From Marchantia polymorpha subsp. ruderalis (lineage: Eukaryota > Streptophyta > Marchantiopsida > Marchantiales > Marchantiaceae), in the NCBI GenBank assembly GCA_037833965.1, contig AP031355.1, positions 19,059,501-19,123,500 of the forward strand: a stretch of 64,000 nucleotides of DNA, given 5' to 3'. The notes under the pieces are model-generated. The model was given only the letters and a program-made list of their open reading frames with translations, searched no databases and was not told the DNA's origin. Position numbers and translations under genes: made by a program. How positions within the stretch are numbered: the first letter of the stretch is position 1; every line of letters starts with the position of its first letter. Below, piece after piece: positions 1 through 64,000 of the stretch.

Positions 1-39
1 ATTTGGGAAGGTCGCTTGAAAGACCCGCCCTTCCCAAAT
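1..39. repeat. Short perfect hairpin at window start
   Basis: An 11-bp arm at 1-11 is exactly complementary to 29-39, with a 17-base loop. No coding sequence surrounds it. It may be the end of an element cut by the window edge; that cannot be decided here. Confidence 0.6.
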
Positions 40-210
40 GCTTGTCTGCCAGGTCCAGCCCAGCTTCTTCTTTCAACAGTCTTGCAAGACAATATACTAT
101 GTCCGTGTCTGTGTCTGATCGTGAGTGCCGTGAAAGCCAATCGTTCAATCGGTGAAGCCTGGTACGCCGTCCGATGAAGGTTCTCACCTCCACTGCAAGC
201 ATGCATGACT

Positions 211-241
211 CACAGTTTGTACTCGTTGAGTACGAACTGTG
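211..241. repeat. Hairpin, 14-bp arms with 3-base loop
   Basis: Positions 211-224 and 228-241 are inverted copies with one mismatch, around the loop GTT. The flanks are non-coding. No function is assigned. Confidence 0.6.
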
Positions 242-1528
242 ACTTCCGTTGATGTCCATGAATCTCTGTGATGGATGGGCACGCCTGACCTTCAAGACAC
301 ATTCGTGAAGTGCGTATTAATCAAGGTTGTACTTCTTCCACTTAGTTCATGAACGATCCAACAGTCAAGAATGAGACCGTCGGCATAATATTATTCAAAA
401 CTACTTTTCTTTTAAATTTTATATAAGTTCTAACCAATCATTAAGATAAGGAGAAAATTAGTTGTACAATCAACAGCACTTAACGCGAATGAACGTATTT
501 CGGTAAACAAATCAAGAGATAGTTGATTGTTTTGAGATAAAAGATCTTTCAAATTTTACAAGACATTAATAATTATATGTAAATAATATATCAACATTTA
601 AGAGATTTTGTAAATTCATCAAATAATTGCATAATATATGAAATATTTAAAAGTCATAATGAACAACAATGTTTTATGTTTTTTGTTAATAAATGTATTA
701 TTGAATGAATTTTGATTCTTTCAACCTAAATAATCCACCAATTTCACTGTAATTCAGTTACATGTGACAAAAAGGAATTTATGCAAGCTAATATGTGCTT
801 CATATTATAAGCCTCTGTTTGTGTAAAAACATAAATCTTCAGTGAGATTATCATAATTATTTCTTGAAAAATTCACATTTCCACTTGTATGATAGTGAAA
901 GCTGGTGATAGTTTACAATTAGGTATTAACTATTCAAATGGAGTAACTTAAGATCTAAAAGTACATCCAATATTGACACATAAGTAATATTTATTACTTA
1001 ACATTGCAAACTATAAACCACTAGTTTTGACATCTACTAAGCTATGTTTGTGATTTTTAAAAAATAAGAACTATCACAATAACATGTACATTTTGAGATG
1101 TGATAATCATGCATGTATTGATGTGAATATATGTGTATAAAAATTAATAAGCATCTATCATCTTTTTATAGAATTATAAAGTTGTATATTTAAGTATAAA
1201 TATCTATCATGATCAATGAATGATATTTCTTATCTGCGAAAAAAGGGAGTAATCTTATCAATTTGAAACAATAAAATATTCAGTTTTAAATTTAAATCAG
1301 TTATAGACTAACAATCACATTGTAAATTTATATAATAAAATATTAAAACTATTACTATTTTAAGTGAAATTGTAAGCATAAAATTAAAATTACAAGATAA
1401 AGATATGATTTTTAGTTGAATTTGAATGTGATTATTATATATTACACATATAATATTGTTTGCTTGTGGAATATGATTTACATGTACTAGTTGAAGTTCC
1501 AGGCCAAAAATGCTTGAGATTATAGTGA
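242..1528. other. AT-rich spacer without recognisable gene
   Basis: From about 360 the sequence is strongly AT-rich, with only short ORFs on both strands. I see no domain, RNA gene or long repeat in it. Confidence 0.6.
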
Positions 1529-1715
1529 GTAATTACTTTGGATTGGCAAATAGTCTGGATGTATAAATAAAAGTCCAAACTAATACATGTTTCTATCTGT
1601 AATATAATTTGCATGAGTAACAAGTAGCACCACGTGTATTTTGCACTTAAGACTCATAGGCGATAGTCCAACGCTCCACCTGCCCTTCACTTTTGCGCTT
1701 TTCACTCTTTTCACG

Positions 1716-2188
1716 ATGTTGAGTTTTTCGTCCTCTCCTATTATAGCTGGTTTCATTCGCTCTCAAGCCTCTCGGATCGAGATCGTTAATCCAGAAGAAG
1801 GTGCAGTTTATCAGGAAGAAGTGCCTGATCAGAAAGAGGTTGTGAAAGAAGTTCATCAGGAGCAATTCTCTCAGGCAGACACGCAGCGAAAAAGAAAGCT
1901 ACAACAAGTGGTTTCTATTGGAAGTCGCCGTGTGGTAGTTCGTTGGATGATGCAAGAATGTGATTCCAACGGCAAGAAGGATATTTTCGCCAAAGCAGCG
2001 GCAAACTTTCCGCATCTTTTTAGTGGATCCTACAAGGCAAATATCCAAAAAGCTTCATATGGTGGAAACTGAAAGACCAGTACTCAGAGGCCAGTGAGCA
2101 TCTCGAGTCTTTGCAGAGGAATCAACAGTTCAAGGCTACGAGATTGAATTTCAAAGCTGTGGCAGGTCGTGGTCGTACGACAAAAGAT
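1716..2188 (+). pseudogene. Transposase N-terminal DNA-binding part (frameshifted)
   Basis: The first in-frame ATG is at 1716. From about 1890 the translation is basic and helix-rich, with the segment RRVVVRWMM followed by FAKAA and ANIQKAS, resembling the helix-turn-helix region of pogo-type transposases. The frame ends in TGA at 2070. One base earlier than expected, the reading moves to another frame at about 2058-2060, where WWKLKDQY and a GRGR hook-like basic motif continue to 2188. In that second frame TAG (2189-2191) and a TAA (about 2207-2209) follow before the catalytic part resumes at 2219. So one indel and two stops separate the DNA-binding and catalytic halves. The resemblance is judged by eye. 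Confidence 0.5.
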
Positions 2189-2218
2189 TAGGTAATTCAT
2201 GTGTATATATAACTCAAT

Positions 2219-3373
2219 GAGGAGTTCCACCGACTGCGAAAAACATGGCTAAAATTCTCAACAGCCGTGCTTGGCACTTTGGATAGAGACATTATCAAAT
2301 CAGATGATCGAGAATTTAATGCGGATTTCAGAGATATAGCCGGCAAACTGATTCTTGACAAAATTACGACAAGGTGGGTTCAAACATTCTTGGCGAAACA
2401 CAACGTGGTCGTGCGCGCTCAAACAGGAAAGCTGCTGTGTAGTCTAGAGAAAGAACTTCATGTTGAGAAGACCATCACGTACCACTTGGGCGAACTATTT
2501 AGAGGATTTTCATCTAGTGAGTTGGATGAAAACCTTATTGAAAATATGGACAAGATTCATTTCGTGGTGAATGTTGACAATGGTCGGACCCTAGGAATTC
2601 GGGGAGACAACGATGTCAAATATGCTGATGTTGTTTCCAGAGGAGAGTGTATGACCATGATGGTCCGCATTACAAAGGGAGTATCCTCACATATAGAGGC
2701 ACCGATGATCATCTTCACAAACAAGAATAGATTCTATCCGATTCAGGGTTTATCAGATGATGTGCGAGGTGCAAGCTATCGCACAGGGCCAAAAGGATGG
2801 AATGATATGCAGGTATTCCTGCAATGGCTCTCTGAACCATGTGCTTTTCAACCTGATCGTTACGGGAGACAAAAGTTATTATTCCTTTACAATTGCGGAA
2901 GTCACAATGAATCAGATGTGCTGTCGGTTGCGCTAACTAGAACCAAGACAACCCTTCGGTTCTTCCCTTCATGTGCTACTGACAAAATTAAGCCATCAGA
3001 TTCTTTTGTTATTTCCAAGATCAAGCATGCTTGGACAAAACGATGGGAGAGCAAGAAGATGGAGATGATCCGAAAACAGCAGTGGTCCGATGGAGTTCGC
3101 AGCGATGGCGGATGGTCAGGCAAGCTGTTGAACCCGGGGAAAAGATTCTTTTTGCAGTTGGCAGCGGATTCTATCAGGGATGTAAACATGCAACGCGATG
3201 CTAACGGCCTCACCTATGCTCGAAAAGCCATGATTAGTTGTGGGTTGGCACTCGATGTGACAGGAGAATGGCATATCAAACAATTAACGCCGGAGTTACA
3301 GGCAATTATAATGAAACATCGCAACCACTTTGATGTAGAAATCATACCCGATTTGAAAATGAGAGGAGATTGA
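2219..3373 (+). pseudogene. pogo-like DDE transposase, catalytic part
   Basis: An open frame from 2219 to the TGA at 3371-3373 encodes a DDE_1-type endonuclease domain. The first acidic residue sits in FVVNVDNGRT. The region of the second reads LFLYNCGSHN, where this family normally has Asp before Asn-Cys, so a Tyr codon (TAC) replaces the expected Asp codon (GAC). The third acidic residue lies in DKIKPSDSFVISK. With the second catalytic Asp lost and the N-terminal half frameshifted, this copy should be inactive. The catalytic part itself is otherwise free of stops over 368 codons, so decay is moderate. From memory, similar sequence layouts are common in oomycete genomes, so horizontal transfer is possible but untested. 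Confidence 0.65.
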
Positions 3374-3586
3374 TGGATACTCATGATCAAAAATAAACTT
3401 CACTCTTGGCGTTTACTGAACTTATTTCTATGATCCATACTATTTTGGAATATTTTTAATTAGTTTGGTCCAGATTTTTTTTTGAAGCACACAAATAGTC
3501 TGGATTCCTAAATAGTCTAGTCCAGACTAATCTATGATTGACATCACAAAAATTCATGTTCAAAATTTGTCTGGTCCAGACTAATT

Positions 3587-4881
3587 ACTGTACTCAGTGT
3601 AGTGATGAGTGATAAAAGATAAATCATTCACAATGAACAACACTAAGTGACAAAATCACTTGAAGAGTCAGTTATTTTTTGGCTTTCTTTATTATATTTA
3701 TATTTTTGCACACATTGCTCGAATACCAAATTTTTTTAAGGTGATAATCAAATTAAAAATGTAAAAATTTTCAAACATTAGACTGTTATATCATATTATC
3801 ATTTTTTACTCAATGAATTCATATGTAAAATACTTATTGATGCTTTTATGTTGCATATAATGCATCAAAAAATATTACAATGCAAATTTTAGATGATTAC
3901 TGATCCAACATTAACTTTGTTCTAAAAAGATACAAAATTTCATGAAAACATTCCACATTAGAAGTACAAAAGTGTGAGGTGTGATATATGGGAGCAAAAT
4001 ATTCAGACTAAATATAATATGGATATATGTAAGTTGATCTTGTCTAAAAATTAAAAAAACAATCAATGTAGTCATCTGAAAGTTGATAATGTTTTGAAAA
4101 TATTTTAATAATTTATTTGATTATTAAAAATATCAAAGAAATTCTAATGAATTTCAAAGATTTTTTCTTATTTGCCAACAGAAGAATAAATATAAAGAAG
4201 TTCTGTCTACTTTATTACATCATAAGTTTAGTGAATGATGAAAGCATGCTATTATAAAGTAAACATAAAAAAACATAAATTCAAATAAAATTTTTTTGGA
4301 TAGATTAAATCCAAATATATCATATACTTCATAAAAACATCTTATTTCATTTAATATTAGATATGTTTTAGAAAAATTTCACAATAAAAAATCTAAATCT
4401 TTTTAAAAAAATTCTATTGAATTTATTCAGAAAAAAGCTAAGAATGTGCCACAACTGCTTTCATCAAACAATTCATTGAAACAAACAAGTATATAAAAGT
4501 TCTTTATAAGCTATAACTATTTATTTTATTACAATTAATGATAAAAATTTTATAGAATTAATATATCAATGGTATCAATACGTTAAATAATATGTTTTTA
4601 TCTTTTATAATTTATGAATTTCATAGTTTGAACATTTCAAGTTTGATATGGCTTTTTTTTAGAACATGAGTTTTCAGCTAAAATGAAAAATCCAATGATA
4701 TTTTATAGCATATAAACCAACAAAATTTTATGGAACAAAATAAATTTGATGTTTCTTAAAATTGATAATACTTGTATATTATACGTTAATTTTAAGAAAT
4801 TTATTACTAATGCAAGTAAAATTTCAAATTTAATTATTGACATTCAAATATTTCTTGTGACAACATCTCTAACATACGAGG
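3587..4881. other. AT-rich spacer, no gene seen
   Basis: Very AT-rich sequence with stops in all frames. No repeat unit or domain was recognised. Confidence 0.6.
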
Positions 4882-5279
4882 AAATTCCTTGATGGAACCG
4901 GGAAACTCAAAACACTTGATTGGACCAACAGGTTTCATTTTACCTCATGGGACCCATCGACGGCCCGCAGCCCCACAATCAGCGATGTTCCAATACTATT
5001 TGGGGTTATTTCGAGTAGAACTTGAAATCACGACAAGACCATATCTGGATTACTTCAGACCCATGGTGCCCTTTGTTTTCTTAGACATGAGTGCGAACGA
5101 GTGGCCAAAATATTTGGGCCGATAGTGGTGGACACTCCCACTCTATAGAGCAAAGCAGTAGGTTATAAGAACATGGCTTACAGTGGCCGTCCAATGTGGT
5201 ACCATCGGCTAAAATGAAATGAAACCTGTTGGGTCCTTTCAAGACTATTGAGTTTCCAAAGGGTTCCATTAAGCAATTT
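4882..5279. mobile_element. Foldback/MITE-like inverted-repeat element
   Basis: The left arm (about 4882-4990) and right arm (about 5165-5279) are diverged inverted copies. Both contain, reading inward, a block near ATGGAACC, then GGAAACTCAA, then CCAACAGGTTTCATTT, then a GACGGCC block. Arms of about 110 bp surround a unique centre, and no long ORF runs through it. This is the layout of a non-autonomous DNA element. Target duplication is not clear, so the superfamily stays open. Confidence 0.65.
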
Positions 5280-8200
5280 ACTTATTTTATACGGACTTTC
5301 TAATCAACCTATCAAATTCCATTGAACTAAACTTGATTACCAGAAGATGTTTGTTGATATAACCTACTCAGAAAACTTAATTTAAATCATATCAAAGACT
5401 TGGAGAATCCTTATACAGCTGAATCTTCTTGAGATTCATGCCGATGTACTCTAAGAGGTGTGGAGCAATCAGGCATTTATTTCCATTTTACTCCGCTTTT
5501 CTCACATTTTTAGATTATACACACACATCATCGATGCACACCATAAGTCGGAATTGTGATCAAACTATTAACCTCTCGATTTCTTGGGCTCATACAATAG
5601 TGCCTTCAATCGTCTCCGCAAGAGATCAACAACATTCACGGAAAGTTCGCCTTCGCGATTTACCGCGCACACTTTGGTGATCTTTTCAAAATGATCCATT
5701 GGTACGGTAGTACCTTCTTAGTCTAATTCCTGCAAGTTGAAGTGCTTTGTAACTCGTTCAACAAATTTTGCAACGACCCGCAACGGCCTCACCTCACTCC
5801 TGCTCTTTCCTCCAACTGACTCGCCATCGGCTGTCTATGTTAGAAATCACCGTCGATTGATATTAACACATGCGTGACGTGTGACGTTTCGTATCTGGTA
5901 GTATGATATTCGTTAAATCCCAGTAACTTAGTTGTTTTCCCATCAAGTAAAAATCTCAGAAACAACATAACTGGAAAGTTGGTTGGTTTAAACCTACCAT
6001 CTATGCTATGCAGGCTTCATAGCATAGATGGCAGTGAAAGTCTTCAATGGTGTAAGAGAAGTCGTTGGACATGAAGTTTTGGATAAGATGGTGGTCACTA
6101 CAGGTATCAAATATCCAGCTCCAGTATTTGTTATAGCTGTAGGGTGCGTTCTGGAAGAATCTTGAAGATTATCTTATGTATGGAGAGTATGTCAACGTAG
6201 AAAATCTGTATGAATTTTCTTGGGTTGGATGAGAAAGAAAAAAAACAACGGCCGGATATGCTTGATATGTTTGGAAAAAGTTTAGCTTGATTTGAAGAAC
6301 AATTTTTGCCTTTCTTTCTGAAGAGTAGGGGCCACATTGCTATACCAAAATAAGAGTTTCATTACACCTCCGATCTTGTAGGTCAAGTTCTTTCATTTTC
6401 AAGTTGAGACCGTATTTTCAACTATCGGGATACGGATAATTTCGCATCTCGGTTTAAGATCATTGACCTCAAATTCCAAGGCCGTAGAGAAACACTACAG
6501 ATTGTATGAAGTTTGAGCATTCATCACACAATCGCACTTGGATTATTTAAAATCCACATCTTGAGACTTGAATTGGTTGAAGATTGATGTCGATAGGAGC
6601 CCGAAGATTAAAGTGCAGTATCAGGTAGAGCGTGTTGGATTAACCATGCCTCACCCAAGCGAAAGCTCGTTCAACATATTCTTCTTCCTATCTTTACTTC
6701 TCTGTTTAGGGGAGTGTCAACCAAGAAAAGTGATGTGGAACTAGTAAAAACTTTGAAGGCTTTAGGCAATTGGCAATGAGTTTTTAAAAATTATGTTTGC
6801 ATTCAGTAAATATAATGTTATAATAGACATATAAAAAATATTTTTAAACTTTGTAGCCAAAGGCTCCGGCATTCTAACAACAAAGTTGTGTGAAGGTACC
6901 ATCGTAATATACCTAAATATGTTATGTTTCACAATTGTAAAAATATATAATGTAGTTACATAATAAAATAAATTCTAAAATATCAACAATTCAAACAGCT
7001 TATATATTAAACATTGAGAGTATAGATCATTAGTTACAATTACTAGATTTCTATAGATGGTTTATAGTAAGATGGTTTATATAGATATTTCAAAAACCAA
7101 AGGAGAGTAAAGATGTAAGTCTCAGTATCTATACAATCTCTCGTGAATTGAATTTGCTACAGTAAAACCCTAAACTTAGTATATTTTCAGTATGCTATCC
7201 CGTTAGGATAGAGAATGTATACAAAAATTATTTTCTTGTAGAATCAAATTAACTAGTTGAAATCAAATCACACGGATTACGTGGTATTAACCAAGAATTC
7301 ATTATAATTTTAGTATTAGAATTATCCACTTTTATCTGGAGTAAATTGAAGAATCTTATAAAAATTTGAAGATGATTGCATTACTCAAGAGACACTCAAA
7401 AGCAGTAGTTATTTAAGATTTTTGTAATATCATGTATCAAAATATTGCGCAGCCAATATCATCAAAGATTATATAATGAATAAAGTAAGAAAGAAATCAA
7501 ATACTAAAATTATTTTCTTTTATTTTTTAACAAGTTGGCAAGTGTGGTATATGTCACGTGAAAAATATATCGGCAACAATAAGAAATATTATAAAGCTAT
7601 CGTACAGTGATTAGAATATATTTTCTACATAGTAGACATACATATGTACATGGCCTAAGATATTTTGCTCATCTAGCTTCTAGAGTTGTCCTGTTCAGTG
7701 TCGGTGGAACATCTCCGGGACACACCATTATTTCCAGGTTATGATACACACTTTAAATGCTTATTCATTCGTTTTGAAATTCTACCTACACTATCCTTTG
7801 TACTCAAGTTTACACGGGAGTCATGAAACGATTACTCCTTCACTTGGAAACATTTAAATGTATGTCATACCTCAAATGTGTGTCAACTAACAATTGAACG
7901 AATATGAACACACTTTCAATCTGTACAGATGTACAATGAATCTACAAGAGTGTTCTGAAGTTACGAGGTTGGCTCGTTTATCGGACAGTGGTGTAGGCGT
8001 GGTACAAAGTTGGGTGACAGTGGGTTTATTATTGCTACCGACGTTTCCTCGAGTGGGTTGATGGAGACTGTTGAAACGAGGACAACAATCGACGCAGCAC
8101 AGATATCACAAACCAAACCTTTACTACCATCAACGTGATTTGCATTTCGCCATAGTGAGTTTTGCGCAGGTTTATACCGATCTTACTGGATCAAGCCATT

Positions 8201-8898
8201 AATCATACTCAGCTGCATCAGTTGTGTGATGCGATTTCCTGCTTCTGTGTAATCTGCAGATTCCCCTGTTCTCAAGTACATCTTTCTACCGAATGAAATT
8301 GTTCACTTTGAATCAGTTCTCTGAATATTGCTACATACCATAGTCTCATCCGGTGAGTTCCACATCGAGAACTCACCCGATGACACAATATTCCTTTCTA
8401 CACAAAACTACAGCCAAATATCACGGCAATCATCACGCATTATATCACCAATTGAAACTCTGATCAACCCTGCTAATGGTGGTGTAACGCAATCCATTAC
8501 CACCATCGCCACTTTTTTCCTGAGCAGACCAGAACGCAGAATCGGGTAAATACAGAGTATTGACCTTTTATGGTACTCGAACTCAACTCCATCATCATTT
8601 ACGACTCACTAGAAAAGCCAATCTTCCGAAACACCGAGACTGAGTGTAGTCTTGCACAAGGCTGGACCAAAACAGAGAAACACACAAACACAGAGACCAA
8701 AACACAAAAAAGGAATTGGAAAAGTTACAAACGTAGTTCAAAGTTCAGGTCCTTGCGTTCGGACTGGATGCACAATACCTATACACGACAGCGTCATGAT
8801 AAAATCGAACTCCATATTACACTTCAAAAATCATGACAACCAGTATCTTGCACTGGCTCAGAACTTTTTATAGATACACACTCCTTCACAGAAGCTGC
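5280..8898. other. Spacer without supported gene
   Basis: Mixed composition with short ORFs only (none above 90 codons) and no recognisable domain. It contains the hairpin at 5997-6031. Parts of 5.4-6.7 kb and 7.6-8.9 kb are less AT-rich and could be relics of genes or elements, but nothing can be named. Confidence 0.5.
5997..6031. repeat. Perfect hairpin, 14-bp arms
   Basis: CCATCTATGCTATG at 5997-6010 is repeated inverted at 6018-6031 around a 7-base loop. No gene is adjacent. It may be a small MITE relic or a transcript hairpin. Confidence 0.7.
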
Positions 8899-9134
8899 TT
8901 ACAGGTCCACCATCTGTATTTGGACTATGACAGCAAAATTGGAAACCTTGGACAACTTACGCACCACCTGAAACCTCACATGAACTCGCTGGTCGAGAGC
9001 CTTGACTGACATGGTGTAGCCAACCCTGTGTATGCGTACTGTAATGTCTGTTGCTCCGAGAGTGAACAAGCTCCTGGAATCGGCCTCGCTGACATTAACC
9101 CGTCGTCCCGTTAAGGCCAACGCTGTCCGGCAAA

Positions 9135-9392
9135 ATGAAAAAAATTGAGTACCGTTTCAAATTAAAACAGTTCAGCCAACCAGAAGAAAACGCGATGCAC
9201 AAGATGGTCCTCGGAAGACATGAAGGCATCGCATATCAGCATCTTATCAAATTACTCTTCAGGAACAAGAAAGACAGGGGATTTCAAAGAACTGTGAAAA
9301 CCTTTAAAGCTCACCTGAAGCAAACGGTCACGTTGACCATCAAGGAGTGCCAACCTTTAACGATCGAATATTTGAAAGCTGAAATGAAATGA
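9135..9392 (+). CDS. Small hypothetical ORF, 85 codons
   Basis: An ATG-initiated frame of lysine-rich composition (MKKIEYRFKLKQF at the start) ends with TGA. I do not recognise it. The same strand continues to about 9720 with partly open reading in another frame broken by TAG and TGA, so this may be one piece of a decayed gene lying tail-to-tail with the SRA-domain gene at 9723-10754. The length and the lack of motifs make it a weak call. Confidence 0.25.
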   Translation: MKKIEYRFKLKQFSQPEENAMHKMVLGRHEGIAYQHLIKLLFRNKKDRGFQRTVKTFKAHLKQTVTLTIKECQPLTIEYLKAEMK

Positions 9393-9722
9393 AGGGTACG
9401 AAGATGCTGTCATCAGCTCTCGCTGTGCACTTCTCTCGTGTATTATTTGCTCCAGGTTTCAATCTCCTCACATCCCGGTGCAAGGAATCGCCCCTCGAAT
9501 CGCTTTTCGTGGGCAACAAGCACTCACAAGATGATTTCTAGGCCAAAGTGGTCCAAACTTCGAATTTCTGTAAGCGTGCCTGGAAGAACTTTGTATCCAT
9601 CAGTCAGCTAAAACTGAACAAAATTTTCGACCGCATTCAAAAGTGTTGAACACGGAAGGGCGTCGATCTGGAAGATGATGTTCCAAATCATTTCAACAGT
9701 CTCAAGTTAGAACCCGTCCTGA

Positions 9723-10754
9723 CTACCACTTCAATTGTCCTTGATTCGGCAGTCGGTTCAGCTCGAACATAAAGACGAACAATCCGCTTTTTCCTCGTTT
9801 CCTGTAAGATTGGCTGACCTTATAAAGTCCATCATACGAGTAAATATATCCGGATGGACTCGACTCATCCCTATGTTTACGAATCACTCGAACGGACCTA
9901 CCCAACTTATAGGAATTGTACAGAGCAAGATTGCCCCTGACTAGAGTCTGATCCTGAGTTTGTTGTCCCTTGTCCACTCCCTCAAAAGGCCTCCCTCCTT
10001 CGCCACAATACATAATCCTCTCGCCTTCATCCACATCATCCTCAAAATTCCCTGTCACTACCACACTAACAGCTACCGACACACGCTCGCCTCCTGCCAT
10101 GACAGGGCTTTTCGAGACAGGGAAGTAGTCGATGCCAGCTTGTATCCGATGATGAAGAGCCACTAGAAAAAGCTCAGTTCTCAGATAAAAACACTGCCCG
10201 ACCTTGATGCCAGGCACTTTCCCGTCTATGCTCGCTCGGCCATTGCAAAACAGATACCAGTAGTCCCGACAGAAATCCCTCAGAGCTGACATTTCCTTCT
10301 TATTTTCCTTCCTGTACTGCTTTCGAACCTGCTCAAACTTAGTAAGTAATATCTTCACATCCAAATCGTCGTAGTGGAAATCAAACGATGGACCTGATCG
10401 TCTAAACTGAGTTACAGGTCGTGGTTTGTCTTGAGCCTTGGTACCGAACATCAGCAACGATCTGCCTTTGGATTGGCCTGTCCTGAGGAATTTCTTTCCG
10501 CTTCTCTTGACAACTCCATGTCTGGCCCGCTTGTTGCTCGGCTCAGCAGCGCGAGCCCCGGCAGGTTGGAGGGGAATCTGGGATCTCAACTGACTCTCAC
10601 TCGACTGCGATCCGGTATGAACCCCACGAGGAATCCACGCATCGACAACAACATTCTCGTCGCCCTCGTCCACGCGTACAAGTTTGGGATGAGACGGGCA
10701 AGTCAATCCTCCGGCGCTGTAGTTCGCAAACCCACCAACATGAGCTGAGTCCAT
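9723..10754 (-). CDS. SRA (YDG) domain protein, SUVH-like without SET
   Basis: The 343-residue product has a low-complexity basic N-terminus (about 1-110, with a KRARHG-type nuclear signal), a helical linker (about 125-175) and a SRA/YDG domain to the end (about 180-343). Domain hallmarks are PGIKVGQCFYLRTEL, the HHRIQAGIDYF block, GEGG, a RGNLALYNS-type segment, RVIR and YIYSYDGLYKV. SRA domains bind methylated cytosine by base flipping; in plant SUVH histone H3K9 methyltransferases they sit before pre-SET/SET. Here the frame stops exactly where SRA ends (LPNQGQLKW then TAG), and no SET-like sequence follows. The start is the ATG at 10754; a GTG one codon upstream is ignored. No intron is needed. 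It could be a free methyl-DNA reader, a dominant-negative fragment or a recent truncated duplicate. The open frame argues against old decay. Confidence 0.8.
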   Translation of the reverse strand: MDSAHVGGFANYSAGGLTCPSHPKLVRVDEGDENVVVDAWIPRGVHTGSQSSESQLRSQIPLQPAGARAAEPSNKRARHGVVKRSGKKFLRTGQSKGRSLLMFGTKAQDKPRPVTQFRRSGPSFDFHYDDLDVKILLTKFEQVRKQYRKENKKEMSALRDFCRDYWYLFCNGRASIDGKVPGIKVGQCFYLRTELFLVALHHRIQAGIDYFPVSKSPVMAGGERVSVAVSVVVTGNFEDDVDEGERIMYCGEGGRPFEGVDKGQQTQDQTLVRGNLALYNSYKLGRSVRVIRKHRDESSPSGYIYSYDGLYKVSQSYRKRGKSGLFVFMFELNRLPNQGQLKW

Positions 10755-10810
10755 CACAAGAAAATAATCGCAAAAATCTGAAATCTGTGCGCCACTAGTG
10801 CATCCAGCTC

Positions 10811-10820
10811 GTACTTATAG
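10811..10820 (-). promoter_or_regulatory. TATA-like box of the SRA gene
   Basis: On the minus strand CTATAAGTAC lies about 57-66 bases before the ATG at 10754. That spacing would leave a short 5' leader. Prediction from motif and position only. Confidence 0.45.
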
Positions 10821-11033
10821 ACGCTATGACTCTCTCAACTCTCTGCCGGCAACGATCGATGGCGGGCCGCTCGCGCCTCTGATAACTTGAACGGCACTAA
10901 AAGCGGCCCTCTGTGACGTCAGCCACGTCCCCTTGTCACACGTCACCGCCTTCTTCCCCTGGACTCCGCCTACTGATCCGGGGAAATGCATCCTCTAGTC
11001 TCTACTTGATCTTTCGACACGTTCGATGTGTTA

Positions 11034-11147
11034 TGTTTATTAAAGGGAGGTTAGTTATCACTCAATTTTTGCTAATTATTCTTCACTTCTTGTTTATTAA
11101 AGTGAGGTTAGTTATCACTCAATTTTTGCTAATTATTATTCACTTCT
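11034..11147. repeat. Tandem duplication, 57-bp unit x2
   Basis: The stretch starting TGTTTATTAAAG at 11034 recurs at 11091 with only a few differences, and a partial third start follows at 11148. The high identity suggests a recent duplication. Confidence 0.85.
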
Positions 11148-11205
11148 TGTTTAATTACGATTGAAATACGATATTGATCCAATGGAAGAATGTAGACGTT
11201 AGAAA

Positions 11206-11420
11206 TAAGAATCTGGGATGGAGTTAGTGGACGTTGTGGGTGATAACTGGTGACATGGAGTAAGAATCTGGGATGGAGTTATGGACGTTGTGGGTGATAA
11301 CTGGTGACATGGAGTAAGAATCTGGGATGGAGTTATGGACGTTGTGGGTGATAACCGGTGACATCGAGTAAAAATCTGGGATGGAGTTAGTGGACGTGGT
11401 GGTTAATAACTGGTGACATG
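11206..11420. repeat. Minisatellite, 54-55-bp unit, about 4 copies
   Basis: Units start at 11206, 11261, 11315 and 11369 with TAAGAATCTGGGATGGAGTT, the last being the most diverged. A 54-bp period is a multiple of three, so an antisense frame stays open and shows an 18-residue repeat; this is a by-product of the period and not evidence of a gene. Confidence 0.9.
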
Positions 11421-11564
11421 CTTCTGCCGAAACCACAAGTGACTCGCTCTATAAGAATTAAAGATAAAATACATTTAATGCACATTAAATACTATGGTAA
11501 TCATGCGTGAGGGTGAGTATAATTAGTATAGATTGAGAAATAATTTTCTATATTAATTATTTTG

Positions 11565-11975
11565 GTTCCAATAAAGAATACTAAAAATAATTTACATAAC
11601 TGAGGTACAAGTAACCGTTACTTTATTAAACTATCATGGTAATGATAAAAAATGTAAAAGATAATTAACATAAATCAAATTATAACTAATGGCTATTTTA
11701 TTAAATTGCCAGGATAAAGTATAATTAATATAAAACGAGATATAAGTAGGGGCTCTTTTATTACTCTACCATGATAATGATAAGGAGTATAAAAATAATT
11801 AACATAAACCAAAGTATAACTAATTCGTTCCTATATTAAATTATTATGTTAAAGAATATAAAAAATAATTATCATAAACCTAAGTATAACGAACCGTTTT
11901 ACTTAGATTAAATTACCATCGTAAAGAATAATTAACATAACCTAGGTTTAACTAGCCGCTCTTATTAAACTACCA
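11565..11975. repeat. Diverged AT-rich tandem array, about 70-80-bp unit
   Basis: The series TTATTAAACTACCATG, then AATAATTAACATAAACC, then AGTATAACTAACCG recurs five to six times with indels. It is older than the minisatellite next to it. Confidence 0.65.
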
Positions 11976-12439
11976 TGTCGATTCACTACTTCTCTAGTCA
12001 TATGAAATGATCTCAACGGTTAGGTTGCCGGAGATGACTTGTCACATTGCACAGTAAGATTTAAACATGACACTTCCCAGGTCACTAAATATGTATCTGT
12101 TACATTAGTAGGTAGACATTTCAGAGGAAACGGATCATTACGCAGTTACCACCGTTCACCAGCACTAGGGTCCTCAAATTTAAGCACCCGTGGTTAAGAT
12201 TTTGAAGTTGAGCATTAAAGAGCGCGGCTTGTAACATCCTTACTGCTAACAGATTACTAACAGACAGTTTATAAAATATTATATTTCAATTTGTAAAGAT
12301 TATGTGCCAATCAATATTCTCTTATGAAACAGGAGCAAATAATTAATTATCTATAATGATTATCTTGTACTAACTGATTGGTTTGATTAAAATTTTCTAA
12401 TTTGATTGATTGGATTTTGTATCAATTTTGACTTGGTAA

Positions 12440-13260
12440 CATATTGAGTTTCTAGAAGTTTCAAGAGTGGAAGATATATCCAATAACAAGTAGACATTTC
12501 ATTATTGTCCGAGTCAACTTGTAAAAGTTCTCAATAGACCAATAATAGATTGACACATCATTATAAGTACAAGATAAACTTGGCATAATGTCATCTTATA
12601 ATGGAGATCAAATAGCTTCTTAAATATCTTGATAGACCAATGACATATTGACAACTCATTTTGGAATGAGATACCTTTTAGAAAATAGATAGTTCAATGA
12701 TATATTGTCATCTCACTATAAGGATAAGGTAATTAAAAGGTCTTGACATGATGTCATCTGATCATAGAGACAAAGGAATCATGGAAGACAATACATAGAC
12801 CAATAGCATATCGCCATCACATTCATAGAGATGAACTATGATCTAGAATAATCACATAATCCAATGAAATGTCACCAACTCATTACAAAGATTAGATAGC
12901 TTTTAGAAGTAGAGATATCAATGACATGTCACCATATCATTATGGAGACAAGATAACTTGTAAAAGATTTTGATAAACCAATAACATATAATCACCTCAC
13001 TATGGATAGTAGATAATGTTCAAAATATCTACATAAACCGATGGTATGTCATCAAATCATTATAGATTTGATATTGCTTCTAAAAGATCTACATAGATCA
13101 ATGACATGTCATCAGCTCATTATGGAAACTAAATAACTCCTAGAATATCTACATAGGCCAATTATATGTGACTTTTCCATTATGGAGATGATATAGCTTC
13201 TAGAAGATTTATGTGCTTTGTGATCTCATTACGGAGACAAGATAAATCCAAACTAGATAA
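12440..13260. repeat. Degenerate satellite array, about 60-bp unit, roughly 13 copies
   Basis: A unit of the form CATAGACCAATGACATGTCA, then CTCATTATGGAGACAAGAT, then AGCTTCTAGAAGATCT repeats with strong divergence across about 0.8 kb. No coding potential is conserved between units. Confidence 0.7.
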
Positions 13261-15179
13261 TCCAATGTCACGCTGTCATTCTTGTAACATATTATGCACA
13301 AGAATACATAATAACAATCAAGAAATATATTTGTTTCGTCACTATTGAACTATATCTACGAATAAAAAAAACCTGCAAATTGTTTGATGCGAGTTGAGGC
13401 TTGACCTCATATATATATGCAAGAACTATTTAACAGTTTGATCTTCCGTAGTCCTTCTAGCTTTAACACACAACATTCATGATTATCATGGTCTGGTCTC
13501 TCATCTTGAGGCTCAAAACCTTTGCTATTCAAGTTTATATGACTAATTGGCTGCGAAGTCATTTTGAAATAATGGACTACCAAAAACCACCAATAACGGA
13601 GACTGCCGGTGTAATCATTCTTGATTACCCTTTATCGATAGAAGATAATGTGTTGTATTGAAGAAAAAAAACCAGGGGAGGGCTAATTACCAATAATTAG
13701 CCCTCACCCTAATATATCTAATATATGCGATTTTGTGACTGGTCGAATACCCTACATCCTACCCATCTGAGTAACCTATAACCCTACATTTACCGATAGA
13801 GTGAGGGCTAATTAACCCTAACCGAGTGATAACTAGACTCTCCCAAAACCTTCATTGTACACTACACAAGTTGTCATTACGAGCATGATTCAAGAAATTG
13901 ACTTTTTCTTAGATCATGTATGAAAAATTCCATCTCAAGACAAAAAAAGCAGTTAAAAGCTGAGCTGGACGCAAAATCATTTGTCATGAATGTCACATGC
14001 CTCGGATGGTGTTTAGTTATCAAAAATTGGCTCAAAAATCTGGACGTCCAAGATCCAATAAATATCATTCACCACCGTTGATGCGATGGATGATATTCAC
14101 TCACTAGCTTTAACAAACTCATACGCATTTGTTTCCACCGAAGTGTCTCTATGCTTTGATACCCATTATAGGTCTATAACGCAAATATTCACGACGCAAA
14201 AGCGAATCACATCACCATTAAAATAATCATGTGGTTCATTGAGGCTAAGTTCACAATAATACAAATACTTTACTGAAAACTGAAAAGTATGTGTCATTGA
14301 GTGAGTATACGTTCATAGAAATACAAATATTTTAATATAACCCTAGAAGAGTTACGATCATCTTTTTTATATATGGCTAGCTAACTAATTTAACTAACGA
14401 TGGTTAGACTAACTAGAGTTGACCAAACCTAACTTAACTTTTTATATCCTCATAAATCAACATATATTTTTACATTGAGATTTTTTAAAGTATGGTAAGT
14501 GAATGATCACTATGTAAATTTGAATAATATATTGGTTATTAAAATTCATTTGGTGAGGAAGTATGGTGAACTTCCTAACGACACTTAACCCTTACCGAAC
14601 TTAACAAGGATATAAGGTGTTTTTAGGATCTATGTATATATTAATAAGCATTCCATACAGATATTCTTGAGAAGAATGATCAAGATCACTTGCCCCAACC
14701 TCTACAGTGATATATATCATCTCACATCCATTAGACTTCCACTGCTTAATTTGATATGGTATTTCAAATTATTTCCCGACCCAAACCAATGACCGCCTAC
14801 ATAGAAACCTAAAGTATATTATATTATGCCGGAAAGATTTTATTGAACATAATTGTTGTTCATATATATGTTCATAAGGTAGAATGGCTTTGCACGATGG
14901 TGAGCATGGTACACACCCATCCCAATTCAAGTAATATGTCAGTTGGAAAATGGAGACGGTTTGCTCCATCAATGATAATGTCGCTGGAGAATTCTTCTTG
15001 ATACACTTGAACACAGGGTGGAATGGTGGAGAAGGTAAGTATGTACTAGTCATATGCAAAAGGAGTTGACATGGTAATACATGGTGACCCGTTAGAAAGA
15101 CATAGTGAAAAAAAAACGATTTGAAAATGCTTTCTCATGAATGACCAACATGCATATGCTTAAGTGTACAAGAGACACT
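13261..15179. other. Spacer without supported gene
   Basis: AT-rich, with short ORFs only. A small perfect hairpin GGGCTAATTA/TAATTAGCCC sits at 13680-13703, and the same GGGCTAATTA word recurs near 13806. No domain was found. Confidence 0.55.
13680..13703. repeat. 10-bp perfect hairpin, 4-base loop
   Basis: GGGCTAATTA (13680-13689) and its exact inverse (13694-13703) surround CCAA. Isolated in spacer DNA. Confidence 0.65.
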
Positions 15180-15470
15180 TGTCATGTAGTTACGAGTCGG
15201 CTCACGCAGTTTAGGCACTTACTATATTTAGACGTGGAAATAGGGTTCGGGTCACGAGGGGTATAGAGTCGGGGACGGCTCGAAGAACGTTAGTTCTTCA
15301 AGTCGAGCCTGGAAGCGTTGGGAGCGTGGAGAGACTTTCCCCTTTCCGTCGACCTAGATTCTCCGAGTGTGGAGTGGGTTGGGCTTGACTCATGTTTGTG
15401 ACGGTGACGGTTTGTTGCCAGTAGGGTAATTGACCGACGGGAATTCCAGTGGCGAATCTCCCGTTTATTT
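15180..15470 (+). repeat. 5' LTR remnant matching the 3' LTR
   Basis: This stretch matches about 36948-37238 over about 290 bp with few differences (starting TGTCATGTA and ending CCCGTTTATTTC). It holds a TATA-like TATATTTA and reads as the R-U5 part of an LTR. The U3 start seen at 36834 is absent here, so the left end looks truncated. Past 15470 the sequence continues beyond the point where the 3' copy stops, so the real LTR end is uncertain. Confidence 0.6.
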
Positions 15471-15828
15471 CACTCGAAGAACTCATTACATCGAATCGGT
15501 CGGTGTTTGTTGTCACGGTTTTGTTCAACGTTGCTTTGAAGTATGAGGGGCATCATTTCTGCTGCTGGCGGATCAATCCTCTGATACCACTCGGGAATCG
15601 AATCTCGCTCGCTTCAGAGAGGAGGGCGCCGTGGAGGCGCACCGGGACGTCTTGCTTGTTGATGCGCGCTGTGGGTCGACCGCGAAATTTTGTCGAGGAG
15701 GAAGGAGCTGCGCGACGCGAGGAGAGAAACGAGAACAAGAGCGAGAAGCGAGGGATTGTGACTTCTGCGAGGAGACCTTCGTCGTTGTTGTCGTCGACGT
15801 CGGTGGTGGTCGCTAGGCTTCGTCGAGC
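15471..15828. other. Leader region of the outer Gypsy element
   Basis: A non-repeated stretch between the LTR remnant and the first solo LTR. It contains GC-rich overlapping ORFs of up to 139 codons on both strands without recognisable motifs. It probably includes the rest of U5, the primer site and the start of the untranslated leader, but no clear plus-strand primer-binding site was found. Confidence 0.35.
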
Positions 15829-16687
15829 TGCAACCTCCGGGCTGACTCTCACTCAGGTTTACCTCTGATGGCTTTGTGGTAGCGCATCATGGTTCTAGAA
15901 GACTAGGATTCATACTCTCACTCATGTCCCAAACACCTTCTCTCACAAACTCTCATGTATCACTCCAACTCACACACAAACTCTCCTCACATCACCCTCT
16001 TCACATAAACGCAAACACACGTCGATACTCCAAGATACTCAAAAACTTCACTCCTTCATTACTGAAACAAGTACTCACACATGACTCTCCAAACTTGCTT
16101 GAGAGGTGCTACTCTACCTCTCTATTTATACTACTTGAGAAGTTACCATAGTAACATGTGGTAATTTCTCCTAACTTACTTTTACCTAGGTAAGTTTGAC
16201 TAACCTTCTCTACGTGGCAACATGCCATTGGCCTACCTAAACCTTATAGAAGCTTCCGGAATCCAAGGTTGAGGTGGCGACATGCCATTGGAAGCTTTTA
16301 AACTTCTACAAGCTTCCTAGCCACTAAGTCAACATTAGACTTAGTCTAGCCAATCATCTTTCATACATTTAGTCAAACCAATCGAATCCAAGCTTCTAGT
16401 CAAATATCTAATCCCTTGGAATCTAGAACTTTTGTATAAGACAAAATAGAAGTGCTCACTCCTTGTAAAAGACAAAATAGAAGTGCTCACTCCATTCTTC
16501 TAGAACTCCGCTAATTATTCCGCCAACTATAAACATTGTAGCTAAACTTAGTCATGACTAGATAAACTTAGTTATAACTAACTAGTTTAGTCATAACTAG
16601 CTAGTCTTAGCTATGCCTTGGCTAATCATCCTTATTCCCTTGACCACTTCTAAGACTTAGTACATATGTGCAACACCCGGTCTTACA
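15829..16687 (-). repeat. Solo LTR of the Gypsy S1 family, minus orientation
   Basis: The 859-bp unit starts TGCAACCTCC and ends CGGTCTTACA on the plus strand, that is TGTAAGACC...GGTTGCA in LTR orientation. It is flanked by GAGC on both sides (15825-15828 and 16688-16691), a 4-bp target duplication. It is nearly identical to 31587-32445, including its length. No internal element sequence remains, so it is a solo LTR left by LTR-LTR recombination. A TATAAATA box and TGACTAA-containing repeats lie in its U3. Confidence 0.92.
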
Positions 16688-17522
16688 GAGCGGTGACGCT
16701 CTGCTACGCGTTTCGGGATGTACATTGCGTGACAGAGAAGGGGCTAGGTTACGCAATTAGTGTGAAGGTTTTGAGAGGAGTCGCCACTGAGCAGCAGGAA
16801 TGAATGCATCGGGGAAGGCGTCCCTGGTGGAGTGAAGAGGCCGGAGCTCGAGCGCTTGGAGCAGCTCGCTGAATGTTGCGGTTCTAGATTGGTTCGATCA
16901 CAGGCGGGCGTCGTTTCTCCGCCGTCGAAAGAAGGGGCTGAAATTAGCCGAGAGAGAGAGAGAGTTGTAGTGCGCTCTGTTCTCGTGGTCCTTCAGCTTT
17001 TCCGTCTCCCCTTCGGCCCATGTTCAGCTCCCGAAGACGACCCCGCCCTGTTGCGGAAAGGTGTCGCAGGACCGGCCCCGGGGAAGGTACGAGCCTCCTC
17101 GAAGCAGCCGAAGGCGTCGTTCGGTATCGGTGACTCGGTAGGCCAGCGGAATGTTTATTGATTGAACGCTGGGTGAGCTTTTGTCGTCATGTATTTTCCA
17201 AGATATGACCTCCCGTTGAGGTAGGTAGGGACCGAGCAATACGGAGGCTTTGTTGGAGAGGCAGGAGTATCACTGCACCGGTGCAGCAGGCAGTACAAAA
17301 CAGGAGTAGCTTTTTTGTGACACTACCCAGCAGTCAACGCGATACTGAGTTGTGCCCGTGGGAAATCTTTGCCGAAGTGCTCATCAGTTCTGACTCCTGC
17401 GAGGTCTCGCCCTCATGCCATCGTATTCGTTGTTAATCTCAATGAGTTCGACACGGAGCGTAGTGAGATGGAGTTCTCGGAGAAGCAGCTACTCGCCTTA
17501 TCTGATTTGCTGGAGCTCATAC
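16688..17522 (+). pseudogene. Leader and gag-like N-terminal part of the methyltransferase Gypsy
   Basis: No clean ORF covers this part; the longest (16832-17161, 109 codons) has no recognisable motif. From about 17270 two partly overlapping frames give gag-like protein sequence, the last being VFVVNLNEFDTE followed by EKQLLALSDLLELI up to the Gypsy insertion at 17523. The protein sense continues after that insertion at 25260 with QASAAQVEASVAV. I infer a frameshifted gag N-terminus. No zinc knuckle is seen. Confidence 0.4.
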
Positions 17523-18293
17523 TGTAACACCAGATATTGCATGTGTGAAATAAAACTAGAATTAGCCAAGGAATTAATCATGGTTAGGATAGTTATGACT
17601 AAATCTAGCTAGTTATGACTAAGTCTAGCTAGTTTAGCTATAATGTCTATACTTGGCGGAATAACTAGAGAAGTTCTAGAAGATTTGAGTGAGCACTTCT
17701 ATTTTGTCTTGTACAAAAGTCTAGATTCCAAGAGAAAAGAATTTTGAACTTCATGTTTAGTTTTGATTGGTTTGACTAAAGTAAGGAGTATTCCATTGGT
17801 TAGACTAAGTCTTATGTTGACTTAGTGGAAAGTGGAAGTTCTAGAAGTGGGAAAGGCACAAATGGCATGTCGCCACCTCAATCTAGGGATTAGTAAACAT
17901 CTAGAAGGTTTAGGGGGCCAATGGCATGTTGCCACATATTGATAACTAGTCAACCTTACTATGGTTTATCTTCGTAAAAGTAAGTTAGAGAGAAATTACC
18001 ATTTGTTACTATGGTAAATTCTCAAGTAGTATATATAGAGAAGTAGGGAAGAGCCTCTCAAGCAAGTTTGGAGAGTTCATATGTAGAGACTTGTTTCATA
18101 TATGAAAGAGTGACGAATTTTCAGTACCTTGGAGTGTCGATGAGTGTATGAGTTGGAGTGATACCTTGAGAGATTGTGTGAGAGGGTGTTTAGCTTATGA
18201 GTATGATGCGGAATCCTAGTCTTCTAGAATCATGATGAGCTACCGAAAAGCCATCTAAGGTAAACCTGAGTGAGAGTCAGCCCGGAGGTTGCA
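17523..18293 (+). repeat. 5' LTR, S2 subfamily (771 bp)
   Basis: It begins TGTAACACCAGATATTGCAT and ends GGAGGTTGCA. Its U3 resembles the solo LTR at 56838-57565 and not the 3' LTR of the same element. A TATATATA box lies at 18030-18037, followed by the R-U5 part, which is almost identical to that of the 3' LTR. U3 contains repeats of AGTTATGACTAA. Confidence 0.88.
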
Positions 18294-18297
18294 TTTT

Positions 18298-18315
18298 TGG
18301 TTCCGTTGCCGGGAC
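18298..18315 (+). other. Primer-binding site, tRNA-Asp-like
   Basis: Four bases after the LTR end stands TGGTTCCGTTGCCGGGAC. It agrees at most positions with the tRNA-Asp-type site TGGCGCCGTTGCCGGGGA known from plant Athila/Tat Gypsy elements. The element would prime minus-strand DNA synthesis from this tRNA. Confidence 0.7.
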
Positions 18316-18971
18316 CTCAATCTAGAAGGCGGAAAGTTTAGGATTCGATTTCTAGCTAGAGAGAAAGTATCCATGAGGGATCACTTGGTGTTAACATTGG
18401 GGAATGAAAGAGCGGAGAGTGTGCTTGAGAGCGAAAATCCCTTTGTTTATCCAATAGTCTCATATGATAGCCTAGAAGTGATTTTGTACGTTTTGTACAC
18501 GTAAATAGGTCTTTTTGAGAGAAAAGTGATCTTAGACACCGAAAAAATATTTTTGAAGGTATTTTTCAAAGTTTTTATTGATTTTAGAGTGGAAGATAGA
18601 AAACATTTACGTTTTTGTTTCAGGCCCAGATCATGTGTTAACAGAAAGATATGAGAGTTAGAAGTTGAGGGGGTTTTCACGGGTACCAAAAGTTTGCTCT
18701 CTGGAAAGTTTGTACAGAGTAAATTACTTTTTGTGTATTTCAAATTAGGCTTTGAAACTTCTGAAGCGTGTGTATTGGAAGATTAACTACGTGCAAGTCA
18801 AAATTTCACTGAGAGATCACGGCTAGAGAGGAAGTAATGATGATTTGAAGTTCAGGGGGTACAAAATCAGGATTAGAGAGCAGAAGTTTTGGGTTTCTTT
18901 ATTCGCAATTTTGGCCTAGTAGATAACGTTTTTGGGAGAGACCTTTTGAGTGGTCTCCACCTTATGGAAAA

Positions 18972-19415
18972 ATGAGTGATCAAGGGGGCTGGAAGGTTAG
19001 GTTATCCAAAGTACCTCAAGGCTTGGATGTTATAGTGTCTTTAGACTCCAATACAAGAGAATTCAAGGTGGAGTTTGAAGAAAGAGTAGTTAGTCAATCC
19101 CCAAGAGTGAAACGTGAGACTTGCTTTTATTGTGGAGAGGAGGGACACAAGGTTGTCAATTGTTCACTGCGGAACAAGGATAGAAGATTGAGGAGCAAGA
19201 GAACCTTGGGAGATTTGAAACTTCACTTGGGACCATCATCGCCACATGAATCCCAAAGTGCAACCTTTTGTGACAATTGCGGAGTGATTGGACTACCGGC
19301 GGGATACGAATGCAGCGGAGTGAAGGCGCTTCTAGAATCACTTGTGGAAGGGTTTGACGGCAAGCTAAGTGCTGAAACGGAGAAAGTGACCTCAGCAGGT
19401 TCAAGCTCGAACTGA
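18972..19415 (+). CDS. ORF0 with zinc knuckle, upstream of gag-pol
   Basis: The 147-residue product starts at an ATG about 675 bases after the 5' LTR. Residues about 51-64 form a perfect CCHC knuckle (CFYCGEEGHKVVNC), and a second cysteine cluster (CDNCGVIGLPAGYEC) follows at about 100-115. CCHC knuckles bind nucleic acid and are usual in Gag. Here the knuckle is in a separate small ORF ahead of gag-pol, which has its own variant knuckle. The protein may act as an RNA chaperone, or may be a former Gag N-terminus split off by a stop. The 230 bases between the two ORFs are purine- and AT-rich. I know of no named family for it. Confidence 0.6.
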   Translation: MSDQGGWKVRLSKVPQGLDVIVSLDSNTREFKVEFEERVVSQSPRVKRETCFYCGEEGHKVVNCSLRNKDRRLRSKRTLGDLKLHLGPSSPHESQSATFCDNCGVIGLPAGYECSGVKALLESLVEGFDGKLSAETEKVTSAGSSSN

Positions 19416-19648
19416 AGATGGAGATCATCATTCGGATGATGGAGAAGATGATGATGAGGGTAAGACTCATTGTATGCCTAGGGGAGGAGAGAGCTTTGGC
19501 TATCTTGGAGCAACCAATTCCTTTTGTGTTTCCTTTGATGAATTACTCAAGGATGGAGTTAGTGTTGTTTGTATTGTATTAGGGAGTCCCATATAAATTT
19601 CCAATAGAAAAAAAAACAAAAAAATTTATAAAAAAATATTAGTTGGAA

Positions 19649-22600
19649 ATGGAGAAGCTTCCGGTGTTTTATGGGAGGGAAAATGAGGATGTAGAAGCCT
19701 TTGTTAGGGACTTCAAGAGGGCTTGCATAGGAAACAATGAAAGGAAGAAGGTTGAGTGGGCTATGCTTTTGCCGGATTTCTTGGAGGATTCTGCACTCAA
19801 ATGGTACCAGGAGTACAAGAGAGAACATGTGGAGGAGTACACTTGGGAGACATTGACGGAGAGCCTCATCGAAAACTTTCTTCCCAATGAAAGTTATGAA
19901 AAGCTGATGTGTGAGGTCATCTTCTTGAAACAAGGAGAGAACGAGAAGGTGAGGACCTATGTGGAAAGAACTGAGAAGTTAGAGTCGAGGTTCCACGTGG
20001 TGTTGAGGAAGGGTGGTGACGAGGTGGATGCTACAATGGTGGGGATACGAGCAATGCTCATGAAGAACTTCGTCGGAGGTTTGAGACCCGAGATTCGAAG
20101 TAAGGTGAGATATGAGAAGCCTTCTTCTAAAGTTGAAGCCATTCGAATTGCTATTAGAATGGAGGAAAGCTTAGAAGATGATGATTCTAGCTTGGTGGCT
20201 AGAGAAGTAACTCCACCGATTGTAGGAAGATCCATGGGTTCAAATCTTGCTAGTTCATCAACAATGGTGAATCCTAATGTAGATTTGCAAAATGAGTTGA
20301 AATCTATTACGGAAACTCTAGCAGACCTCAAGATCAATGTATTACAGTTGTGGGAGAAGAGGAATCAGAATGTAGGAGGAAGTTCTAGAGGGTATGGAAA
20401 TTATCCTCCAAGAGGGAATCCACCTCCAGGAAACTTTGCAGTTTCTTGTTTTACTTGTGGCGGTCCTCATTTTCAGCAAAATTGTCCTAACCCTCGACAA
20501 CATGATGGAGTTCGGCACAACAACAATGCACCGGCCACACAACAAGCCAAGGATAAGGGAGTAGCATCCATTGATGTATTTCCTCATCAATGCACCTTTG
20601 AGAAAGGAGAGAGCTCAAAGTCGAAGGTGGATATCCTTGCACATGAGAAGAAACGTGCTCGATTTGCAGATGAGTCAATTTCCATGGAGGACATGCCAAG
20701 TCGGAGTACACGATCAAGTGGAGTTAGTCAACCAAGAGTACCAAGAAAGAAGTTGGGCATGAATGACTTTTCCATTTCATCTTCTCAAGCTAAGTATGAC
20801 GTGGTGGAAGATGTAGGAAGTCAGAAGGCCAATATCATAGTTGGCCAACTCATTGCTTTAAATCCAGCCATACGGAAGGAGTTGAGAGGAGGCCTTAGCT
20901 CCACAAGGATCAAGAAGCGAAGATCCAAAGGAAAGGCTCACATGACTAATGTGGGAGTTGGTGTGGTGGATACTGCTGCCTCGGAGGTATGTACACATGC
21001 CTCAAAGATCAAAGTGAGGATCGATGGGCATGATGTTTCAGACGTGCTAGTAGATGGTGGTTCTGCTGTAAATGCAATGTCTGAAAGATTGTTGATGAAG
21101 TTGGGGATGCGACTTTCCAGACCTTCAAGTATAATTGTTGGTATGGCCAACAAACAGAAGGTAAAACCACTTGGTGTGGTTGACAAAGTTGTGGTAAGTG
21201 TGAGAGGTGTGCAAACCTTACTTTCCTTCCAAGTACTGAAGGAAGTTAGTTATGATTTGCTGTTGGGACGTCCTTGGTTGAGGGCGGTGAGAACTACTGA
21301 TCGATGGCACAAGGGCTATCTGAGGATAGGCCCAAAGAACCATCGGGTGAAGGTTCCTTTGACAGGAGGAGGAAGTTCTCTTACCGACTCAGATAGACCA
21401 ACCGACGAATATTGGGAATCTGAGAGTGAGGAGAGTGGCAGTTTTTCAGAAGTTGACACCGACATGTCAACTTCTGATCAAGAAACATCGTCAGACGACT
21501 CTTCAGATGATGATGTACAAGTTCAAGTGGTTGCTGCCATGGAGTTGCTTCCTAGACCGGGGGTGAAGAAAGATCCGGACAAAGTGGAGATGACCGAGGA
21601 GGAGGTGTGTCGAAGACTTTCCACCCTCAAGTTTGGTCCAAATGTTACCATGGAGGAGAAGGCAAGATTTTTGGATATATTTTGCAAATATATCCATGTC
21701 TTTGCCTTTAGTTACAAAGATTCGAAGCATGTGACACTTGAAACTCATCACATTGAGTTGGAGGAGAAAGCTCGCCCTATTCGGCAGAAGCAACGACGAA
21801 TCAATCCTCCTACAGCTGTGGTGGTAAAAGAGGAGATTGACAAGCTGAGGGAGGCTGGCTTTATCTATGAGGTAGAAAATTCGGAATGGGTGTCTCCTAT
21901 TGTGATAGTGAAGAAAAAGAATGGTAAACTACGTGTATGTGTAGATTACAAGAAGTTGAATGCTGTCACAAAGAAGGACTACTATCCTTTACCTTTTATA
22001 GATGAGATTTTAGAGGAGGTAGCAGGCCATGAGTGGTATAGTTTTGGAGATGGTTATAGTGGCTATAACCAAATCCAAATTGCTTCAGAGGATCAATTGA
22101 AAACTACCTTTACCACACCATGGGGAACTTTTGCCTTTAGAGTAATGCCATTTGGTCTATGTAATGCTCCAACCACTTTCCAAAGGTTCATGAATAGGGT
22201 GTTTGAACCTTTCATTGGAAAGTTTGTGAGAGATTTCATAGATGACTTTTGTGTGTACGGAAAGAAGGAGTATCATTTTGATCATTTGATCAAAATACTC
22301 CAACGTTTGGAGGAAGCCAAAGCTTCACTCAATCCAGAAAAATGCATTTTTGGATGTGAGGAAGGCTTATCGTTGGGGCACATCATTTCCAAGAATGGTA
22401 TAGCTGTGGATCCAGAGAAGGTGACGAGGATCATGGAGTTACCTTTTCCGGTGACGTTGACCAAGTTGAGACAATTCCTTGGTATGGTGGGGTACTATCG
22501 GAGGTTCATCTTGTCCTTCTCCAACAAAGCTCATGCCTTGACGAGTTACATGAAGAAGGGGACCGAATACGAGCTCATCTTCAATGATGAAGAGGCGAAG

Positions 22601-24415
22601 TTGGCGTTTGGGGCACTCAAGAAGGCGTTGGTGACGGCTCCAATTTTGGCGAAACCTGATTGGGGTAAACCTTTTCTTCTGTATACAGATGCATCAAATA
22701 TTGCTGTAGGATGCACCTTGAGTCAATTTGATGATGAAAAGCATGATCATTCAATTGCCTATGCTAGTAGACAGATGGTACAAGCAGAGAAGAATTATTC
22801 AGTGACCGAAAGGAAGGCTTTAGCTGTCATCTTTTCACTTAAGAAGTTTCGACACTATCTTTTGGGTGGAAAATTCACTATAGTGACTGATCATAAGGCC
22901 TTGAAATATATTTTCAACAAGCCTAATGCTGAGGGGAGGATAGCTAGATGGAAACTACTACTAGCGGAATTTGATTATACCATTGAGGATCGACCGGGAA
23001 AGAAGCATGCTAATGCGGATTTGTTGTCAAGAGCTTATGATGAGGAAGGAGATCAATCTGTGGATGACACTTTCCCGGACGAAGATTTGTTGGTCATGGA
23101 CACGGTGACATTGGTACCAGAGGAGTACAAGGAGATTTGGGAGTTCATTTCCAAAGGAGAATTTCCCCAAGGTATGCATTCAAGAGAAAGGAATGCATTG
23201 GTAAAAAGATGTCAACCCTATATGATCATTGAGAAGGTGTTATTTCATCAAGGAGCTGACGGTCTGCTACGACGAGCTGTTGGAAGAGGCGAAGCATTGC
23301 AACTTATGAAGGAGTTTCACGAAGGTGCCGTGTGTGAAGGACATTTTGCGGGGAAGGTAACAGCCTTCAAGATCCTTGATGCTGGATATCATTGGAAGGG
23401 TATTTTCAAAGATTGTGTGGAATTTTGCAAGAGTTGTGATGTGTGTCAAGCTTTTGCTAAAAAGTCCATGAAAACCCCTCCTTTGATTTCAGTTCCAATG
23501 TTAGGTCCTTTTGAAAAATGGGGGATAGATTTTGTAGGTCCTTTGAATCTTACTCCTCGGGGAAATAAGTTCATTGTGATAGCTACAGATTATCTTACCA
23601 AGTGGGTAGAGGCAAGACCACTAAAATCTACTAATGAGAAGGAGGTTGGTAGGTTTTTGTATGAGAGAATCATAACCAGATTTGGTTGTCCTTTGGAGTT
23701 AGTGTCGGATAGAGGAGGAGAGTTTGTGGGAAGTATGATCCAAGCAATGTTAGATCATTTTTCCATCAAGGCTCGAGTGACCACTTCCTACAAACCTAAC
23801 TCTAACGGGTTGGCGGAGCGGACCAACTACACTTTGTGTATGATGTTGGCCAAGGATGCAGACATGGACGGGAGTAAACACAATTGGGACAAGAGGCTCC
23901 ATGCTATCTTATGGGAGTATCGCACAACATGGAAGACATCTACTGGATACTCACCTTTTCGGATGGTGTATGGAGTTGAGTCAAAACTTCCCATACAGTT
24001 TGACTTGACAACATTCACAACAATCCAGCAAAGGTTGAAGAAATCAAATGGAGCAGAAGCCATCAAGTCTCGCCAACAACAATTGATGGAGTTGGAGGAA
24101 GCTCGAGCACTAGTCATGGTACGAGTGGAGCGGGCTCAACAGTTGCAGAAGAAGTATCACGACAAACGAAGTGGAAACCAGAACTTCAAGCCATTCAAGG
24201 AAGGTGATTGGGTGATGCTCTTTGATGCAATTAGATACAAGAGAGCTAGGAAAATGTTTCTTCCTAAGTATTTTGGACCTTTCATAGTTGAGAAGGTGTG
24301 GGGCAATTTCACTTATGACATCAAGGAGTTAGGAGGACGTCACTTCGATCGAGTCAACCACGACAAGTTGAAGTTATTCCATCGAAGATCAGATTCTTTC
24401 ACTCCGAGGGCGTAG
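19649..24415 (+). CDS. Gypsy gag-pol polyprotein
   Basis: One uninterrupted frame of 1588 residues from ATG 19649 to TAG. Order: Retrotrans_gag domain (about 10-190, with ALKWYQEYKRE), variant zinc knuckle CFTCGGPHFQQNC near 270 (Cys-X2-Cys-X3-His-X4-Cys, one residue shorter than usual), aspartic protease with DGGS in VLVDGGSAVN near 470, reverse transcriptase (about 700-880) with FIDDF in place of the common Y-[IV]-DD, RNase H (TDAS near 1015, VTDHKAL), integrase HHCC zinc finger (about 1215-1275), and DDE core with GIDFVGP, LVSDRGGEF and GLAERTN (about 1295, 1353, 1390). The C-terminus (KYFGPFIVEKVWGNF) is GPY/F-like. No chromodomain follows. All catalytic residues are present, so it may be mobile-competent, apart from its mismatched LTRs. 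Gag and pol are fused without frameshift. Confidence 0.95.
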   Translation: MEKLPVFYGRENEDVEAFVRDFKRACIGNNERKKVEWAMLLPDFLEDSALKWYQEYKREHVEEYTWETLTESLIENFLPNESYEKLMCEVIFLKQGENEKVRTYVERTEKLESRFHVVLRKGGDEVDATMVGIRAMLMKNFVGGLRPEIRSKVRYEKPSSKVEAIRIAIRMEESLEDDDSSLVAREVTPPIVGRSMGSNLASSSTMVNPNVDLQNELKSITETLADLKINVLQLWEKRNQNVGGSSRGYGNYPPRGNPPPGNFAVSCFTCGGPHFQQNCPNPRQHDGVRHNNNAPATQQAKDKGVASIDVFPHQCTFEKGESSKSKVDILAHEKKRARFADESISMEDMPSRSTRSSGVSQPRVPRKKLGMNDFSISSSQAKYDVVEDVGSQKANIIVGQLIALNPAIRKELRGGLSSTRIKKRRSKGKAHMTNVGVGVVDTAASEVCTHASKIKVRIDGHDVSDVLVDGGSAVNAMSERLLMKLGMRLSRPSSIIVGMANKQKVKPLGVVDKVVVSVRGVQTLLSFQVLKEVSYDLLLGRPWLRAVRTTDRWHKGYLRIGPKNHRVKVPLTGGGSSLTDSDRPTDEYWESESEESGSFSEVDTDMSTSDQETSSDDSSDDDVQVQVVAAMELLPRPGVKKDPDKVEMTEEEVCRRLSTLKFGPNVTMEEKARFLDIFCKYIHVFAFSYKDSKHVTLETHHIELEEKARPIRQKQRRINPPTAVVVKEEIDKLREAGFIYEVENSEWVSPIVIVKKKNGKLRVCVDYKKLNAVTKKDYYPLPFIDEILEEVAGHEWYSFGDGYSGYNQIQIASEDQLKTTFTTPWGTFAFRVMPFGLCNAPTTFQRFMNRVFEPFIGKFVRDFIDDFCVYGKKEYHFDHLIKILQRLEEAKASLNPEKCIFGCEEGLSLGHIISKNGIAVDPEKVTRIMELPFPVTLTKLRQFLGMVGYYRRFILSFSNKAHALTSYMKKGTEYELIFNDEEAKLAFGALKKALVTAPILAKPDWGKPFLLYTDASNIAVGCTLSQFDDEKHDHSIAYASRQMVQAEKNYSVTERKALAVIFSLKKFRHYLLGGKFTIVTDHKALKYIFNKPNAEGRIARWKLLLAEFDYTIEDRPGKKHANADLLSRAYDEEGDQSVDDTFPDEDLLVMDTVTLVPEEYKEIWEFISKGEFPQGMHSRERNALVKRCQPYMIIEKVLFHQGADGLLRRAVGRGEALQLMKEFHEGAVCEGHFAGKVTAFKILDAGYHWKGIFKDCVEFCKSCDVCQAFAKKSMKTPPLISVPMLGPFEKWGIDFVGPLNLTPRGNKFIVIATDYLTKWVEARPLKSTNEKEVGRFLYERIITRFGCPLELVSDRGGEFVGSMIQAMLDHFSIKARVTTSYKPNSNGLAERTNYTLCMMLAKDADMDGSKHNWDKRLHAILWEYRTTWKTSTGYSPFRMVYGVESKLPIQFDLTTFTTIQQRLKKSNGAEAIKSRQQQLMELEEARALVMVRVERAQQLQKKYHDKRSGNQNFKPFKEGDWVMLFDAIRYKRARKMFLPKYFGPFIVEKVWGNFTYDIKELGGRHFDRVNHDKLKLFHRRSDSFTPRA

Positions 24416-24438
24416 TGAAATCTTGGTCCGGGGGTAAA
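24416..24438 (+). other. Purine-rich tract before the 3' LTR
   Basis: GGGGGTAAA directly precedes the TGTAAGACC start of the 3' LTR and would prime plus-strand synthesis. The same TTTACC...AAGACCAAGA context is present inverted at 61877-61895 in the minus-strand element. Confidence 0.65.
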
Positions 24439-25259
24439 TGTAAGACCGGGTGTTGCACATATGTACTAAGTCTTAGAAGTGGTCAAGGGAATAAGGATGA
24501 TTAGCCAAGGCATAGCTAAGACTAGCTAGTTATGACTAAACTAGTTAGTTATAACTAAGTTTATCTAGTCATGACTAAGTTTAGCTACAATGTTTATAGT
24601 TGGCGGAATAATTAGCGGAGTTCTAGAAGAATGGAGTGAGCACTTATATTTTGTCTTTTACAAGGAGTGAGCACTTCTATTTTGTCTTATACAAAAGTTC
24701 TAGATTCCAAGTGATTAGATATTTGACTAGAAGCTTGGATTTGATTGGTTTGACTAAATGTATGAAAGATGATTGGCTAGACTAAGTCTAATGTTGACTT
24801 AGTGGCTAGGAAGCTTGTAGAAGTTTAAAAGCTTCAAATGGCATGTCGCCACCTCAACCTTGGATTCCGGAAGCTTCTAGAAGGTTTAGGTAGGCCAATG
24901 GCATGTTGCCACGTAGAGAAGGTTAGTCAAACTTACCTAGGTAAAAGTAAGTTAGGAGAAATTACCACATGTTACTATGGGAACTTCTCAAGTAGTATAA
25001 ATAGAGAGGTAGAGTAGCACCTCTCAAGCAAGTTTGGAGAGTTCATATGTAGAGACTTGTTTCATATATGAAAGAGTGACGAATTTTCAGTACCTTGGAA
25101 TGTCGATGAGTGTATGAGTTGGAGTGATACCTTGAGAGATTGTGTGAGAGGGTGTTTAGCTTATGAGTATGATGCGGAATCCTAGTCTTCTAGAATCATG
25201 ATGAGCTACCGAAAAGCCATCTGAGGTAAACCTGAGTGAGAGTCAGCCCGAAGGTTGCA
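24439..25259 (+). repeat. 3' LTR, mosaic: S1 U3 joined to S2 R-U5
   Basis: Up to about 25017 it follows the S1 family (starts TGTAAGACCGGGTGTTGCAC, like 15829-16687 and 31587-32445). After the shared stretch CTCTCAAGCAAGTTTGGAGA it follows the S2 family of its own 5' LTR almost base for base. The TATAAATA box is at 24996-25003, so the switch falls about 20-40 bases downstream, near the expected U3/R border. Confidence 0.85.
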
Positions 25260-25687
25260 GGCCAGTGCAGCACAAGTTGAGGCATCAGTTGCAGTGACCA
25301 GAGGTGGTGCTCGCACTCCAGAGCCACGTGGTGCGACTGTGGAGTTGGACCCTCAGAGGGGTGAGCGTGGACGTCAGTCTAGACTTCCCCAGTCCTTTTT
25401 GTTGTCAGAGGTGGGTAGAAGTTCATCTATGAGACCTGCACCGCCTAGTGACACTAGAGTGAGAACTGAGGTTTTTACATCATCTGTTATGGACGCAGAC
25501 GTGCCATCTAGTGCAGCGATGCGGATGGCCACTTTAGTCTTGCAATCTCCATTGTTTTCAGCCACGGAGTTGATAGACTCTGGTATTGATTTGGCTCGAG
25601 TATTTTGGGTAGCAGCCACGTCGTGTGAGCGTGGGAGAGTCGTTGCTACGAGTGCCGAGATACGTGAGAATACAGTTGATGACCCAT
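25260..25687 (+). pseudogene. Outer Gypsy gag-like segment between two insertions
   Basis: An open frame of about 140 codons of Arg-, Ser-, Glu- and Val-rich sequence (TRGGARTPEPRG; later LFSATELIDSGIDLARVFWV). It ends only because the TG...CA unit begins at 25688. The frame continues after that unit at 30567 as LPHPSSTSTLFEETIW, leading into the protease. I see no zinc knuckle or capsid motif, so gag identity rests on position. Confidence 0.5.
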
Positions 25688-26640
25688 TGTAATAACCCAT
25701 CAAAGGCTAAAACTGCAGTATGGTGGTAAAAAGATCGAACCCACAGGGACAGAGGCAACACACAGAGTAAAAGTGTCACGTTTAACAGACTTTTGTAGAG
25801 TTTGAATTCTAGGCGACAATCACTCCCAGAAATACTGCAGTGCTCGACTCGGAGGCTCGACTCGGAGGAGGATCTCGACTCGGAGGATGCTCGGAGGATG
25901 CACGGTACAGCGTGATCACTCAACACACACACACACCTGAAAACTGGCAAAAGCACAACTCGGAGGTCGGTCAGGACCTCCGCTTCGGATTTCAGGGGGA
26001 AAGTGTCTCAAAAGTTCACTCAGAGGTTCTGCAGGTAGTGCCTCCCACTCCGGCTTTTACTGCCCTTCCGCCAGGAACTAGCGTAGGGTACCCGGACTGG
26101 ACTTCCCACTTCGGAACGAAGCCTCTTCATACGCCGTGGACGTCACCCTCGACTCTCACACCAAACGCAGGGAATGCAGACCCGACTGAGAACTTAACTG
26201 AGACACGATCCAGTAACACACACACAACCTGAATTGCAAACCAAGGCTTACACGAAGTAATAAAACTTCACTTTGGCATTCAGGGGAAACATCCCGTAGG
26301 AGTACAATCAGGATATGTCACTCGAAGGAGTAAGGGGGAATTGTTCAAGTATCTAACTCGCAGCCGGCTCTGAGCATCAGAAATCACCCGCAGGTGCAGA
26401 TCCGCACTACTCAAGTCTCTAACCGGGTACTAGCTCTGAACATTCAGCCGAAGGCCTTCAACTACAACATACGGTAACTTCGCTATGCTGCAGCTTCTCT
26501 ACGTGGCGCAAGGACCAAAATGCACAAACACGCCAAGAAAGTGAGTTCCTGATCTGCACTTCCGAAACTGGAAGAGTCCCAAGGCAAAACGCCTTGATCT
26601 ACTTTATACCCTCAAAGGTCCTAACTAACACTACACTATC

Positions 26641-29202
26641 CTATCTACTACTCGCAGCATCTGCGCGAAACCAAACTATTCTACTGCACTCGGCTGATCC
26701 GGTGCTGCGCCTCCTGCGCGCCGGACTGCTCCGCTCGCTGTCTCTACCTTGCCAGTCTTCCGACCGGCTGCGCAACCCCAGGCGTCGGAGCGCTGCAGTG
26801 ACTTCCGACTCTAAGTGCGCCATAGTGTCGCGCGCACCCGACAAGAAGGTTTCTAATTTCCTCGCCACTCGCCGCCGACTCCGACTGTCACCCTCCGTCA
26901 ATGCCGCCGCCCGAAGCTCGAACTCCCTGAGTGTGATCTTCTCTTGAGCTGCCACCTCCCAATGGGCGTATCCTTTTAGACAATGGGTCACCCGTGTCGC
27001 CAACTCTCCTCGCGCCCTGCAGCTGCTTTCCACCTCTGCTAGCTGCATTTCCGCTTCCGCACGTTGTGCCCTCAAATCCGAGCACTCGGATTGCAAGTTG
27101 CGCAACAACTCCTCATCCTCCTTGCGGGCTCTTTGACTTTCTTCTAAGGCGCGCGTCTCGCGCGCAAGCTCGGCTGCTAGGACGTGGTTTTGTCTCCGCT
27201 CTTCCTGCAATTCCGACTCGATCTTTGCCCGCATTAGCTCGGCATCCGCCTGACTTTTCGTCGCCGCATCCTCCCTCTGCTGCTGCAAGGCTTGGTATAG
27301 CTTCTGTGTGACCGCCAGGTGTTGTCGGAGGGCGGTGTTCCTATCCACATAAACTTGGCACCTAGAGGCCCACCTTGCCACCTTGCTCCTCGTCCTTCGC
27401 CTGATAGTCTCCACATAAGACTGCGGTTTTCCAGTACCCGCGTACTTGGATGTCTTGCGATCCAGATATCGCAGGAGTGGAACTATCTGTTCGCACAACA
27501 CCCCTGTTGGCGTTTTCTGCACCGAATCCGCTTCCTGCTCTTCCGAGCTCGTCTCATCCTCAGTCTCGAGGATTTCAGTCGCCACCGAATCCCTTGGCGA
27601 CTCCTTGGAACTGTGGCGCGCAGCAGCTTCCGCTGCGACTGCTGCTCCACTGCCTGCTAAAATATCCAGGGCAGTGGGAGATCTCACTGCTTGAGCCCCT
27701 GTTCCGGCTCGATCTTCGGTCTCCGAAGGGGTCGACGCCGCAGTGACTCTTGTCACTTTTGCACCGCCCGCTTCTGCTGCCTGCCCTTCCGGCGCAATCT
27801 GCGCGGAAGGTGTCTTCGCTGAAGGTGCGTCCGCCGAAGGCGTCCGCACACTGGTCGCCGGCCCTGTCCATCTCGTAGTCGGCGAATCCGGCCGACTCTC
27901 TGTTGTCCGACTCGCAGTCGGCCGACCAGCAGTTGTCCGACTGGGAGTCGGATACACCCTGCGCGTCTTGACTCCACTTGGCCTGCTTGCTGGTGGCGTT
28001 TTCCCAGAAGTGCCTTCCGCCGAAGACGACCCTATGAGGGTTGTTGGCTCGTCAGCCAAACTCTCTTCTGCTTCCGGCCTGCTGTCCGGTTCAACGCGCC
28101 GTTCAGTTGGCCTTCCTTCCGCTTGTCGGCCTTCAGTCGCCCGACTCGTAGTCGGCCGACTGTCAGTCCGTCCATCTCCTCCCGAAGGCATTGGGGCCTT
28201 CTGTGCAGAGGTATTTGTCGTCTTCCCTAGAATCTGCGCAATTATCTCCTCTTGTGTGAGATTCCGCCGGATCGGAGTACGCCCGGTCTCCTCAGTACCA
28301 GTTGGCATTTTGCGTGCCCTCTGTTTTGGTCGACTGTGAGGCTCGGGGTTGGACCGACCACGAGTCGGCGCAGCTGGCACTTCCGGCTGCTTGTCCTCAG
28401 GTCTCTCATCCCACTTCCGTTTTCGCGGAATGCGCTCACTTCGACGTTCTTCTGCTGCTCTTGCTGGAGCCGGAGCCGGAGCCGGAGGCGGACTGGCAGG
28501 TTCCTCGTCCGGATCCGTGTCTACTTCGGCCTCCCTCGAGTATCTACCTGGATAGCTCCGGGTCAGCTGCGGAAACCGTGTTTTCTCAGAATTTGTCAAA
28601 CATCCCATCGCCCGATAAAACACGATCAAGTAAGGCGATAGATGATTGAGGGTTCCTCCTTTCTCTTCTTGCGCATGTTGGCGCGTCACCTTCCACAGGA
28701 GCCGTGCCCAATGCACTGGAGCTCCTGACAACACTAGCTCCACAAATTCTACCTGCCAACCATGCATGTAAGCGGTCTTGGTCGGCTGCAATATTTGCAG
28801 CAATGCAGTCGCGACATTTCTCCGCAATCGATCTTTGTAATCCCGTGTCCGGAAACCGTTCTTGGGATGCCTGGCAACTTTGAAGAGCTCATTGTAGGAG
28901 ATTTCTTCCTCCTGGGACACCTTCACGCTATCGGCCTCGAAGAGGAGATCCCCTTCCTCGCCGGCACACCTGCCCAACACCTGCGCCCAGTTACAAATGT
29001 CCCATCTTTCTGGATGTGGACGGAATCCGCGAGAGGGCTTCTGTCTCTCCTGCAGATACTCGCGCACCATCTCCGGACATGTCCAGTTCCACCCCCACAG
29101 GAGAAAATCGAGCTTCAGCCCCAGCAGCACATCTTGAAATGCGCGTAGACCGATCTGCGGCACCCTGAGTGGAGACACTCGCAGCTGGGGAACCTTCGAC
29201 AT
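26641..29202 (-). CDS. 853-residue element protein: conserved N-domain, Pro/Ser/Thr-rich middle, C-terminal coiled coil
   Basis: I start at the ATG at 29202 (MSKVPQLRV); the frame is open 96 codons further upstream without an ATG. Residues about 30-240 form a conserved domain containing FLLWGWNW, ICNWAQVLGRCAGEEGD, a LLQILQPTKTAYMHGW segment and WARLLWKVTRQH. The same motifs occur, broken by stops, in the copy at 54.7-55.2 kb. Residues about 250-560 are rich in Pro, Ser, Thr, Arg and Glu with repeats such as SRTT and GRP. A second conserved block (VLCEQIVPLLRYLDRK, KYAGTG) near 567 opens a long Glu/Arg/Ala-rich coiled coil to about 830. No enzyme motif is visible. A Gag-like or structural role is possible; from memory this family is abundant in Marchantia. 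Function unknown. Confidence 0.75.
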   Translation of the reverse strand: MSKVPQLRVSPLRVPQIGLRAFQDVLLGLKLDFLLWGWNWTCPEMVREYLQERQKPSRGFRPHPERWDICNWAQVLGRCAGEEGDLLFEADSVKVSQEEEISYNELFKVARHPKNGFRTRDYKDRLRRNVATALLQILQPTKTAYMHGWQVEFVELVLSGAPVHWARLLWKVTRQHAQEEKGGTLNHLSPYLIVFYRAMGCLTNSEKTRFPQLTRSYPGRYSREAEVDTDPDEEPASPPPAPAPAPARAAEERRSERIPRKRKWDERPEDKQPEVPAAPTRGRSNPEPHSRPKQRARKMPTGTEETGRTPIRRNLTQEEIIAQILGKTTNTSAQKAPMPSGGDGRTDSRPTTSRATEGRQAEGRPTERRVEPDSRPEAEESLADEPTTLIGSSSAEGTSGKTPPASRPSGVKTRRVYPTPSRTTAGRPTASRTTESRPDSPTTRWTGPATSVRTPSADAPSAKTPSAQIAPEGQAAEAGGAKVTRVTAASTPSETEDRAGTGAQAVRSPTALDILAGSGAAVAAEAAARHSSKESPRDSVATEILETEDETSSEEQEADSVQKTPTGVLCEQIVPLLRYLDRKTSKYAGTGKPQSYVETIRRRTRSKVARWASRCQVYVDRNTALRQHLAVTQKLYQALQQQREDAATKSQADAELMRAKIESELQEERRQNHVLAAELARETRALEESQRARKEDEELLRNLQSECSDLRAQRAEAEMQLAEVESSCRARGELATRVTHCLKGYAHWEVAAQEKITLREFELRAAALTEGDSRSRRRVARKLETFLSGARDTMAHLESEVTAALRRLGLRSRSEDWQGRDSERSSPARRRRSTGSAECSRIVWFRADAASSR

Positions 29203-29490
29203 TGCGTTTCCTGCACACACAAACGTTCTCCCTTTCGCTCGCTCTCTCACAATCGCCACTGCGCGTCGGTCGCTCAAGCACTGACTGCTCACTCTCTCTT
29301 CGCTCACGCTCAAGTTCGCTACTCGCAATTCTCTCCAAGGCCTGTCAAGATCCTCGCGCAACTCGTCTCCGCACTCTCTCCTCTCACTGCAGGTCTCTCC
29401 GCCCTTGCGCGTAATCTTGGAAACTGGAAATCGCAAAATCAAGAATGTGAGAATGAGACTGGAGCGCAGTCTTTTCTTCTCCGAATTCAA

Positions 29491-30560
29491 GAACGTCCAA
29501 CGTTCTTACTGGTTACAACGTACGCAGCCGGCTATACGGCCTAACGGTTCGCCCTTTGCATGCGGGAATTCACGTCTCCGCACTGCGCGCATTCGCATGC
29601 GTGAATGTTGAATTCTCCCGCCGCCGCCACCTTCCGGACTCGAGTCCGCCGCAGGGTATACGTCGGCTATGTTGTCTTTTCCTAACCCGTCCATCACCGG
29701 AGGCGTGTCGCCGCTGGTGCGTTCCTTATCCGTCGGCGCCTTGCTGGAGGCGCACATCTAGTCGGAGCGAATTACGCCGGCGCGCAGTCGTACCGCTTAT
29801 TTTGTCCTTTATGCCTCGTCCATTGCTGACGGCGCATATCCGCCAGCGCAACTCATGCCAGCGCATCCGGCCGTCAGCGCCACGTCGGAGGCGTACATCC
29901 GACCGGCGCTTTCCTTCCATGAACAGCCGCCAAAGGCGCTTCCGACTCTGAGTTGGTTTCCTCCTATGAGCGCGCGATCCCGCCGAAGGCGCATCGCCGA
30001 GGGCGTACGGGAATCCTTTCCGGCTGTGAAACCTAGCGCGAACGGCGCATGTCCGGCTACGAGTTTTCCGACGCTCATAACTTCTCCGTCCCTGATCCAT
30101 CTCCGACGCTCTTGGGCTCGTTAGAACGAGCGTCCCGAGCTCTTTCTAATGTGACTTCATCCAACTGGATCTACCGTGTATTCCGATCGTTATGAAGGTT
30201 TTCCCCTTCCGCGCCAGCGGCGCATCGCCGAAGGCGCACTCATGGTCGGACGCCTTCAGAGGTCCGGGCCCTTCTCCTGACGTCTTTAGCAAAACCTCCT
30301 CCTGAGGTGTCTGTGCCGGAAGCGTAGCTTCCTTATACGCTGGAAGCGCGTGAGTAGAGACACCTCAGAAAAGGAGCTTTTGCCTAAGGCGCCGAAGACA
30401 TTGGCGTTGGTACATCCGACTACGTGATTCTTCGTGACCTCGTGACGATTTCATCAATCCACTCTATTTATCGTACCCTTTTCTAACTACAAACACTGCT
30501 TCGGTACTAGTTTTCTATAATTGTTTAAATTCTGCAAAAAAACAAAAAGTGTGTTACCAC
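29491..30560 (-). other. 5' leader of the TG...CA unit
   Basis: GC-rich non-coding sequence with many scattered imperfect copies of a GCCGAAGGCGC-like, partly palindromic word between about 29.7 and 30.4 kb, then an AT-rich stretch down to the TGTGG terminus. The many short ORFs on both strands follow from the composition. It would contain the promoter of the 853-residue gene; no convincing TATA box was chosen. Confidence 0.5.
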
Positions 30561-30566
30561 ACCCAT

Positions 30567-31048
30567 CCTCAACGTCTACATTGTTCGAGGAGACAATTTG
30601 GCAGGCCGCAGCGGCGAGGATGGAGTCCTTACCAGCTCGCCCAGCCATTGATCGCGAGAGTATTGTTCCTGGTGTATGCATGGTGGACAACCGAAGTGGT
30701 CTATTTTGGTTTGTGAGTTCTATTAGACAGGTGTATGTCCCAGCCAGAGTTTTGTTGGATTCTGGTGCACAGCCCTTGATGTTGGGCAAGGCTGCATGCA
30801 TTAGTTTGGGCATTCGGAGGTTAGAGTTAGAACCTTGCCCATTCCAGATCCAGACATCTCTTGGTGGCGCCAGCGATAGGTCTTACTTTATGACCAGGGA
30901 GAGCATAGCGGTGCAGTTGAGGCATGATCACCTTCATGATAGCTCGCAGTTTGGAGTTCGTGCTGTGGTTACATCAGCAGAGTCATATGATGTGCTTGTT
31001 GGTGGAGTGGTGTTATACCCAATGGGCTTTCGGATGGACTATTGGACG
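30567..31048 (+). pseudogene. Aspartic protease region of the outer Gypsy element
   Basis: Open frame to the TAG at 31049-31051. The retropepsin signature ARVLLDSGAQPLMLG has its DSG at 30758-30766, and the second half ends near ESYDVLVGGVVLYPMGF, as in Gypsy proteases. The same frame continues after the TAG into the methyltransferase (31052 onward), so the stop most likely replaced a sense codon; CAG is the simplest precursor. Confidence 0.7.
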
Positions 31049-31051
31049 TAG

Positions 31052-31586
31052 ACTGCCGCATATCGTCCTGGTTGGCAGTCCGGAGATGGACGTCTGAGCG
31101 AGCTGCCAGTGAGATTTATTTCTCGGGATCGACCTCTTGGATCTTCATCAGCGGTCTTGGCATCGTTTGCGAGTTTTAGCGGAGTGCTTACCTGGCCCGA
31201 TGACTTGTTGGAGGGGAACATGTCTGCCGACGATACCTCACTCTACGAGGATGTGGAGGAGGTTGTGAGTTTCACAACGGCGGTGACTTCACCCTTAGAT
31301 GTTCCACTGTGGAGTTCGTGCCAGGCACTACAGTTGGAGGCTGATAGGTTGTTGAAAAAGGCTTGGAGTGAAGCCTCTTTATCAGCAGAGCCAGAGAGGG
31401 CTTCAGCTGATTGGCTAGTTAGCGCATTGTCTCCATTGGGTACTACACCTATTGCATGGGAGTATTCCTCAAAGGGCGTTTGTTTGCTGGATCTTTTTGG
31501 TGGGATCAGCACAGGTTTGGCTGCGTTGTTGCAGTCAGGTATTCTCGTACGGAGATACTTGTATGTGGAGAAGGACGAGACTGCAC
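31052..31586 (+). pseudogene. Methyltransferase part 1 (linker and SAM-binding motif I)
   Basis: An acidic linker (to about 31450) is followed by KGVCLLDLFGGISTGLAAL; motif I (DLFGG-S-TG) lies at 31487-31516. It matches the SAM-binding loop of C5 DNA methyltransferases, and the next residues (YLYVEKDETA) match the motif II region of Dnmt3-type enzymes. The frame is cut after GCAC (31583-31586) by the solo LTR and continues in the same codon at 32450. Confidence 0.85.
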
Positions 31587-32445
31587 TGCAACCTCCGGGC
31601 TGACTCTCACTCAGGTTTACCTCTGATGGCTTTGTGGTAGCGCATCATGGTTCTAGAAGACTAGGATTCATACTCTCACTCATGTCCCAAACACCTTCTC
31701 TCACAAACTCTCATGTATCACTCCAACTCACACACAAACTCTCCTCACATCACCCTCTTCACATAAACACAAACACACGTCGATACTCCAAGATACTCAA
31801 AAACTTCACTCCTTCATTACTGAAACAAGTACTCACACATAACTCTCCAAACTTGCTTGAGAGGTGCTACTCTACCTCTCTATTTATACTACTTGAGAAG
31901 TTACCATAGTAACATGTGGTAATTTCTCCTAACTTACTTTTACCTAGGTAAGTTTGACTAACCTTCTCTACGTGGCAACATGCCATTGGCCTACCTAAAC
32001 CTTCTAGAAGCTTCCGGAATCCAAGGTTGAGGTGGCGACATGCCATTTGAAGCTTTTAAACTTCTACAAGCTTCCTAGCCACTAAGTCAACATTAGACTT
32101 AGTCTAGCCAATCATCTTTCATACATTTAGTCAAACCAATCAAATCCAAGCTTCTAGTCAAATATCTAATCACTTGGAATCTAGAACTTTTGTATAAGAC
32201 AAAATAGAAGTGCTCACTCCTTGTAAAAGACAAAATATAAGTGCTCACTCCATTCTTCTAGAACTCCGCTAATTATTCCGCCAACTATAAACATTGTAGC
32301 TAAACTTAGTCATGACTAGATAAACTTAGTTATAACTAACTAGTTTAGTCATAACTAGCTAGTCTTAGCTATGCCTTGGCTAATCATCCTTATTCCCTTG
32401 ACCACTTCTAAGACTTAGTACATATGTGCAACACCCGGTCTTACA
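31587..32445 (-). repeat. Solo LTR of the Gypsy S1 family inside the methyltransferase
   Basis: 859 bp, nearly identical to 15829-16687, with target duplication GCAC (31583-31586 and 32446-32449). Its excision in silico restores the methyltransferase frame exactly. It is therefore younger than the host copy. The two solo LTRs differ at only a few positions, so both insertions are recent. Confidence 0.95.
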
Positions 32446-32449
32446 GCAC

Positions 32450-33222
32450 GTCGAGTCTCTTCACGACATGTTGCACAGTTGATGCGGCGTTTTCCTTCGT
32501 TATTGCCGCGATCAGCTGTCCGAGGATTCCAGAAGGCGTTGCCTTTAGACATTTTGTTGCTGGGGGCGCCAGACCTTGACCGCGTTGGCCATATTGATAT
32601 GGTGATTGCGGGCTGGCCATGTTAGGGACACACACGCGATGGACATGGGACAGGGTTGCATGATCCCAGATCTCGGATGTTTTGGGAGATGATGCGAGTG
32701 TTACGTCATCTCCAAGTGCAGTAGACACGTTCTCCAGCATACATTCTGGAGAACGTACCATTGTTGGGTGACACTCGGGTCCAGTTGATGGCGAGTGTCC
32801 ATCAAGTCCGAGCATGGATTGGATCAGCAGTACTGTTGGATGTTGCGAAGGTTGAATCACGGGCTCATCGTGCACTTTTATGGTGGACCAACCTTTTGCC
32901 ACGTGAGATATTGCGTGATGCCTATGATTCTGTGCAGCGTGATCCTACACTCACCGTTAACAGTATCTTGGATATTTTCCGACACTCTCAGGTAGTGAGA
33001 GTTGATGACAGGTCACCTATGGCGAAGGTGAACCGCGTAGGTCAGCCTCGGATGGCTTTACCTACATTTGTCAGTTATCCGGCATCACATGCATATCGTG
33101 ATGGTGGACCTGGACTACTGTGGGACAATACAGTACATCAGTTGGTGGTGCCCAACGCTGATGAGAGAGAGCGTGCGATGGGATTTATGAGTGGTGTCAC
33201 CGCAGCTGCTACAGTTTCATAG
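32450..33222 (+). pseudogene. Methyltransferase part 2 (Dnmt3-like catalytic core)
   Basis: In one frame: MVIAGWPC (motif IV, catalytic Cys at 32620-32622), then TAG at 32623-32625 where these enzymes have Gln (PCQ), then GTGLHDPRS; a second TAG at 32722-32724; LENV (motif VI) at 32746-32757; ESRAHRALLWWTNLLP (motif VIII, like the AAHRARYFWGN of Dnmt3) near 32855-32900; and ERERAMGF (motif IX/X region) near 33168-33189. Motifs come in canonical order I-IV-VI-VIII-X, unlike the rearranged plant DRM enzymes. The core without the LTR is about 290 residues, the normal size of a Dnmt3 catalytic domain. C5 methyltransferases transfer a methyl group from SAM to cytosine. The two internal stops make this copy inactive. 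Retrotransposon-borne cytosine methyltransferases have been reported in dinoflagellates and a charophyte alga (from memory, de Mendoza and colleagues 2018). Confidence 0.88.
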
Positions 33223-33537
33223 GCTTCGCGTCGTCAGGTTTTGGGTCAAGCTATGGACTTGAACTGCTTGACGTGGATTGTGAGCTTGAGTTTGGCGGAG
33301 CAACGCCGTTTGCGCGTTGATTTGGTGGTTAGTACACCACTTGTTAGCTCATTGCCACCCGAGATGGTAGAGGCAATGGCTGGGGGCGACAGGCAAGGTA
33401 TTCATCATCCTTGGAGTTTATGGGACGTGACGAAAGGACTTGCTAGAGTTGCAGCCCATGCAGTTGGAGAGGATTCTCATGTGGAGGTGGCTACGAAGGA
33501 GAGTACGGAGAACCCTTCTTTGCAATGTGTAGCGTAG
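33223..33537 (+). pseudogene. Linker between methyltransferase and reverse transcriptase
   Basis: Same frame as the methyltransferase, between TAG 33220-33222 and TAG 33535-33537. No domain recognised. It contains ITWIVSLSLAEQ-like helical sequence and may be the spacer cleaved by the element protease. Confidence 0.5.
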
Positions 33538-34860
33538 CAACCATTGACAGTGTCGCCTCCCTCTAGTGTGCCTATGGAGGAGGAATGGGAGCCATTGATT
33601 GGTTCCCAGATCACAGGAGGAGAGAGTCAACGATTGACACAATTCCTACGAGACTATATGAGTTGTTTTGCTTTCAGTATGAAGGAGTTGGGTGCGTTGA
33701 TTGGACCCGCTATACGGATAGAATTGGCTAGTGATACGCCAATCTTCCGTCGTCCTTATCGATACAGTGAGATGGAGAGAGATTTGATTCGGAGTAGGAC
33801 GTTGGACCTATTGGAGGCTGGACTAGTGGAGTTATTGCATGGTGAGTATGCGTCAGCCACTGTCATGCCGGTGAAGAAAAATGTACATGGCAACCACACG
33901 GATAGGCGCATGTGTGGAGACTACTGTCTTATCAATTGGCAGACGAAGTCCGATAAGTATGCCATGCCTACATCTGAGGAGATCTTCGATGTGGTGGGAC
34001 ATGCGAGGATTTTTAGTACTTTGGATCTTCGGGTAGGATACCATCAGTTGCCAATTCGGGAGGAGGACAAAACCAAGACAGCGTTTTGGGGCGTCAACTC
34101 CCACGGCAAGGATTGTTTGTATCAATGGCGATTCTTACCCTTTGGGTTGAAGAATGCACCTGCCGAGTTTCAGAGGGTTATGGACAGAATCTTGGCGGAG
34201 TTGGATTTTGTAAGATGTTACATTGATGATATCTTGGTGTTTAGTAACACTGTGGAGCAACACCAGATACACTTGCAGATTGTGTTTGAGCGATTGAGGG
34301 CTCATGGTTTGAGGTTACATCCTGGGAAGTGTAAGTTCTTCTAGGAGAAGGTTGAGTACTTGGGTCATGTGATATACCCAAGTGGATTAGGAGTTCAGCA
34401 AGCAAAGATGGAGGCTATTGCACGCATCCCTCGTCCCACGGATGTGAGTAGAGTTCGTGCATTCATGGGTTTGGCGAACTACTACCGGAGGTATGTGAAG
34501 GGGTTCAGTGCTATAGCCAAGCCTTTGAACCAGTTGCTGAAGGCGGATCAGGAGTGGCAATGGGGAGATGAGCAGGAGAGAGCTTTTGTTGAGCTCAAGG
34601 CCAGGTTGGTGGCCGCTCCCATCTTGAGGAGACCTATCAGAGGTCGCCCATACTAGTTGCACACTGATTGGAGTATGTTGGGACTTGGAGCGGTGTTGAC
34701 GCAGCGTGATGATGAGGGCAAGGAGTTTGTGGTTGCGTACGCTAGTCGTTCGAACAATGCAGCGGAGTCGCGGTATAGTTCGTACAAGGGAGAGTGCTTG
34801 GCAGCGGTGTGGGCTGTGGCACACTTCAGGTGTTACTTGTTTGGTACGCAGTTCGATGCT
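33538..34860 (+). pseudogene. Reverse transcriptase and start of RNase H, outer Gypsy
   Basis: RT signatures: FRRPYRYSEMER, VMPVKKN, MCGDYCLIN (usual form has Arg where Cys stands), STLDLRVGYHQLPI, FLPFGLKNAPAEFQRVMD and CYIDDILVF with the catalytic YIDD at 34219-34230. A TAG at 34342-34344 sits in KCKFF-EKVEYLGH, where Gypsy enzymes commonly carry Gln. Thumb and connection follow (RAFMGLANYYRRYVKGF). RNase H begins after a TAG at 34654-34656 with LHTDWS. A frameshift near 34856-34875 moves the frame by one. RT active-site residues are otherwise intact. Confidence 0.9.
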
Positions 34861-36266
34861 TCGGTATTGATCACCTTGTTACTGATCATCAACCGCTCAA
34901 GTGGTTGATGGAGTCCGACAAGCTTACAGGGAAGCTTGCACGGTGGGCTCTCATCTTACAGGAGTACGACTTTCAGGTAGTGCATAGACCTGGAGTTGCG
35001 TACCTAGATGCCGATGGTCTGAGTCGAAACCCATGCACTAGCCAGGAGAATGACACTGGAGCTAGATGGCATGGTGAGGTTGACGAGGAGATGGTGCCTG
35101 GTTGGCATGCATCTGCCTTCATGTGTTGGTTGCGTGGGAACTCCAGCAGAGAGGATCATCTGACATCTTACTCTAGTCAGAGAATAGATGGTCGATCCTC
35201 AGATCCTGAGGTTGAGGATGGTGGTGTGGATTAGCGTGATGTTCACGATGATGCATTGGTGTTGGAGTTCCTACGGACCAGCATGGTGCCAGGCACAGTG
35301 GATGCCAAGGAGCGAGATCGTGTTCTCCAACGGACCAAGAGGCACCGATTGGAGGGATCACATGTTCTACGAGTGTGGGAGGACGGTAGGGTACGAGTAC
35401 TACTACATCCAGCCCAGAGAGCACGCATTGTGAGGCATGCTCATGAGGAGTTGGGACATTTTGGAGTGAAGCGTACATACACCTTACTCCTTGGTCAGTA
35501 TTGGTGGCGTGGTATGCATACTCAGGTACAGCAGTTGGTATCACGTTGCATGGTTTGTGATCGAGTGAGGGCATCATTCAATGCCACGACATCAATGTTA
35601 CATCCATTACCCATCATGGGGTTGGGTTACCGTTGGAGTTTGGACTTTGCTGGACCACTACCTTTGACTGTACGACATCATTGGTATGTGTTGGTGATGG
35701 TGGAGCATTTCTCCAAGTGGATTGAGTTGGTGGCATTACCTGACAAGGCAAGTGAGGGAGTAGTGTATGCTTTCCTTGACAGAGTGCTTAGTCACTATGG
35801 TGCACCAGCTGAGGTGTTGACCAATCAGGGAACAGAGTTTCAGGTCTTGTGCGACAAGGCACTGATTGATCATCGGACCACGTCGCGAGATCATCTAGAG
35901 GCGGATGGTTTAGCTAAACGTGTTGTACAGACGGTGAAGAGGGCATTGCGCAAGTATGGCCTGCAGAAAGGTCATCTTGGGGACTGGGATATCCAGTTAC
36001 CGTGGTTGGCCATGGAATATCGGTTCAATCGGCATGCATCCTTGGCTTCCTTCTCACCATATTTTCTATTGTACGGCCGAGATCCAGACTTGCCAACATC
36101 GATTCGTCGTGAGTCTAGCGAGGTGGTGAACCTTGATGACCCAAATATGTGGGTGAGAGTATGTTCTCAGCGTGCACAGCTCTTTCGGAGAGTTATGCCT
36201 GCAGTGTTTGAGAATCTTGCGATTGCTCAACATAGAGATACGTTGCGGTATGCAACCATTCGGGGA
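34861..36266 (+). pseudogene. RNase H end and integrase, outer Gypsy
   Basis: VTDHQPLKWL ends RNase H; DADGLSRNP marks its border. After a TAG at 35232-35234 come the HHCC zinc finger (HAHEELGHFGVKRTY to CMVCDRV, about 35430-35570) and the catalytic core. The first Asp is present in WSLDFAGPL (35643-35645). The second reads LTNQGTEF, Asn (AAT, 35823-35825) for Asp. The third reads GLAKRVVQTVK, Lys (AAA, 35916-35918) for Glu. The integrase is thus doubly dead. Both changes fit G-to-A, that is C-to-T on the other strand, in CG and CHG contexts. The frame ends in TGA at 36267-36269. Confidence 0.88.
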
Positions 36267-36269
36267 TGA

Positions 36270-36677
36270 GGTTATCGACCATCAATTCGTAGATTCCATG
36301 TGGGAGACTACGTCTATCTACAGCAGACTGCACCGACGACATTGGATGTGACGGCGGGACGCACAATCTTGCGAGTGCGGGAGGTGTTACCTTCTGGAGT
36401 TCTCCTGTTGGAGGGTCGTGACGGCGTTGTTTTGAAGGATCATGTGCGCAATTGTGCGCCATGTCACCTCCCAAACGTAGATGGCATTATGGACCCAAGC
36501 TTAGTGATAGTATGTGCTGGCTTGAGGTGCATGTTGTGTGGGTCAGCTGGTCAGGTGGCCCGTATGTTGGTGTGTGATAGGTGTTCTAGGGGATGGCACA
36601 TGTTGTGCCTGACTTTGCCTATCTATGTTATTCCGGCTGGACGATGGGTTTGTCCTCGATGTACTTCAGAGGGGTAG
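36270..36677 (+). pseudogene. Integrase C-terminus with PHD finger
   Basis: The frame continues after TGA 36267-36269 (a CGA codon is the simplest precursor). HVGDYVYLQQ and LRVREVLPSGVLLLEGRDG form the SH3-like tail usual after Gypsy integrases. Then a complete C4HC3 PHD finger lies at 36528-36662: CMLC, VCDRC, WHMLC and WVCPRC with the typical Trp before the last Cys pair. PHD fingers read histone H3 tails. Many Gypsy elements carry a chromodomain at this place for targeted insertion; here a PHD finger takes that position. All eight zinc ligands are intact. Confidence 0.9.
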
Positions 36678-36833
36678 ATGACTTGATCTTCACATGTTAT
36701 GAATTGCAGATAGGCGACTAATGATGGGGCGACATAGCACCCGGTATTTATAGTACCCGGTGTATAGCATGTAGTTGTAGATAGAACTACCTGGGAGTCA
36801 GAGGGACCTGACCGCCAACTAGGGGGCGAGTTG

Positions 36834-37268
36834 TGACATTTGAGTGTGTACTCTCTCGCGCCTTATATGTGTGTATGTGTGCGTATGTGTATGTGAGTAG
36901 CATGTCAGCGATGTAGAGTGTATGGCGATATGTATTCGCACGACAGCTGTCATGTAATTACGAGTCGGCTCACGCAGTTTAGGCACTTACTATATTTAGA
37001 CGTGGAAATAGGGTTCGGGTCACGAGGGGTATAGAGTCGGGGACGGCTCGAAGAACGTTAGTTCTTCGAGTCGAGCCTGGAAGCGTTGGGAGCTTGGAGA
37101 GACTTTCCCCTTTGCGTCGACCTAGATTCTCCGAGTGTGGAGTGGGTTGGGCTTGACTCATGTTTGTGTCGGTGACGGTTTGTTGCCAGTAGGGTAATTG
37201 ACCGACGGGAATTCCAGTGGGGAATCTCCCGTTTATTTCGATGTATGGCGATATGTATTCGCACGACA
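36834..37268 (+). repeat. 3' LTR of the outer Gypsy, right end rearranged
   Basis: It starts TGTGACATTTG directly after the purine-rich tract ACTAGGGGGCGAGT. 36948-37238 equals the 15180-15470 remnant. After CGTTTATTTC the remnant at 15470 continues with a different sequence, but here a 27-bp copy of 36920-36946 follows (37242-37268, core GGCGATATGTATTCGCACGA). The end is therefore probably a repair junction with templated filler and not the natural LTR end. Confidence 0.65.
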
Positions 37269-40061
37269 CAATCCGAGTTCGATTCTAAATCGGCCACGTG
37301 AAAGTTTTCAGAGGATGATGGTGATTTGCGTTAAGAGTTAATGTTTCACATATGATTTTGTTTCGAGTGATTGATGGTAGAGAGGTTAAAATTCTCGGAT
37401 GATGTGAATTAGGGATTCGACTTGATATGGATTCCTCCATTACGGTCTACTGTAGGCGGTCAATTGTGTTCCTCTGAATGGTGAACAGGATAGAGCGCAA
37501 AGACTCGTTTCTTCCTACATTCTTCACATTCTGCTTTATCGCTTCCTGTGTCCAGACTTTCCATGATTTTTGTACTCTCGTTACGAAACCGGGATGCGAC
37601 CCTCCACCGAGACTTACTGTCACTGCTTGCCGTGGAAAGAAAATATTGAACTTGTTGTCGAGAGCATGGAAGCATCCATAGCTAGCTAGCTAGCGATGAC
37701 CGAAGCGATGGATACGTCCATATGTTGAGAAGAACTCGTGTTGAAGAACGTTGAGACACTACTGTGAAATCCTCATTCCCAACAGGTTGTTACAAGCTGA
37801 AAGTTGAAATCACGGATCAAAACTGGTTACGGGTTTCTACAATTACGCGGTTACATTCGAGTCAAAGCGAGCTATAGCTATCGCGAGCTCCAGGACAACT
37901 CCGAGTACGGAAGCATCCACAATCCTTTCACTCACAGCTGCTCCTTGAACATATATCGACTTTAGAGGAGACCTATATAATTTGGAATGCCAGTTCCCAA
38001 TTCCTGCTTGATAAGCATATTTTTCTAAGGTCTAAAAGAGCCCTGCGGTGTGTAATCTGGAAACTTTTCGAGACGAGAAGATTGCGTATAATCGTAGGAA
38101 ATGGAAGCGAATGAAGCGATAAGGGGTCCAGCAGGTCCGTGAGGCAGCAGAGAACTCAGATCGTCAAAACCAGGCTATCATTCACCTGGACGATGCGGAG
38201 ATCATCAGATTCAGCCGCCGATGCTCTGAGTAATGCATGAATCTCTCAGGAGCATATGGAGAGAGCTTTGGATCATGCTGGAAGAAGGCAGCTCTTGTTG
38301 GAAAGCACGCGTATCTTTCATCCTTAGGCGTATCAATCGACACATTATTGTCACTTGCATTCGATCTCAGAGCGCAAACGGAATCGGGATGCACAAAGCT
38401 CTAGATTCCGCTGTCACACTTGAGATTCCTTCCGCTTCTGCAACGATTTTATCTTGTGTTAGCTTTTGCAGCAGACGCGACGTTCCTGGCAGAGGATTTC
38501 AGACTTCTGTCAAACTTGCAATCTGTCTGTCCTGGATGGAAATCCACATTTGTTTACTCATGTGAACTGTTGGGCCTTCTCTGGCCTCGTCTCACCCTTG
38601 ACAAGCGCTCTCAGGATCTAGTTCTTAATTAAGCTGTCAGGCAGCTTGCGTGAGCTGCCGGGGCAGATGTAAATGCATGCGAGATTTGGTCAATATTTTA
38701 GTAAACACTCTGAAGACATTTTTTCGTTACGTGCCCAGCAGGTTCTGCAGATTACTGCGAAAAATGAAGTGATGTAACCTGTTGCAAGCTAAAGTTTACG
38801 TTTGGACACCACAGAGCAACGTACTCCCAAGCGAAAAGAAGCTGTTGAAAGCATGCTAAGGTGCGTACTGCTTTCATGTGAATCAAGCCTCAATCACTGA
38901 GATGTTATAGGTACAAGGTTATTGTTTTGTATTAACTGTAACTTTTATCTCAGATCGTGCCCAATCATTTTCCTGGCGTCCATGACGCACCACAGGCAAG
39001 AGGTTTGTGAGCAATGAAAACATAGAATCTGACGCCTAACATTACATCATAGAACATTATGCCGGGAAGGAGAATAGAAAGCACGAAAGCATGGTGTAAT
39101 GCTTAAAGATGTTACCACCACAGCCTGCAGTTCCTTCACTACGATCAGAACTAGCCTTCTTGTTCTTCCAGCACCTGATCCACCATTATGTCCTCCTCCA
39201 AAACAGTTCACAAATCTAGCAGCATGGACCTCGGGACGGTCACCTGCCCTAGGCTTCTAAATACTTGGACCGCTTATTCCGATGAGGACGAGCAGTGGAC
39301 TCACGCATGCAAACATACCACTGCAACAGATGGGAGTTATGATCAAGGATGCTGAGTTGCTACACTTTCTTCTGTTCCAAGCAAGAACAGCTGTTCCGGG
39401 GCATGGTCAACTTCCGAAACTTCGCTCGTTCCGCAACTACTCAAGTTTAGTTGCGAAAAATATTGCGTGTAGATTGGGTTCTTTCTCTCAAGGCCTTCAG
39501 CACGTTCATGAAGAAGTCTTCTTCCCAGGTGCTAAATTATTCGTTGCTTGTTCCTGCAGCCAACATCTTCACTCCTTTACATGCAAGATCACAACAAACT
39601 ATTACTTTAGAGATAATTTTGGACTGTGAATCCCCCCTCTCTCTCTCTCAATATACATATTTATATTTATGTTCATGTTTATTTATTTGTTTACTTATAT
39701 GCTCGCTTGATACTCGGGAAATCGAGATATCCAGAAATACAAAAGTGTCGAGCTTGTTGAATTTAGATGAACTGAATTTTGCAATAGCCTGCTGGACTTG
39801 GTAAGAGAAATTTGAAAGCAAGGTATGCCACAGTTCTCACTCCCAGTAAGCCACCGCAGAGCGTGTCAATGCTTCGGGTAAGTGTACAAGAACAGATTTC
39901 GTATGAAATTGTTGATATCTGATTAGAGATTCAGTGGCAATGTAATCAAACGATTAGACAGTTATGGTGCCTAAATATCTTTCCTATGTGCTTCAAGGGT
40001 CAATTGCTAGGGTCACATACGACGTTACGGTCGTTCGCCTTCAGGATTTCACCGTTCCTAT

Positions 40062-40093
40062 TTATAACCTCATCAGATCTGATGAGGTTATAA
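40062..40093. repeat. Perfect 32-bp palindrome
   Basis: Centred on AGATCT at 40075-40080, with arms complementary out to 40062 and 40093. It is the first of three adjacent palindromic structures in copy A; the second is GTGATC-ATCA-GATCAC at 40095-40110. Confidence 0.85.
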
Positions 40094-40113
40094 TGTGATC
40101 ATCAGATCACAGA

Positions 40114-40193
40114 TGAAGACACATTTAGTTAATCATCACTCCCGTACTTCAGATCTGAAGTACGGGAGTGATGATTAACTAAATGTGTCTTCA
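40114..40193. repeat. Perfect 80-bp palindrome without spacer
   Basis: Arms of 40 bp meet at 40153/40154 (AGA|TCT) and are exactly complementary. The matching place in copy B (about 46438-46495) has only one arm (TCTGAAGTACGGGAGTGAT...), so the inverted copy was gained in copy A or lost in B. Confidence 0.9.
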
Positions 40194-42638
40194 CGTGGTA
40201 GATCTGTCGATAGAGTTCGAAGCGTGTACGTTAAGCTGAGAATTCGATCATCTTCGCCGCATGTCGATCGGACTCGTACGTACGTCAACGCTCTTGAACA
40301 TTGTTAGAAGCCGACTGTGTTGTAAGTGGCTTTCACCTTTGCTAACGCTGGAGTGATCATACGTCTTCTCATGAAATTGGGACCGAGCTTAGTCTCGAAG
40401 GTACATGTGGAAAGGTAAGCAAATCCACTTACGCCGGACAAGCTGTTATCCTATCTTCGATAAACTCAGAATGTCAACATGACGGCTTCCAGTTGCGGAT
40501 CAACTTCAATCGAAACTCCCGACGGAATTGTCATTCTATACTGATTGAATTCGTAAAGGCCACACAACGAATCCGCAATGAAACCGAGACGACGAGGGAC
40601 ACAAGGTAGTCGAAAGAGTCAAACTGTATGGGGAATTGCGCATGGAGTCTGCAGATTTTATGAGCAATTGTTCGTCTTAACAAGCTGGTGGCTGCGCTCT
40701 TCTTCTTTCCGTTGAGCAGTAGCCAAGAGGTAACCGCTGCCTTGGTGATTTGCGATCAATGTTCGCTCCTTCAGCTCTGGAACCATCTGGATCCCGTTCT
40801 GCACATATTTTAGGAAATCGGATCTTACATTGTCTTCAAGAAGCTATTGATATGCCCACTCATCCTGCTGCCAATGTTTTTTTTCACTTCCAGTACTGAG
40901 GTTCGAGTCTCTCAGGAGACATAGCTTCTCCTAAGACGTAATTCGCACGGTTGAAATATGTAATATGTGATGCCATTTTTAACTCTCTTCCAGTACTGAG
41001 CTATGATTCTCTCAGCAGACGTAGCTTCTTATGAAACATAACTCGCCCTTCAAAATTTCTGCTGCAGAATTCTTTAACCTTAACATCTAACTGGTATCAG
41101 CAGAAACATACCTTGGGAAAACACCGACAGCACCCTTTAGATTCACCACTGTAGTCATCAAGCACGAAGTTTGAAAAGTAGGAACTCGTTAAATGACAAT
41201 GGAAAATCAACGGTGTCATGGGCCAGTTCACGAAATCGATCAGAGGAAGGCAGTCCTTGATCTGAAAATCTTGAGGAAAGTTACCGTCACAGGGTCATAC
41301 AACTCAGGGAGTGGTAGCTTCGTAGAGCATTCGGCAGATGTGCTCTAAGTTCTTGCAGGCATACATTCACTGAACTTTTCGCTTGGAATCACCCGGTACC
41401 GAGTCACGTCACACCAATAGCTGCATTATTACATACCAGACATGCTTTCTTAATAAAGTTCTTGCAGTCTCAAAATTGCACTCACGTTTAAAAGGGCTGT
41501 TTGACAATACATGTACATACAAGACTGCTCTTGTCCTATACTCAGAAGGGTTACGAAACTGATACGGGAGCACCCGAATCCTCATTAGCGACTCCTATGA
41601 TCAAGATAAGAAGATGTTCTTAACATGAACTAAAATATTCGGAGATTCAAGAACAGGAGAGACTCCTAGCAGGTACAGCACAGTACTTGGAACGCAGTAA
41701 TACGCAGTTCCTGATTACCTATCGCTTCCTTCAATGATATGCAAAATAGATCAAAGAAGCTAATTTGTACACCGAAAAGCTATCCTGGAAGAAGTCTTGC
41801 GATACTCCTGCTCACCAATCTTCATAAGGTTCGAAGAAACACTTCAAGAAAAGATTCCCTTTACCACAAAATTGGAATTTCACTACAGAGTCTTTGACTA
41901 TCAAGGCTTCAACCAGAAGTCTTGATCTGCTTCGAGCATATCCAAACTGCGGATTCAAAAGATCTGCTTGGAGCATATCCGGTTTGAGCCGTTTCGACTT
42001 CTTATTCGAAATCTGAAAGTTGGAAGATTTGTGTTTGTCACTACATGTTTTGAGCTCCTGTTCTCTTTTCAACATCTTTAGTTAGATCAACAAAAATAAG
42101 GAAATATTCCAGAAGATCTACTCAGAGTATACGTCTTCTATATTGACGTGGCTTCACAAATGCACTTGGACATGTGTTCTCACTCGAGGTCCGCGGATAA
42201 CTGAACAATTTTCCCAGTGATAGTTACAGATATTGGTCAGCCGCACCTTCGAAGGGCTACTGCTGATCATAGACGATGATAGAATCCAACGCAGTAACCT
42301 CATTTCCGTCATCATTAAACTCCGATGTGCAAGAACTATAGAGCCTTTTCTGGACATCATGATGCTATGCGATCTGCATCTACATTTTAGAAGAAATCTC
42401 ATATCATGTGCATTTATTAATTGTCTGGAGACAGGAAGCGATAAAGCAGAATGTGAAGAATGTAGGAAGAAACGAGTCTTTGCGCTCCATCCTGTTCACC
42501 ATTCCGAGGAACACAATTGACCGCCTACACGAGACCGTAATGGAGGAATCCATATCAAGTCGACTCCCTAATTCACATCAGTCGAGAAATTCAACCTCTC
42601 TACCATCCATCACTCGAAAGAAAAGCATATGTGAAACA

Positions 42639-42979
42639 TTAACTCTTGAGGCAAATCATCCTCACCCTCTGAACACTTTCACCTTCCTGAGGAATGGCAC
42701 CGAGCTGGTGGCATTCCTCAAGACGCATCCGCAAGGAGTCCAACTCCACTTCCTCCAATGATTGGTTGCAAGTAAGAATTTTTCTTAAAGAGTCTCGGAG
42801 TCCATCCATACCCTCCAGCCGAAGACGTTCAATGGATCGGTGCAATGGACCGTTAAATTCGAATTGCTGCCTAAACGCAGCGTTTCTAATAGAGGATTAG
42901 CTCTCCATAGAAGAAGTGAGCTATTGTTTAAAAAGCAGGCCGACCTGCCCTCATGGACGATTTTCCTCCTAAAAATCAA
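42639..42979 (-). pseudogene. Possible LRR-protein fragment (left arm, mirror copy)
   Basis: Inverted counterpart of 44447-44787, with the same LETLRLGSNSN and IERLRLEGMDG segments and a few substitutions. It differs near the poly-A stretch (44640 region), where the right arm has extra A residues. Confidence 0.35.
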
Positions 42980-44446
42980 TTTTCATTCAGGAAGATCAAG
43001 AGCTATGGCCTGAATGAACTTTCTCATTCTGGCTTTAGTAGACTGGAAGCTTTGGCAGGCGAAGAAAGTTGCAGAACGAAGCTCAAGTGAAGTGTCGAGA
43101 CTTGACAACTAGGACGGAGCCGACTTTGGAGTTCCCACGCTTGACAGATTTCGGCCTCTACGAACAATTACAAGTCGTAGAAGGCCAATTTGGCCGACAT
43201 GAACGATGTCAGCCAATCCGATGGAGGGCTTCTGATCTTCGCGTCTTCTGATCTTACCTTTCGCGGCTGACTACTGAAGAGAAGGCTCGAGCCGCCTCTC
43301 CAGACTGTCGAGGCGGACCGGATTTCGCGAGGGTTTACTATGTGTGCAACTGTACAGTTCAGTTGCACACATTGAATCTGGTGTCTTACTCTCCTTCGGC
43401 TTGAATCTGGTGTCCCACTCTCCTTCGACTTGATCGTCGTCCCCTTCCACCGTAGTATATATAGGTGGAGGGAGTACCCTATAGTATACGAGGTCAGCGC
43501 TAATGGCCGGGACAATCTCAAAGGCAAGAGAGACACTTCCTCTTATTAAAAATGGGAAGATTTCCAGATTGTGCAAGGCAATCTGGAAATACTTTTACTG
43601 TCTTTCGTAGATTGGCTTTCTCAGGTTTTACCCTATGTTCTGCATCTAGACAATTAATCATCTAAACGAAAATCTTGCATAGCATAATTTACTATATAAT
43701 CCATGATCAGATCTAACAAAAATCAATCTCATCGATGGGTATCATTTTGTCTACGTACCCATCCCATCTAAATTTGCGAGGAGTACTAAAGATTCCTCAG
43801 AGTCTTTTTCCCTCCTCGCATGAACTATAACAGGAAAAATATTTCCAGATTGCCTTGCACAATCTGGAAATCTTCCTATTTTTAATAGGAGTAAGTGTCT
43901 CTCTTACCTTTGAGATTGCGCTGACCTTGTATACTATATCGGTGGAAGCGGACGCTGACCTCGTATACTATATCGGTGGAAGGGGACGACGATCAAGCCG
44001 AAGGAGAGTGGGACACCAGATTCAAGCCGAAGGAGAGTAAGACACCAGATTCAATGTGTGCAACTGAACTGTACAGTTGCACACATAGTAAACCCTCGCG
44101 AAATCAGGTCCGCCTCGACAGTCTGGAGAGGCGGCTCGAGCCTTCTCTTCAGTAGTCAGCCGCGAAAGGTAAGATCAGAAGACGCGAAGATCAGAAGCCC
44201 TCCATCGGATTGGCTGACATTGTTCACGTCGGCCAAATTGGCCTTCTACGACTTGTAATTGTTCGTAGAGGCCGAAATCTGTCAAGCGTGGGAACTCCAA
44301 GGTCGGCTCCGTCCTAGTTGTCAAGTCTCGACACTTCACTTGAGCTTCGTTCTGCAACTTTCTTCGCCTGCCAAAGCTTCCAGTCTACTAAAGCCAGAAT
44401 GAGAAAGTTCATTCAGGCCATAGCTCTCGATCTTCCTGAATGAAAA

Positions 44447-44787
44447 TTGATTTTTAGGAGGAAAATCGTCCATGAGGGCAGGTCGGCCTGCTTTTTAAAC
44501 AATAGCTCACTTCTTCTATGGAGAGCTAATCCTCTATTAGAAACGCTGCGTTTAGGCAGCAATTCGAATTTAACGGTCCATTGCACCGATCCATTGAACG
44601 TCTTCGGCTGGAGGGTATGGATGGACTCCGAGACTGTTTAAAAAAAAATCTTACTTGCAACCAATCATTGGAGGAAGTGGAGTTGGACTCCTTGCGGATG
44701 CGTCTTGAGGAATGCCACCAGCTCGGTGCCATTCCTCAGGAAGGTGAAAGTGTTCAGAGGGTGAGGATGATTTGCCTCAAGAGTTAA
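44447..44787 (+). pseudogene. Possible LRR-protein fragment (right arm)
   Basis: Two overlapping frames give leucine-rich-repeat-like sequence: NPLLETLRLGSNSNLTV, then after a shift IERLRLEGMDGLRD and NQSLEEVELDSLRMRLEEC. The spacing of Leu residues fits two to three LRRs of the ribonuclease-inhibitor or NLR type. It is too short and frameshifted to be a gene. Identification is tentative. Confidence 0.35.
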
Positions 44788-47307
44788 TGTTTCACATATG
44801 CTTTTCGTTCGAGTGATGGATGGTAGAGAGGTTGAATTTCTCGACTGATGTGAATTAGGGAGTCGACTTGATATGGATTCCTCCATCACGGTCTCCTGTA
44901 GGCGGTCAATTGTGTTCCTCGGAATGGTGAACAGGATGGAGCGCAAAGACTCGTTTCTTCCTACATTCTTCACATTCTGCTTTATCGCTTCCTGTGTCCA
45001 GACTTTCCATGATTTTTGTACTCTCGTTACGAAACCGGGATGCGACCCTCCACCGAAACTTACTGTCACTGCCTACCGTAGAAAGAAAATATTGAACTTG
45101 TTGTCGAGAGCATGGAAGCATCCATAGCTAGCTAGCTAGCGATGACCGAAGCGATGGATACGTCCATAGGTTGAGAAGAACTCGTGTTGAAGAAAGTTGA
45201 GACACTACTGTGAAATCCTCATTCCCAACAATTTCTGCAACGATTTCATCTTGTGTTAGCTTTTGCAGCAGACGCGACGTTCCTGGCAGAGGAATTCAGT
45301 CTTAGTCAAACTTGCAATCTGTCTGTCCTGGATGAAAATCCACATTTCTTTACTCATGTGAACTGTTGGGCCTTCTCTGGCCTCGTTTCACCCTTGACCA
45401 GCGCTCTCAGGATCTAGTTCTTAATTAAGCTGTCAGGCAGCTTGCGTGAGCTGCCGGGGCAGACGTAAATGCATGCGAGATTTGGTCAATATTTTAGTAA
45501 ACCCTCTGAAGACATTTTTTCGTTACGTTCCCAGCAGGTTCTGCAGATTACTGCGGAAAATGAAGTGATGTAACCTGTTGCAAGCTAAAGTTTACATTTG
45601 GACACCACAGAGCAACGTACTCCCAAGCGAAAAGAAGCTGTTGAAAGCATGCTAAGGTGCGTACTGCTTTCATGTGAATCAAGCTTCAATCACTGAGATG
45701 TTATAGGTACAAGGTTATTGTTTTGTATTAACTGTAACTTTTATCTCAGATCGTGCCCAATCATTTTCCTGGCGTCCATGACGCACCACAGGCAAGAGGT
45801 TTGTGAGCAATGAAAACATAGAATCTGACGCCTAACATTACATCATAGAACATTCTGCCGGGAAGGAGAATAGAAAGCACGAAAGCATGGTGTAATGCTT
45901 AAAGATGTTACCACCACAGCCTGCAGTTCCTTCACTACGATCAGAACTAGCCTTCTTGTTCTTCCAGCACCTGATCCACCATTATGTCCTCCTCCAAAAC
46001 AGCTTACAAATCTAGTAGCATCTAGTAGCATCCGAAACTATCCAGAAATACAAAATTGTTGAGCTTGTTGAATTTAGATGAACTGAATTTTGCAGTAGCC
46101 TGCTGGACTTGGAAAGAGAACTTTGAAAGCAAGGTATGCCACAGTTCTCACTCCCAGTAAGCCACCGCAGAGCATGTCAACTCATGCTTAAGGAAAGATA
46201 TTGAGGAGCAATAACTGTGTAGTCGTTGATATATATTGCCATTGAATCTCTAATCAAATATCATCAATATCTGATTGATGATATCTGACTACAAATTCAG
46301 TGGCAATGTAATCAACGACTAGATAGTTATGGCTCCTCAATATCTTTCCTGTGTGCTTCAACGGTCGATTGCTAGGGTCACATACTACGTTACGGTCGGT
46401 CGCCTTCAGGATTTCACCTTTCTTATTTATGACCTCATCAGATCTGATCTGAAGTACGGGAGTGATAATTAACTAAATGTGTCCTCACGTGGTACATCTG
46501 TCGATAGACTTCCAAGCGTGTTCGTTAAGCTGAGAATTCGATCATCTTGGCCGCATGTCGATCAGACTCGTACGTACGACAACGCTCTTGAACATTGTTA
46601 GAAGGCAGTCCTTGATTTGAAAATCTTGAGGAAAGTTACCGTCACAGGGGCATACAACTCAGGGAGTGGTAGCTTCGTAGAGCATTCGGCAGATGTGCTC
46701 TAAGTTCTTGCAGGCATACATTCACTGAACTTTTCGCTTGGAATCACCCGGTACCGAGTCACGTCACACCAATAGCTGCATTATTACATACCAGACATGC
46801 TTTCTCAATAAAGTTCTTGCAGTCTCAAAATTTCACTCACGTTTAAAAGGGCTGTTTGGGAATACATGTACATACAAGACTGCTCTTGTCCTATAGTCAG
46901 AAGGGTTACGAAACTGATACGGGAGCACCCGAATCCTCATTAGCGACTCCTATGATCAAGATAAGAAGATGTTCTTAACATGAACTAAAATATTCGGAGA
47001 CTCAAGAACAGGAGAGACTCCTAGCAGGTACAGCACAGTACTTGGAACGCAGTAATACGCAGTTCCTGATTACCTATCGCTTCCTTCAATGATATGCAAA
47101 ATAGATCAAAGAAGCTAATTTGTACACCGAAAAGCTATCCTGGAAGAAGTCTTGCGATACTCCTGCTCACCAATCTTCATAAGGTTCGAAGAAACACTTC
47201 AAGAAAAAATTCCCTCTACCACAAAATTGGAATTTCACTAGAGTCGTTGACTATCAAGGCTTCAACCAGAAGTCTTGATCTGCTTCGAGCATATCCAAAC
47301 TGCGGAT
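44756..47307 (+). repeat. Segmental copy B (shorter)
   Basis: Matches copy A but lacks the parts at about 37790-38430, 39220-39720 and 40310-41250. The last junction (TTGTTAGAAGGCAGTCC near 46600) joins two places that share GAAG in copy A, as in microhomology-mediated deletion. Only short ORFs remain. It joins directly to the right arm of the large inverted repeat. Confidence 0.8.
46191..46350. repeat. Imperfect inverted repeat, arms about 75-80 bp, specific to copy B
   Basis: AGGAAAGATATTGAGGAGC at 46191 is matched inverted at 46350, and complementarity runs through TAGTCGTTGAT and ATTGCCA toward the centre (ATATCATCAATAT). Copy A (39880-39995) has only the right-hand arm. Copy-specific gain of an inverted arm. 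Confidence 0.8.
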
Positions 47308-48240
47308 ATAAAATCTTCGAATGTTGGTGGAAGTAACCACTTTCTGTGATGTTATAGATCGAGCAGAAATTGGATGATGTTGCTGGGCCGCTTGTGATGG
47401 AAGGGAAGATGTGACCGAATAAAACACATTGGTTGGATCCTCAAGAATACAGTTGATTGGACCTTATACATCATTAATACTTCCTCCATGTAGCGGTGCG
47501 GTTCATGTAGCCTCACCGCGTTCATTTTAGGACAGCGTTGCCACTTACCCTTCAGAGATGGACCTCACGTGCCCAACACAATCGTGCAGGGAACGAGTCT
47601 TGTAAATCGACAAAACTGCTCTCGTGCTGGCTGCAGTCCAGTCTAGAATGTGATCGCGACAGGCAGAGATCTGTACTCTGCACGATCGACCGGAGGGTCC
47701 GTATAAAAGGTTAAAGGGTCCGTGGTCGTTTCTGATTTTACCTCGGCGTAGGGAATTGGAATTGTTACGAAGGGCCGTAGCTTGGTCCACAACAGGAGGT
47801 AGAGATGGGCACCTGGTGCTCCCGTTCATCCTCGTCCCTCCCTTCTGTCGTGTCCACCACGTTTCAGTTATACGAATCGGAACAATCTGGTCGCAGAACA
47901 AGTGGTACTCAGTTCTAGATGTTGGGATGACATCAAACAGATGAAAGCAGTGCAATTGTTCCCAAGTACGTCAGGCACTTGCATTGATAAAATTGTAAGG
48001 CCTCGGGCTACAAGTCAGTCGAGACTTGGGTCTTGACTGAACCTCTATGAACGTCGCGTTTAGATACGAGGACTCCGGACACAGAGATATGCCGTGATCG
48101 ATATCTCGGTCCTGTTTCGCCTCGATCTATCCTTCTACCTTTTGTAGACTGCAAGATCTCAGCAAAGCAATCGGTAGGAATCGTACCCTCTACCTCTACC
48201 CTCTCTATCTCTGTTCGAGTCTGGCAAACCTCCGAGCCCC
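47308..48240. other. Spacer downstream of the ENPP gene
   Basis: No gene recognised; short ORFs only. A TATAAAAGG word on the plus strand near 47703 could be a promoter, but no convincing ORF follows. The 3' untranslated region of the minus-strand gene should lie at its right end. Confidence 0.4.
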
Positions 48241-49617
48241 CTAAGGCGAGAGGAGCAATGAATTCTTGAAGCTCAAGCTGCCATTGTTGGGGGCAGCGTT
48301 CTGGAGGCTGAGAATGTTGGCAATCACGTTGTAGACCTGCACATTCTCGAACGATGGAACGAGCCTGCCTCGGGCGAATTGTGGGCCACGAGCGATGAAA
48401 ATACTGCGCATCGACATCAGCGCATTATCGTAGCCGTGAACTCCACCGCACCAAGTGCCACTTCGGTCGTACGCGACGTTGTAGCTCTCATCGACCAGAC
48501 CGATGATGGGCTGGACTCGGCCCGATGAGTAGTGCAGCCTCGGGGGAAGGTCCTCGCGCAGGTACACCTTCAGATGCTCGCCGTTCTGAATTTTCCCGGT
48601 GGACAAGGCGTCCAGCATTCCCGCGTGCACATCGACAGCGCTCACATTCTCCGGCGGTCGAATGGTGAGCTGAGTGCCGCTGTACTCCACCCACTCGGCG
48701 GGAATGTTGATCCAAGGCTTGAAATCCTCAACGTAGATGTGCTTGCCCTCGCAGGTCTGCACCATGCCGTGATCTCCGAGCAGAATCAGAGACACATCGT
48801 CGTACACGCCCCTGGCCTTGAGCCCATCGATCAGCAGCCCCAGCAGCGAATCCACACGCTGCAGTGCCGCAGAGAGCTGCGGCCCATCGGGGCCCACGGT
48901 GTGGCCCTCAGCGTCGGGAGAGTTGAAGTACAGACTCATGAAGCTCGGCCTCTGCTCGTCGGGCAGATCCACCCACTCGAGCGCTTGATTGATGCGCTGC
49001 ACCTCCCCTACGCTTTTGTTGTAAGCTGGGCAGAACTGCGGCGGGCACGTCCATGGAGGCAGCTCCACTTCGCACCCGGGCCAGAACGAGGCGGCGGCGA
49101 CCTTCCCGAGCTTGGTCACGGTGACCCACAATGGCTCGCCCAGCCACCACTCGGGGCTGTTATCGCCACGCTTGAATTTCTTTCTCGTCACAGGATCGCG
49201 GAATTCGTTCTGAATGATGCCGTGCCATGCCGGGTACAGGCCCGTGGCGATGGAGTAGTGGTTGGGGAATGTGGCAGTCGGGTACACGGGGATGAGCCCC
49301 TTGGCCGCTGCGGTGCCCTCGGCCATGAGGCTGTCGATGTTGGGCGTGGACACCTTCTGCTGATAGCCCCATCGGAAGCCATCGAGCGAGATGAGAATCA
49401 CCAGCGGCTGCTTCAGCTTCTCCAGGGGCCGCGCGTTCCCCCAGTCCTCTGCTGACGACCCGGCTCCATTCTTCAGCAGATCGTGCCCTCCCACAAGCAC
49501 CAGAGCTGCGACGACGATCCCGGTCAGCCAAGTGTGCTGCTGGCCCGTCAGCCAGCGATTCAGGCCCTGCCCTGCCCCGCTCGCTCCTCGTATGAGCGGC
49601 TCCGTCTCGTCGGCCAT
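48241..49617 (-). CDS. Nucleotide pyrophosphatase/phosphodiesterase (ENPP family)
   Basis: The 458-residue single-exon product belongs to the type I phosphodiesterase/nucleotide pyrophosphatase branch of the alkaline phosphatase superfamily, which cleaves nucleotide or other phosphodiester bonds with two zinc ions. Metal and catalytic residues are all present: Asp79 (LISLDGF), Thr116 nucleophile in TATFPNHYS, Asn137 (IIQNEF), Asp235 and His239 (SPDAEGH), Asp282 and His283 (LGDHGM), His394 (GVHGYDN). One hydrophobic segment at about 30-44 near a short acidic N-terminus suggests a type II membrane anchor with the enzyme in the secretory lumen or outside the cell. The somatomedin and nuclease-like domains of animal ENPP1-3 are absent, as in plant and ENPP4/5-like forms. 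GC-rich codon use contrasts with the AT-rich surroundings. This is the clearest ordinary host gene in the window. Confidence 0.95.
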   Translation of the reverse strand: MADETEPLIRGASGAGQGLNRWLTGQQHTWLTGIVVAALVLVGGHDLLKNGAGSSAEDWGNARPLEKLKQPLVILISLDGFRWGYQQKVSTPNIDSLMAEGTAAAKGLIPVYPTATFPNHYSIATGLYPAWHGIIQNEFRDPVTRKKFKRGDNSPEWWLGEPLWVTVTKLGKVAAASFWPGCEVELPPWTCPPQFCPAYNKSVGEVQRINQALEWVDLPDEQRPSFMSLYFNSPDAEGHTVGPDGPQLSAALQRVDSLLGLLIDGLKARGVYDDVSLILLGDHGMVQTCEGKHIYVEDFKPWINIPAEWVEYSGTQLTIRPPENVSAVDVHAGMLDALSTGKIQNGEHLKVYLREDLPPRLHYSSGRVQPIIGLVDESYNVAYDRSGTWCGGVHGYDNALMSMRSIFIARGPQFARGRLVPSFENVQVYNVIANILSLQNAAPNNGSLSFKNSLLLSP

Positions 49618-49696
49618 TGCTGCCTTCCTTGTGCAAGTCGAGCTTCCGACACACTCACGCTGTCGATCTTAACTGTCGAAGATTTGTTCGGTACTC

Positions 49697-49704
49697 TTTA
49701 TATA
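49697..49704 (-). promoter_or_regulatory. TATA box of the ENPP gene
   Basis: TATATAAA on the minus strand, in CCTATATAAAGAG, lies about 80 bases before the ATG at 49617. This predicts a leader of roughly 50 nucleotides. It is a motif-based prediction. Confidence 0.65.
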
Positions 49705-50692
49705 GGACCTCGGCTTCCATTGATCCTATCGCAGTGCGAGCATCAAAGCTCTCTACCCGATCAGACGAATTTGTGGAACAGGGCCGCGAACCCGCCTCAC
49801 GATGGGTTGATTCAAAAGCGGATTGGCACTTCGCACCTGTGAGGTCGTCTGACCAGTTATCGGGGGGAGCGCAGTTAATCTGCGAGGCACCGACCGGGTT
49901 AGGCATTTCTTAAAACATATTCGATCGCACCCCTCTGTTTCTGAATTTTTTAACCATTTGGTAAGGAATCATGTTCCGCCGAGAACAATGAAATAATCTG
50001 GTTTGCATCCTCGACAGACTATGCGTCGCGTCGCACGTTGGCCCTTGATTCTCGCAGGCTGATTATAAAAAGCGTTTCGAAATCTGACTGTACTTTTCAG
50101 ACAGTAATCTCGGACTGGCTCTCATAGGCATCAGACTGACACTGCATCTGCAGAACGAAAAGATGGTGTGATTGCGTGGTCCCGGGTTGTATCATGGTTC
50201 GAGCATGTGTTCCTGCGTTTGAATATCATCTCCCGCTTCCTTTCTAGTGTCAGATACCAAAAGACATCTACTCGTTTAACCAATTCCGATTTTAAGTTCT
50301 TCATATACTTTATGACACATGGATGAAAATTCTTTGTGGATGGTTTTTGTTCTCACCATATTTCAACTAAACCAGACCTCAAGCCTCAGGTTTTCCATAG
50401 TTTATTTTTCTTCTCTGAGTTTTCTCGGTGCCTCCCTCAAAATGGAAGTGGAGTCGTGTATGAGTTTGTAATTCTTCGTGCGTCGCATGTCCTACAGAGA
50501 CATGCCATGCCGTGAAATAAGAAGTGGATCCCATAGTGAGTGGTTGTGGCGGTAATCAAGACTCATTGTTCGTCGATCTGATTCGGGATGCAAGTCCTAT
50601 GTCTATAAACCCATGTTACAGACTATCTCAGTGCTTTCAAGGACCGAGATAACTATTTACAAGTTGCACAGTCTGCTTTACAGTCAGAAGAA

Positions 50693-50723
50693 ATTCCCGT
50701 CACAGTTATAATGTGACGGGAAT
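50693..50723. repeat. Perfect 12-bp hairpin, 7-base loop
   Basis: ATTCCCGTCACA (50693-50704) and its exact inverse (50712-50723) surround GTTATAA. Confidence 0.75.
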
Positions 50724-52023
50724 GCCTATTCAAGATTTCAGCGTGTGGGGACTCGGCTAGTTACAGTCAGCCAGCTTAGATAGAATTACATAGTCAGCCA
50801 GCTTCAGCTTCTTTCTCCTGCTTCCGTTTCATACATAGCCAATGCTCGAAATAAGACTTCTCACATCTAGCAATCTTTATGTGATGAGCACCCTTGCTTA
50901 CCGAACAGCTTGCTTCCTTGGACTAAGCAAGTTCGTTAGAATTACTCCACACTTGTCAAGGATTTCAAAGGAAGATGTGTCAACATCGGGAGACACCGCA
51001 TCCGACATGCGAGAAATGTTGTTAAGTACGATGAATTTTCCCATGTCACGGACATGTAATACTTGAGAAGAGATAGCTTACGGAGGATGAAGAAAAACTT
51101 ATTAATTGAAACGCAATTGTAGTCGAGATAAAACCAGCACTTAGAAAGCTTGTGGAGCTAGTTAACAGAAGGTCTCGACTTGTACAAATACTTGTAAATA
51201 TAACTAGATGTTTTCCCATGACTTGATACACTAAGATAAATTGTACAACTTGCTAAAACGATTTGCACTTTAAAGTAAATTATAGACAGTAGTATAATTG
51301 ATGGAAAAAATGTCAAACTTGAGAGCTCATGTTCTACTTTCAAGGACATATTATCTCTCTTATTTGTCATAATAATGTATGTGAAAAAATGATCAGTCGG
51401 CCACTTCCCTTGAAAAAATCTTAAGTATGAACATATTTGTTATCATAGATGAATTTTCATAATGAATATTACGAGAATGATCACCTGGAAAAGAAAGGCA
51501 TATTTGACCCATGCTCTGATTTATAAGTTCATGGAATATGGAATATGTTTCCATATACCATATGTTTAAATTTTGTGTCACCCATTATCCGTGTTGGATG
51601 ACATTTATAAACACGACCATTGAATTTCCTATCATTGGGTGTCAAACATGACAAAATACATGCATGTTAGAGAGAAAATCTAGAAGATATTTATGTGAGT
51701 AAAAAAACAATACTAGTAAAAAGAGTTTCAACGCAAGCTAGGGATTGTCTAATGGATCAAAGTCAAACATATGCAATAATTCTATAAAAGTTATTCTGTT
51801 CGGATAGCAAGAAAAGTACTACTGACAATCCTAAATTGGATGACTTGTCGGTGATTTTATAGTTCTATAGACCCGTCATCCATCCATCCATCGTTTCTTC
51901 CAATAAACATTCATTTTACACCTCCACAATCCCTTTAATCAAATATTTGAACCTTTCAGCTTTCTGAAAAGTAGGGACTTCCCAAGAGAAAACAAGTGTG
52001 ACCACTTTTGAGCCAAAATGATA

Positions 52024-52347
52024 CTTCCCAAGGACTATAACATTGGAAATATAATTGAGCCGTTATGTATAAAAGTGCAGTACTCTCACTCTTCTTTACG
52101 CCTACTTCTTAACATGTAATAACACACCGTCGCTTCCGAAGGGCCAAAATTTGTGGAAATATATATAAGCCCTTATATGTGTAAGTACTCTTACTCTTTT
52201 TTTCACCGACTTCTTACCCTGGAATAACACACCATCACTTCCCAAGGGCCGAAATATTGGAAATATATATATGAGACCTTATATGTCTAAGTACTCTTAC
52301 TCTTTTCTTCTCCTACTACTTACCATGTACTAACACACCGTCAATTA
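52024..52347. repeat. Tandem repeat, about 105-109-bp unit x3
   Basis: Units start with CTTCC at 52024, 52133 and 52238. Each has GGAAATATA, a TACTCT-C-ACTCTT block and ends TAACACACCRTC. Moderately diverged. Confidence 0.85.
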
Positions 52348-54367
52348 AGATCCAAGGGTTTCATTTCACCGAGTGTGCTCAAGAGCATCTTTTATAAGTA
52401 TTTTAAAATTTGAGCCATCTTGATCAGAACGACGAATAGTGACCCCATTCATGTCGTTCATCAAACAGTTGGTTGGATTCTAACAAAGCGAGACAAACCT
52501 TCCTCATGTAGGAAAATGTTGCTCAGAGATTGGACATTCTCAGAGCACGAGGTTTACAATCTAACTGCGCAAGAATGACCTCATGACCTGCTTTTATCGA
52601 CGTGTCTGTCCATCGGCCTTGGTTCAGACACCAGTTGTGATTCGCTGCCACCTCAGCTGCAATGCTGAAGACCAGAAATTGCGCTTTATCTGTTGATATT
52701 TTGTTGTCAGGTGTTTATGACGACCCGGACAAGAACTTGGTGCTCATGTACACGTACAACTTTGACTGCGGTGACAGACCTTTGGGAATACAAATCACAT
52801 CAGACTGCAATTCGCACAGGAAATTCGCATAAGTAAACTTTAGAACGGAGTGAAGATCCATCGGAGATTCTAGATCTATTCAGAAATGTGTTCCGTTTTG
52901 GCAAAGAGACGACATGTACCACTTGCTTTGTGCAGTAGTTCATTGTGACCTAAAGTGCAGAGGGATCAAAGATCAAATCTTGCCAGCAAGGAGCCTCCTT
53001 CATGCCATGGATAGTGGGAGTTGTTAGCATCCAAGTCAGTATTTAGTTCGGTGATTTTCAAGATTAATGTATGCAATATATTTTAGTCTCCTTCTTGCTC
53101 TAGTACAGGGGTTAGAAATTCTCTTCGTTTATCACATAATCGGTTGGCATGTGATTTAATGAACAAATTATTATATTTTTTCGTTTTTCCTACTTAACAA
53201 TCCATGTTATACTAGACATCTAAAGGTGCCAAGTAGATTTGTGGGGGATGTGATTCGGCTGCACTGAAAGAGTTCATTCGCTGCACTTGTTATGAATGAG
53301 TGAGAAAGTGAGAATTGTGAAGAAGGTTGGAGAGAATAATTTAGTTCCACGAGTTTCATGGCCTTTGTCGATGGCTAGTTTTATTGATGAAATGATTTGT
53401 TTGGACATATTCGGAATGTATATGTAAGCAAGAGCGTATCATCCATAAGTATTGAGTTCACATTCAAATGATTGAGAAAGTCTTGATTTTGTATCACAAC
53501 GCTTATATATTTTGATTCAGTAAGGTTTATAAGCATCTTATGATTTCTTAGTAAAGATATTATCAGTGTGATGGTTCTACTATGTTTATTTCGATGGTTG
53601 CATTAGCTGTGGAAAAAAATTCAGATTAAGTAGTTTTAGTTATTCTTTTTTAAATGAAAAAACCCCCCTTCTTAGTAAATACATTTAAAAAGCTGATTAT
53701 CGTTTCTTCATAAAGCATACCACATAAGATCAATCTATCAATTGGTATCAGACATGACATGCACTATTTCTTTTCCTGATTTGTAAAAATTATTTAAAAT
53801 TATTGCAAACACATAGTTGAACAAATTTAGTAGATCAAAAATGATATGAAAAATAAAAATTAAGTAGTAAATCTTATTTTAAAGTTTAAATAAATTCTAT
53901 AAAGCCAAAAATTTGAAAATTGTAAAAATAGATTTTTTATATATGTGACATCTAATTTTTGTAAAAATATATTGATTTATATTTAATTTAAGCAAAAAAA
54001 CTTTTTGATCATTTTAAAATAATTTAAAATAATTTATATTTATTTTAAAATACCTATATATATTGTGGTAGTGTTGTTTTTTTGTTTTTTCAGAAATAGA
54101 GTAGTTAGGACGGAAAATCCACGTCATTTTTTACTTTTAAAGTAGAAGTAATTAGATTAAAATAGAATACGTCTTTGTACGCCAGAAGTTAAGAAGGAGT
54201 AGTAACCGCGAAGGAACTTCAGTAGAAGCGGTCAGTCTTCGGAGGTCGGCGAGGTCCTAACCCAAAGGAGCGGATCGGGAGGTCCCCATAAGAGGTAAGA
54301 GGTACGAAGACCTAGCTACTCCGAATACCTAGTAGGGTATTCGGGCGAGGGTATTTGGTATTCGCGG

Positions 54368-56830
54368 ATGAGATCCTCGGAGAACCCGCAGACACCTGAG
54401 CGGCGAAGTATCCTCATGGACGTAAAAGATAGTGCCGCACGGGAAAGAATTTTGAATGGCGGCACCTTCAATTCACACCAATGGGAAATCGTTGCGACGG
54501 CGGGGTATACCCGAGGAGGCGAGAGCTCGGTGCCCACATTTCACGAACACATGTTGCAATCGACGCGAGATTGGAGCGCAAAGGCTTGAACGAGAGAAAG
54601 CAGCGATGGCCTGCTCGATAAAACTACACGCTCTGAAGGTTCCCGAAGTATGACTGTGAGCTCATCGTCGTGCCTTAATTCTCTCGAAGATAAATTTTTT
54701 GTTGTGGGGTTGGAATTGGATGAGCGAGGCGATAGTACAAGAATGGGATAACAATGGTTTGCCGAAGCCGCCGGGCTATTGAGGAAATCCCGAGACATGG
54801 CAGATTTGGGATTGGAAGAAGGTCCTCGGACGTTGCGCGGATGACGATGGCGATATTACCTTTGACAATGAGAACGTCAGGGTAACGAGAGAGTAGTGAA
54901 GGGCTTATGCGACTCTGTTCAAGCATCCTTGCACCGGAAAGAATAGTTATTGCACCATTTGGTACCACGATCGACTGAAACAAAAAGTCGCAATGACGTT
55001 GATGCAGATTCTCCATCCGGCTCGAACCACTTACATGATGACTTGGCAGGTTGGGTTCGTGGAAAGAGCATTGCGAGGAGATCTCATCCACTGGGCGCGC
55101 ATCTTCTAAACAGCTATCCGGCAACACATCAGACTGATTCCGGGAGGGTCTGCCTGTCACTTGTCCACATTTTTGATCAATTTCTATAGAGGTATGGATT
55201 TGCTGACTGCCGAGGAAAGCATAGAGTTCCCGGTGTGAAACGTGGCACACGAGTTAAGAGGTGGTGAGTGCCAACAAGGTCGACACGGATCTTGAGGGCG
55301 AGCCACGTAATTTGCCTTGGCAGAGGAGAAAGCGGCCCAGAGTCAGACAAAAATCACATCCAAGAAAGAGAAGGAGGGTTGACGAAGCCGCTGTAGCAGA
55401 AGAACGTTGGCGTTGAGCAGCTCCCCTCGAATTGCAATCGCCAAACTCTCGGCGTAGGTCCAAGATGAAAGCCATGAGGTTGATACTGGATGACGACAGC
55501 AGCACGGAGAGTAGAGCTGTTGCGTCGAGAGAACGTTCCACTCGAGAAGCGGGACCAGAGGCGAATATGATAAAAGAGAAGGAAGCATCGGCTGGGAAGA
55601 GGCCTTGGACTTCTGAAGTAAGGTCAACGCCCGTAGAGCCAAGCCGGGCTATAAGAAAAGACAAGGGAAAAGCTGTCTTGATGGAGAAAGTATCCCCAAG
55701 ACAGGATGAGGTTCCTTCGGCGGGTATCAAGATGAAGACTCCTCGGAAGAGAATCACTGAAGTGTTAGGAGTGTCGTCGGACACTTAGGAAGATCCTACG
55801 GCCCTAGAGGACGTTGTTGCGAAGGCCATAGAAGACGTAGGTGTAGCCGAGTGTGGACCATAGAAGGTGGCATCACCCTGACGTCCACCGGGACAATCAA
55901 ACTCGAAACAGGTGAGGATACTTCAGCGGAAGAGTCACAATCACAAGCCTTCAATGCCACTGATGTTCTATGTGTGCAGGTACTTCCGTTGCTCCAGTAC
56001 CTCGGCCGGAAGCGGGAGAAGTACGCGGGAACGACCACCATCGGATCTTACGTGGAGATATTACGTAAAAGGACGCGGACCAAGGTGGCATCAGCTTCTG
56101 CGGTCGCAATGAAGGATTGTTAGAGCCAATCGACGGAGGCAAGGTATCAGGTACTTCAGAAGAGGCTAGCCGAGGAAGTTGAGAAGCCGAGGTATTCGGA
56201 GAAGGCCTATGAGGGTCTTCGTGAGGAGGTTGAGAGGGCCAAGTGTGTAACCGTGAACCTCTTGAGTAGGTTGGAGGCATGCCGACCTGCCTATAACGCT
56301 GAGTCGCTGAGAGTGGACGAGCTGACGGCAGCAGAGGAGAAGAAGGAGCAGGAGTACGATACCGAGCTAGCAGCGAGGGCAAAGAAGTTGGCCGAGTATG
56401 AGGCTTCGCGGATCTCGGACCTAGAGTTAATCGAGAAGTTGGAGGCTCAGTGCAACAAGCTGAGGTCACAACGGACGCAAGCTGAGGAGCAGTTATGCAA
56501 TATGGAGCATTGACGGAGGCCAAGGAGATGAATTAGCAGTTATCCGAACAAGCGCGTGACGCTTTAACCGCAAGGATGAATCAATGCTTGCGCGGGTATG
56601 TTTTATGGCAGGTTGAGACGCACAAATGGCTACGGTTACGAGAACTTGAGCATCGTGCGGAGGAATTGATAGCAGGGAGCAATCAAAGCGCCTGTTAGCC
56701 AAGAAGTTCGAAGCGTTGCTCTCAAGACGCGGTAGGATATTTGGAGTTAGAGCTAGCGGCCGTTTTGCAAAGGTTAGGTTTAGATCGGAAGTTAGAGGGG
56801 AAAACAACTGCTGACTCCGTAGGTGTAGGA
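54368..56830 (+). pseudogene. Decayed copy of the TG...CA element protein
   Basis: Recognisable stretches in shifting frames: KINFLLWGWNW near 54690, WKKVLGRCADDDGDITF near 54820, LMQILHPARTTYMMTWQVGF near 55000, IHWARI and LSTFLINFYRGM near 55090-55190, then VLCVQVLPLLQYL near 55965 and a coiled coil to 56513 (EKLEAQCNKLRSQRTQAEEQL). Several frameshifts and stops separate them. At least one stop, GGCTATTGAGGAAATCC, fits CGA to TGA. A TAG after VSSDT (55785-55787) is shared with the copy at 59.19 kb, so the two copies descend from one sequence that already had this stop. Confidence 0.75.
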
Positions 56831-56837
56831 TCTGTTT

Positions 56838-57565
56838 TGTAAGACCGGATATTGCATGTGTGAAATAAAACTAGAATTAGTCAAGGAGTTAATCATAGTT
56901 ATGATAGTTATGACTAAATCTAGCTAGTTATGACTAAGTCTAGCTAGTTTAGCTATAATGTCTATACTTGGCGGAATAACTAGAGAAGTTCTAGAAAGAT
57001 TTGAGTTAGCACTTCTATTTTGTCTTGTACAAAAGTCTAGATTCCAAGAGAAAAGACTTTTGTACTTCATGTTTAGTTTTGATTGGTTTGACTAAGTAAG
57101 GAGTACTCCATTGGCTAGATTAAGCCTTATGTTGACTGTGGAAAGGCACAAATAGCATGGCGCCATCTCAATCTATGGATTAGTAAACATCTAGAAGGTT
57201 TAGGAGGCCAATGGCATGTTGCCACATATTGATAACTAGTCAATTTTACTATGGTTTATCTTTGTAAAAGTAAGTTTTTACTATGGTATATTCTCAAGTA
57301 GTATATATAGAGAGGTAGGGAAGAGACTCTCAAGCAAGTTTGGAGAGTTCATATGTAGAGACTTGTTTCATATATGAAAGAGTGACAAATTTTCAGTACC
57401 TTTGAGTGTAGATGAGTGTGTGAGTTGGAGTGATACCTTGAGAGATTGTGTGAGAGGGTGTTTGGGCTATGTGTATGATGCGGAATCCTAGTCTTCTAGA
57501 ACCATGATGAGCTGCCGAAAAGCCATCTGAGGTAAACCTGAGTGAGAGTCAGCCCGGAGGTTGCA
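56838..57565 (+). repeat. Solo LTR of the Gypsy S2 family
   Basis: Begins TGTAAGACCGGATATTGCAT, ends GGAGGTTGCA, 728 bp. Flanks GTTT (56834-56837) and GTTC (57566-57569) are a 4-bp duplication with one change. U3 matches the 5' LTR at 17523. It is inserted at the end of the coiled-coil coding part of copy 2. Confidence 0.88.
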
Positions 57566-58143
57566 GTTCGGAGCTCACATCAAAGTCTTGTGGTAGTTAG
57601 GAATAAAGTAGTCCAAGGCATTGGCCTTGGGGATCTTTTCTCGATTTAGTTTCTCTCAATTTTGAAGTTTGTATTCTCCGCGCGTTTGTGAGTTGAGTGT
57701 GTTGGTCACTGCGTGAGAGGTACTTTGGTTTGTCAAAGATACCGCATCCAAAGTAGTAGCCCAATTCGAATGTTCTGAATAGCGATTGGCTAGAGTCAGG
57801 TTTTAAGCAAATTCTCAATTGGTAGCTGTGTGCAGAATCCCTGACTGTACGTTTTGGGAATTCCCTCCCCCCCCCTAATACTAAGACAAGGTCGCGATCG
57901 ATCTTCGTAATGCTACATTTGATAATTTCACGAGTGTGTGTGTGTTATGTTGCATTGCGTGTTCTCTGAGTGACCTTTGAGTCAAACACCTACAGTACTT
58001 CTGGGAGTGGCAATGGCATGAGAATTCAAACTCCTCAATAGACTGTTAAATACGTGACACTTGGTACTTGTTGTGTTGTTTCTGTCCTCGTGGGATCGGA
58101 TCTTTACCATTATGCTCCATTTTGGTATTTATCTAGCATTACA

Positions 58144-58848
58144 TATATAATATTAATTACTAATATATTATTGACATAATTTTATATTATTTATTTATTT
58201 TTTGAATACAAAAAAATTTAATTGTGTAAATTTTACTTTCTAATAACAAATTTTGATAAAATTCAAAACATTCATCTAACATTTCTTACAGTAATCTCAC
58301 ATTGAGCAAACCAACAACACAATAAACACAAAAGACACACTTATAAAGTGGTTTATCCTCAAGAGCTACGTCCACGAATGAATATACTCGAGAGAGTTTA
58401 TTGCTTGAAGTGAGAAATTTCTTATCACCCTTAGGGTATATATACCTAAGGTAGGCAACCACTCAAAGCTATAAATAGCTACATATGCGGTTAATCTTAG
58501 TTAATTCCTTAACTTGAGTTAATGTCAACAATCTTCTCCTTAACTTGCGTTAAGGAGTCTCAGTAACCTCTCTAACCTATATTATTACTCAGCAAGAGGT
58601 TCTTGACGGAATCCTGACACAAGGCCCCTCTTTGAACGAAAGTTAACTAGAAATAAGCCGTAGCCATAACAGGATAGAGTAATAATATACATATGTAACT
58701 TAACAATCTTATCTTAACTCGTGTTAAGAAATATCAGACAACTCTCTAATCTATATTATTACTCCCATTGCAAAATAGAGTAATAACATACAGAGGTAAC
58801 TCAATGATCTCACCCTTAACTCATGTTAAGGAATCTCAGTCACCTCTC
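58144..58848. repeat. AT-rich spacer with direct repeats of a TTAACTYGTGTTAAG block
   Basis: Three direct copies of a block containing CTTAACT-G-GTTAAG, then CTCAG-AACCTCTCTAAC and ATATTATTACTC lie at about 58539-58590, 58712-58764 and 58814-58848. The stretch from 58280 (hairpin CCTTAGGGTATATATACCTAAGG near 58429-58451) looks like part of an LTR of another element, but no ends were found. No gene. Confidence 0.5.
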
Positions 58849-59309
58849 TAACTCTCGGCGTAGGTCGAAGATGAAAGCCAGGAGTTTGATACTGGATGAC
58901 AACAGCAGCACGGAGAGTAGAGCTGCTGCGTCGAGAGGACGTCCCACTCGAGAAGCGGGATCAGAGTCGAATATGGTAAAAGAAAAGGAAGCACCGGCGG
59001 GTAAGGGGCCTCGGACTTTTGAGGTAAGGTCGACGCCCGTAGAGCCAAGCCGGGCTATAAGAAAAGACAAGGGAAAAGCTGTCTTGACGGAGAAAGTATC
59101 CCCAAGACAAGATGAGGTTCCTTCGGCGGGTATCAAGATGAGGACTCCTCGGAAGAGAATCACTGAGGTGTTGGCAGTGTCGTCGGACACTTAGGAAGAT
59201 CCTACGGCCCTAGAGGACGTTGTTGCGAAGGCCATAGAAGAACGTAGGTGTAGCCGAGTGTGGACCACAGAAGAGGGCATCACCCCGGACGTCCACCAGG
59301 ACAATCATA

Positions 59310-59960
59310 TTGGAAACGGGTGAGGATACTTCAGCGGAAAAGGCACAGTCACAAGCCTTGAGTGCCACTGATGTTCTATGTGTGCAGGTACTTCTGTTGC
59401 TCCAGTACCTCGACCGGAAGCGAGAGAAGTACGCGGGAGCGATCATCATCAGATCTTACGTGGAGATATTACGTAAAAGTACGCGGATCAAGGTGGCAGT
59501 GGCTTCTGCGGTCGCAGTGAAGGAACGTCAGAACCAATCGACGGAGACGAGGTATCAGGTACTTCAAAAGAGGCTAGCTGAGGAAATTGAGAAGCGGAGG
59601 TATTCGGAGAAGGCCTATGAGGGTCTTTGTGAGGACGTTGAGAGGACCAAGTATGTAACCGTGAACCTCCTGAGTAGGTTGGAGGCGTGCCAAACTGCCT
59701 TTAACGCTGAGTCGCTGAGAGTGGACGAGCTGACGGCAGCAGCGGAGAAGGAGCAGGAGTACGATACCGAGCTGGCAGCGAGGGCGAAGAAGTTGGCCGA
59801 GTATGAGGCTGCGCGAATCTCGGACCTAGAGTTAATCGAGAAGCTGGAGGCTCGGTGCAACAAGCTGTGGTCACAACGGACGCAAGCTGAGGAGCAGTTA
59901 TGCAATATGGAGACAAGATTGACGGAGGCCGAGGGGATGAATCAGCAGTTATCCGAATAA
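59310..59960 (+). pseudogene. Coiled-coil fragment of the TG...CA element protein, copy 3
   Basis: A 216-codon open frame with VLCVQVLLLLQYLDRKREK, then a long Glu/Arg/Ala coiled coil (RVDELTAAAEKEQEYD, LEARCNKLWSQRTQAEEQL). It matches 55968-56513 and the C-terminal third of the 853-residue protein. A second frame with the preceding basic segment (58823-59194, ending at the shared TAG after VSSDT) lies just upstream. After TAA at 59958-59960 the conserved tail continues to 60060 and resumes at 60852 behind the solo LTR. Confidence 0.75.
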
Positions 59961-60060
59961 GCGCGTGACGCCTTAACAGCGATGGTGAATCAATGCTTGC
60001 GCGGGTATGTTATATGGCAGGTTGAGACGCACAAATGGCTACGGTTACGAGAACTTGAGC

Positions 60061-60847
60061 TGTAAGACTGGGTGTTGCACATATGTACTAAGTCCTAGAA
60101 GTGGTCAAGTGATTAAGAACAATTAGCCAAGGCATAGCTAAGTCTAGCTAGTTATGACTAAACTAGTTAGTTATAACTAAATTTATATAGTCATGACTAA
60201 GTTTGGATACAATATCTATAGTTGGCGGATTAATTAGCGGAGTTCTTGAAGAGTGGAGTGAGCACTTCTATTTTGTCTTATACAAAAGTTCTAGATTCCA
60301 AGGTATTAGATATTTGACTAGAAGCTTGGATTTGATAGGTTTGACTCAATATATGAAAGATGTTTGGCTAGGCTAAGTCTAATGTTGACTTAGTGGCTAA
60401 GAAGCTTGTAGAAGTTTATAGCTTCCAATGGCATGTCGCCACCTCAACCTCGGATTCTGGAGAATTCTAGAAGATTTAGGTAGGCCAATGGCATGTTGCG
60501 ACGTATAGTGAGTTAGTCAAATTTACCTAGGTGAAAGTAAGTTAGGAGAGATTACCACATGTTACCATGGTAACTTCTCAAGTGATTTAAATAGAGAGGT
60601 AGAGTAGCAACTCTCAAGCAAGTTTGGAGAGTCATGTGTGAGGACTTGTTTCATCTATGAAAGAGTGACAAATTCTAGTACTCTGCAGTGTTGTTATGTG
60701 TGTGAGTTGGAGTGCTACCTTGAGAGTTTGTGTGAGTGAGAGTTTGTGCTATGAGTGTGAGGATGAATTCTAGTCTTCTAGAATCATGATGCGCTGCCGC
60801 AAAGACATCAGAGGTAAACCTGAGTGAGAGTCAGCTCGGAGGTTGCA
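60061..60847 (+). repeat. Solo LTR of the Gypsy S1 family, plus orientation
   Basis: Begins TGTAAGACTGGGTGTTGCAC, ends GGAGGTTGCA, 787 bp. It has perfect 4-bp flanks GAGC (60057-60060 and 60848-60851). The target is inside the coiled-coil gene end of copy 3. It is more diverged than the two 859-bp solo LTRs. Confidence 0.92.
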
Positions 60848-61041
60848 GAGCATTGTGCAGAGGAATTGATAGTAGGGAGAGGTCAAAGGCAGCGCCGGTT
60901 AGTCAAGAAGCTTGACGCGTTCCTCTCAAGACGCGGTAGTATATTTGGAGTTAGAGCTAGCGGCCTTTTTGCAAAGGTTAGGTTTAGATCGGAAGTTAGA
61001 GGGGAAGTCAACTACCGACTTCGCAAGTGTAGGACCTATTC

Positions 61042-61876
61042 TGCAACCTCCAGGCTGACTCTCACTTAGGTTTACCTCTGATGGCTTTGCGATAGCGCAT
61101 CATGGTTCTAGAAGACTAGGATTCATCCTCACACTCATGTCCCAAACACTTTCTCTCACAAACTCTCCATGTATCACTCCAACTCACACACAAACTCTCC
61201 TCACATCACTCTCTTCACATAAACGCAAACACACGTCGATACTCCAAGATACTCAAAAACTTAATTCCTTCATTCCTGAAACAAGTTCTCACACATGACT
61301 CTCCAAAACTTGCTTGAGAGGTGCTACTCTACCTCTCTATTTATACTACTTGAGAAGTTATTGTAGTAACATGTGGTAATTTCTCCTAACTTACTTTTAC
61401 CTAGGTAAATTTGACTAACCCTCTCTATGTGGCAACATGCCATTGGCCTAACTAAACCTTCTAGAACCAAGGGTGAGGTGGCGACATGCCATTGGAAGCT
61501 TTTAAACTTCTACAAGCTTCTTAGCCACTAAGTCAACACTAGACTTATTCTAGCCAATCATCTTTCATACATGTTAGTCTAACCAATCAAATCCAAACTT
61601 TTAGTCAAATATCTAATCCCTTGGAATCTAGAACTTTTGTATAAGACAAATTAGAAGTGTTCACCCCTTGTAAAAGACAAAATAGAAGTGCTCACTCCAT
61701 TCTTCTAGAACTCCGCTAATCATTCCACCAACTATAGACATTGTAGCTAAACTTAGTTATGATTAGATAAACTTAGTTATAACTAACTAATTTAGTCATA
61801 ACTAGCTAGACTTAGCTATCCCTTGGCTAATCATCCTTAATTACTTGACCACTTTTGAGACTTAGTACATACGGTC
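61042..61876 (-). repeat. 3' LTR (S1 type) of the minus-strand Gypsy element
   Basis: Plus-strand reading TGCAACCTCC to GGTCTTACA. Near its U3 start the GGGTGTTGCACA part of the usual TGTAAGACCGGGTGTTGCAC is missing, leaving CATACGGTCTTACA. The 4 bases to the left are ATTC (61038-61041). Confidence 0.85.
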
Positions 61877-61904
61877 TTACATTTACCTCAAGACCAAGAT
61901 TTCA

Positions 61905-63345
61905 CTACGCCCTCGGAGTGAAAGAATCTGATCTTCGATGGAATAACTTGAACTTGTCGTGGTTGACTCGATCAAAGTGACGTACTCCTAACTCCTTGAT
62001 GTCATAAGTGAAATTTTCCCACAACTTCTCAACTATGAAAGTATCAAAGTACTTATGAAGAAACTTTTTCCTTGCTCTTTTGTATCTAATTGCGTCAAAG
62101 AGCATCACCCAATCACCTTCCTTGAACGGCTTCAAGTTGTGATTTCCACTTCTTTTGTCGTGATACTTCTTCTACAACTGTTGAGCACGCTCCACTCATA
62201 CCATGGCCAAAGCTTGAGCTTACTCCAACTCCATCAGCTGTTGCTAGCGAGACTTGATAGCTTTCACTTCATTCGCTTTCTTCATCTTCTGCTGAATCAT
62301 TGTGAATGTTGTCAAGTCAAACTGTATGGGAAGTTTGACTCAACTCCATACACCATCAAAAAATGTGAGTATCCGGTAGATGTCTTCCATGTTGTGCGAT
62401 ACTTCCATAAGATAGCATGAAGCCTCTTGTCCCAATTGTGTTTACTCCCGTCCATGTCTGCATCCTTGGCCAACATCATACACAAAGTGTAGTTGGTCCG
62501 CTCCGCCAACCCGTTAGCATTAGGTTTGTAGGAAGTGGTCACTCAAGCCTTGATGGAAAAGTTCTCCAACATGGCTTGAATTATACTTCCCACAAATTCT
62601 TCTCCTCTATCTGATACTAACTCCAATGGACAACCAAATCGAGTAATGATACTCTCATACAAAAATCTACCAACCTCCTTCTCATAAGTAGATTTAAGTG
62701 GTCTTGCCTCTACCCACTTCGTAAGATAATCTGTAGCTATCACAATGAACTTATTCCCTCGAAGAGTAAGATTCAAAGGACCTACAAAATCTATTCCCCA
62801 CTTTTCAAAAGGACCTAACACTGGTACAGAAATCATAGGAGGGGTTTTCATGGACTTTTTAGCAAAAGCTTGACACACATCACAACTTTTGCAATATTTC
62901 ACACAATTCTTAAAAATATCCTTCCAATGATAACCAGCATCAAGAATTTTGAAGGTAGTTACCTTCCCCATAAAATATCCTCCACATACTACACCATCAT
63001 GAAACTCTTTCATGAGTCGTAGTGACTCTTCTCTCCCAACTGCACTTCGTAGAAGTTCGTCAGCTCCTTGATGAAAAAATACCTTCTCCATGATCATGTA
63101 AGGTTGACATCTCTTCACTAATGCATTTTTCTCCCTTTGATGCATTCCTTGAGTAAACTCTCCTCTGTAGATGAAATCCTAGATTTCCTTGTACTCCTCT
63201 GGTACTGTTGTCACCGTGTCCATGACCAGCAAGTGCTCATCCGGAAAGGTGTCATCTACTGACTAATCTCCTCCATCATCATATGCTCTCGACATCAAAT
63301 CCGCATTAGCATGCTTCTTTCCGGGTCTATCCTCAATGGTATAAT
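61905..63345 (-). pseudogene. Decayed integrase/RNase H end of the minus-strand Gypsy polyprotein
   Basis: Pieces: C-terminus 61905-62135 (KEGDWVMLFDAIRYKRARK), 62312-62542 (GLAERTNYTL with catalytic Glu) and 62543-63145 (HHCC finger, GIDFVGP and LVSDRGEEF with both Asp residues). Stops compare directly with the intact element: TGA at 62545-62543 for CGA, TGA at 62198-62196 for CGA, TAG at 62174-62172 for CAG. Each is a C-to-T change. Further stops occur near 63180 and 63263. The zinc finger and the DDE residues survive, so decay is mainly by stops. Confidence 0.88.
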
Positions 63346-63346
63346 C

Positions 63347-63766
63347 TGTAACCATCTTTAGTTAGTTAGAACTAAAGTAGAGGTTACTCTGAATATTGAT
63401 GTAGATACTTTAGTGTGCACTAGTCATAGCTGCCACGTCAGCGATCCGCGCACTTGGTAGGTACAGAGTGGATGTGTTAGTTGACAGTGCCACGTCAGCA
63501 ATCCGTGTGCTTGTAGCTAAGGATTGAGTGTGTTAGTTAGTGTGTTAGTTAGGTGCGCCACGTCAGCGATCCGTGTGCTTGTTAGGGTTATCCGCCACGT
63601 CATCCATCCACTATGAGAGGTATGGATGGTGGGGATTAGATCTTATCACCTTGTACTTGTTGGTGAGAGCTATATAAGGGAGAGGATAACCATTGTTGGT
63701 ATCTCTCATCTTCAGAGTTTACGTTTCTATCTTCGAGTGAACTTCTCTCTAAACCCTAGTGTTACA
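63347..63766 (+). repeat. 5' LTR of a second LTR-retrotransposon family
   Basis: The 420-bp unit starts TGTAACCATC and ends AGTGTTACA. It is followed one base later by an initiator-Met primer site. U3 holds three copies of CCACGTCAGC(G/A)ATCCG (near 63432, 63490, 63557) and a shortened fourth (near 63592). A TATATAAG box lies at 63671-63678. The copy runs off the window, so its family (Copia or Gypsy) is not fixed. Confidence 0.88.
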
Positions 63767-63767
63767 A

Positions 63768-63779
63768 TGGTATCAGAGC
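63768..63779 (+). other. Primer-binding site, initiator tRNA-Met
   Basis: TGGTATCAGAGC follows the LTR after one base. This is the standard plant LTR-retrotransposon primer site. Confidence 0.9.
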
Positions 63780-63930
63780 GACCTTGCTCTTTCCTTGAGT
63801 GTGGATTACCCCTCATGGAATAGCAAGTGAGTGATGATGGAGTGTAGTCTTGAGAGTGTATAGAGGCTGGCAGAGGTCATTCATCTGCATGTAGAGAGAG
63901 GTGGAAGGGGGACATTGTGTTTTTGCAGAT

Positions 63931-64000
63931 ATGGACGGGATTGACAGGAATCCAGTACCGCACTGGCCAATTCCTAACCTATTCGATATTCACCTTCGTT
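63931..64000 (+). CDS. Probable gag start of the second LTR retrotransposon (cut by window end)
   Basis: An open frame from the ATG near 63932 (MDGIDRNPVPHWPIPNLF) runs to the window edge. Position 165 bases after the primer site and the aromatic/proline-rich beginning fit a Gag N-terminus. Too short to classify. Confidence 0.4.
   Translation, partial: MDGIDRNPVPHWPIPNLFDIHLR

What the first reader, a model, noticed from the sequence alone, without database searches (positions are those of the whole stretch)
31470..33200. Dnmt3-like cytosine methyltransferase embedded in a Gypsy polyprotein
Seen: C5-methyltransferase motifs I, IV, VI, VIII and the IX/X region in canonical order, in the same reading frame as the upstream protease and the downstream reverse transcriptase, with the solo LTR at 31587-32445 as a clean later insertion. 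Known: retrotransposons with captured methyltransferases have been reported in dinoflagellates and the charophyte Klebsormidium. Inferred: a land-plant (liverwort-like) Gypsy lineage that methylates DNA, perhaps its own copies, to hide from or tune host silencing. This copy is dead, but intact relatives may exist.
Basis: partly seen in the sequence, partly recalled or inferred. Interest (0 to 1): 0.92.

Follow-up and report, generated by a model that had tools for sequence, protein, structure and literature searches.

The report
Methyltransferase-carrying retrotransposon family in Marchantia
The liverwort Marchantia carries many copies of a virus-like jumping element that encodes its own DNA-methylating enzyme, sits in the genome in an unusual rearranged form, and in some copies carries pieces of the host's spliced messages; such elements were known from algae but, in what I could search, not described from land plants.

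Summary
The window copy is a dead, nested member of a high-copy Gypsy-type family in Marchantia polymorpha. Ten of ten fetched intact siblings have ORF1 (Gag, weak protease match, C5 methyltransferase), an in-frame UAG in a tobamovirus-type leaky context (UAG CAACCA), then ORF2 (RT, RNase H, integrase, PHD finger). The methyltransferase looks like Dnmt3 by sequence and fold (all 50 listed PDB fold hits) and is under purifying selection (dN/dS 0.11 between subfamilies). Closest published system: KnitGypsy-Dnmt3 of the alga Klebsormidium (enzyme 43% identical over 74%); this is a new variant of that kind, present in liverworts and Sphagnum. Differences: the leaky stop puts the enzyme on the Gag side. 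Also seen: split-repeat termini (A...B-gc-A-B) with exact 4-bp target duplications in 8 of 8 copies despite a DDE-type integrase; a self-complementary primer-like site; and 5' leaders that differ between copies, with spliced host transcript pieces in three of six searched. Best reading: Gag-linked methyltransferase modifies the element's own cDNA, which circularises and is cut by integrase at the palindrome GACAGCTGTC. Methylation target, readthrough and circle are inferred, not shown.

The parts
25260..25687 (+). Outlying piece of ORF1 (between Gag and protease) of the same element, cut off by insertions on both sides
   Evidence: 95.6% match to positions 5971-6398 of intact sibling E1
25688..30560 (.). 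4.9-kb insertion splitting the element; holds a 954-aa minus-strand frame (26641-29505) of unknown family
   Evidence: gap between contiguous matches to E1; frame; only a sub-cut-off Pfam match, SKG6 E 0.0028
30561..31586 (+). ORF1 continued: protease-like region with DSGA (about 30710-31177) and start of the methyltransferase with motif I (about 31478-31504)
   Evidence: 95.5% match to E1; weak Pfam protease E 0.054; mapping
31587..32445 (+). Inserted solo LTR of another element, inside the methyltransferase
   Evidence: no match to E1 between flanking matches; a 100% inverted copy of 31841-32445 lies at 24439-25043
32446..33312 (+). Rest of the methyltransferase: PCQ loop about 32614-32625, ENV about 32749-32760, motif VIII about 32860-32892, motif X to about 33312; interrupted by in-frame stops, one right after the catalytic Cys codon (32623-32625)
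33535..33537 (+). Conserved TAG followed by CAACCA between ORF1 and ORF2
   Evidence: same in 10 of 10 intact copies and 25 of 28 copies covering the site, this one included
33538..36668 (+). ORF2: RT about 33715-34407, RNase H about 34555-34964, integrase zinc finger and core about 35409-36122, PHD finger about 36528-36662; broken in this copy
   Evidence: Pfam RVT_1 1.1e-28, RT_RNaseH 9.6e-8, H2C2 3.4e-16, rve 1.8e-9, PHD 5.7e-10; mapping
36829..37268 (+). 3' terminus: B1 36829-36945, gc spacer in GACAGCTGTC, A2 36948-37239, shortened B2 37240-37268; G-rich tract just upstream of B1
   Evidence: matches to E1, E2 and E7 termini

Best explanation
This is a defective copy of a high-copy retrotransposon family of Marchantia polymorpha with a Gypsy-type coding region and a built-in Dnmt3-class cytosine methyltransferase. 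Shown from sequence: ORF1 carries Gag-like, protease-like and methyltransferase domains; a UAG in a tobamovirus-type leaky context separates it from ORF2 (RT-RNase H-integrase-PHD); the methyltransferase is conserved by selection; termini are split repeats A...B-gc-A-B bounded by TGTC/GACA with 4-bp target duplications; 11-13 nt right after A1 are complementary to a stretch inside A1. Inferred: most ribosomes stop at the UAG, so the enzyme is made at Gag dose and enters the particle with Gag, while a minority read through to make RT and integrase. The RNA primes itself. Reverse transcription gives a conventional repeat (B+gc+A) at each end; the cDNA closes into a 2-repeat circle; integrase cuts it at the internal palindrome after each CA, losing GC, and inserts it as A...BAB. 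The particle-borne methyltransferase modifies the new cDNA or circle so that it arrives methylated, most likely to protect it or make it pass as host DNA; the PHD finger steers integration by reading histone tails.
For: 150 of 150 scored genome places match (459 first-look candidates); 10 of 10 fetched copies have both ORFs and TAG CAACCA, the motifs tested, YIDD and the PHD pattern. PF00145 over cut-off in both ORF1 frames scanned; RT, RNase H, H2C2, rve and PHD in the ORF2 scanned. Best PDB sequence hits are DNMT3A (1.9e-10); model pLDDT 94.3; all 50 listed fold hits are DNMT3 entries. dN/dS 0.11 for the methyltransferase against 0.83 for the tail behind it. Exact 4-bp duplications in 8 of 8 copies with both ends found, against 7 of 848 at other offsets. 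Primer-like complementarity in the same 8 of 8. CAR YYA after UAG is reported essential for TMV readthrough (PMC2754532, passages). Foamy virus integrase is reported to cut a palindromic LTR-LTR junction just after CA on both strands (PMC1180852, passages). Retrotransposon DNMTs are reported to methylate CG de novo (PMC5890265, abstract passage).
Against: No activity, expression, readthrough or circle was observed. The ten copies were picked for long frames. Within one subfamily (E1/E3) dN/dS for the methyltransferase is 0.19 on few changes. The Klebsormidium relative P0172 and several others run through from methyltransferase to RT without a stop, so the Gag-side position is not universal. 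E5 (A...B) and E4 could also arise by recombination between repeats. The complementary site could belong to a hairpin in A rather than to a primer. E8's A1 and A2 differ in length and are only 93% alike, so not every intact copy is young. Integration from linear permuted cDNA is not excluded.
Confidence: 0.5

Rival explanations
1. The methyltransferase acts on chromosomes rather than on cDNA: it methylates integrated copies or the host genome, so the element represses itself and limits harm to its host, or competes with host silencing.
For: De novo activity of retrotransposon DNMTs is reported (PMC5890265, passages). The fold is that of a de novo methyltransferase.
Against: The enzyme is encoded on the Gag side of a leaky stop, in the particle protein; [quoted passage not shown]
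Confidence: 0.2
2. The enzyme methylates RNA (element RNA or tRNA), as DNMT2 does.
For: De Mendoza et al. discuss RNA as a possible substrate for the LINE enzymes (PMC5890265, passage).
Against: Similarity to DNMT2 is far weaker than to DNMT3 (1.3e-3 against 1.9e-10).
Confidence: 0.07
3. The split-repeat termini come from reverse transcription itself (template switching that makes linear permuted cDNA, or a DIRS-like scheme), with no integrase cut of a circle.
For: DIRS-type elements have A-coding-B-A-B ends (PMC5890265, figure legend); E4, E5 and E6 show that the repeats recombine or vary.
Against: No tyrosine recombinase was listed in the ORFs scanned; 4-bp duplications and a 2-bp spacer in a palindrome fit integrase processing after CA.
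Confidence: 0.3
4. The methyltransferase is a non-catalytic passenger or a separate host-gene insertion in this copy only.
For: The window pieces give no Pfam hit.
Against: Motifs kept in 10 of 10 fetched copies, dN/dS 0.11; host MpDNMT3b and a DRM are separate loci.
Confidence: 0.03

Closest known systems
KnitGypsy-Dnmt3, Klebsormidium nitens (de Mendoza et al. 2018, PMC5890265; abstract and passages seen)
   Same: Dnmt3-class methyltransferase in a Gypsy-type polyprotein; repeats reported to have the DIRS arrangement; purifying selection reported there and found here; relative P0172 is 43% identical over 74% of the query
   Different: Here a conserved leaky stop separates methyltransferase and RT, a PHD finger is present (not listed for P0172), the host is a land plant and the family is high-copy; self-priming, target duplications, captured transcripts: no hit or not seen in the passages I read
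SymbioDIRS-Dnmt3, Symbiodinium (same paper)
   Same: Dnmt3 enzyme in a Pol polyprotein; A-coding-B-A-B repeats; alternative domain orders reported
   Different: Tyrosine recombinase there; DDE-type integrase and 4-bp duplications here
Tf1/Sushi and Tcn1 chromoviruses (PMC6317226, passages)
   Same: Self-priming site right behind the 5' repeat
   Different: No chromodomain listed here; split termini; methyltransferase
Tobamovirus-type readthrough (PMC2754532, passages)
   Same: UAG followed by CAR YYA
   Different: Here it separates Gag-methyltransferase from RT; not tested in cells
Foamy virus integrase on 2-LTR circles (PMC1180852, abstract and passages)
   Same: Palindromic junction cut just after CA, two bases lost between the CAs
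   Different: Here the palindrome lies inside the repeat, so the inserted DNA is permuted
Gene-transducing LTR elements such as maize Bs1 (recalled, not searched)
   Same: Spliced host mRNA pieces inside a retrotransposon
   Different: Here the pieces sit in the 5' leader of elements with intact ORFs, several host genes in one leader, differing among copies

Membership tests
Gypsy-type LTR retrotransposon | Domain order RT-RNase H-integrase with H2C2 and rve | tested here: met
Gypsy-type LTR retrotransposon | RT placed among reference Gypsy lineages by a tree | not tested
   only relatives were in the RT tree
Gypsy-type LTR retrotransposon | Identical LTRs at both ends of the integrated element | tested here: not met
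   A1 at the 5' end, B-gc-A-B at the 3' end; filed here only as Gypsy-type in coding region
Gypsy-type LTR retrotransposon | Short target-site duplication of fixed length | tested here: met
   4 bp in 8 of 8; lengths 3, 5 and 6 fail in all 8
KnitGypsy-Dnmt3 | Dnmt3-class methyltransferase in the element's polyprotein | tested here: met
KnitGypsy-Dnmt3 | A-coding-B-A-B repeats | tested here: met
   6 of 10 fetched copies exactly so; E4, E5, E6 differ and E10 showed no 5' end
KnitGypsy-Dnmt3 | Methyltransferase in the same ORF as RT | tested here: not met
   conserved TAG between them in 10 of 10; hence variant, not member
DIRS / tyrosine-recombinase elements | Tyrosine recombinase | tested here: not met
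   none listed; rve found
DIRS / tyrosine-recombinase elements | No target-site duplication (recalled) | tested here: not met
   4-bp duplications
Chromovirus | Chromodomain behind integrase | tested here: not met
   PHD finger instead
Dnmt3 | Catalytic-domain fold and best sequence match | tested here: met
   catalytic loop reads PCQ where DNMT3A reads PCN
Dnmt3 | Groups with host DNMT3 in a tree | tested here: inconclusive
   28 element enzymes group together at bootstrap 54; identity to host DNMT3 (26%) is no higher than to the prokaryote-type rows (27%)
Tf1-type self-priming | Site behind the 5' repeat complementary to the RNA 5' end | tested here: inconclusive
   complementary to a stretch in A1 in 8 of 8, but the transcript start is unknown and the same stretch lies in a hairpin
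Tobamovirus-type readthrough | UAG followed by CARYYA | tested here: met
   TAGCAACCA in 25 of 28, two of the other three also fit CARYYA, the third lacks the stop
Tobamovirus-type readthrough | Measured readthrough | not testable with these tools
   needs a reporter assay

The most novel reading that the evidence does not exclude
A retrotransposon lineage, shared by bryophytes and charophyte algae, that packages a cytosine methyltransferase at Gag dose, methylates its own cDNA, integrates by integrase cutting a 2-repeat circle at an internal palindrome, and repeatedly picks up spliced host mRNAs in its 5' leader: a methylating, gene-transducing particle system living in land plants.
Probability: 0.35. 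Interest if true: 0.88.

Novelty: new variant of a known kind. Interest (0 to 1): 0.74.

Why it matters
Retrotransposons with their own cytosine methyltransferase were reported from dinoflagellates and a charophyte; [quoted passage not shown] Here such a family is high-copy, has intact genes and recent insertions (0-2 mismatches between A1 and A2 in 5 of 6 copies measured) in the main liverwort model (recalled), which has a sequenced genome and methylomes. That makes the question of what a transposon gains by methylating DNA directly testable. The permuted integrated form and the captured host transcripts are separate openings on integrase biology and gene transduction.

Tried and rejected
Host-gene insertion at this site only: rejected, since all 10 fetched intact copies carry the domain. 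Conventional LTRs: self-comparison showed split repeats instead. Viral contigs (IMG/VR): 8 stretches matched a pattern, none confirmed. tRNA-type primer: the 12-mer after A1 has no TGG start and pairs with A1 itself; no tRNA comparison was run. Spliced origin failed at 2 of 11 junctions tested: one of two in E3 and the single one in E2 have no canonical border. Origin of the element enzymes inside or outside host DNMT3: unresolved. Co-inheritance of methyltransferase and RT/integrase since capture: not proven; the RT tree gives the RT-RH-methyltransferase-IN group support of only 0.08 and the integrase tree mixes the two architectures. The 5' end of the window copy: an A1-like piece at 15180-15485 may be it, but its 4-bp flank matches the 3' flank in only 3 of 4 bases.

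Full report
WHERE IT IS. The window lies at C6:19059501-19123500 of a 241-Mb, nine-contig assembly. Host locus L051 on C6 reads as MpDNMT3b of Marchantia polymorpha subsp. ruderalis (P0181, 100% over 93%), whose longest listed contig has C6's exact length, 31446154. The host is therefore M. polymorpha, inferred from that match.

THE WINDOW COPY. It is 95.9% identical to intact sibling E1 over 6227 aligned bases. It survives as 25260-25687, 30561-31586 and 32443-37239 plus a 27-base end piece at 37242-37268. A 4.9-kb insertion and the solo LTR at 31587-32445 split it. In-frame stops lie in the methyltransferase, one right behind the catalytic cysteine codon. Pfam sees RT, RNase H, integrase and PHD in the window; the protease is weak and below cut-off, and the methyltransferase pieces give nothing.

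INTACT COPIES. Searching the genome with piece 32725-33219 gave 459 candidates; 150 were scored and all 150 matched, at 82-92% apart from the window copy itself. Counted by eye, 26 of 150 lie in a frame of 1348 aa or more with no stop noted. I fetched ten of these. Ten of ten have ORF1 (1355-1365 aa), TAG CAACCA and ORF2 (1042-1045 aa) in one frame. In the two ORF1 frames scanned PF00145 is over cut-off (1.5e-9, 6.6e-9) while Gag is below it (E 0.014, 0.0089) and protease is weak or unlisted; in the one ORF2 scanned, in two pieces, RT, RNase H, H2C2, rve and PHD are over cut-off. Aspartyl-protease domains are precomputed for relatives P0141, P0146 and P0153. Two CCHC-like knuckles are visible by eye in ORF1. 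All ten copies keep the five methyltransferase motifs tested, YIDD and the PHD pattern.

THE ENZYME. Against PDB sequences the domain matches DNMT3A at 1.9e-10; the first 29 of 53 rows are DNMT3A/B/C, then HaeIII 1.8e-4, DNMT2 1.3e-3, DRM 1.6e-3. An AlphaFold2 model from 35 sequences has pLDDT 94.3 and pTM 0.93; all 50 listed Foldseek hits are DNMT3 entries, TM normalised to target up to 0.84. Between subfamilies (E1, E8) dN/dS is 0.11 for the methyltransferase, 0.11 Gag, 0.16 protease region, 0.06 RT, 0.06 integrase, 0.05 for integrase end plus PHD, but 0.20 for the spacer before and 0.83 for the 74-residue tail after the methyltransferase; within a subfamily (E1, E3) the methyltransferase gives 0.19 on few changes. 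In a 61-row tree all 28 element enzymes group together with bootstrap only 54; host plant DNMT3 form a clade at 99. Mean identity of element enzymes is 26% to host plant DNMT3, 29.5% to a DNMT3A fragment and 27% to 18 prokaryote-type rows, most of them unnamed; host DNMT3 are 40% identical to DNMT3A and 38.5% to the prokaryote-type rows. So it is not a recent capture from the host gene, and its root is open.

RELATIVES. The first protein search gave 147 homologues among 238 candidates (120 listed); named ones are Sphagnum troendelagicum, Calypogeia fissa, Marchantia paleacea and M. polymorpha. The second, with ORF1 and the methyltransferase region, gave 60 among 6944 candidates: 15 M. polymorpha, one each Sphagnum fallax, Klebsormidium nitens, Cymbomonas and Monoraphidium, 41 without an organism name. 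None is named as a host DNMT3, but the search needs shared words and a length window. Two architectures appear among these 60: methyltransferase before RT (15 proteins), and methyltransferase between RT/RNase H and integrase (7 with RT upstream; 6 more in which integrase follows the methyltransferase and no RT is seen). Twelve of the second group are in the tree and form a clade at 98; the RT tree supports the group at only 0.08 and the integrase tree mixes the groups. Twenty proteins without organism names (P0130, P0137-P0154, P0169) end 70-165 residues after the methyltransferase, consistent with a widely shared stop, though contig ends are not excluded. A PHD finger is precomputed in 11 of 60.

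THE STOP. TAGCAACCA stands in 25 of 28 copies covering the site, window copy included; of 30 loci one had no hit and one did not cover it. CAR YYA after UAG is reported as essential for TMV readthrough, and the TMV context gave 32% in a plant assay (PMC2754532, passages). Consequence, inferred: the enzyme belongs to the abundant Gag-side product, RT and integrase to the rare one.

TERMINI. Self-comparison showed A1 (254-292 bp up to the primer-like site), coding, then B1 (about 119)-gc-A2-B2. Ends are TGTC...GACA; the inner junction reads GACAGCTGTC, a perfect palindrome. In 8 of 8 copies with both ends found by motif, flanks match over exactly 4 bp; at other offsets 7 of 848 match. Six copies are A...BAB, E5 is A...B, E4 has an extra partial repeat, E6 has a head-to-tail second copy and an inverted one nearby; in E6 and E10 no 5' end was found. 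A conserved G-rich tract precedes B1. The 18-base B-gc-A junction occurs at 161 places and the 17-base tract motif at 192, reversed controls 0 (100 places listed in each). On contig C1, the only one I compared, by eye, 10 of 14 tract sites are followed by the junction. Right after A1, 11-13 nt are complementary to a stretch inside A1 in 8 of 8; that stretch also sits in a hairpin. If primer site and tract are right, the cDNA should have ordinary B+A repeats at both ends, so the integrated form is permuted. Cutting a 2-repeat circle at the palindrome gives exactly A...BAB. Foamy virus integrase is reported to cut its palindromic circle junction just after CA on both strands (PMC1180852, passages).

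LEADERS AND HOST TRANSCRIPTS. Among seven leaders compared, only about 0.33-0.42 kb before ORF1 is shared by all pairs with hits over it; E1/E4 and E3/E7 share about 1.1 and 0.9 kb, the rest is unalike although the ORFs are near-identical within the subfamily. Six leaders were searched in the genome (E1, E2, E3, E7, E8, E9). E1's holds a stretch matching six blocks at C8:424060-426298 at 97-100%; all five gaps are introns with canonical borders on the antisense strand (borders sought within 4 bases), and the antisense frame holds a Sec63 domain (E 6.6e-35). It also holds a one-intron antisense piece from C8:10533111-10533746 and a one-intron sense piece from C2:16619631-16620284 (90-95%). E7 has a sense piece from C4 with a 537-bp intron removed. 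E3 has one canonical border of two at 78-86% identity; E2's single border is not canonical. In sum 9 of 11 junctions tested are canonical, in three of the six leaders; further split matches were not tested. E8 holds a 1.3-kb block 99% identical to C9:6906466-6907778 and E9 a 0.5-kb block 97% identical to C6:22957310-22957825; their nature was not examined. The E1 leader, whole or largely, recurs at three other places, so cargo has been copied on. Template switching onto host mRNA is the likely route; the antisense orientation is unexplained.

HOST ENZYMES. The Pfam search of the genome gave 123 scored places over cut-off of 290 candidates. L051 is MpDNMT3b; L052 shows the rearranged motif order of a DRM, by eye; C3:19066770, also matching the start of the profile, was not examined.

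LITERATURE. De Mendoza et al. 2018 (passages) describe Dnmt3 in the Pol ORF of a Klebsormidium Gypsy element with DIRS-like repeats and call it an independent acquisition; its main text has no hit for moss, Marchantia, Physcomitrella, PHD or readthrough. A 2025 survey (passages, 12 of 19 places) says such DNMT3 were reported in streptophytes and dinoflagellates. A plant DNMT3 paper (PMC6453930) has one hit for Marchantia, in its references, and none bearing on element-encoded enzymes. A plant LTR survey (PMC6317226, passages) has no hit for Marchantia, Klebsormidium, PHD or methyltransferase. In the listings of searches, several of them partial, I recognised no paper reporting this family in land plants; supplements were not available and only open-licence papers are held.

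VERDICT. New variant of a known kind. Identity, architecture, selection and termini are well supported; methylation target, readthrough, self-priming and the circle route are inferences with named tests.

Noticed in passing
L031:592-4727 and leaders of other copies (L033, L035, L044): 5' leaders differ between copies with near-identical ORFs and hold spliced host transcript pieces, partly antisense; 9 of 11 junctions tested have canonical intron borders.
   Followed up: partly
genome C2:20745130-20761129 (L041, L042): Copy E6 has a head-to-tail second copy and a 3.8-kb inverted near-identical stretch beside it, a possible trace of multimers or recombination.
   Followed up: no
window 15180-15485: A1-like piece with the primer-like site behind it (92-94% to siblings); could be the 5' end of the window copy or of another copy.
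   Followed up: partly
window 26641-29505, minus strand: 954-aa frame in GC-rich DNA inside the 4.9-kb insertion, no Pfam match over cut-off.
   Followed up: partly
window 24439-25043 and 31841-32445: Two inverted, 100% identical 605-base stretches of the same LTR, so two recent insertions of one family or one rearrangement.
   Followed up: no
window 40114-40193: Perfect 40-base inverted repeat with no spacer.
   Followed up: no
P0159-P0164, P0166, P0168, P0170, P0171, P0173, P0175, P0178: Second architecture with the methyltransferase ahead of integrase and behind RT/RNase H where RT is seen, including Cymbomonas and Monoraphidium.
   Followed up: partly
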